Source of the DNA: Conchocele bisecta | Lineage: Eukaryota; Mollusca; Bivalvia; Lucinida; Thyasiridae | Assembly: GCA_029237695.1 (NCBI GenBank) | Contig: CM055273.1 | Location: 56,657,968 to 56,721,967, forward strand | DNA length: 64,000 nucleotides | Reading direction: 5' to 3' | The notes under the pieces: generated by a model | What the model was told of the DNA's origin: nothing | The model's input: the letters and a program-made list of their open reading frames with translations, nothing else | The model's database searches: none | Part shown: one piece after another, positions 1-64,000 of the stretch | Layout: each line of letters begins with the position of its first letter | How positions within the stretch are numbered: position 1 is the first letter of the stretch | Position numbers and translations under genes: made by a program

Positions 1-2930
1 AAGGTCAAGGTCGCTGACTTAGAAATTAACGCTCAGTTTATGCTTTAATATTCCATACATACATTTGTAACAACATCCCGCATCATACTACAGAAAGCCC
101 ATCATTCTACAGAAAGCCCATGGTGCCCGCTAACCCCAAAGGTCAAGGCACTGACTTAAAGGAAATCAATGTTTGGAAAACTTAACTCAGTTTATGCTTA
201 TGTTCCAAATTTTACATGCTGTTTAACAACATATTTAACTGGTAAAACTTAAACTCAGTTTAATGCTTTAATGTTCAATACATGCATTTGTAACACATCC
301 CGCATCATTCTACAGAAAGCCCATAGTGCCCGCTAACCCCAAAGGTCAAGGTCACTGACTTAGCAATTTACGTGTTTGGAAAAGTTAACGCTCAGTTTAT
401 GCTTTAATATTCCATGCATGCATTTGTAACAACATCCCGTCATCATACTACAGAAAGCCCATCATTCTACAGAAAGCCCATGGTGCCCGCTAACCCCAAA
501 GGTCAAGGTCACTGACTTAGAAATTTTCGTGTTTGGAAAACTTAACCCTCAGTTTATGCTTTAATGTTCCATACATGCATTTGTAACAACATCCCGCATC
601 ATTCTACAGAAATTAGCCCACCCCAAAATAGTGCCCGCTAACCCCCAAAGGTCGAAGGTCACTGACTTAGCAATTTAACGTGGGAAAAGGTTAATCGCTT
701 CAGTTTTATGCTTTATATTCATACATGCATTTGTAACAACATCCCGTATCATTCTACAGAAAGCCCATGGTGCCTGCCACCCAAAGGTTCAAGGTCAACT
801 GAATTAGAAAATTTCCGTGTTTGAAAAATTAACGCTCAGCTTTATTTTGCTTTTAATATTCCATATATGCATTTGTGTAACAACATCCGCATCATTCTAC
901 AGAAAGCTCCATGGTGCGTCTATCCCCAAAGGTCAAGGTCAACTGTCCACTTAGAAATTATTTGCTCAGTTTATGCTTTAATATTCCATACATGCATTTG
1001 TAACAACATCCCGCATCATTCTACAGAAAGCCCATGGTGCCCGCTAACCCCAAAGGTCAAGGTCACTGACTTAGAAATTTCCATGTTTGGAAAAATTAAC
1101 GCTCAGTTTATGATTTAATATTTCATACATGCATCTGTAACAACATCCCGCATCATTCTACAGAAAACCCATGGTGCCCGCTATCCCCAAAGGTCAAGGT
1201 CACTGACTTAGAAATTAAAGCTCAGTTTATGCTTTAATATTCCATACATGCATTTGTAACAACATCCCGCATCATTCTACAGAAAGCCCATGGTGCCCGC
1301 GAACCCCAAAGGTCAAGGTCAATGACTTAGAAATTTCCTTGTGTTTGGAAAAATTGGAACGCTCATTTTATATGGCTTTAATAGATTCCATACATGCATT
1401 TGTAACAACATCCCGTATTATTCTACAGAAAGCCCATGGTGCCCGCAAACCCCAAAGGTCAAGGTCGCTGACTTAGAAATTACCGCTCAGTTTATCTTTA
1501 ATTTATTCCATACATACATTTGTAACAACATCCCGCATCATACTACAGAAAGCCCATCATTCTACAGAAAGCCCATGGTGCCGCCTGCTAACCCCAAAGG
1601 TCAAGGTCACTGACAATTAGAAATTTCCGTGTTTGGAAAAATTAACGCTCAGTTTAATAATTTTGCTTTAATATTCCATACATGCATTTGTAAGAACATC
1701 CCCCCGTATCAAGTCTACATAAAGCCCATGGGTGCCTGCCAACCCCAAAGGTCAAGGTCACTGAATTAGAAATTTCCGTGTTTGGAAAAGTTAACGCTCA
1801 GATTTATGCTTTATATTATTCCATATATGTATTTGTAACAATAAACATACCCCGCAGTCAATTCTACAGAAACCCATGGTGCCCGCTAATCTCCCAAAGG
1901 TCAAGGTCACTGACTTAGAACTTAACGCTCATTTTGATATGTTGCGCTTTAATATTCCATACATGCATTTGTAACAACATCCCTTTCCCGCATCATTCTA
2001 CAGAAAGGCGCCCATCATTCTACGGTAAAGCCCATTGTGCCCTCCGCTAACCCCAAAGGTCAAGGTCACTGACTTAGAAATTTGGCCGTGTTGGAAAAAT
2101 AATGCTCAGTTTATGCTTTAATATTTCATACATGCATTTGTAACAACATCCCACAAATCATTCTACAGAAAACCCATGGTGCCCGCTATCCCCGGCCAAA
2201 GGTCAAGGTCACTGACCTTAGAAATTAAATAAAGCTCAGATTTTATGCTTTGAATATTCCATACATAAAGCATTTGTAACAACATCCACCGCATCATCTC
2301 TATTTAACAGAAAGCCCATATTTTCTACAGAAAGCCCATGTTGCCGCGCTAACACCCAAAGGTCAATTTGGTCACTGACTTATAAAATTAAAGCTCTAGT
2401 TTATGCTTTAATATTTCAATACATGCATTTGTAAGCAACATCCCACAGTCATACAATCTACAGAAAAGACCCATGGTGCCCGCTATCCCCAAAGGTCAAG
2501 GTCACTGACTTAGAAATTAAAGCTCAGTTTATGCTTTTAATATTCCATACAATGCATTTGATTAACAACATCCCTCCGCATACATTCTACGATAATTCAA
2601 GCCCATAATTACTGACAAGAAAGCCCATGGTGACCCTCTAACCCCTAACAAAAGGTCAAGGGGGTCACTGACTTAGAAATTTCCGTGTTTGGAAAAATTA
2701 TCGCTCAGTTTATGCTTTAATATTTCATACATGCATTTGTAACAACATCCCGCATCATTCTACAGAAAGCCCATGGTGCCCGCTGACCCCAAAGGTCAAG
2801 GTCACTGACTTAGAAATTTCCGTGTTTGGAAAAGTTCACGCTCAGTTTATGCTTTAATATTCCATACATGCATTTGTAACAACATCCCGCATCATTCTAC
2901 AGAAAGCCCATGGTGCTCACTAACCCCAAG
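1..2930. repeat. Tandem array, ~138 bp unit, about 20 copies
   Basis: The unit runs through 'catttgtaacaacatcccg', 'ctacagaaagcccatggtgc', 'aaaggtcaaggtcactgac' and 'acgctcagtttatgcttt'. Most units are about 138 bp; some are about 118 bp because the 'tttccgtgtttggaaaa' part is missing. A few carry a local duplication of 'cattctacagaaagcccat'. The array continues off the left edge of the window and stops abruptly at the left end of the Polinton. Small indels scatter through units 4-6 and 11-17, while units near 1,000-1,300 and 2,700-2,930 are clean. The short ORFs here are chance readings of the repeat. It is probably the core of a non-autonomous minisatellite element of the pearl/HINE kind (inferred). 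Confidence 0.9.
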
Positions 2931-2944
2931 GTTATTACAAGCTC

Positions 2945-3542
2945 CTTATATACTATCAAACTGCGCCAGGCGGGACATTTTGCTCCGCGGAGTTCTTGTT
3001 TAATATCTCCCCATTTCTTCCACCACGGATTCAAACTCTAAATTTGATATGTTCTTATCGGCCAAAGCTTTGGACACCATAACGGTCGATGCTATTTTTC
3101 TTAAACCCTAGCGAGAACGGATATTTCTATCATGTTTTTCTAACTTTTTTTCTCGAGTTTTCCACCCTTACCCCGCCCTAATTACCATACAAAGATATCC
3201 AGATAAAACGGTAATTCCACTCAAAACCCCCTGCAAGTGGAACCGTTACAATTGTAGATAGCGTTGCAGCAGTCCCCGCACCACTCTTATTACAGATTAA
3301 ACTTGCCAGAATCGTACTAGATGCTTCAGCTATGTTCGCCGTGCGCTTATATTTTTAGCGTGTCTTTTTCTATTTGCACATTCTCTAACTAAAATATCCT
3401 GCATAGCGACGATATTATTCAACCTAAAATCTGAACTTTCGTTAATTGGATACAGTGTTGATGGAGTGGTATTGAGAATTGGATACAGTGTTGATGGAGC
3501 GGTATTGAGAATTGGATACGGTGATTCGTTCATGATTTTCAA
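2945..3542 (-). pseudogene. Polinton conserved protein, coiled-coil/membrane type, frameshifted
   Basis: The reading starts at the ATG at 3,542, with residues MKIMNESPYPILNT, followed by a basic helical stretch (RLNNIVAMQDILVRECANR). The frame then breaks several times. A small-residue hydrophobic stretch (AATLSTIVTVPLAGG) follows, then a KKxRKHD-like basic segment, and near 3,020-3,110 the segment SKALADKNISNLEFE. This order matches a conserved hypothetical protein common in cnidarian and mollusc Polintons: basic N-terminus, hydrophobic middle, then a helical 'ISxxEF' module. Function is unknown; a membrane or core-associated virion role is only a guess. The N-terminus contains a 33 bp tandem duplication (3,446-3,511). 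It is the leftmost gene of the element and runs toward the junction with the array. Confidence 0.6.
3446..3511. repeat. 33 bp tandem duplication inside a Polinton gene
   Basis: The 33 bp unit beginning 'ggatacagtgttgatggag' occurs twice in a row, with a partial third copy to about 3,523. Because 33 is a multiple of three it keeps the reading frame, and on the - strand it encodes repeats of TLYPILNT-like residues at the N-terminus of the leftmost gene. Confidence 0.8.
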
Positions 3543-3554
3543 TATATTAGTATT

Positions 3555-5209
3555 TTACAAATTAAGTTCAATTAACAATGAGACAATAGTGGAAGAACTC
3601 TCTGGGTCAGCTTTTCGTAACAAAGTTAATAACACTACCTTCGTAAAGTCTAATTAGATCATAACCGCGAACGAAAACACCAGACGAACTATCTCCAGCG
3701 ATTTTATTGACTCCAACCCCCCGTTCTTCCCCATCTACTACAAGATTTATCGTCGACCTGCGCCCACAGGTTTACCACTAGCATTAACCGAGCAGACCGC
3801 CATTCGTGAAAGAACTGTACCTGTAGCTGTCATGGCGATCCCCCACATTTATTACTCGCTTTGGCACCGAACGAATATTCATAGAGCCCCTCAACCAATG
3901 GGCCCCCGCTTCTCAGCACAAACTGTTATGACACTTTGATTTTGTGTTTTCATTGTTTGCACCAATCCGGCAACCGCCCCGATAGAGGTATGGGCCTCAG
4001 TAACGAATCTTATAAGAGGCCTCCTCAAGAGCTTTGGTTGCGGCTCTACGAACATGTTTTTTCAGTTTATCGGAAACTTCGGTTATTGTTTCCGTCTAGT
4101 TTCGGTAAGTGCAGCTTCTCTGCTGAGGAGAGTCCTCTAAGCTCCAACGCATCATAAAGCCTCCGTAATGGTCGCCTGGTGGCCCTTCTAGGGCGTTTTC
4201 AACACCCGACCCACGGCCTCTTTTTGAAATTCGGTTATTTTCCCGTCTAGTTCGGCAACCGCCGCTTCTCTGATGAGAGAGTCCTCTGAGCGCAACACCT
4301 CATAAGCCTTCGCAAGGGCCGCCTGGTGGTCTTCTCGGGCTTTCTCAATACCCGTTCGGACCCCCTCAACCCCCAACCGGGTCTCTTTCCGAAATTCAGT
4401 TATTTTTCCGTCTAGTTCAGCAACCGCCGCTTCTCTGATGAGGGAGTCCTCTGAGCGCAACACCCTATAAGCCTCCGTAAGGTCCGCCTGGTGGTCTTCT
4501 TGGGCTTTCTCAATAACCGTTCGGGCCTCTTCCCGAAATTCTGTTATTTTTTCTCCTAGTTCAGTAAGTGCTGCTCTTCCGTTGGGAGAGTCTTCCTGAG
4601 CGCAACACCCTATATGCCTCTGTAAGGGCCGGACCTGGTGGTCTTCTCGGGCTTTTCTCAATACCCGTTCGGACTCCATCAAGATCCAACCGGGTCTCTT
4701 TTCGAAATTTTTTTGTTATTTTTTCTCCTAGTTCTGGTAAGTTGCCGCTTCTCTGATGAGAGAGTCCTCTGAGCGCAACATTCCATATGCCTCCGAAGGT
4801 CTGTCTAGTGGTCCTTCTCGGCTTTCGCAACCCCCAACCGGGCCTCTTTTTTTCGAAATTTGGTTTATTTTTTTACCTAGTTCGTTTAGTTCCGTTTCTC
4901 TGATGAGAGAGTCCTCTGATCGCAACACCTTATAAGCCCCCCCCCGCCTGATCTTTCTCAAATACCGTTTCGGACTCCCTCAATTTGTGCAGATCGCCGT
5001 CAGCACTTCTACTCTAACATCTGATATACTCCTGGTGAATCCCATTTGTGACCTTCGATATAGTTTTATTGATCAGGGCCTTGGTTTTTTCCAGTAGTTA
5101 AAAAGTCGCCCTCTGTCGGGATGAATCCCCCTTCCTGCCCGGTTCCAAAATTCTTTGAATTGATTTGTACACCCAATCGGAAAGAACTACCTGGTCCGTA
5201 TACTATCAT
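3555..5209 (-). pseudogene. Fibre-like protein with coiled-coil repeats, frameshifted
   Basis: The best start is the ATG at 5,209 (MIVYGPGSSFRLG), followed by a Gly/Thr-rich N-terminal head to about residue 45. Next comes a helical segment (ALINKTISKVTNG), then six copies of a 47-59 residue charged repeat (core LRSEDSLIREAAVAELD, then GKITEFRKETR) between 4,970 and 4,100. A C-terminal non-helical domain follows; visible parts are RSTINLVVDGEERGVGV and SGVFVRGYDLIRLYEG. It ends at a stop at 3,555-3,557. Head, repetitive shaft and globular tail is the plan of a virion fibre, and it sits next to the penton-like gene, so a spike on the capsid vertex is a reasonable inference. Family identity is not certain. 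At least five frameshifts break the gene. Confidence 0.5.
4100..4970. repeat. Six coding repeats of about 141-177 bp
   Basis: The conserved core 'ctgatgagagagtcctctga' (- strand sense: coiled-coil repeat) recurs near 4,120, 4,266, 4,431, 4,572, 4,749 and 4,897. Spacing alternates roughly between 145 and 170 bp. The two rightmost copies in this list are the most damaged. The repeat belongs to the shaft of the fibre-like gene. Confidence 0.85.
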
Positions 5210-5275
5210 AATTATAATATTGGGGGCACCTATACTCAATTGGAAATTTCGAGAACTACCGAAATCGGGTAATAG

Positions 5276-5918
5276 TTATTCAACTTTCCTCGCTTGATCA
5301 TCGAGAATAGAGACCGTAAATCGTGGATGTGTCCCGTTTACCAAAACTTTCATCTCGGGGTGTGGGAAGTCTAGGTCACCGTATCCCCAAAGAAACAGTT
5401 CGCTGGCTTGCACGGTTTTCAGTAATGTGCTGGGGGATCCGTCTACCGTGTTGTACGACGTGTTCACCCGATCCAGGTGCACCCTGAGAGTTTTCGTGAG
5501 GGCAAAGTCCACCGGGTTATCACCGACGTACTCACCCGAGGTAAACACTCCTTTATTTACGGAGTATGTCTCTCTAAAACCGAGTTGAATACCCAACCCC
5601 CGGGGAGAACCACTACCTTATTATCAGGGCTGATGGTCATTGTTGCGAGCCCGGTAGCCTTCGATACTGTGAGGTTGACTATAACCGTCAAGCTCTGAGG
5701 TGACAAAATCTTTTGAGCTGTCTTATTCCCCACAGTCCGTGAGGCAGCTTTATACCACCTAATTGTTGTTTATCCTTCACAAAGTAAAACCCGTCACTTA
5801 AAAATCTTTCCCACATTTCTGCCACCCAACCGGTGAAGGTATTGAATCTGAGCCCACCCGGCGTTTCCTCAGCAGTTGTCGATTGACTTTTGAAGTTCAC
5901 AACTCTCTTTTTGAACAT
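5276..5918 (-). pseudogene. Polinton penton-like minor capsid protein, partial and frameshifted
   Basis: The C-terminal half (5,276-5,596) is clear. It has an LGFRETYSV motif, then LRVHLDRVNTSYNTVDGSPS, then ELFLWGYGDLDFPHPEMKVL, and an ending FTVSILDDQ. The order 'LGF...', 'hydrophobic strand', '(V/I)NT.YNT.DG.PS', 'Fxh.hxD' is what I recognise from the jelly-roll minor capsid (penton-like) proteins of animal Polintons. Upstream in another frame is TVSKATGLATMTISPDNKVV, and further upstream a segment from an ATG at 5,918 (MFKKRVVNFKSQS) may be its N-terminus or a separate small gene. The usual family is about 250-350 residues, so the N-terminal third is missing or unrecognisable. It would cap the capsid vertices. 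Confidence 0.6.
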
Positions 5919-5924
5919 TAGTGA

Positions 5925-6216
5925 TAGTAGCAAACATAATAATATCTTTTCAATGGATACCAAAGCATTTAGCTTTAACTCTAATGCAAAGTACGCGGTC
6001 GGAAGGTAAATACACACAAAAAGACGTTTAACACCTTGTACACCCAACTGTAACAGTTAGACCGGACAGTGGGCTTTGCCACCAATATTTCCTAACATCT
6101 TTGAACAATAATAGGCTGCCCAATATTACTACGATGGAGGCGATAAACGGGTGGGAAAGCAATACCGATGCAGTTTTGGCAGAAACCAAATAAATTTCGC
6201 TTGTTATGGTGCGCAA
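5925..6216 (-). pseudogene. Small membrane protein remnant
   Basis: An ORF of 62 codons starts at 6,216 (MRTITSEIYLVSAKTASV) and has one clear membrane span (FIASIVVILGSLLLF) followed by KDVRKYWW. A second hydrophobic stretch lies just downstream in another frame (IEKILLCLLLSLMF, about 5,920-5,960). Either these are two small membrane proteins or one gene broken by a frameshift. No family was recognised. It overlaps the start of the + strand gene that follows, so one of the two starts is wrong. Confidence 0.3.
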
Positions 6217-6239
6217 CAGCCGAGTGTGGAGTTTTGCAT

Positions 6240-7137
6240 CAAGACCAATCTGGCATCCAAAAGAATGTCATGCTCCGAAGTGTCTACAAACTTTCCACGT
6301 GTATTACACAATTAGGAGGATTCTCAAAGAACGGTAGGTATTTTCACTACCTCAAAGACGACGCCTGGGATCCCATTTCCAACGCATACGACCGTAATGG
6401 CGTTTTGAAAGACTGTGTAACGAAGTTTAGCGTTTCAAAAGACGCGGACTGGAGACAGAAAGCATTTCCTACCACCACCGGCCTCGGGGACGTTCTCATT
6501 CGGGGTCAGTCCGGGAAGGAATTGGACGCAGACTGATTTTAGACACGATCACTCCGGCGACCACATCGTCAGTCGGAACGCCGGAATTTTGACCCCACCC
6601 GCGACGATGACTTTCGGGCCGGAAGTGTCTGGAGGTCGGCACTGTGGCGTGTTTTCTTGTAAAATGTTACCTCCGAAACGGGCTCACGCAGGTTCACGCA
6701 GGCCGGGGTTACTCGTCTCAACGACTCCATTCGCACGTACGTCTGGGCCATCCTCGGTGCACAGAAGCAAACTCGCTTGTTCTATACTGGGCACGGGAAC
6801 GGCGTTTGATGCACAAAAACAATTCTTGGCACTTGTAGAGGACGCCATCTCAGCTAGGGTGGACCTGGAGAAGGCGATCCAGAATTATCAAGACGTTTTG
6901 CAGAATGCCAGCACCCCAGTAGACTATGTATTTGGAATAGGTCTTTATATGGCGCCGAGCAATATGATACTACGAGACATCCCGGTTGACGGTTACAATA
7001 ATCAGATCGTAATCGCCACCGCCAATCAAAAAATCGGCCACAACGGTAACGTGAACATGGATATCATCACCAAGACGGTCATAAAAAACCCAAACCAATC
7101 GCGATTGGATGTGCCTCACTCACACAATCGGGATTGA
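6240..7137 (+). pseudogene. Polinton conserved hypothetical protein, several frameshifts
   Basis: Coding signal moves between frames. Visible in order are RNGVLKDCVTKFSVSKDADW and AFPTTTGLGDVLIRGQSG (to 6,535), FLDTITPATTSSVGTPEF (about 6,537-6,590), NDSIRTYVWAILGAQKQT (about 6,720-6,775), and from about 6,820 the clean stretch EDAISARVDLEKAIQNYQDV followed by VDYVFGIGLYMAPSN and GYNNQIVIATANQKIGHNGN. I recognise this as a conserved but uncharacterised protein of animal Polintons that usually lies near the capsid gene. It would be about 300 residues. At least four frameshifts are present. Its tail ends in the short palindromes at 7,095-7,136. The N-terminus is not defined. Confidence 0.5.
7095..7136. 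promoter_or_regulatory. Two CCAATCGCGATTGG-type palindromes at a gene end
   Basis: CCAATCGCGATTGG at 7,095-7,108 is a perfect 14 bp palindrome, and CAATCGGGATTG at 7,125-7,136 is a near-perfect one. They sit between the convergent + gene ending at 7,137 and the - gene ending at 7,255. Similar palindromes recur through this element, which suggests a dispersed signal; the role is unknown. Confidence 0.5.
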
Positions 7138-7254
7138 AGTTGAACCCCAATTCACGAAATTGAGTCCCCCCACCCCAAGTCAATCGTCAACAGTGTTGAA
7201 ACACCAATCATCAACAATGTTGAAATTGGAAGCACAACACACGAGGAGGAGAAA

Positions 7255-8561
7255 TTAGGACTCGTCGTCGCCCTCCGTAGTGGTTCGGACTACTCGCGCT
7301 TTGGTTTTAGGAACTCTCTGGCGGAAGAATAGTAAGGAGACCGGCGATTGCCAACGATTAAAAGCCCCCAAGTAATTATTGGTGAGCCATCCGACCGTTT
7401 TTGATAATATAGATAACAAGTAAGAAACGATACTTCCGATCAGTCCAGGTAGTGCGGCAGCCGCCTTTCCAGCTAATTTAGCTAGAAGATTGGCGAGGGC
7501 TTTTAGTTGTTTTTTTAGTTTTTTTACCCACTCCTTGGCTCCACCTGGATGGCGCGGGTGCTGGTGGTGGCCGCCGCACCACCAGTGAAAGCTAGAACTA
7601 TGGTTGATATAGTCATGCCGACAGCTGCGAGGATGCTTGCTATCGTGACGCCCTGCTCTCTGAAACAGAGTGCGAAGACGCTCACCGAGTGTCGTGTCCT
7701 CATGCAGGACCCTCGAGATTGTTTCGCGATCCGACTTATTTGTGTTGCGGAGAGCCTCACGGTTAGCCGATGGCGGTCTCCAAGCGAGCTTCTCTTTCGT
7801 CCCGCAAAGACCGCAGTCGTTCGGCGATCCGCTCGGTAGATTCTCTATCGTCACCGGCTTCCTCCAGTTTTCTTTCTTCTAGCGCGATATGTTCATCCAG
7901 CGCCGTGAGTTTGGAGAGGTTAAGGACCAGTTCGCCCCGGACCGTTTGTAGAGCCTTATCGAGTCCACGGAGTTCTCGAAGAGGTAACGGTGGGTCATCG
8001 TTGAGTATTTCGTTTTCGCTGAACGTGGTCTCCATCGTTGTTAATAACGTCGGTGGCTATTTGAGGGACCTCGTGAGCTCTACCGTTTCTATCGCGGTGG
8101 CCGTCTTCGCCATCGTTTCGTCGGTAGACTGTAGGGCCTCTACAGCGCCGGCCGGCACAATTGTTTTACCACGCGTCCAATCTGGAAATCCTAGTTCGTT
8201 CTTTATGATTTCGCCACACCGCCACCGGTTTCCGGCAATGGTTTTTAGCGATAGGGGTTTACGGTATTCGTGTTGATGATCGGGATATTTGATGATTTTA
8301 GTCGCAACCTACCATGCATATCCAATTCGAACTTGGAGTAGTCGCGACCGGCAGACGGGACCAGACCGATTTCTGACAAATTGTTGTAGTAGTCGTTTAC
8401 AGCTCCCTCAAGTAATTCCTGACTTTGACCAACGCTGCTGGTAGCGCCACCTATTTCCTCGGTGTTTTGTCGAAGGTTGTGATGGAATCCTCGAAGTTAT
8501 CATCATCATTATCCTCATCGTCTCTGCCGATTTCATCCATGTTAATATCGTAATCATCCAT
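7255..8561 (-). pseudogene. Polinton membrane-anchored coiled-coil protein, frameshifted
   Basis: The start is the ATG at 8,561 (MDDYDINMDEIGRDDEDND), an acidic N-terminus. Then follow EEIGGATSSVGQSQELLEG and VNDYYNNLSEIG, a coiled coil near 7,780-7,990 (LDEHIALEERKLEEAGDD and ERIAERLRSLRDEREARLE), and a hydrophobic segment (VTIASILAAVGMTISTIVLA). After a Gly/Ala linker comes AKEWVKKLKKQLKALANLL and a second amphipathic/membrane region (LPGLIGSIVSYLLSILSKTV) near the C-terminus. This is one of the best conserved uncharacterised proteins of animal Polintons, normally one ORF of about 430 residues. Here the parts fall in all three frames, so at least three or four indels break it. The viropexin-like C-terminus suggests membrane association of the virion or of the host cell. 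It is divergent from the capsid gene. Confidence 0.75.
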
Positions 8562-8628
8562 CTAATTTTCTTAAAATTAATTATGTATTAAAGACAAAAC
8601 CATACGGGTTTAATAGTTTCACTAAATT
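8562..8628. promoter_or_regulatory. Divergent promoter region between membrane protein and capsid genes
   Basis: Only 67 bp separate the - strand start at 8,561 from the + strand start at 8,629. The stretch is AT-rich and contains 'tttcttaaaattaattatg', close to the AT-rich box before the gene at 11,289. It must carry the upstream signals of both genes (inferred). Confidence 0.45.
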
Positions 8629-10406
8629 ATGTCTTCGTGTCAATACGGTCGCAAACTCAATCCATACCGCAGACTACGTGAGCCCCTCGGGGCAAAAGGC
8701 GTGAGACAGAGTGTCGTTATTACGAACAACCCATCGACGATCGACCAGAACCAGCAGCTCTTAGTCTGCTTCCCCAACCTCGGAACTCACGACGTCATTG
8801 TGCCGGGTACTGTTCGCCTCGCTTTCACTATTTCGCTAACGATCGGACGACGAACCGAACCGTCGTTCAGAACCTGGGTCGCGCCATAGTCAAGAAGACC
8901 ATGATAAAGATTTCTGGTAATGAGGTGATGTCGATCGACGACAGCGACGTCTACCATTGCTATCAGGACCTGTGGAAGACGGCGCAAGAGCGCGAAAACG
9001 CTGTCTATCAGGGTATTGACACCAGCAAAAATAAGAACGTAACCAAACTTAGAATCGGGGCTGATAACAAGGTAGATAACGACGCGAGCGACAACGCGAT
9101 CGCGGCCGCTTACGGCAACCGCTTCTACATCCCGCGCCCCGTGCAGGCACCGGGGCGGGTTCAACTGATCCTGAGAATAGTGCTGCAGTAGCCATTGCTT
9201 GTCGTAAAAGGCGACTGAACTGGCTTAACGATTGGGTTCATACTTTCCGGAACCCACTATACCGGATTTGGCCCTCATGTACATTTTTGGCTTTCTTGTA
9301 TGTGAGAGTTGAGTCGGGCTATGCCCCATATATAAAAGTAAGATTAGCGCTAATCCTATTACTTTTAGGGATGGGATAAATGATGCTGGTGTGGCGAGGG
9401 CCTGGCACCAGATCAGGTTGTTCTAATTTCAGGACTGAATATATATTTTGATTGTAAATATTGAGTTCTGAAGTTGGGATTTACCCCCCTTGGACAGGTG
9501 GATATGGGACTCGACCCCGTTGACCCGTCTGCGTGTAGACTCCCTGAGGCTTGTACCTCTATGTCAGAAAAGCGGACGTTAAACCCTATTCACTCACTCA
9601 CTCACTCTACATCCCGCTCGACTTTGAGTTGCTGGAGAGTCACATGCCCTACTATCAGAGTGCTTTGGCTGACCGCCTCGAATACGAACTAACGTTCAAC
9701 GACTACGGCCGAGTTCTCATAGCCACCGACATGTTATCGACGTATACGATCGACAATGTTTCGCTGGAGTACGACATGGTCACGATGCCCGAACTCGCGC
9801 GATTGATCAGAACCCAGTACGCCGGGCGCGTTGCCATACTTTACGACCGAGTTCTTCGCCATCGCAAGATGACAAAAGACAAAGGCGACACATTGTGGAA
9901 TATTAATGTCAACGTACCTGCCCGCTCGATGAAAGGTATACTGATGCTGTTTGAGGATGCTCGGTTCGCGCTCGGTGCTAGAAAAACCGACAAATTCTAT
10001 AACCCCAAAATCACGAAGGTAGAGGTGATGATCGAGGGAGTACCCAATCAACTCTACAGCGCGGGCCTTCGCGCGCACCAGCAGTGGGACGAAGCTAGAA
10101 AGCAGTTTGTTGCCGGCTCTAAATGCTCCCCGGAGGTTGCGGCGGTTGCCAAAGACCTGCAGCTATCGGCCGTCTCCCTCGCGGAGTTCCTGACTACCAA
10201 ATACGCGTTATGGCTAGACATGCGAGCCAGCGACGACGACCAAATGCACGGTAGCGGACGTCAAGTTGAGAACGCTAGCGAGGGTGTGACGATCCAGATA
10301 ACCAAAGAGGCGGATGGAAATGGCGCATTGAACGTGTACTTATATATAATTACAGACGCACAACTGAACATCGAAGATGGCCGATACGTTATCAGCGATC
10401 TACTAA
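8629..10406 (+). pseudogene. Polinton major capsid protein (hexon-like, double jelly roll), interrupted
   Basis: The start ATG at 8,629 gives MSSCQYGRKLNPYRRLREP, then NPSTIDQNQQLLVCFPNLG and VIVPGTVRLAFTISL. A frameshift near 8,840 follows, then IKISGNEVMSIDDSDVYHC, RFYIP, the SINE (9,136-9,605), and then LDFELLESHMPYYQSALADR and onward to LNIEDGRYV. These are the signature blocks of the double-jelly-roll capsid protein of animal Polintons. Without the SINE the gene is about 436 codons, the usual length. A one-base insertion just before the original stop (TAA at 10,404-10,406) extends the frame to 10,462 into the ATPase. So the gene has a frameshift, a transposon and a changed end. It would form the capsid shell. 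Confidence 0.9.
9136..9605 (+). mobile_element. SINE inserted in the capsid gene, 12 bp target duplication
   Basis: The insertion is flanked by perfect copies of TCTACATCCCGC at 9,124-9,135 and 9,606-9,617; removing the element and one copy restores contiguous capsid coding sequence. The body shares 'ggctttcttgtatgtgagag', 'cctggcaccagatcaggtt' and 'ttctaatttcagg' with the SINEs at 24.94-25.37 kb, 42.4-43.3 kb and 45.0-45.8 kb. The 3' end is 'gacgttaaaccctatt' followed by a (TCAC)n tail. The 12 bp duplication and simple-repeat tail fit LINE-driven retrotransposition. Insertion postdates the Polinton. Confidence 0.93.
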
Positions 10407-11029
10407 AAAATCATCTAGCAATCAATACCAATTCACGATTGGAGATGCCCACTCTGCCATAATATGTGGGCAGACAGGATGTGGAAAAACGGTTTTCATC
10501 CTCGACTTACTCGAGGGGTCCTACCGCGATGCCTTTCGTCACATTGTGATCCTATGTCCCACTGTGCGGCACAACGATACTTATCAGCGGCGCCCGTGGA
10601 TATGGACCGACCCTGAGGTATACGTTATTGACCCCGGTGATAGGCTTCACGATTGGTTGCGTGGTTTATACCAAAGATTCCAGGGTGAGCCCACCCTATA
10701 TGTGATTGACGATTGCTCAGCCAAGGCGGCGATGATCAAAAAGAAGGACATGCTCTCTGAGCTCGCATTTTCTGGCCACCATGCAAGGCAAAGCGTATGG
10801 ATCTCCACTCAAAAATACAACGCTGTCCTCAAGGATCTGCGCGAGCAAACGAAATGGGTCGCCCTCTTTCACTGCAAGGACCGAGACTCATTCGATGACT
10901 CTTCGAGAGAATGACGTTATCCCAACGCGCGAGGAGCGGCTGGAGGTTCGACAGATGCTTTCCGAAACTAAGCACGCCAAGCTTCTGCTAAAGACTGATC
11001 AACCAACTGCTTATAAAGTTATCAATTAA
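10407..11029 (+). pseudogene. Polinton packaging ATPase (A32/FtsK-HerA type)
   Basis: A Walker A loop (AIICGQTGCGKT) lies at 10,459-10,491, a Walker B-like strand (PTLYVIDDCSAK) near 10,690-10,730, and a sensor-like segment (HARQSVWISTQKYN) near 10,780-10,820. These are the features of the FtsK/HerA-superfamily ATPase that packages DNA in Polintons and related viruses. After FHCKDRDSFDD near 10,895 one base is missing: the frame stops at 10,912-10,914 and the rest (ENDVIPTREERLEVRQM to 11,029) continues in another frame. No ATG is visible between the capsid stop and the Walker A, so the start is lost or mutated. Length would be about 205 residues, near normal. It follows the capsid gene directly on the same strand. 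Confidence 0.88.
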
Positions 11030-11076
11030 TAATTTTGAAAAATTAGTAACAATTAATTTTTTCAAAATTATTAATT
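11024..11076. promoter_or_regulatory. AT-rich inverted repeat after the ATPase gene
   Basis: The arms 'aattaataattttgaaaaa' (11,024-11,042) and its near-complement ending 'caaaattattaatt' (to 11,076) can pair across about a 10 nt gap. The left arm begins at the ATPase stop. A direct copy of the same box occurs at 11,257-11,282 just before the next ATG. It could act as a terminator hairpin for the ATPase message, as a promoter box for the next gene, or both. Confidence 0.5.
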
Positions 11077-11079
11077 AGC

Positions 11080-11150
11080 AATTGCTGAACAATGCTGAAG
11101 AAATGCTTAACAAATGTTGAACAAATGCTGAACAATGGTTAACAATGTTA
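11080..11150 (+). repeat. Short degenerate repeat of 'tgaacaatgct'
   Basis: Five to six imperfect copies of 'tgaacaatgct / ttaacaaatgt' follow each other. Similar 'caacaatgttgaa' words occur at 7,187-7,225 before the end of the membrane protein gene. No function is visible. Confidence 0.5.
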
Positions 11151-11256
11151 ACAATTTGGTGCTCTGCTGCGAGCTTTGTTGCGAGCATAACGGTGATCAT
11201 AAGTATCGGGTGGTGCGCTTGGCAATATGTTAAAGTGATGAGACTTGTTAGAATAA

Positions 11257-11288
11257 TTAAATTAATAATTTTGAAAAAATTAAGAAAA
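11257..11288 (+). promoter_or_regulatory. AT-rich upstream box before the gene at 11,289
   Basis: The sequence 'attaataattttgaaaaaat' ends a few bases before the ATG at 11,289 and repeats the arm found at 11,024-11,042. A related AT-rich string lies just upstream of the capsid gene. A shared late-type promoter element is a plausible reading, not proven. Confidence 0.4.
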
Positions 11289-11790
11289 ATGAACTGCGAC
11301 GAACTTCTCGATCAGCTAATGGAAGAAACCTCTACCGACATCCTGAAAGAAAATGCTCCGACAGAGCAATCTGGGTTGACAATCGCGATTGGGGCCGATA
11401 CAAATGAAAATGCGGCGCGACGCGAGCGGCTAGCTGCGCTGGTTGCTGGGGGACAATCGGAGCATTATCTCGGTAGGCGTCTCTCAGTTTGTCAGGTGGA
11501 TAAGATGTCAGATGCGGAGATTGATAAAATGTATGCGTGATACGAATCCAAATTGGGGGCAGAGATGACAAAAACTCTTGGATCGGCGGCTATTCATTTG
11601 TACGCTACCGCCGTTAGTATACTTCTCCCTATACCAAACACTGAGGGGTTGATTCACGATCTAGAGCCTGCTGCTCAATTTATCACAAGTTTGGAATGTA
11701 CTTAGCTCCACTGACAACCGCGTTGACCACGGGTAAACACTGTCAATTTGGACATATATGCCCACGAACTATAAGCTCTAATATTATAAA
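11289..11790 (+). pseudogene. Polinton conserved hypothetical protein, premature TGA and deletion
   Basis: It starts MNCDELLDQLMEETSTDIL at 11,289 and contains ERLAALVAGGQSEHYLGR and VDKMSDAEIDKMYA. A TGA at 11,538-11,540 interrupts it directly after GCG, consistent with CGA to TGA decay at a CpG. The frame continues past the stop with ESKLGAEMTKTLGSAA and LYATAVSILLPIP; then a small deletion with frameshift near 11,690 leads to MYLAPLTTALTTGKHCQFGH. I recognise the arrangement 'DKMSDxEIxxxYxRYExxLGxxMTKTLG' as a conserved uncharacterised protein of animal Polintons. An upstream in-frame extension with a hydrophobic segment (11,145 on) is probably not part of it. The exact C-terminus is not defined. 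Confidence 0.65.
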
Positions 11791-12382
11791 TGATGACACA
11801 AGACACACCCGCGAGAGTGACGGAACAGCCCTCAACACTGTTGAACCTGATTGCACCTCCAACCCAATACCAACCGCCGTTGGAGTTGGAGTTGGGGATT
11901 GCTCCAACTCCAATTTCGAACCCGATGTCACCACGGTGTGATAAAGCACTTCCATGAACCCAATCGGGATTGAAGTTGAATCCGATTGATCCTACAATCC
12001 AATACCAACCGCCGTTGGAGTTGGAGTTGGGGGTTGCACGACATAAAAACCCAAAAAGACAGGCAGCTGAAAAGTTAAACAAGATAAAATACTCGCCGAG
12101 CTTCGGGAGGCCAAACTCCAATCGAGATTGGGGACGGAGACAGCAAAACATCTGAAGACAGAGCAATCGGTTCCGAGTGCAACAACACCCCCGGAACCGA
12201 TTGCTCCAACTGATTGGACCCCGTGGGTTGTTGGTGGTGGTCTGACAGTTGTGGGCACCCTGAGTGTGCTTTACCATCTCTACAACAGAACCCCAACTCC
12301 AACGGCGGTTCCTAAAAAAGTTACGAAACGATTGGATGCACCCCATTTAAACATTGATCGCGACCCATTTTATATGCAATAA
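11791..12382 (+). pseudogene. Polinton single-span membrane protein, frameshifted
   Basis: It starts MMTQDTPARVTEQPSTL at 11,791. A proline-rich low-complexity part (QYQPPLELELGIAPTP) is partly duplicated and carries a stop near 11,957. Then come a basic helical segment (KNPKRQAAEKLNK), ILAELREAKLQSRLG in a shifted frame, a Pro/Thr stretch, one membrane span (WVVGGGLTVVGTLSVLYHLY) and the ending NIDRDPFYMQ. The clean C-terminal part is the ORF 12,128-12,382. Single-span proteins ending in 'DPFxMQ' are a conserved Polinton accessory family of unknown role. It is followed after 8 bp by the next gene. Confidence 0.65.
11868..12030. repeat. Duplicated proline-rich coding segment
   Basis: The string 'caataccaaccgccgttgga' followed by 'gttggagttgggg' occurs at about 11,868-11,900 and again at about 12,000-12,030. 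Its parts are near-palindromic ('ccaactcc...ggagttgg'), and the complementary string 'cccaactccaacggcggtt' appears at about 12,293-12,311. Confidence 0.7.
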
Positions 12383-12390
12383 TTATAACA

Positions 12391-12624
12391 ATGGCTGAAC
12401 AAGATGGTAAAATGATAGTGAATGCGCTTTATCACGCCGTGGTGATATCGGGTTTCAGTATCGGGTATGCTCGACTATCAAAGATGGCCCTAGGAGGGTC
12501 CACTCCCAAATTGGACTTTACTGTGAGAGACGCAGGGCTCGCGACCTTAGATGTAGCGGCCTCAGTTTGGACCCGAGATTATCTAATTAAAGTTGGAATT
12601 CTACCTGCTAATATATGGAAATAA
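12391..12624 (+). CDS. Polinton small conserved protein, 77 residues, intact
   Basis: An uninterrupted ORF starts MAEQDGKMIVNALYHAVV at 12,391. The N-terminal half has a hydrophobic amphipathic stretch, then the conserved block MALGGSTPKLDFTVRDAGL, and the end LIKVGILPANIWK. I know this as a conserved small protein adjacent to the next gene in animal Polintons; its role is not known. The start is chosen because of the 8 bp spacing from the upstream gene. It ends with TAA directly against the ATG of the following gene. Confidence 0.75.
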   Translation: MAEQDGKMIVNALYHAVVISGFSIGYARLSKMALGGSTPKLDFTVRDAGLATLDVAASVWTRDYLIKVGILPANIWK

Positions 12625-13056
12625 ATGGCTTCGATTGGAATAATGATAGGTGGTGCACTTGTAAACGCATTGGCGTTCAGCGGTAGCAACTTTATATTCT
12701 CAAAAATGAGAAGCTCGAACGTGGATGAGGAGCGCAAGCGTCACGATTTAGCTGTAGAACAACTGAATAGTGCGAAGGAAGCGTGGTCGAAAAAACAAAC
12801 CGCCCATCTGGACTGGGTCAACGAAGAGCTTCGCCGTGAGAATCACGCCGCGCAAACTTTCCAGAACGTTGAAGAAGCCAACCGCGAGTACGCGCTGGCA
12901 TATCCGCAGAAAAATCTCGATCCAATGGATCCCGAGCCCCAACTTTCAGATTTCTATGTACCATCAGAGGCCCAAAAAGACAGCGAGATCGCGTTCATCG
13001 TCGTGGGAATGGGTGTGGTGGGTCTCGTCGGCTACTATATTGAACAAATTAATTAA
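12625..13056 (+). CDS. Polinton conserved coiled-coil/membrane protein, 143 residues, intact
   Basis: An uninterrupted ORF starts MASIGIMIGGALVNALAFSG (residues 1-20, a hydrophobic membrane-like segment). A charged coiled coil follows at residues 30-95 (VDEERKRHDLAVEQL and EELRRENHAAQTFQNVEEA). Then comes a conserved EPQLSDFYVPSE block and a C-terminal membrane span (IAFIVVGMGVVGLVGYYI). This is a recognised conserved Polinton protein of unknown function, with membrane segments at both ends. The ATG abuts the previous stop with zero spacing, suggesting coordinated expression. It is one of the few intact genes here. Confidence 0.78.
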   Translation: MASIGIMIGGALVNALAFSGSNFIFSKMRSSNVDEERKRHDLAVEQLNSAKEAWSKKQTAHLDWVNEELRRENHAAQTFQNVEEANREYALAYPQKNLDPMDPEPQLSDFYVPSEAQKDSEIAFIVVGMGVVGLVGYYIEQIN

Positions 13057-13087
13057 TTATTTAAAAACAATTTTTTTTATAAAAATA

Positions 13088-15914
13088 TATATGGGCCGCG
13101 CTCTGTGAAAACCGGCCTTAATGACAACGTCATGAAAGCCTGAAAATGACGTCGCAAAGTTACGCTTGAAACCAGCGTCACGTCGGATTTTGACACTTGA
13201 AATAGTTGCGTCATTGCAATAAGTTGATGTTATCCTATATATAACCGTACTGTACGTTTTACTATTTGTGGTTCACAAACATTGTAATGCTGGATACGTG
13301 TAGCAGAATTTTACAGTTGTTTCCATAGTGGTTCAGACAGTTGTTTCCATAGTGGTTCAGACAGTTGTCTGTTTTTTCGGTTTCCTTCAAGGAAACACGT
13401 AGTGATTTTGTCGAATGTTTTTTCATATATGGACGAAATTTGAAACTAAATAACCATACAACCGGTAGTTTTTAGATAACACCATCACAGAATCAGTATT
13501 ATGTAACAAATAGAACTGGGCACAGGGCTTAATTCGTTTAATTTACTGTTTCGCCTGTCAAATGTTTCAAAAGTGAACATAAAAATACGATTTGGAAATT
13601 TTCAGAAAAATAAGCGTATCACAGATGTATAATTATGGTAGTGCCAAAATATACGCCGCTCCTGGCATATCGCATCATGGTGACACTGGGCCAAACATGT
13701 TTTAGTATTTAGTGTCTTGGTATTGTGTCACATGCATATTTACTGTGACACAATAATCATGGTTATATCAGATTATTGTAATAAATAATTGTAGCCACCA
13801 CGTAGCCTACTGATTTCTATCTGTATCTTCTACCACTTACGTGTTCGGTTTCACATAATATTTAGCGACTTTCAAAAATATCGCATTGAATCAGCCGTAT
13901 GATTGTCGTTTGATAACAATGTAAATATTCTTTAAAATGCATGACCACTTGTAAATATGGTTATATGAATGTATAGTAATTTTACTAGTACATTTGCAAT
14001 CATTGCAGACACTGATCAGACTGCACAGATGCACAGGTCTCCAACATTTACACATTCAAGAAGTCCGACTTTGCCAGATTTTTGTGAATTGTCTTACATT
14101 GTACTACATTGTACTAAATAATGCACGTCTGCGTGCTTTGTTTGTTATGAAAGGGCCGTTCTAGTCGGAGGCGTGTAAATAATATAATACAAAAGCTCAT
14201 GCACACCTTAAACGCGTCTACATTCAAATGAGCCGCCTCGAACAATAGTCGCAGGGTGTGGAGGTCATTTCAACAAAATCAATGTTGTAGTAGTGTGTAA
14301 ATCACTGACTGTGTTATAGTGTACATGTACGTACGCCACGGTGCTTTTCAGGGGCGGATCCAGGATTTCAGGTTAGGGTGGGGGGGGGGGGAGGAGGCGG
14401 GACTTCTTAATTGAAATAGTTTACTATACTTTCGAACTAGCACCGTTTGTTCGTCATCAAGAGGAGATAATTCCAGCACAAAAATATTTACACAATTCCC
14501 TAACATTTGATTGGTCCGTAGCAAGTCTCTGTCCAGAATTTATATCCCAGTAAACTCCATGCCGAACTACTTTCTGTAACCGTCAGGCGCAGTTAAAATA
14601 ATTCTTAAGAAAACGGAAAATAAACACATTGTTTTGATGAATGTATTTCAAAGCCTGGAATTATAAGGAATGAATGGCCTTTTTTGTGGAATTTATCGGG
14701 GATATAAACTTGGAAAAGTCGCTGGGTTTTCCCTACGTGAAACCGCCCTTGTTATTGGCATGGCTGTTTCTTTACTTACAAATGCACTGAATGTATTTTT
14801 TCTGAAACACAACAAAACTAAATTGCACATTTCATTTTCAAATTAATTATTCCCGACGAGAGAATATACTGCTGGTATTTTTATCGGGACATGTCACAAT
14901 TATACAACCATGTATGTTACATCTCCACATTTTCCCGGCAGTGGCGGTGGTGCCAGTCGAGGGAGTGTGAGTCAGCGCAGCATTTTCCCATAGACCTGCT
15001 ACCTGCTATAGTACGGGGTACATGTACATTAGCCCGTCCGCCAGTCATATTGGCTACACAGTTCGGCTTTCTGAGATGTAAATTTAATTCCGAGAGTCGG
15101 GGAATGAACAGTCGATTTTTAGTTTGTTTAAAAATGCCCGGGGGTGTCCGACTACCCTCTAGACCCCATCGGGCGCTGAAGTCATTGATATGTGCAGCCA
15201 TAGACCTATCCAAATTCTAGTCATTCATTTCTACAGAAATAAAATGCATTTGTTTCAATCACCGATACGATGTGCATACAATATTCAATTTCCAACACCA
15301 GGAATGCCGTTTTGTTTTTTGGTATTTTGTGACGTGTTGCCTAAATCAATAAATGACGTCACAATTAACTGTAAATGACGCCAATTCTTAAATAATTACA
15401 TTATATCTTTCTGACGACACACGTATATGAATCTATTATGGCGATGGTGGCAAATTACGAAGCCACAGGTCGGCTAATTATAGATTTAAAATCAATAGTT
15501 GTGCGTTTGTTTTGTTCACTACATGTACATACCATACTTTTATTCTGATGAATTTTTGATAGTATACATACTAACACTTGTAGATACATTTACTGTAACT
15601 TATAAGCAAATACAGTTTACAGCAGGCACAGTTAATGAGTCTATGAACACTCATTTCTACTGTAGGCTGTTGAGTTGCATTGTACAAACTTCGCCGTTTC
15701 AATAACGTCATTTTCTCGATGACGTTACGTTTTTTTTTCCGTACATGATTCACATGGTGCTACAAAAAGTGAGATAGAACAAAAACTATTAAACATAATT
15801 GCATTTTCTTTTCAGAATATTGTTTTTGAAAGGTGTCCGCATCAAAAAATTAAAAAAAATGCAAATTGAAAATGTTGTCATTAAGGCCGGTTTTCACAGA
15901 GCGCGGCCCATATA
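13088..15914. mobile_element. 2.8 kb TIR element (copy A) inserted in the Polinton
   Basis: The ends are inverted repeats of about 40 bp: TATATGGGCCGCGCTCTGTG at 13,088 and its complement ending at 15,914. The inner part of the repeat, 'aaaaccggccttaatgacaa', is also matched at both ends. The element lies between two Polinton genes, so it disrupts none. Target duplication cannot be fixed because the site is a run of TATA. No transposase was recognised; the ORFs inside (for example 14,891-15,220) look random. A 25 bp tandem duplication (about 13,330-13,375) and a G-rich tract (14,379-14,392) lie inside. A rearranged second copy sits at 55,873-58,892 in the opposite orientation. Confidence 0.85.
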
Positions 15915-15921
15915 TAGAACG

Positions 15922-16179
15922 ATGTTAGTTGACGAACTTTATTACGCTATGATCGATGTAGGCTACACTGCCCAAAAACATCGTATAGCTGGTGCAAAGA
16001 GTATGATTCGTCTGGCCCAAGATTCACTCGAGGCGTGGCGCGAGGATGAAAAAGCGGCCACCCTTTTCGCAAAGCGGCTGTTAGAATCCTCCTCAACTCC
16101 AATCGATGAATTAGATTCCTCCGAGTTCCTTCAGAACTTAACCAATCGCGATTGGACTTCCAACAAAGGTTTATTATGA
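15922..16179 (+). CDS. Polinton small conserved protein, 85 residues
   Basis: The likely start is the ATG at 15,922 (MLVDELYYAMIDVGYTAQ), just outside the TIR element; the longer ORF from 15,799 includes transposon sequence. The protein is helical, with HRIAGAKSMIRLAQDSLEAW then a charged stretch to KGLL. I recognise the opening 'M(L/E)xDELYYAMxDVGYTAQ' as a conserved short Polinton protein upstream of the integrase. Role unknown. The 3' end contains the palindrome CCAATCGCGATTGG (16,142-16,155). The insertion of the TIR element 8 bp upstream will have removed its promoter. Confidence 0.6.
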   Translation: MLVDELYYAMIDVGYTAQKHRIAGAKSMIRLAQDSLEAWREDEKAATLFAKRLLESSSTPIDELDSSEFLQNLTNRDWTSNKGLL

Positions 16180-17138
16180 ACGACACAGTTACCGGACGAA
16201 CTGGCGAGGGCATGTTGGAGATTGTCCGATATATTAGAATACTTCGCATACGATGAACACGCGCAAACTTGATACCAAACTAACGCTCAAGCTGTCGAAT
16301 ACATACTATAGCCCACGCGGCTACTGGAAGGGACTCGCGGCCATCAAGAACCTCGCGGCGGCGACCAAGGTTTCAGAAAACGCAGTCAAGGAATGGCTCA
16401 AGAAGCAGGCCATCTGGCAGATCTATTTACCCGCGCCTCACAATATTCCGCGTCCGAAATTCGACGTGCCGGCGCCGAACCAAGTTCACCGAGCGGATCT
16501 CCTGTTTCTCCCTCACGATCGCGTCGGTTGCAAAACGTACAAGTACGCATTGACAATCGTTGACGTAGCGAGTCGTTATAAGGGGGCTGAGCCGTTGGCC
16601 ACTAAAGAATCTAAGGAGGTGGCCGAGGCTCTTTCCCGAATATATAAGAGGAGTCCTCTCAAATGGCCGAATCTTCTTCAGGTCGATCCCGGCCGTGAGT
16701 TCATGGGCGCGGTCTCTCATCTATTGTCTAAGCACAAAGTTTCTATCAGACGCAGCCGCGTCAACATCCAACAGGACCAGGGGATCGTGGAGCTGTTCAA
16801 TCGAACACTGGCTGAGAGATTGTTCGGACACCAATATGCCAAAGAACTTGTAGACCCTCATTCGCGATCGACCGAGTGGGTGGCCAGGCTGTCCGCCGTG
16901 GTCTCCACACTGAACGGAGAGGTGACCAGATTGATAGGTAAGAAGCCTGTAAATGTCATCAAGTCTAAAAAGGTGACGAGCAAGCCCTCTGCCGTCTCGC
17001 GCTGACGACCCGTTGGTTTAGAGGAGCAGCAATCGCCGATTGCACTTCCATCAGATGTTGACGTCCGGTACTTCTATCAACCGGGAGAGCTCGAAGGTGG
17101 CAGCCGCGCGACTGATCCCGTGTGGTCTCTGAATGTAT

Positions 17139-20100
17139 CAGGGCTGTACAAATTGATTTTTTAGCCGCTTGTCCCGCAAGACAAGTGACTTGCAAAAGAC
17201 GACTTGTCCTGGAAATTATAATTTTCAGGGCAAGTGGTTTTGAAAAAATGACTTGTCCCCGTAAAACTTCTTATACGAAACTGTAACAACACAACCATAG
17301 AGAACTATGGTACGGGTATAACGGTGGTTGCAGAGTCTGCAATTAGGACCAGTCGTTCCCTGTCAGTTACTCAAAAATAGAAAAGCCAGATTGAATGTTT
17401 TCTTTTCCGGGTGCAAAGAGAATAACTACAGCTCATCAATCAACAATTTATTACATAAACAATCATGTCTCAATCACGCAATATATCAGTGCATCACAAA
17501 TTGGATTGATTGGTGTTTAACGGTATATCTATAGTGCCGTTAGTACATGTAATATGAACACATGGACACACATTACCAACTCCATATAGAAGCTTCCAAC
17601 CAAGGGTTCTCGGCGTATGTATATCCATGTGTGCATAATACATGCACTTTAGTTGCTATAAAAATGTTGGCAATAACATATATTACTAGTAACGGCGGGA
17701 ACCCTGGCAATCAGGAAAGATCGATTGATTGGTGTTTAATGGTCTATCTATAATTTCGAGCGTATATTCCAGAATTTTCGGTGTAAAAACATCGACGTTT
17801 TGTGAATTAAATTACGGAGTCTACTCATTTGACCGTGTAGAAAATGAAATCACGTCTATATTTACAATATTTAATGTCTATCAGTTTGTTCGCGGAACGG
17901 TAAATAATAAACTTTTTGAAATGTCAGTTTTTTTTTGTTGGCAACAGCTGTTAATTCGCTAATTACACTGCAGCTCCATTATAACGCAATCGCGTATAGC
18001 GCAATCTCCATTATAACGCGGGTCTCTCGTGGATCCCAAAAAAAATTTTAAAAAAATAGAGAAGAAAAAGGAAAAAAAAAAAAATAAATAAAAAATCGTC
18101 GGACGTCGTAGTCATCGTGTAATTAGTTGATTCGTGATTTCTGTAAGTTTATTAAAACAACGACATTCAAAGTACATGAAATAATTAGTATTAGTGTGTT
18201 AGCAAATGTAATACCTTTAATCAGGTAATCGTGTTAATATGCATACAGTGCGACCTAGCTACAATATGCGTAGCGGTAATCGGCTATTACCGCTACAATG
18301 CTCTATTCATTATTCACGTTAGCAAAATATACTTCCCCATAAACATCGATAAAAGTGACAAAAATAATCTACACATATATGTATATGTATATAAATAAAC
18401 AATTTCGCAAAATCAGCCCAAAAATATGTTTATTTGTTGATATATTTGACTTTATTCGCAAAATTATTGTCTGGACGTTGCAGCCGTTTCCATTCGCCGC
18501 CATCTTTAGTCACGTGATCTCTCATGATTACTCTAGTTTCCATATATGGTAGCGGCGGCCATATTTGGAATGCTGACATACCGCGCGAAACAATGGCCGC
18601 CACAACATGTGTTCATTGTGACAAGCAATTTAAAACCAAAGGCAAAGGTTTTAAAAGAAAAAGCTTGAATTCAAAATTAAGTGTGATTGACAAAACAATA
18701 AAGGAAGTTATTGAAGCCGAACAGAAGCAAACGCGCTTACTATTTACTATTTCCGGTGGGTTCGTAGTAAAAGTTGTAGGATGACTATATGTCGCTATAG
18801 CCCCGCCCACTAAACACGTGATTAGGTCCAGATTTGAATGTTTCACATGCGGGGATATCCGAATGAATCGGGAAATGGAAACAATATGGAGAACACACAG
18901 AAAATATGATGGTCGTTTTTATAACCCGAGTTTAAAAGCACAACATCGCCATACCATGCTGTTTTGATATGCGCAGGTCAGAAAATAATGATTTATTGTA
19001 CTTGTAGAGATAATTTCAGGACCGTTTGTATACTAGTTCGATCATAATCGTGTTCCAAAATGCCGCATCTCGAATCGCGTCGCAAACCAAGAAAGTTGCT
19101 AACGTATTTATAGAGCACCGCTTTCATACTGTATCGAGAGCGGAAGTATGACTATTCATTCTAAGTGCGACCCCCCTATTGCACGGAAGTCCGGCGACAT
19201 GACATACAACCTTCCGTGTTGCTTATCCGAACCGTGCAATATCCGTGCCAGGGGATATATGAATTCCAAATCCAGATGCGATTACACCCGACACATATTA
19301 CACAGACGAGACGAGATTTGTGTGATGCTTTGTGCAAAAAACCGATACACCCAGCTGTGTGTACAGGTGTTTATTGTATGACCTCATTCAGCACGAGGCT
19401 GTAAACTGTGTGACCTTCAGGCTATGTTTTGAAATGTTACTGATTGGTCAACACGCCTTTTGATGTGCCACAGACGTCGCGAACGTGCGACTTTCATCAT
19501 CGCATCACGGGGCAATCATGCAGTAACCCATTTCATGCTGAGGATACGCTTATGTTTGCGGACAAATATTTTCGTTCTATGCACTCAGAAGTATATGCCG
19601 CGACCACCATTTAATCCGTCTCGTCGAGACGGTTCAAATGAGTGGTCACATCGTATACTTTCATTGAGAAATAACAAAAATAAAATTATTTTTTGTAATA
19701 ATTTCATACCCGTAAATGTGTATTCCGAAAGGAATGGATTAAAAAAAAAATCTGAATCATACGCAGATCTGTCGCCATATATCGCCGATATTGATTTCGA
19801 AAATATTTTCCGTAAATTGTGTTGAAAAGTTGACACAAAATTCAGAGTTCATGCGGAATTGTCGGTGGGATTATGCTTTCAAATTCGAAGAAATAAATCT
19901 AATCAGGGTCACAGCTAGTATATCACTTTTCTTGCTATATACACAGTATAGCGGCTTCTGTGTAAGTGTGTATCGCCACAGGGAAGCCGACACACGCCCA
20001 AGGCGTTATCGATCGATGAAATGTTACAATTTAGGATTAGTCTAGTGGAGAAAACAGGCTTGTGGCGGGACGTTTCAACGGAAAATAGTGACCTGCCCGG

Positions 20101-20184
20101 GACTAACTTTCAGCATAGAGCCACTTGCCCGAGACCAAAACCGACTTGTCCCGGGCGTCGGGCGTGCCGATTTGTACAGCCCTG
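17139..20184. mobile_element. hAT-like element, 3,046 bp, in the integrase gene
   Basis: The ends are CAGGGCTGTACAAAT (17,139 on) and its exact complement ATTTGTACAGCCCTG (to 20,184), flanked by TGTAT at 17,134-17,138 and 20,185-20,189. Removing the element plus one TGTAT rejoins the integrase frame exactly. CAGGG ends are typical of hAT transposons; a 5 bp duplication fits the hAT5 type rather than the common 8 bp. Subterminal copies of 'acttgtccc' lie within about 150 bp of both ends, as expected for transposase binding sites. No transposase was recognised; possible MITE fragments lie inside (for example about 17,970-18,290). Confidence 0.88.
18595..18783 (+). other. Possible captured exon-like ORF in the hAT-like element
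   Basis: Starting MAATTCVHCDKQFKTKGKG, the ORF has a CxxC pair and a basic helical stretch, preceded by GC-rich 'atggtagcggcggccat'. It resembles a 5' coding exon with a promoter more than transposon DNA. No family was recognised and no splice donor is convincing. Confidence 0.2.
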
Positions 20185-20318
20185 TGTATATCATCTGGAT
20201 CGCTCTATTACCAAACCCGATGAGCCCGTGCTCTATTATTTGGCTGATGGTCCATCTCGCGGTTTTGTTCGCGAAGAACTTCTTATGGTACCTTCTGACA
20301 CCCAGCTGCCCCCGATTG

Positions 20319-20324
20319 CTTAAA
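20319..20324. other. Overlapping convergent stop codons
   Basis: The integrase ends with TAA at 20,321-20,323 on +, and the polymerase ends with TAA at 20,322-20,320 on -. The two stops share the palindrome TTAA, so the coding regions overlap by two bases with no 3' spacer. Confidence 0.85.
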
Positions 20325-23300
20325 TCAAGAGAGGTTCTGTATGTATTCCATCTGGTAACACGCGTCTTTTATCGTAGTACGCCGAGAGTCCTAATTTTTG
20401 TTGACAGTACGTTTTCATAACGCCGTCTTTCATTTTAAATCCTCTATTTTGTGCTACATCTATAATGTGTTTTCCATCTTCTGTAGTTTCACTTAGTACT
20501 CATTTATATCTATCCCAATTTAAATTGTTAGTTCTCTTGGACATTCCTTTCGCAGAGTTTTTATTAATTAGTTCTTTAGAATTATCAAAATTAGTTGAAT
20601 TAAATTTTTCTACGAAATAACACTTACTAGATAACGCTATCGCCCTATCTCCGCTGAATTCCATTTTGAAAAGTTCTGGCTCTCTTTCGCTCCATTTATC
20701 CCAAGCCAACCATTTCTATTTTTCTTTTTCAAACTCGTCCAGTAAGTTAGGTCTAATCAATTCCTCTATCGTTTTTCCACTAACTCCTATATACATACTA
20801 TCCGTGTCCATCTGTATTAATTCAAAGTCTTCTCTTTTTACGTATTTGTCTAGAAATTCGTAGTAAAATTCCAACATTCTCAATTTAGCTAGTTGATAAA
20901 CCGCTATTCCACAGTGGAAGGGGCTCTTTACTGCACACCGTGGTTTTCGGGAAGATATTTCGTACGCATCTCCTATCTCTTCCAAATCAACAAAGAATGC
21001 AGATCTTAACGCTTTGTCAACACAGGTTTCGTCTTGTGTATATGTCGTATTTAAATGTCTCTCTTTTGCCTCTATCATTTTTCCACAACACGAATTGCCT
21101 AATAATTTCATTATATCCGCTACTGGTTTCTTATTTGGTTCTACATTGCCTGTTCGTCTTGCGGCTGTAACTTCTTTTGCGAACCATTCAAAGGGTTTAC
21201 CACTAATATAATCTATAACACGATGAACTCTCGTTATTTCTAGGCCGTGTTTTAAATACCATTTCAATAGTGGCGCGTACAGCAGTACTTTGGTGGCTGA
21301 CATAGATCCCACCAATTTTCTTCCATTTCCTCTAGTTCTTCCAGTATCTTCCAAATATTTTATCATGTGTTCTGGAACCTCATCAACATCTACTTCTCTG
21401 TTTATAAAAAGTGGAGACATTTCAGAAAACTTATCTTAAGTTGTGTGGAACTTCTATATCCACCTCCGCAAACCCAAACCAGTCTCCAGATAAAACTTTT
21501 ACAATTTTTTTTAATAAATTTAGGATTATGTGGGGTATCTATATGGTGTATAGTTTCTCTCCCACACGGCATATCTTTATTTAACGTAGATACATATAAC
21601 GCGTTTGCATCATACCCCAAAATAGCCTTGCAAAGTTTGTTAATTCCTGTGGAATTAGATCTAATATTTGAAACACCGGCTTCTGCATAGCGTGTAAATA
21701 CGATTGATGGACCCCCGACTAGAGCGTCTTTCATCATTTTGTATGTTTCTTCTTTTGGTGCATATAGAGCCCCTCCGGTATAACCACCTTTATAGATTTT
21801 TGTTCTTTAATGGTTCCTCTCAATAAATATTGTATAGCCACACCCGGTAGTGTTACCACATCTTTGAAAATATCCACACCTCTGTGTTTATAAAATTCAC
21901 ACATTTTTTCCACCGCTTCTAGGAACGGTGCTACATCTAAATCGTTATAATATTTCAACCAATCTCCGAAAGTTTTCATATTCTTTTCTTCGAAAATTCT
22001 ACGGCATTTACTTAATTCTGTTTCATCTAGTAACATTTTCCCCGATAGTTTGGAATACCAATTCTCTATATCTGGCAGTCCTGGGTTATCAAGTTTGTCT
22101 GGAGAATCGAACCACTCGTAAGGAAAGAAAGATTTCTGTCCTTTGCAGTCGTAGGCTTTTATCCAACTATCGTAACTCCTAGGTAAAGTATTACATCAAG
22201 AAATCTAAACTCCGGAGTAAATAGAAATATTGTTGCGTTTGCCCGTTTTCCGACCATTACTTTCTTTGTTGTTGATGCCAATTCGCCTACTAAATATTTA
22301 TTTATTAAGTTTATATCGTACTTACTGCTGTTAAAACCTATAACCGGTACTTGCTCTATCCACTGTTCGATCTTGGCGATTTGGTTTTTATGTAAATGTT
22401 CTGTATTAAACCCATATCTCAACCATACTTCTTCTCTTATAGCTTTTCCCCTGACTTTCAAATCTTCTACGAATTTTTCTATAAGCTTTGCAGGATCTTT
22501 ATCACAAATATGAGTTACTGTTCTTGAGAAATTATCTCCTTTGCTAACACTTACCGGAACGTGCTCAGCTTCGTACTCTAAACTATTACCTAGCGTTTTA
22601 AATTCTGGGTTGACATACGCCTCAAAATCATATACTATCTGATATGGATAAAGAGTAGTGTCGCAACCGATCTTTATATCTTTACCCGTTCTTTGGAATT
22701 CGCATTCCCACATAACTACTAGGTTGAATTCTTTGCTTCTTCTAATAAATGTATCTCTTCTCTTAGTGGATGCGCGTTCTTTTTTTCTATGCTTTGCATG
22801 AATCTCGCACCCGTGCCAGTAACAGCCGTGATATTGATATACGTACGGTATTGTTTTCTTGGCAGTATCCATCTACTGGAGCTCCTAAAATCCATCTTTC
22901 ACCCCCGTGTCCGCACTGTTCGTGGTGAATGTGAATTCCCTCCCGCTTTTCCACAGAATACATCCAATCGATCGCCCCATAACTGTTAGAACTTTTTCGG
23001 TAAAACGCTTTCTCGAACGACGAACGCGGGCGCTCTAAATAATTACCATCACATACTATTTTTGTCTCACCTTTCATACATTTTGGTCTGTGTCTCTTCA
23101 TATTACTCGCTTTCGTGAATTTCTGTTTGCAATTATCGCAGGCGTAAATTTTAGATAGGTTTTTAGGTTTTTTATCAGAAATGCGTGATTATTAAACAGT
23201 CCTATTGTCATTGGTTTATTACCTATTTCCTTGTAGTGTGCTGGTACCTTTTTCAACCACCATACGTCACATTCGGTCGGTTGATATACTTCTACACCGA

Positions 23301-24301
23301 TTTTAAAAAACTCTTCAACCTTTTTCAGGTCTGAAAAAGGAATTGGTGAAACCACATTACTACCGAAATATTGCTTACTAAGTTCTTTCGCTTTTTCTGT
23401 ACATCTGTCAGGTCTGATCTTTTTATCAAGGTGCATAGCTAAACACCTGAACAAAAAAAGGTCGTCATTATACTTATCTAAAGAATACATACCTTTTCTA
23501 TTCCTCAACCATTCTGGAAGTTCTCCTCCCGCCGCTTCTTTGGATTGTAGTCCCAAATCTATTCCCCTACTGCCCTGTATTAACTTTACAAAAATAACCT
23601 CTACCCATCTTACAAACTTCCACTTTGTATTCGGTCTGTCTTTTATCGGACATTATTCGTGTTTGCTCCTTATCTGACAACCATTTTTTAAAGGTTTTCA
23701 TTGATGATAGTGGTTCGCTACCACCGAGATTTTTGTGAAATATTATAGTTTTAGGTTTTCCATTTTTAGTTTCCTCTATATGTTCTAGCTTGTAAGAATA
23801 TGAATATCTCAAATAAAAATTTGTTGTTAGATACGGACGATTTTATTTTATCGGACATGCGTTCAGACTCGTTGATGTCATGTTTTTACGAAAGGATAAT
23901 GTAACTACCCGTCTTCCCTTTTCTACCTTTTCCAATGTTTCATCGTGAGCCCCCAATATTTCTTCACCTTTTTCCACTATCGCACGAACGATAGATTTTT
24001 TCTTATTATTTAGTTCGCCTGTGCGTCTTATTTGGGACAAATTATTTGTGCTTGAAGGTTTGATTACACTGGCCCTTAACCCCACAATACTTTCTTTTTG
24101 AATTCGGTTACCAACTTCCTCTGCTAGTGAGAGGTCTTTAAAGGCTCCTCGTTTGAGGGCGCGGGTAAACCGCTTCATAAACGCCTCATTCTTTGTGGAG
24201 TTTATCAGATTTGTCAACCCCCTAACTCCCAACCATTTACTATAAGTAATCCCTAGAGATTCGGCTTCTCTTCTCAAACTTTCGATTTCTGGCGTTATCA
24301 T
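20320..24301 (-). pseudogene. Polinton protein-primed DNA polymerase B, frameshifted
   Basis: The start is MITPEIESLRREAESLG at 24,301 and the stop is at 20,320-20,322, giving about 1,327 codons, the normal length. The N-terminal region is unclassified. The exonuclease domain shows Exo I (VYDFEAYV, about 22,625), Exo II (GFNSSKYDINLI, about 22,320) and Exo III-like YYNDLDV (about 21,945). The polymerase domain shows motif A (GYDANALYVS, about 21,610), motif B (KLLGNSCCGKM, about 21,090) and motif C (MDTDSMYIG, about 20,800). These define the protein-primed family B polymerase that replicates Polintons. Catalytic motifs survive, but the frame shifts about seven times and one in-frame TAG lies at about 20,713. 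It shares a TTAA with the integrase stop. Confidence 0.93.
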
Positions 24302-24344
24302 ATTTTCTGTAATATACTTTTGTATAACCTATGAAATTTATCTG

Positions 24345-24387
24345 TTCAATTGGTCGTGAAAACATGTTTTTTTCACGACCAATTGAA
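24345..24387. promoter_or_regulatory. Perfect hairpin between divergent polymerase and zinc-finger genes
   Basis: Arms of 18 bp (TTCAATTGGTCGTGAAAA at 24,345-24,362 and its exact complement at 24,370-24,387) flank a 7 nt loop. It lies in the 112 bp spacer between the - start at 24,301 and the + start at 24,414. A third, unpaired copy of the arm sequence (TTTTTCACGACCAATT) occurs at 24,769-24,784. A shared operator or an origin-like structure are both possible. Confidence 0.75.
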
Positions 24388-24413
24388 TATAAACATATAC
24401 ATATACATATATA

Positions 24414-24716
24414 ATGGAGTGTGAGACTTGTTGTAAGACGTTTACGTGTAAAGACTATCTACGACGGCATCTAGCGAGACGTATTCCTTGTGTCCCCCCG
24501 CAATTCCAATGCCCCAGATGCCCTTGTAAATTCGTTAGTGCCCAAACTCTTTGTAGACATAAGCAACTACGCTGCCCTGTGGCTAAAGGTGAACGTGGTA
24601 GACTAGAGCTGGTAGAATTAGTTGCTGATCTACGAAATCAATTATCTATATTGGAGGAGAAAAATGGGGTGTTGGAATATAAACTATCACTCGTGGGCAC
24701 ATTGAAATTGCATTAA
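24414..24716 (+). CDS. Polinton zinc-finger/coiled-coil protein, 100 residues, intact
   Basis: It starts MECETCCKTFTCKDYLRRHL. Two C2H2/C2HC-type fingers are visible: C-x2-C-x12-H-x6-C at residues 3-26 and C-x2-C-x12-H-x5-C at about 34-56. A leucine-rich coiled coil follows (LELVELVADLRNQLSILEEK). This is a DNA-binding plus dimerisation layout. Small zinc-finger proteins next to the polymerase are common in this element class. It is divergent from the polymerase gene with a hairpin between, so control of that shared promoter is a reasonable guess. The ORF is intact and ATG is preceded by AT-rich 'catatacatatataatgg'. It is the last gene before the right end. Confidence 0.7.
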   Translation: MECETCCKTFTCKDYLRRHLARRIPCVPPQFQCPRCPCKFVSAQTLCRHKQLRCPVAKGERGRLELVELVADLRNQLSILEEKNGVLEYKLSLVGTLKLH

Positions 24717-24935
24717 TTATTTTATCCAAAATTCATAAATTTGCTGTCGGGGGGAAAACATTATGTTTTTTTCACGACCAATTTTGGATTTTTCGGGGGT
24801 GGTGGGGGACAATTTCCTCGTTAACCAATTTTTTATTTTTCGGGGGTGGTGGGGGTATTATAGAGGGTTGTAAATGATATCACAGTAGGTGGTATCATTT
24901 TGACTCCCTATATACTACTGTTGTCCTTAACACTT
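24717..24935. repeat. Polinton right-terminal non-coding region with direct repeats
   Basis: Two direct copies of a ~30 bp block ('ccaatttt' then 'tttttcgggggtggtggggg') lie at about 24,778-24,809 and 24,824-24,857. The G-rich part could form a quadruplex. No complement of this region is seen at the left edge, so the left terminal repeat is missing. The right boundary is not fixed. Confidence 0.45.
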
Positions 24936-25371
24936 TTACCCCTAACTAACTGGCATTGACTCTTCCTGGTGCAGTGGTGGTTGGTTGGGAGCATGCGATA
25001 GGTAATTTAGCGATCAGGATTCATACTTACTGGACTCGCGACCAGAGATCTGGTTTGACCCTCAGGGCCGTCTTTGGCTTTCTTGTATGTGAGAGTTGAA
25101 TCTGGTTATACCCCTTATAAAAGTAATAATACAGGTATTACTTTCAGGAGAACGGGCCAAGTGACTTCGGTGTGGTATGGACCTGGCGCCAGGTCAGGTT
25201 ATTCTAATTTCAGGGCTGAATATTTCTGTATTTCGATGTAAATATTCCGTTCTGATTTTGACATGTTCCCCCCAATGCAGCAGGTTAAATGCAGGATTGA
25301 ACCCATTGGCCCGGCCTCAAATGACCGTAGCTGTTGATAGACCATTAAACACCAATCAATCAAATTAGCAT
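24936..25371 (+). mobile_element. SINE copy next to the Polinton right end
   Basis: It shares 'ggctttcttgtatgtgagag', 'ggtgtggtatggacctggc', 'ttctaatttcagggctgaa' and 'atgcagcaggttaaatgc' with the copies near 42-45 kb, and ends 'agctgttgatagaccattaa' then 'caccaatcaatcaaat'. The first bases ('ttaacacttttacccctaac') may belong to a separate small repeat also seen at 40,947. Confidence 0.75.
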
Positions 25372-25499
25372 CAATTTATTACAAACAAGAGTTAGACCAC
25401 TTACACACATGCTTTTGTTGGCACAGATGGGGGTGTAATGGTTGTCATTAATAGTGTATTAGATGTGTTGCTGTAGGAGGCCTATTTTCAATTTTACCG
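25372..25499. other. Unassigned spacer
   Basis: About 130 bp between the SINE tail and the first TIR of the next element. Nothing recognisable. Confidence 0.5.
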
Positions 25500-25850
25500 C
25501 CACCCAGAGTATAACTTAGCGAAATATATCTATTCTTATGTAAAAATCTTCGTAGAATCCGAAAACGCGTGTTACCATTGCGTAAACCGCGGCGAAACAT
25601 GTTATTTTTTTACATTTCCTTGGTAACCGCGAAATTTGCCGAAAATGTTACTTAATAAAATCGCAAAGGTGAATGTCTTAAATTTGACTACAATGAGCTT
25701 GTTTCAACCGATATTAAATCTTAAGTCTGATATACATTCACGTCCTACATATTTATTTATGAATTTATGGATATAAATGCGATGTACCATAGCAACCGAT
25801 AATCTAAACCAATCAGCACATTTCACACTTTTTTTGCGACATAACTTGGT
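25500..25850. repeat. Left TIR of the Academ-like element
   Basis: Diverged inverted match to 31,760-32,117. Shared words include 'acccagagtataacttagcg', 'gcgtgttaccattgcgtaaa' and 'aaccaatcag'. Identity is highest in the outer 120 bp. Confidence 0.75.
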
Positions 25851-26564
25851 TTTCGTTAATGAATTTAGCATTATTTCAATTTCGGAGGAGCACTCGATAC
25901 CCAATTAAAGTTCCCCTAATACGGAACGAGGGGGATGGGGAGGGTCGGGCTGCTCGGCCCACCTTGGACACAACAAACCGCCCCCACCCCACCCCACGCA
26001 TTTTCCCACGAAGTCATACATTTGTAATTGCATTTGCCTATGGAACCCGTATCGCATATCAACTAGGTCCGTCCCATTCATTCACATCAGCTGATTGGAA
26101 TGAAATTATGTTTGCCAGCGACGGTAACCATATTATATATACACTACTTATAATAATACCACACAGTGTACACGGACGGTGATCGCAAATACTATAAGGT
26201 ACAGTTTCTCAGGCCGGTGTCATTTCTTTGACCCATTTGGGCAACAATCCCACTAGTCAATATTTTGCTATCATTGGTTGGTGTACCTAATACAGCGCTA
26301 TGCTTATCATCCTTATATTGCTCAATAGCAGTGTTAGATAGAAACACAGCGTTGTTAATTAACGTTTATCCAATATAGGTCTGTGAATTGTCACGTACGA
26401 TTCACATGCAGGATAACGTCTCCTGTAATGTAAGCAACTTGTAGTTAATGCAAGTTTTCTCATATTGAAAACAAGCTAACACTGCATAAAGCCTAAAGCC
26501 ACTAGTCAACCATTATTTAATATATAGTTGTTGATCGCTGTTGAATTCAGTTGTCCAGTGAAAT
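25851..26564 (+). other. 5' non-coding part of the Academ-like element
   Basis: About 700 bp between the left TIR and the first ATG. Short ORFs occur but none looks real. 'gctatcattggttgg' and 'ttaatatatagttg' could belong to a promoter; no firm signal. Confidence 0.4.
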
Positions 26565-29500
26565 ATGGAGCTAGGCAAGCCCAGTGAGAACAAATGCATG
26601 GTACTGGACCACTATGTGTGCATAATTTGCTATCACGCGATTCCAGACAAGCCACACAAGGATGTCGTTGAAAGTCCGACACCAAAGGGCCTGGAGAAGT
26701 TGTTAGACATAGCTAAGTCTAAGGAAGACCGTGTCAATGACGTGTTAGGTCCATTTCGGGAAGATATTATCTCCCTTCAACTGAAAGTGCGCTTTCACAA
26801 ATCATGTCATGCTTTTTACACAAAGAAAGTCCACATCGCTGAATCCGCACAAGCCGATTCAATGTCACAGTGCGCAAGTGAAACGCCTACTCCAAGCCGA
26901 ACATCAGCCAGGCAAAGTCAGCCAATGTTCGATATTAGGGCCCACTGTTTCATTTGTGGTAATGTTAGAAAAGTTGGAAACAGAAAGGAGACATTGTCAT
27001 CAATCAGTCTAGGTACCGGGGAGTCTACTAGACAGAAAACTCTTGACGCAGCCATGCAACGGAAAGATGAAGTTGTAGAATCGCGCATGCGCTTATACAA
27101 GGACCTGTTTGCGTACGACGCCAAATACCATCGTTCCTGTTACTCCCGCTTCATTGCCAAGAGAAATGTTAGTTACGTTGCCAAGAACCAGGAAAGCATT
27201 GTTGAATCCCCATCACACGAGAAAGCATTCTTGATGTTGTCTCTTGAACTGAAGGAAACTGTGTTCTCGGATTTGAAGACAGTTGTGACATTAGTGGAAC
27301 TAAATCGTAGATATGTAGAACTTTTGCACACTGTTGGTGTGCCGGCCGAATCTGCAAACGGTTACAAGGCATGGAGACTGAAAAAAAGGCTCTGTAAACA
27401 TTTTGCAGAACAAATATCATTCGTAGCTAGAAATGGTCAGTCAGATCTTGTATGTTGTAGTACAGTGTCTGTGGGGGGACTGTACTTATGAAAGCTACCA
27501 AATTACAATCTGAGCTGTCCGATTCAAAAGAAGCATTCGAGTTACACCCGCAACAGGACGAAACGCCTGTCACAGACAGGCAATTACTACATAGTGCTGC
27601 CGGTATACTTCGCGATGCAATGAAAGGCATCCAATCCGCCAAGGAGCTTATCGTCTGAGCGATTTAAGCATAGACAAGTGCAGTGAAATGGTTCCCGGTT
27701 CAGTGTACGACTTCATGCACTGGCTTGTAAATACCAAAGCATTCACAAATGCAACAGATACAACAGAGAACTTCGCAGACCGAAACAATCTACAAGTTTT
27801 GGCGACATGTCACAATGTCATTTCCCAAAGTAGGAACATTAGTAAACGCCAATGAGTCTCGGGTTAGCTCTGACAGCCTATCATGAGTTTGGCAGTTCCA
27901 AACTTGTCAAAATCCTATATGATCTAGAGTACAGTTCTTCATATGATGAGGTCCTGCGGTTTATAACATCAGCCACCAAATACCAGATCTCGCATGAGCA
28001 GCAGCCATTTGTTTCATTTGGAATAAAGCAAGCAAATAAAGAAACCGGTATAGGCTTACTTGATGCAGCAATCGATAACTTCGATACCAACGAAAAATAC
28101 ATTGGATGGCAAAGGTACCACCCATGCTATGGCCATGGTGGTTTATCAGAGAGGAGTACGCAAGACACTCGTGTATCTGATATAGAAATACCCCGTCTGT
28201 CCGAGAGAAGTGTGTCTGTAGAAGAGGCATCTGCTACTGGCACAAACATCATGTACTTCAAAAAAACATAGAAACGGGCAGAACCAGATGCTGATGTCAA
28301 TACGGCTGCCTTTTGTATTGATAGCGAAAACATTTACATTCACAAAGCTGTCATTTCTGACTTTACATGGGCCCTTTGTAGAGCATTTCTTGCTGGCATG
28401 GACAACATTCCAGCATGGTCCGGATATAATGCTGTGACTACTGAACGATCTGCACCAGTTACTTCAATCAAATACCTCCCATTCATCGATGCACCACCTT
28501 CTGATGTTTCTACAATTTTTACAGCTCTCCATCAACTTGTGCGATTGGCAGAAACGGTTGGACAAAAGCAAATTATTGTGACTGCAGACCTAGCTATTTA
28601 TTCCAAAGCTCGTGAAATTTTATGGACGCACCCACCAAGTTTGGACTGTAAGGTGACGCTTCGACTTGGGGGCATGCATCACACGATGGCTTTTCTGGCA
28701 AGTATTGGCAAATTGTTTTCAGATGGAGGTCTCTTCAGCTTACTGACGGAATCCGATGTGTATTCCGAGATAACGGCGAGGCAGATACTGAACGGGGGAC
28801 AGTTAAGTAGAGGTATTAGGGGTATCAAGATTGTACTTGATGCAATGTGTCGGTGTTTCTTCGAAGGTTTCACAGACTGGTTGATTGAAAGTGGGGAATA
28901 GCCACAACCTCACTTAGGGCAGAAAATGGATGATCTAAGAGAGGCCTTCAGCGACAAGAACGAAGAAGGCTGTAAACATGGTCGAACAGATATTGAGTCA
29001 GAAATGCAGGTCATTGAGGAATGCATACGAATGTTTCAAGCAGAAGGTGAGAACCAAAGTTCGACATTCAAGTTCTGGATGAACTTTCTGGAGGCTGCAT
29101 TTCTGCTACTCAGGCTATTGAGAGCAGAGAGGGATGCAGATTTTGACCTACACTTAGTGTCAGTGATTGAAAGTGTTCATTGGTTTTGGGCAGATGAGAT
29201 TGAGAAGTCAATGAATGAGTTCAGAGATGACAGTAAGAATGCTGTCAAGCACTACGTTGCAGACAGGTTGTCGAGTGAACGATCGGTGCCATTTTGGAAG
29301 GCATTCCTCGTAGTAAGGTACGCACGTTTGCCAATCTGCGGAAACCATTTGGTGTAGATAAATCCTCAAAGCTCATGCTGGATTCTGAAGTTTTGTTCAG
29401 GCGTCTGCTAGCAGTTGCTAACCACCGTGACATTGACATGGCAGAAGTACTTCAACATGAATTAGCTTCTGTACCACCATCCCTGTTTCACGATGACGGT

Positions 29501-30984
29501 TCCATGCGGAAGACTAACAAGGCAGAGTTAGCAAAGAAGCTGGAATCATTCACAGAAGAATTGAACGAGCTGCCAATCGAGTCGACACAGTCCAATCAAA
29601 ACACTGCATATATCATAGACGGTATGGCTCTACTCCAGGCGTTGAATGAAGCTCACTTCAAAATCTTCGAGGATTTAGGATCGGTCGTGTTGAAACAGAT
29701 AACGTCACATTTCACACGCGACAGTACCATAACAACAGTCACTGTTGTTTTCGACCGATATGACAATGAACACTCATTAAAAGAGACCGAACGACAGCGA
29801 CGCACAGGGGAAAGTACAGTCCCTGCGTATATGGTGTCCGGGAGCCGCATGGTTCCAAATTACAGATGGTTTTTGAGGAACTTGGAAAACAAAGCATCCC
29901 TAGCATCATTCGTATGTGGATATGTGGTGGAGAATGCACCACAACGGCTGACAGATGGTTTGTCAATTGTGCTCTCTGGGGGATTTCAAAATGGGCAAGA
30001 GGTTCGCAGCGTTACTACCAATGGGGCTGAATGTTTGCATAGTCTGTATTCAACCCAAGAAGAGGCCGACACTCGCATGGTTTTACATGCTACCCAGTTG
30101 ACTGCAACACACGAGCGTATTGTCATTCGAACTGATGACACCGACGTGTGGGTGATTCTCATCTACTATTACTTCACAATGCTCAAAGACCACAGCGTAT
30201 ATATGCATACTGGGCACAGAACAAGGCATACCTTCAGAAATAGGTATATTCCAATTCATGCAATTGCTGGAGAAATTGGACCAGTGGTAAGTTCCTGCTT
30301 TACCAGCTATGCATGCCTGACAGGGTGCGACACCAACAGCTCCATATTATAAAGTTGGGAAACGGATAGCACTTGGAAAGCTGCTCCAAAATTCCGACAA
30401 ATTACAAGACATGTCCAAAGTGTGTGAGTTTGAATCGGTTGATGAATGTCTTCCCGTAGCAAGAACATACGTTATGATGCTGTTTGGCGGAACCAAAAAC
30501 AAACAAACTGGGAGGCAATATAGCAGCATGAATGAACTTAGGCTGGCCATTGCTACATCTACTGACAGGTCTGCATCACAGCTCCCGCCAACAGAAGACG
30601 CATTTAAAACAGATAATGCGTGCTAGAGTCCAGACGATAATGTGGTGTCAGAGTCATGTACCAGACCCTGATGTTCCAGACCCTATCGGCAACGGGTGGA
30701 AACGGGCCGAAAACGGAAAACTGGTTCATGTGTACTTCAGCAATCCACCGGCGCCAGTATTCATGAGAGACATGACACATTTGTATTGCCGAGACAGCGA
30801 CTGTACTACTAATAAGTGTCGGTGTTCTGCAATGGGTCTGCCATGCATTGACATTTGTCTTTGTCAAGGCGAGTGCACGAATAAGGCAGCCCAGGAAGCC
30901 ACGGGTTCTGACTCGGTTACGATACCGTCACCAAGTTTTACCTGCTTCGAATTTCTGATGATGAATTCCAGGTCAACTACCTGA
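26565..30984 (+). pseudogene. Academ-like transposase with XPG/FEN1-like nuclease and CXC domains
   Basis: One large protein (about 1,450 residues) broken by stops and frameshifts at about 27,490, 27,656, 27,852, 28,269, 28,899, 29,320, 30,350 and 30,600. N-terminus: two zinc-binding modules (CIICYH...FHKSCHAF and CFICGN...YHRSCYSRF). Middle: IIVTADLAIYSKAREILW and LRLGGMHHTMAFLASIG, likely the transposase core. C-terminal: acidic motifs IIDGMALL (about 29,612), VVFDRYD (29,745), EEADTR (30,060), TDDTDVWV (30,132) and LTGCDT (30,318) in the order and spacing of XPG/FEN1 nucleases. It ends with a cysteine-rich CXC-like domain (NKCRCSAMGLPCIDICLCQG). The start is chosen at 26,565 because the first zinc module follows at once. 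The assignment to a nuclease is my inference from motifs. Confidence 0.75.
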
Positions 30985-31433
30985 TCTTATTTCCTAATCT
31001 GTTAATATTATACACAATTAGGAAACCCATATCACACATAAATATATATAACAGAGTACATCCCGACAATACCAAAGAAGGCAAAATAGAGTAATAAATC
31101 CTAAGGGGGGCAATGAGCAGGACTAACATAACAGTAACAATACAACCATAGAAAACTACGGCATGGGTACAGCAGTGGTCACAGAGCCTACAACATGGCA
31201 AACAACGCACTCCATAACCAGCGGAGTACGGTCCCCAAGAAAAACAATAACTACAAAAAGTAAGAAAACAACACAAAATGCAACAGAGGCGCCACAAAAC
31301 AGACCCCTCAAAAATGAATCACTACGAAAACAACGGTCCTAGCAGTAAAAATGAAAAAACACAAACACATCACAAGAAGACACAACAGCAAGGCTACCGC
31401 ATGGGAACGGTCAGTGAAGTAAAATCCACTGGT
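30985..31433. other. Unassigned 3' part of the Academ-like element
   Basis: Low-GC sequence with a small hairpin ('ttcctaatctgtta...ttaggaa' near 30,990-31,024). The block 'acaaccatagaaaactacgg' and following 60 bp resembles 17,293-17,350 inside the hAT-like element, so a shared short repeat is likely. The - strand ORF 30,977-31,297 is hydrophobic and Cys-rich but has no family signal. Confidence 0.35.
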
Positions 31434-31546
<113 letters not shown>

Positions 31547-31759
31547 GGTGGTAAACCTGGTTAGGGTGGGCCGCCCACAAAGACTAGCATAGCCCAAAGC
31601 AATATAACTCACACTTCATGCCACATCCATTCAATTTTCCACACATAGTTGGGAAGATAGAGAATTGTCTAGCCAATCCACAATCATGTTTCATTAAGAA
31701 ATCAATCACAAATTATGTTCAATACCAACTAACATTCCTGATAAAACATATCGTTTGAA

Positions 31760-32117
31760 CCGCAATAACTTTGAAAAAAAGTCACTCGCACGAGTTTAAG
31801 AAGGGAGCGTTTCTGATTGGTCTAAACTCGCAGTAGTCATGGTTTCAAATATTATTACTCGCACAGGTTACTACAAATACATGTTTATTACCATAATGTT
31901 ATTGAAATACAAGTTGGCATGTATATATATCGTTTCCATGATCATAAGTATTGTCACAAAATATTTAAAAAAAAATCAAGTAATTTTACCGTTACCATGG
32001 AAACCATAAAAAAATTATATTCGGCCGCGGTTTACGCAATGGTAACACGCATTTTCGAAATCTACGATGAATTTCCTATAAGATAGTACATGTTTCGCTA
32101 AGTTATACTCTGGGTGG
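31760..32117. repeat. Right TIR of the Academ-like element
   Basis: Diverged inverted partner of 25,500-25,850; 'tttacgcaatggtaacacgc' and 'cgctaagttatactctgggt' are the best matching parts. Confidence 0.75.
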
Positions 32118-32274
32118 GGGTTCCGTGAAAAATCCATTCCCATTCCACACTTCCTTATGCATTTTGAAACTATTCAAATTACTAGAAACAGGTAATTTAT
32201 TTTCACAAAACCTGAACACATTCACAAATAGTGCAGATCCAGATGAGACGGCTCGTTTCGCTACAATTCCCATT

Positions 32275-32690
32275 CCTCCAGTCACAGATCAGGCACTAGA
32301 CTGGTCACTGGCTAGACGTCTCCAGTCACAGATCAGGGTTAAACTGGTCACACACCATACTTCTCCAGTCACAGATCAGGCACTAGACTGGCCACAAACC
32401 AGATGTCTCCAGTCACAGATCAGGCACTAGACTGGCCACAAGCCAGATGTTTCCAGTCACAGATCAGGGGTTAAACTGGTCACACACCATACTTCTCCAG
32501 TCACAGATCAGGTACTAGACTGGTCATAGGCTAGACGTCTCCAGTCACAGATCAGGGGTTAAACTGGCCACAAGCCATATTTCTCCAGTCACAGATCAGG
32601 CACTAGACTGGCCACAAGTCAGACATCTCCAGTCACAGATCAGGAGCTAAGCTGGCCACAAACCTGGCTACTCAGATCAGGAGTTAGTCT
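32275..32690 (+). repeat. Tandem array, ~44 bp unit, about 9 copies
   Basis: The unit is 'ctccagtcacagatcagg' then 'cactagactggccacaa' and a variable 'accagatgt'. Units alternate between a 'cactagactgg' and a 'gttaaactggtcacacacc' form. A related single copy occurs near 38,225-38,285. Starts immediately beyond the Academ-like element and may belong to an older element. Confidence 0.9.
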
Positions 32691-32740
32691 TCCCCCAATG
32701 TCCATATGAGACACGCCATGTAATTTTGTACCTAAGAACA

Positions 32741-34372
32741 TGTACGATTTTTTTACGACCGTTTTTAAAAAATGGTACGTATTATGTTTTACCGCACGGC
32801 GAGCGGGCGGGTGGGTGTGTGGGCGGCGGGCAGGCGGCTGAAGAAAAAGCGCATAGTTCGTGTACACAACACCTCCGAAACCGTTCAGTCGATCGATCTG
32901 AAACTATACACACGTCTTCTACACATATTGAAGATGTGCACCTTGGTGTTTTTATGCCGAAAAAATATTTTTTAACAAAAATATCGCCTTTTTAACTTAG
33001 CCATTTTTTCTTCATTTTTCTATACATTTCTATATACGGTACAGAGTTTGTGTACACAACTCCTCCGAAACCTTTCAGTCGATCGATCTGAAACTATGCA
33101 CACGTCTTCTACACATATTGAAGATGTGCACCTTGGTGTTTTTATGGCGAAAAAATATTTTTTAACAAAAACATCACCTTTTTAACTTAGCCATTTTTTT
33201 CTACATTTTTATATACAATTCTATATACGGTACAGAGTTTGTGTACACAACTCCTCCGAAACTGTTCAGTAGATCGTTCTGAAACTATACACAGTCTTCT
33301 ACACATATTGAAGATGTCGCCTTGTGGTGTTTTTATGCCGCAAAAATATTTTTTAACAAAAATATCACCTTTTTAACATAGACATTTTTTCTTCATTTTT
33401 CTATACAATTCTATATACCGTACAGAGTTTGTGTACACAACTCCTCCGAAACCGTTCAGTCGATCGTTCTGAAACTATGCACACGTCTTCTACACATATT
33501 GAAGATGTGCACCTTGGTGTTTTTATGCCGCAAAAATATTTTTTAACAAAAATATCACCTTTTTAACATAGACATTTTTTCTTCATTTTTCTATACAATT
33601 CTATATAACGTACAGAGTTTGTGTACACAACTCCTCCGAAACCGTTCAGTCGATCGTTCTGAAACTATACACACGTCTTCTACACATATTGAAGATGTGC
33701 ACCTTGGTGTTTTTATGTCGAAAAAATATTTTTTAACAAAAATATCACCTTTTTAACTTAGCCATTTTTTCTACATTTTTGTATACAATTCTATATACCG
33801 TACAGAGTTTGTGTACACAACTCCTCCGAAACCGTTCAGTCGATCGTTCTGAAACTATACACACGTCTTCTACACATATTGAAGATGTGCACCTTGGTGT
33901 TTTTATGCCGAAAAAATATTTTTTAACAAAAATATCGCCTTTTTAGCTTAGCCATTTTTTCTACATTTTGCTATGCAATTCTATATACAATACAGAGTTT
34001 TTGTACACAACTCCTCCGAAACTGTTCAGTCGATCGTTCTGAAACTATACACACGTCTTCTACACATATTGAAGATGTGCTCTTGGTGTTTTTATGCCGA
34101 AAAAATATTTTTTAACAAAAATATCACCTTTTTAACTTAGCCATTTTTTCTACATTATTGTATCCAATTCCCTATCATTTCAACTTTACACTCTACTTTT
34201 CTATCTCTGCCTAAATTAGTATACATGTTTAGCACAATGAGATGAAGAAATAATGCTATACAGTTTCAAATTCTCATTAATGTTTCTTGCCTTGTTGACA
34301 GCTTCACATTTCTGCATCTTCGCTGTCTGGCCCATATTCGACGGGCGTATTTTGTGACTTGCGGCACTCTTG
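32741..34372 (+). mobile_element. Minisatellite element, ~190 bp unit x7, HINE/pearl-like
   Basis: Seven units with 'cacaactcctccgaaaccg' at 32,861, 33,056, 33,247, 33,436, 33,626, 33,816 and 34,007. The 5' part has 'acgaccgtttttaaaaaatg' and a GC-rich 'ggcgagcgggcgggtgg' block. The 3' part is unique and ends with 'ttttgtgacttgcggcactc' then CTTG at 34,369-34,372 before TT. A second copy, itself interrupted, ends at 59,067-59,070 with the same sequence, which fixes the 3' end. A tandem core with a hairpin then CTTG|TT end resembles Helentron-type non-autonomous elements. A truncated copy is at 39,957-40,110. Confidence 0.8.
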
Positions 34373-34672
34373 TTCATGAAATATATTTACACGGCAACTG
34401 TGATATTTTCTGTAATTCTGTAGAATTCCGCATTTGCTATGACAATTTCGTCAACTTTCAACATAAGAAAATATTGTAAATTTTGTAAATATGTTTCAAG
34501 AGATATTGTTCTTAGGTACAAAATCACAAAATGGCGTCAAAAGTTGACAAAATTTATGAAAAATATTGCAATTTTTCTGAACGTATTTAATGAAATTACA
34601 CAGATGGCACAAAATCACATGGCGTGTCTCATAATTATGCCCTATTTCCCCAGTCACATACTTGTGTTGTAG

Positions 34673-34747
34673 GTGCTGCTGCATATGGACAGTCCCAAGG
34701 ATTCTGTGGAAGTTGCCGGCGCCCGTATTGCTGAAGCCCTAAAACTG
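34673..34747 (+). CDS. TTC17: TTC17 exon (fourth from end), 25 codons
   Basis: Acceptor 'cttgtgttgtag' before 34,673, donor gtgggt at 34,748. It encodes VLLHMDSPKDSVEVAGARIA and five more residues, the helical lead-in to the C-terminal TPRs. The weakest homology of the four; supported by phase and position. Confidence 0.7.
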
Positions 34748-37700
34748 GTGGGTACCATAACATACAGGTCACAGACAGGTTCTACCTCTAGAGTCGGGCG
34801 TAGATCGGTCGTCTGGGGGTAAAGCACAGGGGCCCGTTTCACTAAACTTCGTACGACTAAACTGTTCGTACGTGCAGAATTATGATAGTCTGTAAATTTT
34901 TCATTACCAATGTTTTCTTGTAAACAATTATTGGATTTACATTTATTGAGCATAGGCTGCATATGCAGCCTATGCTCAATAAATGTAAATCCATCAATTG
35001 AAATTTCCAAACGATCCTAAATTTGCACGTACGATAACGTATTTATATGGAGACGATTCTCATATGCTGTCAAAACCGTGAAATTTTGTTAAGAATTAAG
35101 GCAAAAATGAAAACCAGCAGACGACAATTTCCGTCGACATCGTAGTGAGGGTTAAGTAAATTGCATGAGCATATACCAATGGCAACATTTAATGTTGATC
35201 CATCATAGAATGTTTTCCTTTGATCTGTGCACATGCCATGAGCGTATATGAGCGTAAGGTTCGACAATGCCCAGCCGCGGGTAAACGTTGCCGTAGCACG
35301 AGGGAACTGTTTGAACCCCAAGGCGTAGGCCGTGGGTTCAAACAGTTCCCGAGTGCCACGGCAAACGTTTACCCATGGCTGGACATGGTCGGATGTTATT
35401 GTTACATTTCCGTCTGAAATATCGTGTAAATTGAGCATGTAGGCAGTACTTTCGGTACTTTGATAATCTGCTCCATTCAAACAGCTGATTTACAAATACC
35501 TATTCCACAGTACATGTCGTGTGATGCAGCCGCGTCAATTTCAAAATTTCAGTCCGACCGTTGTGAACTAGTCTGGTGATGTAATGGCGCGTTCTACATG
35601 TTCTAGTAACGTCATGAGACACATGCATTACGTAGTTGTTGGCTTGGCCCCTGAATGAGCAGTGTCTATAAACAGCACGCGCTATACGTTTGAACACGGC
35701 TGTGATAGATGTCGAACAATGGCAGTCATGTAACAATGTATGGTATTCCGCCCCCATACAGGTACCTTCATATCTCAGACATGTCGTTTGATATTGTACC
35801 TAGAAACATGTGCGATAGATATCTCATGAATAATGTTTACAAATATGATATTTTCCATAAATGACATCGAAAGTTGATGAAATGTTCATAGCAAATTCTA
35901 ATCCGCATTTGCTATGAACATTTCGTCCCCTTTCAATGAAAAGGGACAAAATGTTCATAGCAAATGCGGATTAGAATTTTCTATGAACAATCACAGTTGC
36001 TGTAAATGTATTGCGTGAAAGGTATCACACATTTTCTTATACTCTGTTTCGCGAAAGCTGCCCAAATTTTTCAGCCATATAAACAATTCATAAACAATAT
36101 TTTTTTTGACAATATTAAATTAAAGGAAAATTTAAGAATGAACCTTCTTTTTATTTCGTGAAATTTGGTCAAATATTGATTTTATTGCGAAAAAACAATT
36201 TCCCCATGTTAAATCCCCATAGACATCTTCACAGTGAGTGAAGATGTCTATGGGGATTTAACATGGGGAAATTTTTTAGAATTTCAGAAATACTGGACCG
36301 ATTTTTAAAATTTAACTTTTCTTAGTTAGATCATTTCCAAGCTATCTAGCCAGGTTTCAGTCAATTTCCAAATTTTTTCGTTTTTTGACTCCTCCCACAA
36401 CTCCTCTACCTCTTTTTCCTCCCATGTTAAATTCCCATAGAGAAATCAATTTTTCGTAATAAAACCAATATTTGACCAAATGGCCCGGCGTGTAACATCT
36501 ATGTATGACACTGTAATTGAAAGCATATAAACCCCAATTAATCAATTACATCCTTCCCAGAATGCCACATCGTGGGTGCTGTCCACCATGGCGGGTCTGT
36601 ACTGGCGGGTCAAAGGTCACGCGAAGAATGCCCTTGACTGTCTGACCCTCGCCGTGTTTACGTCACCCCCGGACACACTGGTAAGTGAACATTCATTTGA
36701 CACCATGTATGTGTATACAAGGGCGCCGTTGACTTTCAGTAGGCGATGGATTGTGGCCTACTGTCTGTTTCACGAAAGCTGGCCAAATTTTACGGCCATA
36801 TAAACAATTCAAAAGCAATATTTTTTTGGATAATATTAAATTAAAGGAAAATTTAAGAATGAGCCTTCTTTTTATTTCGAAAAATTTGGTAAAATATTGA
36901 TTTTATTGCCAAAAAAAAAATTTCCCCATGTTAAATCCCCATAGACATCTTCACGGAGTGAAGATGTCTATGGGGATTTAACATGGGAAAATTGTTTTGA
37001 ATTTTAGAAATACTGGACCGATTTTTAAAATTTAACTTTAATCCAAGCTATCTAGTCATGTTTCGGAGTCAATTTCCAAAATTTTTCGTTTTTTGACTCC
37101 TCCCACACTTCCTTACCTCTTTTTCCCCCATGTTAAATTCCCATAGAGAAATAAATTTTTCGTAATAAAATCAATATTTGACCAAATTTCAAGAAATAAA
37201 AAGAAGGCTCATTCTTAAATTTTCCTTTAATTTAATATTATCAAAAGAAATATTGTTTTTGAATTGTCTATATAGCCGTAAAATTTGGGCAGCTTTCGTG
37301 AAACAGACAGTAGGGTTAGAACACCTGACTTCCAATCGGGAGGTTGTGGGTTCAAACCAGGCCTAGGACATCAAAAATACTTTCATAGTATTTCCATCCC
37401 ACTGGTCTGTCGGATGAGACTGTGGTCCCGTCTATATATGACCTAAGCTGTTGCTGGGACGTTAAACCCTTTCACTTTTTCGGTAGCCTCGACTGTATAC
37501 ACCGTGGATGTATATTGAAAATAAAGCATATGGGTTCATACAAGTTAGTATGTCAAGTCGAATCTGTCTCCATCAGAAGCCTCGACCGTATAGACCGGGG
37601 AATCCGCACGCACCGTCTCCAGTTTACTCCCACTGCTCCCACTGACGATCTCGGTCGGGGCCGACATGACGAATACTGGTTCTGAAGATGTACGGATTGG

Positions 37701-40700
37701 AGAGACCAATGATGATGTGACCAGTGTAGCTCCTGATAAAATAGCACACTCCTTTAGCTCCTCAGACTGTGCGGATGAAAAATATTTACAAAAGTTACGA
37801 CCTTTCCCCTAAATGACCTCAAATTTGACGAAACTTTCATAGCAAATGCGGAATTTTATTCCTCATATAACTATGAAAATTTTGTCTCCTTTCAACGTCA
37901 TTTACAGAAAATATCACAGTTTCTGTAAATATATATCATGTAAAATCGCACATCATGTGACATGTTCAAAATCACATGGGTTGTCTCATTAATTTTGTGA
38001 TCATTCTGTGTGAATTTGGTAAATGTGCAGCCAGTACCAGGTAGCTCATCCGGTATCATATGTGGCTGTGACTGAAGAAATGGGGCTTATGGATTTTGCA
38101 ACCAGTGTAGATCCAGATTAGTCTGATTAAGATCTGCACTGTTCGCCATTCCTTCATTGAAACACTTGTCATGCTTGTAACAAGCACTATAGATCATTAT
38201 CAGGCGGCAGGAGTGTGCTATTTGATCAGAAGTTATACTGGTCACAACTCCCATAAACCCCATTTCTCCAGTCACAGCCACATTTTTGTCGCATCTGCTT
38301 GCGAACAGCGCGATATAGTCGGCACATTGGCGTACGTACGTCCGCTCATCCGCTCTTCTGTACGTGCATCTGGGTAAAGTTTTTGGTTAAAGTTTTTCGG
38401 TTTACTATCAAAGCCTCGGTGGGCGTGACATGCGGGCCGCGGCCATCTAGTTATCTTAGCTGTTGCTGGTATGTCGAGCCCTTTCACTTGCATCTTACAT
38501 CACAGGACGTAGCCTTGTTGAGTGTTGCGAACATCCTACACCGTGCCGGGCACATAAAGGACGCGATCCTCGTCATGGGGTACGCCATGGGGCAGCAGAG
38601 GGATTTAGTCGTCAGTCATTTCACCATGGCTAACCTATATGCTGCAAAGGTAAGGACATGATTTAGTCGTTAGTCGCTTCATTTGGTCGTTAGTCACTTC
38701 ACCATGGCTAACCTATATGCTGCAAAGGTATGGACTGGATTCCTTTTCTAGCCATGCATTTATTATACCCCCGTCATACAAAGTATGTCGAAGGGTATAG
38801 TTTTCGTCATTCTGTCCGTCCTTCTGTCCGTCCACGTTAAAGTTTTTGGGTACCCATCATCTCTGTAACGGTAAGTCGAATTGACCTCAAACTTCATATA
38901 CTTCCTTATCATCATCCATATTTTCATTCCATACCACACTCATGCGACCTTCATGTCCAAGGTCAAGGTCAAATTACTTAGAAAGATTTGCGTTAAAGTT
39001 TACGGGTACCCATTATCTCTGCAATGGTAAGTCGGATTGACTTCAAACTTCATATAGTTCCTTATCATTATCCATATTTTCATTCCATGCCACACTCATC
39101 ACCCATGCGGCCTTCATTTCCATGGTCCAGGTCAAAGTACTTGGAAATTTGCGTTAAAGTTTTTTCTTAATATTTGCGTTAAAGTTTTTATTTGTCGGTA
39201 CAGTTATTAAATGCCATGAATAAGTGGTAGAACGCAAACACCATGGTAACCTATATGCTGTTAAGGTAAGGACAGTATTTCTTTCTAAACATTGGAGTGA
39301 TGGGTAGGACACTCTTTCTAACCATGGTATTGTTTGCAAACAGTGGAGATGCTGATGAGACGGCACCGTCTCATCAGAACCACTAATTAACCTATTACAT
39401 GCAGAATACGGGTATGAATTTTTATATCCCCGCCACCGAATGGTGAGGGGGGCATATAGAGTCACATTCGTCCTGCTCCCGCTAAGCCCAGGGTCAAGGT
39501 CACAGACTTGGTGCGTTCGAAACCTTAACGCTCAGGTAAATGGCTTATAATTTCTGTGTCCTTGCTCCGATCTGCTTCACATTTCACACACACATTGCTC
39601 CAATGGTCCTCCACCGTCCTGTGACAAATCCACATTCGTCCCGCCCCCGCTAAGCCCCGGGTCAAGGTCATAGACTTGGTGCGTTCGAAACCTTAACGGT
39701 CGGGTAAATGGCTTATAATCAAATATGCCTCGTTTTCTTTGGCTGCCAGCGGGGGCATTCGTGTGCCGACAGGCCACATTTCTAGTTTAAAATATGTTAT
39801 TTTATTTTTGTTATTTTTCAATGAAAGTATATGTCATGACCACCATGTTCAAATGAATGGTCATAACATATAGTTTCATTGAGAAATAACAAAAATAAAG
39901 TATTTAATAAATTTCATACCCGTAACGTATTCTGAAAGGAATGGGTTAAACTATTATACGACCGTTTTTAAAAAACGGTATGTACTTCGATCGATCTGAA
40001 ACTATACACATGTCTTCTACACATATTGAAGATGTGCACCTTGGTGTTTTTATGACGAATAAATATTTTTTAACAAAAATATGGCCTTTTTAACTTGCAC
40101 CATTGTTTATATACTACAAGAAATACAATGAATATGTCATAGAACACAAATGTAAATTTTTGGTAGAACATGATATAGAGAATAGTAGGTTAGTGCTGTG
40201 AATGGGAAAAAATATCTGGCAAGGCTCAGGAAACGGGATGGACGAGGCTCTGTCGAGCACATCTCGTTTCCGTGTCGCGCCAGATATTTTTTCCCATTCA
40301 CGGCACTAACCTACTATTCTATTTATCCCGTCAACACCTTCAAATGGCTGTAAAATGCAAAAATTGTATTGACTGGATATCAAAAATGTTTCACGGCACC
40401 GTGTTTCACGGCACATACGCACTGTGTTGACGGGATAAAATCATCTCCTGCCCTGTCAAAACATTTTTTCAGCTTTGAATTTAAAATAGTACCAAGCATT
40501 AATGATATTCTCATTCTGCCATAATATAAATAAAATAACTTTCACATTTCAGAAACAGTGGGATTTGGCTGCCATGTTCTATGAGTCGACGATCGGGTTA
40601 CAGGCTAGTTTTGATCCAGCAAAACAGAGGCTTAGAACTATACAGTGTATGAGGCTCGGTCAGAAATCGACGGCTAGAGACAAACAGCAATCTTCGATAA

Positions 40701-40705
40701 CTTGA
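34673..40705 (+). CDS. TTC17: TTC17 homologue, last four coding exons
   Basis: Four exons with consensus AG/GT borders and phase-0 junctions (34,673-34,747; 36,561-36,680; 38,506-38,649; 40,553-40,705) give 163 residues ending in TGA. The reading contains NATSWVLSTMAGLYWRVKGH, VALLSVANILHRAGHIKDA, VVSHFTMANLYAAK and AKQRLRTIQCM. These match the C-terminal TPR block of tetratricopeptide repeat protein 17, including its ending about 15-20 residues after the 'RxxTIQC' motif. Known TTC17 is involved in actin organisation and ciliogenesis. The rest of the gene lies upstream, outside recognisable sequence here or beyond the window. A possible poly(A) signal AATAAA is at 40,912. Introns are packed with repeats. 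Confidence 0.88.
34828..35036. mobile_element. MITE copy with central palindrome
   Basis: Begins 'ggggcccgtttcactaaac' like the full copy at 41,293-41,502 and shares 'aattatgatagtctgtaaat'. The right end is cut at 'cacgtacgataacg'. The centre (34,933-34,992) is a perfect 60 bp palindrome around 'ctgcatatgcag'. Confidence 0.75.
35275..35385. repeat. Inverted repeat, ~40 bp arms
   Basis: Arms around 'gggtaaacgttgccgtagca' and 'tgccacggcaaacgtttacc' with 'gggaactgtttgaacccc' / 'gggttcaaacagttccc' pairing inside; the loop is about 15 nt. Confidence 0.75.
35860..36000. repeat. Inverted repeat carrying 'catagcaaatgcgg'
   Basis: 'ttctaatccgcatttgctat' and its complement occur around 35,894-35,975, with 'gtcccctttcaatgaaaagg' as the centre. 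A diverged single-arm relative lies at 37,790-37,935, so this copy may be an inverted duplication of that repeat. Confidence 0.6.
36045..36540. mobile_element. Foldback element copy 1 (truncated)
   Basis: Shares 'gaaagctgcccaaatttt', 'aaatttaagaatgaaccttc' and the internal palindrome around 'ccccatagacatcttcac' (36,211-36,266) with the copies at 36,758, 46,328 and 47,884. The right terminal repeat is missing; it breaks at 'gaccaaatgg' near 36,480. Confidence 0.75.
36561..36680 (+). CDS. TTC17: TTC17 exon (third from end), 40 codons
   Basis: Acceptor 'tccttcccag', donor gtaagt at 36,681. It encodes SWVLSTMAGLYWRVKGHAKN and an adjoining ALDCLTLAV helix, one TPR unit with the conserved W...A.YWRxKG pattern. 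Confidence 0.88.
36758..37313. mobile_element. Foldback element copy 2 (full length, ~556 bp)
   Basis: Starts CTACTGTCTGTTTCACGAAA and ends with the complement at 37,304-37,313. Inner arms carry 'ggctcattcttaaattttcc'. The middle has a second hairpin around 'tccccatagacatcttcac'. It lies inside a TTC17 intron, 78 bp after the exon. Confidence 0.85.
37314..37480 (+). mobile_element. tRNA-derived SINE
   Basis: The head 'gggttagaacacctgacttc' and the B-box-like 'gtgggttcaaacc' look like a tRNA promoter region; the body is 'actttcatagtatttccatc' and 'gatgagactgtggtcccg', the end 'gctgttgctgggacgttaaa'. Copies: 42,870-43,015 (+) and 43,395-43,525 (-). Confidence 0.75.
37481..38285. other. TTC17 intron sequence with repeat fragments
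   Basis: 37,790-37,935 repeats the 'catagcaaatgcgg' element; 38,170-38,285 carries a single 'ccagtcacagcc' unit related to the 44 bp array. Nothing else recognised. Confidence 0.4.
38286..38490 (+). mobile_element. Minisatellite-element fragment before a TTC17 exon
   Basis: Hairpin head 'cttgcgaacagcgcgatata' then 'acgtacgtccgctcatccgc' and 'gcgggccgcggccatctag' as in elements at 44.5 kb and 49.9 kb; then 'ttagctgttgctgg', a SINE-like tail. Part of the pyrimidine tract of the 38,506 exon acceptor therefore seems to come from repeat sequence. Confidence 0.5.
38506..38649 (+). CDS. TTC17: TTC17 exon (second from end), 48 codons
   Basis: Acceptor 'catcttacatcacag', donor gtaagg at 38,650. It encodes DVALLSVANILHRAGHIKDA, ILVMGYAMGQQ and HFTMANLYAAK, i.e. 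one TPR and the first helix of the next. Its tail is copied twice downstream. Confidence 0.9.
38650..38740 (+). repeat. Duplicated exon tail with second splice donor
   Basis: 'ttcaccatggctaacctata' then 'tgctgcaaag|gta' recurs at 38,698-38,730, 78 bp after the true exon end, including 'tcgttagtcacttcacc' upstream. The copied donor reads gtatgg at 38,728. A third degenerate copy lies at 39,238-39,275 with gtaagg at 39,266. Confidence 0.85.
38763..39200 (+). mobile_element. Minisatellite element, two ~180 bp units
   Basis: 5' hairpin 'tatacccccgtcatacaaag' / 'gaagggtata', then 'ctgtccgtccttctgtccgt', then two units of 'atctctgtaacggtaagtcg' to 'ccaaggtcaaggtcaaatt'. No clear 3' end; probably truncated. 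Confidence 0.65.
39422..39785 (+). mobile_element. Small complete minisatellite element ending in CTAG
   Basis: 5' hairpin 'tatatccccgccaccgaatg' / 'gtgaggggggcatata', two units of 'cccgctaagccc.gggtcaag' type, 3' hairpin 'gtgtgccgacaggccac' followed by 'atttCTAG' (39,782-39,785) and TT. Its unit resembles the array at 1-2,930. Confidence 0.7.
39806..39905. repeat. Inverted repeat, 'ttgttatttttcaatgaaag' family
   Basis: Arms 'tttttgttatttttcaatga' and 'tcattgagaaataacaaaaa'. Related copies at 45,896-45,962 and 19,640-19,740 continue with 'aatttcatacccgtaa'. Confidence 0.75.
39957..40110 (+). repeat. Truncated unit of the 190 bp element
   Basis: 'tacgaccgtttttaaaaaac' joins directly to 'cgatcgatctgaaactatac' and 'gaagatgtgcaccttggtgt'. 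A deletion derivative of the element at 32,741. Confidence 0.75.
40175..40326. repeat. Inverted repeat, ~40 bp arms
   Basis: 'gaatagtaggttagtgctgt' ... 'aaaaaatatctggc' pairs with 'gccagatattttttcccatt' ... 'actattc'. It lies in the last TTC17 intron. Confidence 0.8.
40553..40705 (+). CDS. TTC17: TTC17 last coding exon, 50 codons plus stop
   Basis: Acceptor 'ctttcacatttcag'. It encodes KQWDLAAMFYESTIGLQASF, DPAKQRLRTIQCM and a basic tail ending SSIT before TGA at 40,703. The ending matches the TTC17 C-terminus in position and in the 'RIQTIQC'-like motif. Confidence 0.88.
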   Translation, partial: KQWDLAAMFYESTIGLQASFDPAKQRLRTIQCMRLGQKSTARDKQQSSIT

Positions 40706-40946
40706 GTTGTGTCTACGGACAATGGCTGGTCTAGGCATCGTAGACTAAACCGGGTTTGTGGTTCGATACTGTTGTCTGCTGTTTTTTACATATTTCTTTT
40801 TGTATTTTTTCATATTTAAGAAATACGTTTTTGACAGCACACGAGAATCGTCTCCACTGGATGATTCTCGTGTGCTGACAATTTTTTTTTTTTTAGAGAA
40901 GTATTAAAAATAATAAAAATCATCAGACGACAATATTTTAATTGTA
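40706..40946 (+). other. Probable TTC17 3' UTR with hairpin
   Basis: Contains a hairpin 'cagcacacgagaatcgtc' / 'gatgattctcgtgtgctg' at 40,837-40,877 and AATAAA at 40,912-40,917, the best poly(A) signal candidate. Confidence 0.45.
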
Positions 40947-41165
40947 CTTAACCCTTTCACCCCTAAGTAACTGGAATGGATTGTTGTATGCTAATTTTGC
41001 AACCAATCCAATGGTCAGAAAAGGTTTTTCAGACTTCCATTTAAGAAAATTACTTGCAAAAATTGCAGATCCTGATGAGACGGCTTGTCACCAGTCGGCT
41101 CATCGGTATCTACACACGTTTGCCAATACCACTATACAGGCCTGTGGTATTGAAAGGGTTAATTA
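40947..41165. mobile_element. Small TIR element with TTAACCCTTTCA ends
   Basis: Starts 'ttaaccctttcacccctaag' and ends 'ttgaaagggttaa' near 41,163. TTAA at both ends would fit a piggyBac-type target. The inside holds 'gcagatcctgatgagacggc', which recurs near 32,235 and 39,350-39,380. Confidence 0.6.
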
Positions 41166-41292
41166 TACGTAATGGCTATTCGTAGTCCAGTGCTAATACA
41201 TACAGGATGGCCTTGCTGTCGGTCTTTCATCGAGACATGAGATCGAGGGTCAGACTCCAGATGACCATAGTATTGGAATTTTATTTACATTT

Positions 41293-41502
41293 GGGGGCCG
41301 TTTCACTAAACTTTGTACGACTAAAATGTTCGTAAGTGCATAATTATGATAGTCTGTAAATTTCACATTGACATTGTTTTCTTGTATATGCATATGCAGC
41401 CTATGCTCAATACATGTAAATACATCGATTGAAATTTCAAGACGATTCTAAATTTGCACTTACAAACATTTTAGTCGTGCGAAGTTTAGTGAAACGTGCC
41501 CC
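41293..41502. mobile_element. MITE, 210 bp, GGGGCCGTTTCACTAAACTT ends
   Basis: Left GGGGGCCGTTTCACTAAACT, right complement 'aagtttagtgaaacgtgccc'. Full-length relative of 34,828-35,036, without that copy's long palindrome. Confidence 0.85.
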
Positions 41503-41762
41503 AGATGTCTGTGCATAATTGAGTATTCAATGTTCTCTATGTATGATAGATATGCCTGCTCATAGATTATGTATGTTATTCCATTGAAAATGAAAAGAGC
41601 ACAGTGATAGATTTTTGTCTGATCAAATGGATCACCAATTATTGTATTGGTAACTGTGATAGGGTATTGGATGTTATCAGGTTCCTATATTAGCTGTTTT
41701 GGAACGTAATTCACATTGATTGTTTGTGTATAATTGATATTCAATGTTTTGTGCCCTTATTT

Positions 41763-42372
41763 CAGAGCTGCCAACTGTTACGATTTTTCCGTATTTGTTC
41801 CGGAAAATACGTTAGAAATACGGAAGTACGGACAACAATTAAAAAGTACGATTTTTAAAAAAATCAGCGCGGGAATATCTGGAAATAATAATTTCGTTTC
41901 ACAATTCTGCCAATAAATCCTATTTTTTTATTTACCCGTAATCATACTGGCCTATGCGCTTACCATTTCAATTCTTGTGTAGTAATAGTAGTTTCAAGCG
42001 CTCCACGGTATTGATTTATTCATCACGTAAATTCATAAAATGTCTGCTCCAAAGTGTGCAGCCAACGAATTTGGGTATTTTTTATCGAAAGAAGTTAGGA
42101 GAACACATTATGTTCATCACTGATTACAGCGAGACATGGCCCCATTTGGTCCTGTCAAAGCGCGGTGATGAATTTGCATCTTGCAAGCAGTGTAATTGTG
42201 AACTTTCGGTTGGTCATGGTGGCCGAGACGAGGGCCAAGGCTCTAAACAACTTACTTTATACATATAAGTGAGTACTGATTTGTGTTCCGGAAAAAATAT
42301 GTGGCGTTTCTGAAAATAGCCCCTTTTTCTCTCCATGTTCCTCATGTGACCGACATGGGGTTGGCAGCTCTG
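41763..42372 (+). mobile_element. hAT-type fragment, CAGAGCTGCCAAC ends, BED-like finger remnant
   Basis: TIRs CAGAGCTGCCAAC (41,763) and GTTGGCAGCTCTG (to 42,372), flanked by TTATTT on both sides. Inside, 42,120-42,250 encodes YSETWPHLVLSKRGDEFASC, then CKQCNCELSVGHGGRD, the pattern of a hAT-associated zinc finger (W-P, C-x2-C, HGG) with the second half lost. A deletion derivative of an autonomous element. It appears to sit inside a SINE. Confidence 0.75.
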
Positions 42373-42625
42373 TTATTTGAGTAATATTATTATTCGCAAT
42401 CCTTTTACTTTTAGGGGAAGTGGCCAAGTGACTGGTGTGGTATGGACCTGGCATTATTCTAATTTCAGGGCTGAATATATTTTTTTTTTATGTAAATATT
42501 CTGTTCTGATTTTAGGATTTTTACCCTAATGCAGCAGGTTGAATACTGGATCGAACCTGTTGGCCCGGCCGTAAATGACCTTTGCTGTTGATAGGCTGTT
42601 AAACACAAACAAACAATGTTTTGTG
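42373..42625 (+). mobile_element. SINE 3' portion
   Basis: 'ttttacttttaggggaagtg', 'tggtgtggtatggacctggc', then the family end 'tgctgttgataggctgttaa' with an (ACAA)n tail. The 5' part is separated or lost through the hAT fragment. Confidence 0.75.
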
Positions 42626-42699
42626 TGTATGTGGTAGATGCAACTTCACAAAGATGAAGATGCCACTGAAGAATAAAATGGTGCTATGCTTGTTGTGAC

Positions 42700-43350
42700 C
42701 AACTATTTGTGTGGGTGGCAGGTGTGAGCATGCGATGGGTAATTTAACGATCAGGGCCCGGTTGCTCAAAGCTTCAGTTAGCTTAACAGACTGTTAAATC
42801 CTTAGCATTGCTAAGGATTTAACAGTCTGTTAAGCTAACTGAAGCTTTGAGCAACCGGGCCCAGGATTGTGGCCTAGGGTTAGAACACCTGACTTCCAAT
42901 CCGGAGGTTGTGGGTTCAATCCTCGCCTTAGGCATCAAAAATACTTTCATCGTATTTCCATCCCACTGGTCTGTTGGATGAGACTTTAAACTGTGGTCCC
43001 ATCTCTATATGACCTTTCAATTTTCATCCTTACCGGAATCCCTCGTGTATGTCTTTGGCTTTCTTGTATGTGAGAAATTAAATCCGGTTATACCCCTTAT
43101 ATGAGTAATATGATTATTCGTAATCATATTACTTTTAGGGGAAGGGGCCAAGTGGCTTTGGTGTGGTATGGACCTGGCACGACGTCAGGTTATTCAAATT
43201 TCAGGGCTGAATATATATTTATTTTGATGTAAATATTCAGTTCTGATTTTGGGATTTCCCCCCAATGAAGCAGGTTGAATACGGGATTGAGCCCGGCCTT
43301 AAATGACCTTAGCTGTTGATAGGCAATTAAACAACAAAACAAACAACAAC
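42700..43350 (+). mobile_element. Compound SINE with tRNA-like part and nested palindrome
   Basis: 'gtgagcatgcgatgggtaat' opens as at 24,995. After the nested palindrome (42,756-42,863) comes the tRNA-like module (B-box-like 'gtgggttcaatcc'), then the common body 'ggctttcttgtatgtgagaa' to 'agctgttgataggcaattaa' with an ACAA-rich tail. So two SINE types are fused or nested. Confidence 0.75.
42756..42863. mobile_element. Near-perfect 108 bp palindrome inserted in a SINE
   Basis: Arms start 'gggcccggttgctcaaagct' and 'agctttgagcaaccgggccc' and pair almost base for base up to a centre at 'tccttagcattgctaagga'. The flanks suggest a 3 bp CAG duplication. Confidence 0.85.
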
Positions 43351-43394
43351 CAACAATTTGTGGCTGTGTCTAGGGAAATGAAAAGGAAAGTGAA

Positions 43395-43525
43395 AGTGAA
43401 TGAGTTTAACGTCCCAGCAACAGCTAAGGTCATATAGAGACGGGACCACAGTTTTAAAGTCTCATCCGACAGACCAGTGGGATGGAAATACTATGAAAGT
43501 ATTTTTGATGCCCAAGGCCTGTAGC
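43395..43525 (-). mobile_element. tRNA-derived SINE, reverse, truncated
   Basis: 'gtttaacgtcccagcaacag' then 'gatggaaatactatgaaagt', the complement of the SINE at 37,314 without its tRNA-like head. Confidence 0.8.
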
Positions 43526-43526
43526 C

Positions 43527-44930
43527 TATTTCACAAACATTGCAAAGTATACTTTTCTAGCAAAGTATACTTTGAGGGAGAAATTTTTAATTTTAGGATA
43601 AATTTATTAATTTTTAGCCAGGTTTTTTGAAACTATTGGATTGGCGAAAGCCGGGCGGCGGCGGCGGGCGGGCGGAGCGGGCGGGGCTGGGTGGGGCGGC
43701 GGGCGGCGTCCACAATCAATGTTAAGTTTTCGTGTTTGAGTCCATTTCTTTGTTACTGTACCACCTAGGACCACCAAAATTTCACAGCTTCATAATCAAG
43801 GGGTGCCCACCACATATCACTATCCAACATGTTACTTTTTTTTTAACTTGACTCATTTTTTCCGCGCAGTCGACTTAAGCCATTTTCAATGTTAAGTTTT
43901 CGTGTTTACAATGTTAAGTTTTTGTGTTTGAGTCCATTTCTTTGGTACTGTACCACCTAGGACCACCAAACTTTCACAGCTTCATAATCAAGGGGTGCCC
44001 ACCACATATCACTATCCAACATGTTACTTTTTTTTTAACTTGACCCATTTTTTCCGCGCAGTCGACTTAGCCATTTTCAATGTTAAGTTTTCGCGTTTAC
44101 AATGTTAAGTTTTCGTGTTTAAGTCCATTTCTTTGGTACTGTACCACCTAGGACCACCAAACTTTCACAGCTTCATAATCAAGGGGTGCCCACCACATAT
44201 CACTATCCAACATGTTACTTTTTTAGCCAGGTTTTTTTAACAAAAATCCAGGCTATTGGATTGGCGAAAGCCGTGCGGGCGGGCGGGCGGGCGGGCGGGC
44301 AATCGGCGTCAACAATCAATGTTAAGTTTTCGTGTTTGAGTCTATTTCTTTGTTACTGTACCACCTAGGACCACCAAACTTTCACAGCTTCATAATCAAG
44401 GGGTGCCCACCACATATCACTATCCAACATGTTACCTTTCCATTACCTTGATACTTCACATGGGTGTTTATCATCATTGTCGCACCCGCTTTCGGAAAGC
44501 GCGATATCATCGGCATTTTGGCATATGTCCGTACGTCCGTGTGGCCGGTTAAAGTTTTTTTTCGTTAAAGTTTTTCCATCTACTATATCTATTTTTTTAG
44601 TGTCCATGCCTCGCCCCAAGGCGCGACATGCAGGCCACGGCCATCTAGTCTACAAAAAAGTGGGTATAATTATGTTATCCAAGTGTCTATGCTTGGAAAA
44701 AACCTGGCCTTCGTGGCTTTGCCTCGTTTCTTGTTATTATACTGAATTTATTACATTATGTGATAATGTAATAAATTCAGTATAATAATTCTGCATACTT
44801 TTAATCATCAAATATATGCAGTTGTTAGTTCTATATGAAATAATGCATTTCAGGAAAAATAAATGATTACTCCCTCAAAGTATACTTTGCTAGATAAGTA
44901 TATTTTGCAATTTTGGTGTGCATCCTGTTG
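43527..44930. mobile_element. AT-rich foldback element, split by a minisatellite element
   Basis: Left part 43,536-43,615 ('gcaaagtatacttttctagc', 'ggataaatttattaattttt') and right part 44,734-44,925 ('gtaataaattcagtataata', 'tactccctcaaagtatactt') match the two halves of the unsplit element at 52,270-52,535. Confidence 0.8.
43614..44733 (+). mobile_element. Minisatellite element with AGCCAGGTTTTTT end
   Basis: 5' AGCCAGGTTTTTT pairs with 'aaaaaacctggcc' near the 3' end; the 3' end is 'ggctttgcctcgtttCTTG' (to 44,733). Core: ~190 bp units with 'ttactgtaccacctaggacc', three full. A second 5'-type head ('tagccaggtttttttaac') with GC-rich 'gggcgggcgggcggg' at 44,223-44,300 shows an internal duplication. 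Confidence 0.8.
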
Positions 44931-45015
44931 CAAATGCTAGTTATTTTTCAGTATTAAAATCTTTTTGATATCAATCCCCAGCTTCAGAAATAACATACAA
45001 AATGCAAATCTACAA

Positions 45016-45815
45016 TTAACCCTTTTCATGCTGAGGAAGTTGGTGGTTGGTCGGGCGAACGCAATGGTGTAAATTAACGGTGGGGTTTCTCCTTATAGGA
45101 ATTATGATTTGCTTCGTTTGGCCCTCGGGTATGTTTTTATCTTTGGCTCTTTTGTTACTCTTTTGTTGAATTGGGTTATTGCCCATTATAAAAGTAGTAA
45201 GATTATTACTGATCCTACTACTTTTGGGAGGGGGCCAAATGATTCTGGTGTGGCGAGTACCTGTCACCAGATCAGTATAATTCTGATTTCAGGGCTGAAT
45301 ATATAGTTTTTATGCCATCGGGTTTCGAAGAAACGGGTGGCATATAGTGTTTGGACCGTCCGTCTGTCCGAGCAACCAAGTGTGTAGAAGGGGCCATGGG
45401 GCGGAGCCTAACACAAAAGAATCCTTTGATTTATTCCGTATGGCTCCTTATTCTATTGAATTACAAGGGGCCATCTCTTTGATCTAGAACAATGGAAATG
45501 GCCCCTTCTTCACTATTGGTGGGCTGTCCGTCCGTCCGTCCGTCTGTCCGTCCGTCACACTTTTCGGTTAACCACTTTGTCACAGTTTCTCAAATATGCT
45601 GCAGGTGGCATCCGCGTTCGACAGACGCATTTCTTGTTATTGTAAATATTCAGTTCTGATTTTGGGATTTTCCCACCATTTGTACATGTACTTGAACATG
45701 TACATGTACTTGTACATGTAATATATGGGATTTAGTACTAAATCCATTGACCCGGCCTTAAATGACCTTAGCTGTTGATATGCCGTTAAACTCCAACAAA
45801 CAAACAAACAAACAA
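45016..45815 (+). mobile_element. SINE split by a minisatellite element
   Basis: Body 45,110-45,309 ('cttttgggagggggccaaat', 'gatttcagggctgaatatat') continues at 45,637 ('gtaaatattcagttctgatt') and ends 'agctgttgatatgccgttaa' with (AAAC)n. A 50 bp 'tgtacatgtact' microsatellite lies at 45,674-45,722. Confidence 0.8.
45310..45636 (+). mobile_element. Short minisatellite-type element inside a SINE
   Basis: 5' 'tatgccatcgggtttcgaag' hairpin ('aaacgggtggcata'), a (GTCC)n stretch, and 3' 'ggtggcatccgcgttcgaca' then 'acgcattt' and CTTG (45,633-45,636) before TT. The clean split of the SINE fixes both ends. Confidence 0.8.
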
Positions 45816-45869
45816 ACATGCTGAGGATACGCCATTATGTTTCCGGAAAATCCTAAATATTTTTCTTGT

Positions 45870-46020
45870 ATGCGCTCATGAAATTTATTAAATACTTTAT
45901 TTTTGTTATTTCTCAATGAAAGTACATGTATATGTTATGACAAAATAACAAAAATAAAGTATTTAATAAATTTCATACCCGTAAAGGTGTATTCGTATTC
46001 TGAAAGGAATGGCTTAAACT
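45870..46020. repeat. Copy of the 'ttgttatttctcaatgaaag' repeat
   Basis: 'cgcatgaaatttatta'-like start, 'aaaataacaaaaataaagta', 'aaatttcatacccgtaaagg', 'ctgaaaggaatggcttaa'. Shorter centre than at 39,806. Confidence 0.65.
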
Positions 46021-46189
46021 ATTTTTTCTTGTTTCATCATGTTCTATGCATGTCTGAGACCCAGTGCCTTAAAGGTGTCAAGTTAAAATCAACGTTCTCT
46101 AACTGAACGGCGTAGCAACGATCTGATTCTACATTTGAATGCACAAGCCAAGGGCACCATTTTTTTCCAGTCAAAGCTAAAGATGTTCC

Positions 46190-46300
46190 CTGGATTTTTC
46201 TGTAAATATACAGTTTTGATTTTGTGCTTTTCCCGCCATCACAACAGGGGATTCGACCCCGTTTACCCGGCCTAAAATGACAGGTCGTTAAACATCATGA
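46190..46300 (+). mobile_element. SINE 3' fragment
   Basis: 'ctgtaaatatacagttttga' to 'ggattcgaccccgtttaccc' and 'caggtcgttaaaca'. 5'-truncated, diverged. Confidence 0.6.
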
Positions 46301-46327
46301 AATCAATCCCATGTCTAGTCACCTATA

Positions 46328-46870
46328 GTCTGTTTCACGAAAGCTGCCCAAATTTTACGGCTATATAGACAATTCAAAAACAATATTATTTTCGATAATA
46401 TTAAATTAAAGGAAAATTTAAGAATGAGCCTTCTTTTTATTTCGTGAAATTTGTCAAATATTGATTTTATTACGAAAAATTGATTTGTCTATGGGAATTT
46501 AACATGGGGGAAAAAAAAAAGAGGTAAGGCAGTGTGGGAGGAGTCAAAAAATGAAAAATTTTGGAAATTACTCCGAAACCTGACTAGATAGCTTGGATAT
46601 GATCTAACTAAGAAAACAAAAGTTAAATTTTAAAAATCGGTCCAGTATTTCTGAAATTCTAAAAAATTTCCCCATTTCCCCATTAAATCCCCATAGACAT
46701 CTTCACTCCGTGAAGATGTCTATGGGGATTTAACATGGGGAAATTTTGTTTTCGCAATATTTGACCAAATTTCAGGAAATAAAAAGAAGGCTCATTCTTA
46801 AATGTTCCTTTAATTTAATACTATCGAAAAAAATATTGTTTTTGAATTGTCTATATAGCCGTAAAATTAC
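46328..46870. mobile_element. Foldback element copy 3 (right end cut)
   Basis: Starts 'gtctgtttcacgaaagctgc', holds the palindrome around 'tccccatagacatcttcact', and stops at 'tatagccgtaaaatt' where a minisatellite-element tail ('gcctcggctggctcgacatg') begins. Confidence 0.8.
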
Positions 46871-47505
46871 CATCATAAGCCTCGGCTGGCTCGACATGCG
46901 GGCCGCGGCCATCTGGTTCAATAATTCATGAACCGCTTCACTGATTTTTGTCTCGCCTGCGAAGCAGAAAGCGAGACATAGGTTCTGCTTTTCCGGAGTC
47001 CGCGTCGTCATTGTCGTCGTCGGCATCGTCGGCGTCGTCATTCAATGTTAAGTTTTTGTGTTCAGTTCATTACTTCAACACCTTATCAGCTACAGTCTTG
47101 AAACTTTATACATCCCTTTACTACGATATGTAGATGGATATAGGACTATTAAAAATACTTTCTCAGTCGCCAGGGTCCCGGTCAGACTCAATTTTTTTAA
47201 CAATTTCAATGTTAAGTTTTCGTGTTGCGATCATTACTTCAACACCTTATCAGCTACAGTCATCAAACTTTATACATCCCTTTATTATGATATGTGGATG
47301 GATATAGGACTCAGAGCTCCAGATAAGCTGTTTATTTGCGTAAATACCCAATTAAAATTGCCGAAAAACCCAATTGAATTCAGAAGTAGCAAGTATCAAA
47401 AAGCAATAACAATTTTGTGGTACCTGTATCATGCTGCAGAAAACAATAAACAGAGCACAAATATAGCATATTTTTATTTTTTTCAATGAAAAACACATTT
47501 TGGTA

Positions 47506-47556
47506 TTTCACTAGAATTGTCTCCAAGGAGACAATTCTAATGAAATGCCAAGATAT
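47506..47556. repeat. Hairpin with ~22 bp arms
   Basis: 'ttggtatttcactagaattg' pairs with 'caattctaatgaaatgccaa'; loop 'tctccaaggaga'. Confidence 0.75.
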
Positions 47557-47883
47557 GTTTTTATTTCAAAGCAAACTAATTCAATAATTGCTATCTGTTG
47601 ATGTGTAAACAGTAGTGTGATTTTATTTTACCCAATTAAAATTTTGAAATACCCACTTGCTTCAGAAATGATGGAGTGAAAATGCTCAATTACTAATTCC
47701 TTATCTGGAGCCGTGGGACTATTAAAAAAAATTCTCGGGTGGCCCCAGGGTCAAGGTTAAACTCTATTTTTTTAATACTTTCAATGTTAAGTTTTCGTGT
47801 GATATTCATTACTTAAATATCTTATCAGCTACAGTCATCAAACTTTATACATACCTTTACTTTGATATGTACACGAATATACG

Positions 47884-48463
47884 ACTATAGTCTGTTTCAC
47901 GAAAGCTGCCCAAATTTTATGGCTATATAGACAATTCAAAAACAATATTATTTTCGATAATATTAAATTAAAGGAAAATTTAAGAATGAGCCTTCTTTTT
48001 ATTTCGTGAAATTTGGTCAAATATTGATTTTATTACGAAAAATTGATTTGTCTATGGGAATTTAACATGGGGGAAAAAGTGGTAAGGAAGTGTGGGAGGA
48101 GTCAAAAAACGAAAAAAAATTGAAATTTACTCCGAAACCCGACCAGATAGCTTGGATATGATCTAACTAAAGAAAACAAAAGTTAAATTTTAAAAATCGG
48201 TCCAGTATTTCTAAAATTCAAAAAAATTTCCCCATGTTAAATCCCCATAGACATCTTCACTACTCCGTGAAGATGTCTATGGGGATTTAACATGGGGAAA
48301 TTGTTTTTTTCGCAATAAAATCAATATTTGACCAAATTTCACGAAATAAAAAGAAGGCTCATTCTTAATTTTTCTTTTAATTTAATATTATCAAAAGAAA
48401 TCTTGTTTTTGAATTGTTTATATAGCCGTAAAATTTTGGCAGCTTTCGTGAAACAGACAGTAG
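47884..48463. mobile_element. Foldback element copy 4 (full length, ~580 bp)
   Basis: 'gtctgtttcacgaaagctgc' to 'gcagctttcgtgaaacagac'; inner hairpin around 'catcttcactactccgtgaa'. It interrupts a unit of the composite element ('acgactat' | 'tagtaataaaa'). Confidence 0.85.
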
Positions 48464-48646
48464 TAATAAAAAATTATCGGGCCCCAGGGTCAAGGTCAAA
48501 CTCTATTTTTTAAAATAAATACTTTTAATGTTCAGTTTTCGTGTTACGATTATTACATCAACACCTTATGAACAACAGTCATCAAACTTTATACATCCCT
48601 TTACTATGATATGTACATGTAGATGAATATAGGACTGTTAAAAAAA

Positions 48647-49945
48647 GCGAGACATAGTGATCACAATGACGTCCGGGTGTCTGTGCCTCCGTCCGTGCAT
48701 CCGTCAGTGCATCCGTCCGACGGACAGGGTCCGTCCGTCCGTCCGTCCACTTTACTTACGTGGCTAGCCCCACAGGGTTATGGACTTAGTAAAGGATAGG
48801 GTTGGTTACAATTAGCCACCTAAAAATCCTTTTATGTGGCTAAAAATACTTTTATGTGGCTAAAAATACTTTTATGTGGCTAATATTTAACATGTGATAA
48901 GCCACATAAGTATAGTACTGTAAGAACGTCCGTCCGTCCGGGCACACATTAGGGTACCTTATGTGGCTAGCCCCACAGGGTTTTATGACTTAGGTAAAGA
49001 TACTGGGTTGGTTACAATAGCCACCTTTTATCCTTTTATGTGGCTAAAAATCATTTTATGTGGCTATATTTAACATTGATAAGCCTATAAGTATACTGTA
49101 AGAACGTCCGTCCGTCCGGGCACACATTAGGGTACTTATGTGGCTAGCCCCACAGGGTTATGGACTTAGTAAAGGATAGGGTTGGTTACAATTAGCCACC
49201 TAAAAAATCCTTTTATGTGGCTAAAAATCATTTTATGTGGCTAATATTTAACATGTGATAAGCCACATAAGTATAGTACTGTAAGAACGTCCGTCCGTCC
49301 GTCCGTCCGTCCGTCCGAGCTTACAAATGGATACATATGTGGCTAAGAGAACAATAGGTTATGTAATATTCTATTGTTCCGTGATTTTATGTGGCTAAAA
49401 ATGGGTTTATGTGGCTTCAGAACAATAGGGATGAACAAAGGAAAAGGTTAGGGTTAGCCACATAAGTATCCATTTGTAGGAATGTCCATCCGTCCGTCCA
49501 TCCGTCCGTCCGGGCACACATTAGGGTACTTATGTGGCTAGCCCCACAGGGTTATGGACATGGTAAAGGATAGGGTTGGTTACAATTAGCCACCTAAAAA
49601 ATCCTTTTATGTGGCTAAAAATCGTTTTATGTGGCTAATATTTAACATATGATAAGCCACATCCGTCCGTCCGTCCGTCCGGGCACACATTAGGGTACTT
49701 ATGTGGCTAGCCCCGCAGGGTTATGGACTTGGTAAAGGATAGGGTTGGTTACAATTAGCCACCTAAAAAATTGTTTTATGTGGCTAAAAGTCGTTTTATG
49801 TGGCTAATATTTAACATGTGATAAGCCACATAAGTATAGTAATGTAAGAACGTCCGTCCGTCCGTCCGTCCGTCCGAAATCTGCGTTAAAGTTTTTAAAA
49901 ATCCATCAAATGCCTCGGCGGGCTCGACCTGCGGGCCGCGGCCAT
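48647..49945 (+). mobile_element. Minisatellite element with ~195 bp units and 'ttatgtggct' words
   Basis: Opens 'gcgagacatagtgatcacaa' and (GTCC)n. Five units of 'acttatgtggctagccccac' to 'aagccacataagtatagtac' at 48,760, 48,960, 49,138, 49,527 and 49,698, plus a variant at 49,320-49,470. Each unit starts and ends with complementary 'cttatgtggct'/'agccacataag', so units can fold. Ends 'gcctcggcgggctcgacctg' then 'ggccgcggccatctggtttt'. Confidence 0.8.
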
Positions 49946-50261
49946 CTGGTTTTAAAATATATACTTTCAATGTTAAGTTTTCGTGTTACGATCATTATCC
50001 CATTACTATGATATGTACATGTAGATGAATATTGGACTATTAAAAAAAGAATTCTCAGGCCCCAGGGTCAAGGTCAAACTATTTTTTAAAATAAATACTT
50101 TCAATGTTAAGTTTTCGTTTTACGATCATTACTTCAACACCTTATCAGCTACAGTCATCAAACTTTATACATCCCTTTACTATGATCTGTACATGTAGAT
50201 GAATATAGGACTATTAAAACAAAATTATTGGGGTCCCAGGGTCAAGGTCAAACTATTTTTG

Positions 50262-51390
50262 TCAAGCCCGCTTGCGTCCGTGTGTCAGTCCGAAATCTGT
50301 GTTAAAGTTTTTAAATACCTTATAGCTCTGCAGTCCTAAGTCACATTGACTTGAAACTTCATATGTTTATTAGACATCATCCATATGTTCATGCTGTGTC
50401 CCACTTATGCGGCCCCTTTGCCCAAGGTCAAGGTCAAATGACTTAGAAGTTTGCGTTAAATTTTTGTCAAAATTTGCGTTAAAAGTTTTCAGATACATAC
50501 TATCTCTGTAACCATCTGTCGGATTTGCTTGAAACTTTGTACGCTTATTGGTCATCATCCATATATTCATTCTGTGTCCCACTCATGTGGCCCCTGTGCC
50601 CCTAGGTCAAGGTCAAATGACTTAGAAGTTTGCGTTAAAGTTTCTTTCAAAATTTGCGTTAAAGTTTTCACATACTTACTATCTCTGTAACCGTAAGTCA
50701 GATTTGCTTGAAACTTTGTATGCTTATTGGGCATCATCCATATATTCATTCTGTGTCCTACTCATGCGGCCCCTGTGCCCCAAGGTCAAGGCCAAATTAC
50801 TTAGAAGTTTGCGTTATTATAAAATCTGCGTTAAAGTTTTTACATACCTTACATCTCCACAAGTGTTACTCCAATTTAATTTCAACTTCCAATACTTCCT
50901 TTTCATCATCCATATTTTCATTCCATAGCCTGCCCATGTGGTCCACATGCCCAAGGTCAAGGTCAAATGACTTTGAAATTTGTGTTAATGTTTTTACATA
51001 CCTTATATCTCCACAACACAACACAACGATTTACTTCCAACATCCAATACTTCTTATTCATCATCAATATTTTCATTCTATAGCCTGCCCATGTGGTCCA
51101 CATGGCCAAGATCAAGGTCAAATGACTTTGAAATTTGTTTTAAAGTTTTTTACGTACCTTATATCTCCATACTTCAAATAATTATTTATTATCTTCTATA
51201 TTTTCATTCTATAGCCCACCCATGCGGCCCACATGCCCAAGATCAAGGTCAAATGACATTAAAATTTGCGTTAAAGCTTTCACATACCTTATATCTCCAC
51301 AACCCTTAATTCAAACTTCAAATAAATACACTCTGACCATCTAATGCCTCGGTGGGCTCGACATGCAGGCCACGGCCATCTGGTTTAAAA
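50262..51390 (+). mobile_element. Minisatellite element, ~185 bp units x7
   Basis: Opens 'gtcaagcccgcttgcgtccg'. Units contain 'gcgttaaagttttcacatac', 'ttgcttgaaactttgtatgc', 'catcatccatatattcattc' and 'aggtcaaggtcaaatgactt'. The last three units are a diverged 150-165 bp form. Ends 'gcctcggtgggctcgacatg' then 'ggccacggccatctggttt'. Confidence 0.8.
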
Positions 51391-51454
51391 TAAATACTTT
51401 CAATGTTACGTTTTGGTGTTATGATCATTATCCCTTGACTATGATTGATACATG

Positions 51455-51560
51455 ACTATGATTGATACATGACTATGATTGATACATGACTATGATTGAT
51501 ACATGTCCATGAATAAAACAAAAATGACTGGCATAACGCCAGTCATTTTTGTTTTATACA
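51455..51560. repeat. 16-17 bp tandem repeat next to a hairpin
   Basis: Four copies of 'gactatgattgatacat' then the palindrome 'aaaacaaaaatgactggc' / 'gccagtcatttttgtttt' (51,516-51,557) and a reversed 'tacatggacatgtatca'. Confidence 0.8.
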
Positions 51561-52269
51561 TGGACATGTATCAATATGTAAATGTAGATGAATATTGGAC
51601 TATTCAAAAAGAAATTCTCGGACCCCAGGGTCAAGGTCAAACTCTACTTGGTATGTAGCATCTGTATGGTGAGCAGATTTGCATAGTTTATTTCGATTTT
51701 TGATTCAACCCCTGGGTCATGGATTATCTCCCCCCTTTTGACTTAGAATTGTCCAATTTTGGATTGTAAGTCGTAAAACTTTTAAACCGTACTAGCTACA
51801 TACCTGAAACTTGGTATGTAGCTTCCTTATGATGAGTATATGCGCAAAGTTTATTTAAAAAAATTTCATTCAACCCCTGGGTCATGGATTATCTCCCACT
51901 TTCGACTTAGAATTTGGCAATTTTGACTTGCAACTCAAAAAACTTTTAAACGGACAAAAGGAATTCTGTTTTTGCTTTGACACTGAGCCATGGATTATCT
52001 CCCCCTTTTGGACTTGTAAATTTGCCTCATTCAAAGCAGTATGTGGGGCATCCGTGTTGTATGAACACATTTTCTAGTTTTCTCTGAATCAATGTTGCCA
52101 GCTGTATTCACACAAACGTAACCCTCCTTGATCCTGTAACATTTTTCACCAAAAAATGATTAGACCATTTTGCTACCAATCAAGCGTCCCAGAATTTTAA
52201 AATCTCTGTTTAAATGCCATACTGTCTCTTGAAAATCTGGTAAAGTGCATTCACTTATTATATGCACAT

Positions 52270-52535
52270 GTATACTTGCAATAGCGTATCTTTGAGGGAG
52301 TAATCATTTATTTTTCCTGAAATGCATTATTTCATATAGAACTAACGACTGCATATATTTTATGATTAAAAATATGCAGAATTATTATATTGAATTTATT
52401 ACATTATCACAGCCAAAATGGCTGTGATAATGTAATAAATTTAGTATAATAAAAATTAATAAATTTATCCTAAAATTGAAAATTTCTCTCAAAGTATACT
52501 TTGCTAGAAAAGTATACTTTGCAATGTTGGTGAAA
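52270..52535. mobile_element. AT-rich foldback element (unsplit)
   Basis: Ends near 'tatctttgagggagtaatca' and 'tctctcaaagtatactttgc'; centre palindrome 'gtgataatgtaataaattta' around 'cacagccaaaatggctgtg'. Template for the split copy at 43,527-44,930. Confidence 0.75.
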
Positions 52536-53404
52536 TAGGCTACAGGTAAACCCAAATGTAACCATCGAATGCCGTATAAAACAGGCAAGTTTACAGCGCC
52601 AACCACAGGTTGAAGTAACGGACCGAGGTCTATAAATACATTAAATATGCCTAAAAGCATCAATAAATGAAGAAAAAAAAATGATTTTGACATATTGGCC
52701 TGTCAGTTGTTTGAGTATTTTGTCTTTGTAAAAGTTAATCTTTTTGTTTATTGTGCATTTTCAGTTACTGATGGACGAATGTTTCCAGGTCATGGAACAC
52801 AACAAAATGAACCAAGTCAATTTGGTTTATATCTTTTATTTAATGTAACAGTAACATATATACACACACATTTATACATTTAACATTCAAAATAGCATCT
52901 GTGCGATACATATACAAACATACATGAATTACATTTATCCAGCATATTTAACATTAAACATAGCACCTGTGCGAACAGTGTAGATCCTATTATGGACTAT
53001 TGATGTGCCTTCTGATCAGGACCTTCACTTACGAATCATGACACATACATATACAAACATACATACATTACATTTATTTTACAATATTTTATAATGCTAA
53101 TTAATGTTCACCTTTGAACTTGGGGTGTTTCTTAATTGGCTTACCGGTTTGAATTTAAATATGCACTAACCCAATCCATTTACCTTTACGCACATACCTT
53201 ATAATTACTCTATTGTATCATTTTACTGAAACCTCCAAACCATTCACACTATAATATCAATTTACTGAACTGGTCATTTACCGAAACCTCCGGTATCCTA
53301 TATAAGCTTGCTTTCAATCCAATCCCATTTGTATAATTCTGTATATACATGTACTTCGATTGATGCATTACTTGTAAATAATATACAAATAAAATATGTT
53401 TAAA
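52536..53404. other. Low-complexity AT-rich sequence without a recognised feature
   Basis: Contains 'catatacaaacatacat' repeats around 52,905 and 53,050. No ORF of interest and no clear element. Confidence 0.5.
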
Positions 53405-55495
53405 CCAAATGCCACCTAAAGAAATATGAATAACGATCTCGGAGCCAGCTGGTTATTCAAATTTCACAGCTCTGTAATCAGATTATACAGAAAACATGGT
53501 ACCGAATATCAATCTCGGAGCCAGCTCGTAATTCAAACTACCCAGCTGTGTATTCAAATGCTACCAATATAAAATCTGAATAACGATCTGAGAGCCAGCT
53601 GGTTATTCAAACTACCCAGCTCTGTATTCAATTTCTGCCGACAATAATCTGAATAACCATCTCGGACTGGCTCGTTCTTCAAATTCCCAGCTCCATATTC
53701 AGGTTATACACAAACATGGTGCTGAATAACATCTCAGAGCCAGCTCGTTATCCAAATACCCCAGCTCTGTATTCAGATGGTACAAAACATTGTACTGAAT
53801 AACATCTCAGAGCCAGCTCGTTATTCAAATACCCCAGCTCTGTATTCAGATGGTACAAAACATGGTACTGAATAACGATCTCAGAGCCAGCTCGTTATTT
53901 AAATACCCCAGCTCTGTATTCAGATGGTACAAAACATTGGTACGAATAACGATCTCAGAGCCACTCGTTATTTAAAATACCCCAGCTCTGTATTCAGATG
54001 GTACAAAACATGGTACTGATAACGATCTCAGAGCAGCTCGTTATTTAAATACCCCAGCTCTGTATTCAGATGGTACAAAACATGGTGCTGAATAACGATC
54101 TCAGAGCCAGCTCGTTATCCAAATACCCCAGCACTGTATTCAGATGGTACAAAAACAATCTGCTGATAACGACTCAGAGCCAGCTCGTTATCCAAATACC
54201 CCAGCTCGTATTCAGATGGTACAAAACATGGTGCTGAATAACACTCAGACCAGCTCGTTACCAAATACCCCAGCTCTGTATTCAGATGGTACAAAACATG
54301 GTGCTGAATAACGATCTCAGAGCCAGCTCGTTATCCAAATACCCCAGCTCTGTATTCAGATGGTACAAAACATGGTACTGAATAACGATCTCAGAGCCAG
54401 CTCGTTATTCAAATACCCCAGCTCTGTATTCATGTACAAAACATGTACTGAATAACGATCTCAGAGCCAGCTCGTTATTCAAATTCCCCAGCTCTGTATT
54501 CAGATGGTACAAAACATGGTACTGAATAACGATCTCAGAGCCAGCTCGTTATTCAAATACCCCAGCTCTGTATTCAGATGGACAAAACATGTACTGAATA
54601 ACGATCTCAAGCCAGCTCGTTATTCAAATTCCCCAGCTCTGTATTCAGATGGTACAAAACATGGTACTGAATAACGATCTCAGAGCCAGCTCGTTATTTA
54701 AATACCCCAGCTCTGTATTCAGATGGTACAAAACATTGTACTGAATAACATCTCAGAGCCAGCTCGTTATTCAAATACCCCAGCTCTGTATTCAGATGGT
54801 ACAAAACATGGTACTGAATAACGACTCAGAGCCTGCTCGTTATTTAAATACCCCAGCTCTGTATTCAGATGGTACAAAACATGGTACTGAATAACGATCT
54901 CAGAGCCAGCTCGTTATTTAAATACCCCAGCTCTGTATTCAGATGGTACAAAACATGGTACTGAATAACGATCTCAGAGCCAGCTCGTTATCCAAATACC
55001 CCAGCTCTGTATTCAGATGGTACAAAACATGGTGCTGAATAACGATCTCAGAGCCAGCTCGTTATCCAAATACCCCAGCTCTGTATTCAGATGGTACAAA
55101 ACATGGTACTGAATAACGATCTCAGAGCCAGCTCGTTATTCAAATACCCCAGCTCTGTATTCAGATGGTACAAAACATGGTACTGAATAACGATCTCAGA
55201 GCCAGCTCGTTATTCAAATTCCCCAGCTCTGTAATTCAGATGGTACAAAACATGGTACTGAATAACGATCAGAGCCAGCTCGTTATTCAAATACCCCAGC
55301 TCTGTATTCAGATGGTACAAAACATGGTACTGAATAACGATCTCAGAGCCAGCTCGTTATTCAAATTCCCCAGCTCTGTATTCAGATTACACACAAAACA
55401 TGGTACTGAGGTCATGGTACATGGTACCGAGATCGTTATTCAGCACCATGTTTGTGTATAACCTGAATACAGAGCTGGGAATTTGAATAAAGATC
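53405..55495. repeat. Satellite-like array, 74 bp unit, about 27 copies
   Basis: Unit 'ctgtattcagatggtacaaa' - 'acatggtactgaataacgat' - 'ctcagagccagctcgttatt' - 'caaataccccagct'. The left edge (53,405-53,750) is diverged and the inner copies are nearly identical, with single-base deletions in about every third copy. The last copy (55,430-55,490) is inverted. Confidence 0.93.
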
Positions 55496-55872
55496 TCAGA
55501 GCCAGCTCGTTGTTCAAGCTTCCCAGCTTGTTCAGTCGATCGATCTGAAACTATACACACGTCTTCTACACATATTGAAGATGTGCACCTTGGTGTTTTT
55601 ATGCCGAATTTTCTTTTTTTAACAAAAAAATATCGACTTTTTAACTCAGCCATTTTTTCTACAATTGTGTATACAATTATATATAGGGTACATAGTTTGT
55701 GTACACAACTCCTCTGAAACAGTTCCATCATTCGATCTGAAACTATACACATGTCTTCTACACATATTGTAGATGTGCACCTTGGTGTTTTTATGCCGAA
55801 ATATCTTTTTTAACAGAAATATCCGTCACCTTTTTAACTCGGCCATTTTCTCTAAATGTTTCTATCCAATTC

Positions 55873-58800
55873 TATATGGGCCGCGCTCTGTGAAAACCAG
55901 CCTTAATGACAAGGCTTGACTGTGCTTACTGTAAACTGTACTTGCTGATAAGTTGCACTAAATGTATCTCGAATTGTTAGTATTTATACTATCGAACATT
56001 GAACAGAATAAAACTATGATATGTACATGTAGTGAACAAACCAAACGCACCACTATCAATGTTAAATCTATAATGACTAAATAATAAAACATGTTTGGCC
56101 CAGTGTCAACATGATGCGATATGCCAGGAGCCGCGTAATTAGCACTACCATATTTTTAGCCAGGTTTTTTGAAAAAAAATCCAGGCTATTGGATTGGCGA
56201 AAGCCGGGCGGGCGGCGTCCACAATCAATGTTAAGTTTTCGTGTTTGAGTCCATTTCTTTGTTACTGTACCACCTATGACCACCAAACTTTCACAGCTTC
56301 ATAATCAGGGGTGCCCACCACATATCACTATCCAACATGTTTACTACTTGACCACTTTCCGCGTAGTCGACTTAGCCATTTTCATGTTAAGTTTTCTCGT
56401 TTACAATGTTACGTTTTCGTGGTTTAAGTCCATTTCTTTGGTACTGTACCACCTAGGACCACCAAACTTTCACAGCTTCATAATCAAGTAACCCACCACA
56501 TATCACTATCCAACATACTTTTTTTTTTTTAACTTGACCCATTGTTTCCGCGTAGTCGACTTAGCCATTTTCAATGTTAAGTTTTCGCGTTTACAATGTT
56601 AAGTTTTCCTATTTAAGTCCATTTCTTTGGTACTGTACCACCTAGGACCACCAAACTTTCACAGCTTCATAATCAAGGGCTGCCCACCACATATCACTAT
56701 CCAACATGTTACATTTTTTTTTAACTTGACCCATTTTTTCCGCGCAGTCGACTTAGCCATTTTCAATGTTAAGTTTTCGCGTTTACAATGTTAACTTTTC
56801 GTGTTTAAGTCCATTTCTTTGGTACTGTACCACCTAGGACCACCAAACTTTCACAGCTTCATAACCAAGGGGTGCCTACCACATACAACTATCCAACATG
56901 TGATCATTGTTTTACCTTCACCTATTATTTCTACGTAATTGACTTTAATTAGCCATTTTCAACGTTAACTTTTTAACGTACGTCTGGTTAAAGTTTTTTG
57001 GTTAAAGCTTTTTCGTTATACTATATCTCTGCAACTGCTTCGCCCATTACCTTGAAACTTCACATGGGTGTATCATCATCCATATTTTCATTCTAACCCC
57101 CAACCGTGCGGCCCCTGTGCCCAATGTCAAGGTCAAATTACTTTGAATTTATTTGTTAAAGTTTTTTTGTGTACTATGTCTCTGCAACTGCTTCACCCAT
57201 TACCTTGATACTTCACATGGGTGTTTATCATCATTGTCGCACCCGCTTGCGGAAAGCGCGATATCGTCGGCATTTTGGCATACGTCCTTCCGTCCGTACA
57301 TCCGTGTCCGGTTAAAGTTTTTTCGTTAAAGTTTTTCCATCTACTATATCTATTTTTTTAGTGTCCATGCCTCGCCCCAAGGCGCGACATGCAGGCCACG
57401 GCCATCTAGTCTACAACAAGTGTTTATAATTATGTTATCCAAGTGTCTATGCTTGGAAAAAACCTGGCCTTCGTGGCTTTGCCTCGTTTCTTGTTTATCT
57501 GTGATACGATTATTTTTCTGACAATTTACAAATTTTATTTTATGTTTATTTTCGAAACATTCGACGGTGAACCAGTAAATCAAATGAATTTAAGACCCAT
57601 GCCCAGTTAAATCCATGGCTAATTTTATCCAGAATACGTGTCACAGTTAATGAGCCAACTGTTTACATTTTCTTTAATAAAAGTAACGGTTGCGGCCACA
57701 CTTTCACGTAGCGGGGCGGGGCCGGGTAGCGTAAACTTGACCATACCGCCAGCCATCAGTAAACACGTTTAAACCTAAGTTGATATCTTATATTGCGCAT
57801 GTTCATTTCCCCGTGAGTTTTAAATTTGCGACAAACAGTGCAGTAAACCACAACCTTTCATAAATATGGTTATGCAATATGTAGATCTACGTCACACATA
57901 ATTAAGTAATGAATATATGAATGCAGATTTACCCAAGTGTGTCTACATATTTCGTGAAAATCGATATTGTATTAAAGGTACACGCCCACTCAGTAGGCAC
58001 ACTATGTTCTTTATATCAGATACATCATCTGAGACTTTTTCTGCCAAAATAAACATTCATTCACCATTACCCCACGTATTGATTGGCATTATTATACATC
58101 TTATATCAGACTCAGATTTCCACACGAATATCTGGGGCGATTACCGTGTTTCCTTAAAGTATTAACGGACATTACTACGCCGACTACAATTGTTCTCGCG
58201 TTTGTTTGTAATTGTTATATAAATATATAAATAAAGTTTAAAAGAAATATTAGCTTTATGATTACATAATACTGATTTTGTTATGTGTTATCTAAAAATA
58301 CCGGTCGTATGGTTATTTAGTTTTGAATGTCATTTCACAAGTCGCCCATATAATATACTATAACAATCATAAATGCAATATGCCCATTTGTATACAAAAT
58401 AATCAACAAAATTACTACGTATTTCCTTGAAGGAAACCGAAGAAAAAAAAAGACAACTATCTGAACCACTATGAAAACAACTACAATTCTGCCACGCATA
58501 TCCAACATTAAAATAGTTGTGAGCCGCAAAGCGTTCGGCTATAAATAGGACAACTTATTAAGACAATAAATCCGCCACGGAAGCGGTATCGCGCCTGCCG
58601 ATGCATTTGACTGTGTTGTGAAAAAAACAATAACTTTAACGCATTTGCCTTACAAAAAAACCGGACGACGCGGACGACGACGCCGACAACGACGCGGACG
58701 ACGACGCCGACGACGGAAAAAGCGCCGACTATAGTGACGCCTCTGCTAAAGCAGGCGCGACAATGACGCAACAATTCCAAGTGTGAAAATCCGACGTGAC

Positions 58801-58892
58801 GTTGGTAAATTTATGCGTAACTTTGCGACGTCATTTTCTACATTTCATGACGTTGTCATTAAGGCTGGTTTTCACAGAGCGCGGCCCATATA
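55873..58892. mobile_element. TIR element copy B, opposite orientation to copy A
   Basis: Ends TATATGGGCCGCGCTCTGTG at 55,873 and its complement ending at 58,892. Collinear with the reverse of copy A: 'gcccagtgtcaacatgatgc' (56,098), 'catgcccagttaaatcc', 'ggtcgtatggttatttag' (58,303), 'tatctgaaccactatgaaaa' (58,458). It lacks most of the right half of copy A and holds its own sequence near 57,613-58,250 and a GAC-rich tract (58,664-58,720). Confidence 0.85.
56158..57493 (+). mobile_element. AGCCAGGTTTTTT minisatellite element nested in TIR element B
   Basis: 5' hairpin 'agccaggttttttgaaaa' / 'aaaatccaggct'; four units with 'actgtaccacctaggaccac'; 3' end 'ggctttgcctcgtttCTTG' (57,490-57,493). 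Host sequence on both sides joins as in copy A (near 13,632-13,640), which fixes the ends. Confidence 0.85.
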
Positions 58893-59070
58893 ATATACAC
58901 ATCTGTACCTAAATTAGTATACCTGTTTATCGCAACAAGAGGAATAAATAATGCTATAGATTTTCAAATTCTCATTAATGTTTCTTGCCTTGGTAACAGC
59001 TTCACATTTCTGCATCTTCGCTGCCTGGCCCATCTTCGACGGGCGTATTTTGTGACTTACGGCACTCTTG

Positions 59071-59440
59071 TTTACACTATCCTCTGTACGGGTGTGTGTA
59101 TTAAAAGTGCCATATCTCATTCAGAAAATAATATTTTTGCACAAATTATTTTTTAAGATTTGATACTGAATGCAAATGGATATTTCATTCTACTAGATTC
59201 AATGAGGGACCATGGATGCAATCATTTAAACACGAACCAGTAAATTTGTTTTACTGCTGAATGCACACAATAAAAGCGGATGACGTAAAACTTTTAAACC
59301 GTAATAGCTACAGACCTGAAGCTTGGTATATAACTTCCTTATGATGAGTAGATGCGCAAATAGCGGCGGAATCGATATGTCAGAAAATTATGCATTTTGT
59401 GATACAAGCATGAAATGTGGTACACTGTTAGGAAACATTA
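59071..59440. other. Unassigned spacer with a minisatellite-element relic
   Basis: 59,284-59,350 ('taaaacttttaaaccgtaat', 'gcttggtatataacttcctt') resembles 51,778-51,835. Otherwise nothing recognised. Confidence 0.4.
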
Positions 59441-61822
59441 TTATACCCCCCCCCCCCCCGCAACGAAGTTGTAGGGGGGTATACTGGAGTCGGCTTATCC
59501 GTCCGTCCGTCCGCCCGTCCGTGTTTTCGTGTTTCCGTCCGTCACAAAACTTAACAATTATAAATTTCCTTTTAACTTCTCTTTCCCTTTTATTTTACCC
59601 GCCCCTTCTCTGACACTCGTACATCATTCTGCAACAAACCTACGACCCCCATTTATGCCAGGGGTCAAGGTCACGGACTTAGAAACTTAGAAAAAAACGA
59701 AAACTTAACAATTGTAAATTTCCTTTTAACTTCTCTTTCCTTTGCGGAAATCTTTCATATTTTTACCCTTCGCCCCTTCTCTGACACTCATACATCATTC
59801 TGCAACAAACCTACGACCCCCATTTATGCCAGGGGTCAATGTCACGGACTTAGAAATTTAGAAAAAAAACGAAAACTTAACAATTGTAAATTTCCTTTTA
59901 ACTTCTCTTTCCCTTTGCGGAAATCTTTCATATTTTACCCACCCCTTCTCTGACACTCATACCTCATTCTGCAACAAACCTACGACCCCCATTTATGCCA
60001 GGGCTCGAGGTCACGGACTTATAAACTTAGAAAAAAACTAAAACTTAACAAATGTAAATTTCCTTTTAACTTCTCTTTCCCTTTGCGGAAATCTTTCATA
60101 TTTTACCCGCCCCTTCTCTGACACTCATACATCATTCTGCAACAAACCTACGACCCCCATTTATGCCAGGGGTCAAGGTCACGGACTTAGAAACTTAGAA
60201 AAAAAACGAAAACTTAACAATTGTAAATTTCCTTTTAACTTCTCTTTCCCTTTGCGGAAATCTTTCATATTTTACCCACCCCTTCTCTGACACTCATACC
60301 TCATTCTGCAACAAACCTACGACCCCCATTTATGCCAGGGCTCGAGGTCACGGACTTATAAACTTAGAAAAAAACTAAAACTTAACAAATGTAAATTTCC
60401 TTTTAACTTCTCTTTCCCTTTGCGGAAATCTTTCATATTTTACCCGCCCCTTCTCTGACACTCATACATCATTCTGCAACAAACCTACGACCCCCATTTA
60501 TGCCAGGGGTCAAGGTCACGGACTTGGAAACTTAGAAAAAAAACGAAAACTTAACAATTGTAAATTTCCTTTTAACTTCTCTTTCCCTTTGCGGAAATCT
60601 TTCATATTTTACCAACCCCTTCTCTGACACTCATACCTCATTCTGCAAAAAACCTACGACCCCCATTTATGCCAGGGCTCGAGGTCACGGACTTATAAAC
60701 TTAGAAAAAAACTAAAACTTAACAAATGTAAATTTCCTTTTAACTTCTCTTTCCCTTTGCGGAAATCTTTCATATTTTACCCGCCCCTTCTCTGACACTC
60801 ATACATCATTCTGCAACAAACCTACGACCCCCATTTATGCGAGGGGTCAAGGTCACGGACTTAGAAACTTAGAAAAAAACGGAAACTTAACAATTGTAAA
60901 TTTCCTTTTAACTTCTCTTTCCCTTTGCGGAAATCTTTCATATTTTACCCGCCCCTTCTCTGACACTCATACATCATTCTGCAACAAACCTACGACCCCC
61001 ATTTATGCCAGGGGTGGTCAAGGTCACGGACTTAGAAACTTAAAAAAGAAAAAAAACGAAAACTTAACAATTGTAAATTTCCTTTTAACTTCTCTTTCCC
61101 TTTGCGGAAATCTTTCATATTTTACCCACCCCTTCTCTGACACTCATACCTCATTCTGCAACAAACTACGACCCCATTTTATGCAGGGCTCGAGGTCACG
61201 GACTTATAAACTTAGAAAAAAACTAAAACTTAACAAATGTAAATTTCCTTTTAACTTCTCTTTCCCTTTGCGGAAATCTTTCATATTTTACCCGCCCCTT
61301 CTCTGACACTCATACATCAGCAACAAACCACGACCCCATTTAAGCGAGGGGTCAAGTCAACGGAAACTACTTAGACGGACTTAACAATTGTAAATCTTTT
61401 AACTTTCTTTCCTTTGCGGATCGGGGTCATATTTTTCCCGGCCCCTTCTACTGGACTTCATACATCATTCGCAATTCACCGACGAAACTTAACAATTGTA
61501 AATTTCCTTTTAACTTCTCTTTCCCTTTGCGGAAAAATCTTTCAAATATTTTACCCGCCCCTTCTGACTCATACATCATTCTGCAACAAACCGACGACCT
61601 CCATTTATGCCAGGGGTCAAGGTCACGGACTTAGAAACTTAGAAAAAAACGGAAACTTAACAATTGTAAATTTCCTTTTAACTTCTCTTTCCCTTTGCGG
61701 AAATATTTCATATTTTACCCGCCCCTTCTCTGACACTCATACATCATTCTGCAACAAACCTACGACCCCCATTTATGCCAGGGTTCAAGGTCATGGACTT
61801 AGAAACTTGGTCAGGGCTGACG

Positions 61823-61860
<38 letters not shown>

Positions 61861-61902
61861 GGGTTGGGTATTCCGTAAGCTCCCGCTTACTGACAAATCT
61901 AG
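59441..61902 (+). mobile_element. Complete minisatellite element, ~168 bp units x13, CTAG end
   Basis: 5' hairpin of C14 (59,446-59,459) and 'gtaggggggtata', then (GTCC)n. Units of 'aacttctctttccctttgcg', 'gccccttctctgacactcat' and 'gacccccatttatgccaggg' follow. Two variants: A 'ggtcaaggtcacggacttag' and B 'gctcgaggtcacggacttat', alternating over 59,990-60,850. Units at 61,320-61,500 are badly damaged. The 3' hairpin 'gtaagctcccgcttac' is followed by 'tgacaaatCTAG' (to 61,902) and TT. Includes a G36 run (61,824-61,859). Confidence 0.85.
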
Positions 61903-61934
61903 TTTTAACTACTTTTAGCTATAGGGACATCTCA

Positions 61935-62345
61935 CATTTGTCACATAACAAAAATGGCAGCCATTTTCAAAAATGGCCGCCAGCAATATTATGTGGATGT
62001 GGGTAACTGGCATAATGTCACTGAAATAAAAATAATAACATTCTTTTTTTTATCTCACGACATATGTAGTATCATAGATTTTAATATCATTCCCATAACT
62101 ATCATTTACATATCTGAAAATGGTGGCCATTTTAAAAATGGCCGCCACAATGGCGCAATTTTGTTTTATAGTTCAAGTTTTCAATTTATATGTGACATAT
62201 TTGATAGTGATATACCACTTACGGTATACCACATTAAATGTAGATGGTATTTGGAATGATGAATACAAACAAAACATAGCAGTGATTCATGTCTTTACTA
62301 TCGTAGTAAGGAAAACTGTAACATTTCCCCACCCACCATGAATTA
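61935..62345. repeat. Imperfect repeats with 'aaaatggcggccatttt' words
   Basis: 'aaaatggcagccattttcaa' and 'atggccgccagcaata' at 61,953, and 'aatggtggccattttaaaaa' with 'tggccgccacaat' at 62,118. Two ~165 bp units of a dispersed repeat. No gene. Confidence 0.5.
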
Positions 62346-62542
62346 CATGTGAGTTTACATTCATCATTGTTTTCAGTGTTTTTACAAGGTTAAACTGATG
62401 GGCAAGTTTGTAAACACTGAATGATGTTTAATACTGGCGACTGACATGAAACATCCCGTACAGGTCTACATATATATGATATACTTACGTGCTATTATTT
62501 GATCCATGCAATCAACAAAATATGCCATCAATTACAGATTTA

Positions 62543-63321
62543 CTATGGAATGATGAGTTGAGTCATTACCGTTGCCTTTTGCCAACCCCAATCGCTTGGT
62601 GATGGAAGCACCGTGACAGGAATCGTCATTTGACCCCAGCTGTGACCCACTTGAAATACCGCCCTTTTAGTGTGCTGTATAAGCGCTGTCTTTGTAGGTT
62701 GGATATTATCAAGTGGCCTACTCTTTTTAGTAAAGAATTGCTTTCGCGCCTCATTGACACTATAAAGACTGCTTGTCCGGTCATACAACAAAGCTACAAA
62801 ACATTTGAGTGGTTGAATCCAGTCTTATATTGTCTCTGGTGCAGATGGCAAAGTATAAAACAAACTGGTGTTACTTCACCATATGCCTTCCAAGCGTCCC
62901 AAGCAGTCCGCTTACCACTACCGCCAAAAATTGACACTGTGTCGCATCCCGTAAATGAGTGACATCGGTAAAGCAACACATATCTGGGCCCAATACGCTT
63001 ACCATACCATGTGCGGACAAGAGCCGAATTTTTTGTTTCAAATCATACCCACAAGTCAATATCAAGATTATGGGCTGATGTTACTGGCAAAAGGAAAATA
63101 TCCGTATCAACAGTACGCATCGATATGTGTGTATATCCCTCTTTCGCGGCATCTGCCACATGAAGCAAGATACGGGTATCAGCTTCTTCATGAGTACAGG
63201 GTACAAAAGCCGACACCTCTCTTGCCTGTGTGCGCAAGGCATCAGTATGGTATGTGCTAATTACTTGTTTGTCAGTTGCAAGCGTGGCTAGACATGTTGT
63301 CGGATAGGCAAATAGTTCCAT
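62543..63321 (-). pseudogene. Fragment of a second XPG/FEN1-like Academ-type protein
   Basis: Reading from right to left, three frames give EEADTRILLHVADAAKEG (near 63,180), RTVDTDIFLLPV (near 63,110), SFTGCDTVSIFGGSGKRTAW (near 62,950) and VGHSWGQMTIPV with LPSPSDWGW (near 62,610). The motifs match the nuclease part of the protein at 26,565-30,984 but the two are clearly different lineages; this one is closer to the common metazoan form with 'EEADTR(I)LLHxxDAAxxG'. N-terminus and CXC domain are missing. At least two frameshifts. Confidence 0.7.
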
Positions 63322-63404
63322 CTTGTTTCATCAATCGGAAGAAACTATTGCCAGTTTTCAGGAACTGTATTCGATGGTGCTACACGTATACGTACACGTC
63401 TGCC

Positions 63405-63475
63405 TCTCTTGTTCGTTTGTTTGTTTGTGTTTAACGGCCTATCAACAGCTAATGCCATTTAAGGCCGGACCAAAA
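63405..63475 (-). mobile_element. SINE tail, reverse
   Basis: (GTTT)n then 'aacggcctatcaacagctaa' and 'ccatttaaggccgg', the complement of the common SINE 3' end. Confidence 0.75.
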
Positions 63476-64000
63476 TTATCAATGTATCCCAATTAGTTTT
63501 CATTTAGAAGTATGTTTATGATGCGTGGCAAAAACGTATATGGCGTTTTAGATCAATGACGTCGAAATTACGTCTTTATCAACGGCGTATACAAGAGGTG
63601 TTGATAAAATACCCGGACAAGTCCTATAGATTTGTCATCTTTTATCGCATGTCAACCAAATTTGGATATCTCGTAGCCTGGCCAAGTATCTCCCATTAGG
63701 CCAAGACAAAGTATGAAAATAATATTTATGGCTCGTGTTGCAGTTGCTAATGTAACGTCATGTTTTTGATTGCGGCCCAAGTAACGTAATTTCGTATGAA
63801 TAATTTTCAGCAAGGCAGAGTGAGAAGTGTTGGCGTTTCCCTGTTGTTTGCTGCTGTCTGAAATAATTTTGGGGAATAATAGTGACATTATTTAACATTT
63901 CGTATGCGACGACATATTTTAAAGAGGGCAGTAGGCCGTTTATAACATTAACTTTGTGACAAAACACGACGTCGGGCAGATGTGGTAGCGTGATAGCTTG
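63476..64000. other. Unassigned right edge
   Basis: About 525 bp without a recognisable gene or repeat. Short ORFs on the - strand have no family signal. Confidence 0.5.

What the first reader, a model, noticed from the sequence alone, without database searches (positions are those of the whole stretch)
26565..30984. Transposon protein combining zinc modules, transposase-like core, XPG/FEN1-like nuclease and CXC domain
The motifs IIDGMA, VVFDRYD, EEADTR, TDDTDVWV and LTGCDT reproduce in order the metal-binding acidic motifs of XPG/FEN1 nucleases. A structure-specific flap nuclease inside a TIR transposon suggests it processes its own excision or replication intermediates. I link it to AcademX from memory. 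The CXC tail resembles tesmin-type DNA-binding domains.
Basis: inference. Interest (0 to 1): 0.75.

Follow-up and report, generated by a model that had tools for sequence, protein, structure and literature searches.

The report
Jumping gene with built-in flap nuclease
This is a dead copy of a known kind of animal jumping gene (AcademX-type) whose single large protein joins a transposase-like core to a complete, highly conserved DNA-flap-type nuclease; close relatives in the same genome moved recently, so the unsolved job of that nuclease could be tested.

The parts
25452..32147 (+). AcademX-type DNA transposon copy, window subfamily (family W); left end TAGTGTATTAG present, right end lacks the last 8 bp seen in six other copies
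   Evidence: alignment with 11 paralogous copies; ends of complete copies
25496..25636 (+). left arm of the subterminal inverted repeat (about 140 bp, 82% identical to the other arm), starting 44 bp inside the left end
31982..32121 (-). right arm of the subterminal inverted repeat
26565..27491 (+). N-terminal frame with two CCHC modules (C26619, C26628, H26796, C26805; C26946, C26955, H27129, C27138; first base of each codon)
   Evidence: the eight columns hold C or H in 49-58 of 61 rows, most others being gaps
27846..29192 (+). DDE-like core, first part: candidate first Asp 28074-28076 (or 28083-28085), second Asp 28587-28589, invariant His 28677-28679
   Evidence: columns D505, D508, D675, H705 of P0001 are invariant in 61 of 61 rows; positions; secondary structure order of model P0046
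29191..29193 (.). internal deletion in the window copy: 420-490 bp present here in 10 of 11 compared copies, holding the segment with the third putative catalytic acid (D929/E933 of P0001)
29279..30349 (+). Rad2/XPG (FEN1/EXO1)-like nuclease frame with all seven acids and the Lys/Arg pair
29618..29620 (+). Asp matching FEN1 D34 (number recalled)
   Evidence: 61 of 61
29753..29755 (+). Asp matching FEN1 D86
   Evidence: 61 of 61
29780..29803 (+). Lys (29780-29782) and Arg (29801-29803), 7 residues apart as FEN1 K93/R100
   Evidence: 61 of 61 each
30062..30070 (+). Glu and Asp matching FEN1 E158/E160
   Evidence: 60 of 61 (Asp in the other) and 61 of 61
30137..30145 (+). two Asp matching FEN1 D179/D181
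   Evidence: 60 of 60 each
30329..30331 (+). Asp matching FEN1 D233; the H2TH-like GK stretch that follows lies in another frame in the window
30787..30876 (+). CXC (tesmin/LIN54-like) cysteine cluster in frame 30532-30984
   Evidence: TCR E 0.005; LIN54 E 0.0068
30914..30916 (.). 68-71 bp deletion, relative to 11 of 11 compared copies, near the end of the coding region

Best explanation
It is a dead copy of an AcademX-type DNA transposon in a large animal genome. Full-length relatives encode one protein of about 1,600 residues: two CCHC zinc modules, a DDE-like (RNase H-type) core split by a helical insertion, a complete Rad2/XPG-family nuclease, and a CXC zinc tail. Proposed mechanism (inferred): zinc modules and CXC tail bind the divergent tips and the long subterminal repeats. 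The DDE centre frees the 3' ends and joins them to target positions 3 bp apart, giving the 3-bp duplications (the duplications are shown, the chemistry is inferred). At that point the transposon's 5' strand, still attached to donor DNA or carrying a few donor bases, is a 5' flap next to a 3-nt gap, a typical Rad2 substrate (recalled). The nuclease cuts it, so second-strand release does not rely on a hairpin or a host enzyme. Identity of the element and fold: about 0.9. Direct role of the nuclease in transposition: about 0.75. This particular step: about 0.4.
Against: No activity shown. The window copy cannot show its own TSD. The DDE fold was not confirmed by a structure match: Foldseek and VIA lists were filled by the nuclease. 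Sequence-only evidence for the XPG family is weak (EXO1 E 0.38; no XPG Pfam hit). With the window piece alone XRN scores above FEN1, and Foldseek's 50 listed rows hold XRN but no FEN1 or XPG. With the 1,150-residue model no Foldseek match is under E 0.001 (best FEN1, 6.3e-03). Among 46 shorter homologues four depart at a catalytic position: Ser for the Arg in P0036 and P0040, Glu for the last Asp in P0092, Arg for one Asp in P0034, which ends there. L033, a frame-broken copy, gave pN 0.39 in the nuclease. Synonymous sites are at or near saturation, so no reliable dN/dS.
Confidence: 0.72

Rival explanations
1. The nuclease acts at excision rather than after strand transfer: it makes the non-transferred-strand cut at the transposon ends, a division of labour like TnsA with TnsB in Tn7 (comparison recalled).
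For: Same conserved nuclease in one chain with the DDE-like core in the 61 long sequences aligned. TSD length is 3 bp in 15 of 15, as expected if the DDE step alone sets the stagger.
Against: Rad2 enzymes prefer flaps, nicks and branched DNA over intact duplex (recalled), so a first nick or an opened end would be needed. No footprint data.
Confidence: 0.25
2. The nuclease serves repair of the donor gap or replication-coupled resolution, not cleavage of the transposon ends; or it processes RNA like its structural cousins of the XRN family.
Against: With the whole domain EXO1 and FEN1 outrank XRN (16.2 and 14.8 against 13.2), and a GK stretch follows the last Asp as in the Rad2 H2TH (K1425 in 58 of 61; Rad2 pattern recalled).
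Confidence: 0.2
3. The nuclease fold is kept only as a structural or DNA-binding module and is catalytically idle.
For: No activity data exist in the calls made.
Against: All seven acids and both basic residues are invariant or nearly so in 61 rows.
Confidence: 0.05
4. The motif match is chance or the region is a host gene.
For: The window copy has no long intact frame.
Against: 126 matching pieces in the genome; 15 insertions with unrelated flanks and 3-bp duplications; structural matches.
Confidence: 0.01

Closest known systems
AcademX lineage of the Academ DNA transposon superfamily
   Same: Nuclease-coding Academ with 3 or 4 bp TSD (passage of PMC10045372); here nuclease plus 3-bp TSD in 15 of 15. 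That the AcademX nuclease is of XPG type is recalled (Kapitonov and Jurka, Repbase Reports; Kojima 2020), not read here.
   Different: No Repbase AcademX sequence was on hand to compare. Details measured here, which may or may not be in Repbase: subterminal long repeat, tips of 33-44 bp that match each other only over the outer 4-5 bp, two CCHC modules, CXC tail.
AcademH
   Same: Same superfamily.
   Different: AcademH codes a helicase and makes 9 or 10 bp TSD; neither is seen here.
Rad2/XPG nucleases (EXO1, FEN1, XPG, GEN1)
   Same: Fold, order of seven acids, Lys/Arg pair 7 residues apart, GK stretch after the last Asp.
   Different: Identity 9-14% in the FEN1, EXO1, XPG and GEN1 rows; the domain lies inside a long protein, not at a free N terminus as in the Rad2 family (recalled); the R100-E158 spacing is 76-100 against 58 in FEN1 (recalled).
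XRN1/XRN2 5'-3' exoribonucleases
   Different: Scores below EXO1/FEN1 once the region after the last Asp is included.
DUF6589 (PF20231)
   Same: One of six homologues scanned reaches the Pfam cut-off over the core (P0066, E 3.4e-07); precomputed in P0066, P0074, P0081, P0092 and P0115.
   Different: P0001 itself is below the cut-off (E 0.006).
CXC (tesmin/TSO1/LIN54) domain
   Same: Cysteine pattern and weak profile matches.
   Different: One CXC unit instead of the two seen in the LIN54 match; below the Pfam cut-off.

Membership tests
AcademX | target site duplications of 3 or 4 bp | tested here: met
   15 of 15 copies with both ends have exactly 3 bp; in 6 further examined copies one or both ends were not found as exact strings in the fetched stretch; the window copy itself cannot be tested; definition
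AcademX | nuclease coded together with the transposase | tested here: met
AcademX | DDE transposase of Academ type | tested here: inconclusive
   invariant D, D, E columns and fitting secondary structure, but no Academ reference sequence on hand and no structural match for the core
AcademH | helicase; 9 or 10 bp TSD | tested here: not met
   TSD 3 bp; no helicase Pfam match in P0001 or 6 homologues
Rad2/XPG nuclease | seven catalytic acids in order | tested here: met
   and the window frame itself
Rad2/XPG nuclease | catalytic Lys and Arg (FEN1 K93, R100; numbers recalled) | tested here: met
   K1232 and R1239, 61 of 61, spacing 7 in all 61; Ser for the Arg in 2 of 46 shorter homologues, P0036 and P0040
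Rad2/XPG nuclease | fold of the family | tested here: met
Rad2/XPG nuclease | H2TH after the last Asp | tested here: inconclusive
   GK stretch and two short helices 964-973 and 975-983; not superposed residue by residue
Rad2/XPG nuclease | Pfam XPG_N or XPG_I match | tested here: not met
   none for the window frame, P0001 or 6 homologues; the relation is below what these profiles reach
Rad2/XPG nuclease | cleavage of flaps or branched DNA | not testable with these tools
   needs protein
XRN | closest fold among metal 5' nucleases | tested here: inconclusive
   first with the window piece, below EXO1/FEN1 with the whole domain
DDE transposase | D, D, E triad on an RNase H fold | tested here: inconclusive
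   columns nearly invariant, secondary structure order fits, no fold match obtained
CXC domain | Pfam TCR gathering score | tested here: not met
   17.5 bits against 23.5; P0077 18.2; LIN54 E 0.0068 by profile

The most novel reading that the evidence does not exclude
AcademX transposases are two-nuclease machines: the DDE centre handles only the 3' strands, and a fused Rad2/FEN1-type domain removes the 5' strand as a flap from the strand-transfer intermediate, turning what would be a Mu-like branched intermediate into a simple insertion. This would be a way of separating the second strand in eukaryotic transposons that differs from hairpins and from second cuts by the same centre.
Probability: 0.35. 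Interest if true: 0.6.

Novelty: new member of a known kind. Interest (0 to 1): 0.36.

Why it matters
Cut-and-paste transposases must cut two strands of opposite polarity, usually through a hairpin (abstract of PMC5714172 in the listing). A strictly conserved flap-type nuclease in the same chain raises the open question of how AcademX elements separate their second strand. A genome with nine copies that are 99.3-99.6% identical, one of them open over 1,537 codons, gives material to test it. For annotation, the result shows that the long inverted repeat does not mark the ends of such elements: ends called from it would be wrong by 33-44 bp on each side.

Tried and rejected
Single-sequence searches of the nuclease frame and of P0001 against the PDB gave no nuclease, and Pfam gave no XPG match; a profile (weakly) and structures did. 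I first took the long inverted repeat for the termini and found shared sequence outside it, so that reading was dropped. I first thought that L030 shared the window's internal deletion, which would have pointed to movement in trans; the alignment shows different breakpoints, so that was dropped. The 112-nt G-run at 31434-31545 is not a feature of the family: 7 of the 27 stretches L009-L035 have G- or C-runs of 16-18 nt and the other 20 none of 15 or more. A search with the core alone for relatives in which the nuclease is replaced by something else found none among 47 hits; of the 21 proteins looked at (the 15 new hits and 6 earlier ones), 9 have no nuclease in place and look truncated or fused. 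No DDE transposase appears in the structure lists, but the nuclease fills them, so this says nothing about the core. A BFVD search gave viral XRN, FEN1 and XPG relatives among its 50 listed rows. Paper searches with Academ, AcademX, AcademH, XPG, FEN1-like, Rad2 and DUF6589 (listings of at most 20 papers each): I opened passages of five papers (PMC10045372, PMC10294476, PMC10799480, PMC9587614, PMC12730594), and only the first says anything on the AcademX nuclease; none of the 7 papers listed holds both Academ and XPG or Rad2. Kojima 2020 is not held.

Full report
What was claimed and what is there. The five motifs lie in order in one open frame at 29279-30349. The frames 26565-27491, 27461-27656, 27846-28271, 28272-28901, 28902-29357, 30321-30623 and 30532-30984 are pieces of the same protein: P0001, a paralogue from the same genome, and P0003, a homologue, align across them in changing frames.

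The element. The first repeat search gave an inverted pair 25496-25609 / 32008-32121. Paralogues showed that shared sequence continues outside this pair, so it is subterminal. In subfamily A (nine copies of 7,150-7,194 bp) the element begins TACTCC and ends ACAGTA; the 133-bp repeat begins 33 bp inside one end and 43 bp inside the other. In the window's subfamily W the ends are TAGTGTATTAG and CCAAAGCACTA and the repeat begins 44 and 34 bp inside. I fetched 27 stretches, holding 25 distinct copies. I looked for ends in 21 of the 25: 10 of subfamily A and 11 of subfamily W; the four more distant copies L020-L023 were not examined for ends. Both ends were found, as exact strings in the fetched stretch, in 9 of 10 and 6 of 11. 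All 15 have identical 3-bp flanks, and in none does the match run further. The window copy has its left end but lacks the last 8 bp of the right end seen in six relatives, so it shows no duplication. Pairwise identity is 99.3-99.6% in subfamily A (9 copies) and 98.0-98.5% in W (6 copies), so both moved recently and A very recently.

The protein. A homology search with the nuclease part found 163 proteins, of which the best 120 were listed. I aligned P0001 with the listed ones longer than 1,350 residues, leaving out five that I judged to be fused gene models (P0061, P0069, P0107, P0111, P0113), which makes 61 rows with P0001. Two CCHC modules (C18, C21, H77, C80 and C130, C133, H191, C194) are kept in 49-58 of 61 rows, most of the rest being gaps. 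The core has D505, D508, D675, H705 and D929 in 61 of 61 and E933 in 60 of 61 (Lys in one). The nuclease has D1178, D1223, K1232, R1239 and D1328 in 61 of 61, E1326 in 60 of 61 (Asp in the other), and D1351, D1353 and D1415 in 60 of 60, one row having a gap. Among 46 shorter homologues added to this alignment the catalytic positions present agree except in four: Ser for R1239 in P0036 and P0040, Glu for D1415 in P0092, and Arg for D1353 in P0034, whose model ends there. FEN1 has the acids D34, D86, E158, E160, D179, D181 and D233 and the basic residues K93 and R100 (recalled; D86, D181, D233 and R100 also appear as mutants in titles listed). The spacings K93-R100 (7), E158-E160 (2) and D179-D181 (2) are the same in every row; the others have other medians (43 against 52, 9 against 7, 87 against 58, 23 against 19, 58 against 52, FEN1 values recalled).

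Zinc tail. Pfam TCR (CXC) scores 17.5 bits, E 0.005, under its cut-off of 23.5; the family profile finds LIN54 at E 0.0068. By my reading, 12 of the 25 distinct copies are in frame across the tail, and 11 of these 12 keep all its cysteines (L012 has lost one; L035 has a stop within). The resemblance is fair, but membership by Pfam's own cut-off is not met.

Constraint. Against P0001 the nuclease of eight copies was compared. Four of subfamily W (window, L027, L028, L031) show pN 0.20-0.23 against pS 0.73-0.77. L033, whose frame is broken, gave 0.39 against 0.72. The more distant L020, L021 and L023 gave 0.35-0.36 against 0.75-0.77. pS is at or near saturation, so I give no ratio. Selection has kept the nuclease, as it has kept the core.

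Identity. In the one held passage that I found to define the lineages, AcademH makes 9 or 10 bp duplications and AcademX 3 or 4 bp, and the difference is tied to the helicase and the nuclease that they encode (PMC10045372, passages read). Kojima 2020 is not held. That the AcademX nuclease is XPG-like is recalled. Academ is reported as expanded in bivalves (PMC10294476, passages read). Named relatives found here include Pinctada, Branchiostoma, Sycon, Actinostola, Diadema, Patella and Ceutorhynchus. I did not identify the host species.

Mechanism. Shown: 3-bp duplication, conserved nuclease in the same chain as the core, recent movement. Inferred: the DDE centre joins 3' ends 3 bp apart; the remaining 5' strand is then a flap beside a gap; a Rad2 domain is built to cut such a structure. 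The nuclease could act earlier, at excision, or later, in gap repair. The internal deletions in the window copy and in L030 have different breakpoints; they fit interrupted gap repair but do not prove it.

Verdict. The kind is known; the value lies in a clear catalytic map, correct ends, and a genome with recent copies in which the nuclease question can be tested.

Noticed in passing
window 20716-24301 (minus) and 16253-17005 (plus): Frames that look by eye like a Polinton/Maverick DNA polymerase B in pieces and an integrase; not tested with any family search, described only.
   Followed up: no
window 31434-31545: G-run of 112 nt broken by one A inside the element; 7 of 27 fetched stretches have G- or C-runs of 16-18 nt, the others none of 15 or more. 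Expansion or assembly effect.
   Followed up: partly
window 32754-34194 and 32296-32717: Tandem arrays of a 190-bp unit (7 copies) and a 44-bp unit (7 copies) just right of the element; a stretch of the 190-bp unit also abuts the left end of the copy in L032.
   Followed up: partly
L030 (G000:C627): Another copy of the window's subfamily with complete ends and TSD ATC has its own internal deletion in the same core area, with different breakpoints.
   Followed up: yes
element ends, subfamily W: Termini TAGTG...CACTA with 3-bp duplications are the CACTA-element end motif in reverse orientation (CACTA ends recalled); probably coincidence.
   Followed up: no
window 24414-24716: Small frame with C2H2 zinc fingers (zf-C2H2_4 E 2.4e-05, two stretches, below cut-off) left of the element.
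   Followed up: no
P0061, P0067, P0069, P0111, P0113, P0129-P0132: Public gene models named as TDRD12, ubiquitin hydrolases 16 and 45, KIF12, SHANK1 and Ankyrin-1 match parts of this transposase, most likely annotation fusions with transposon copies.
   Followed up: no
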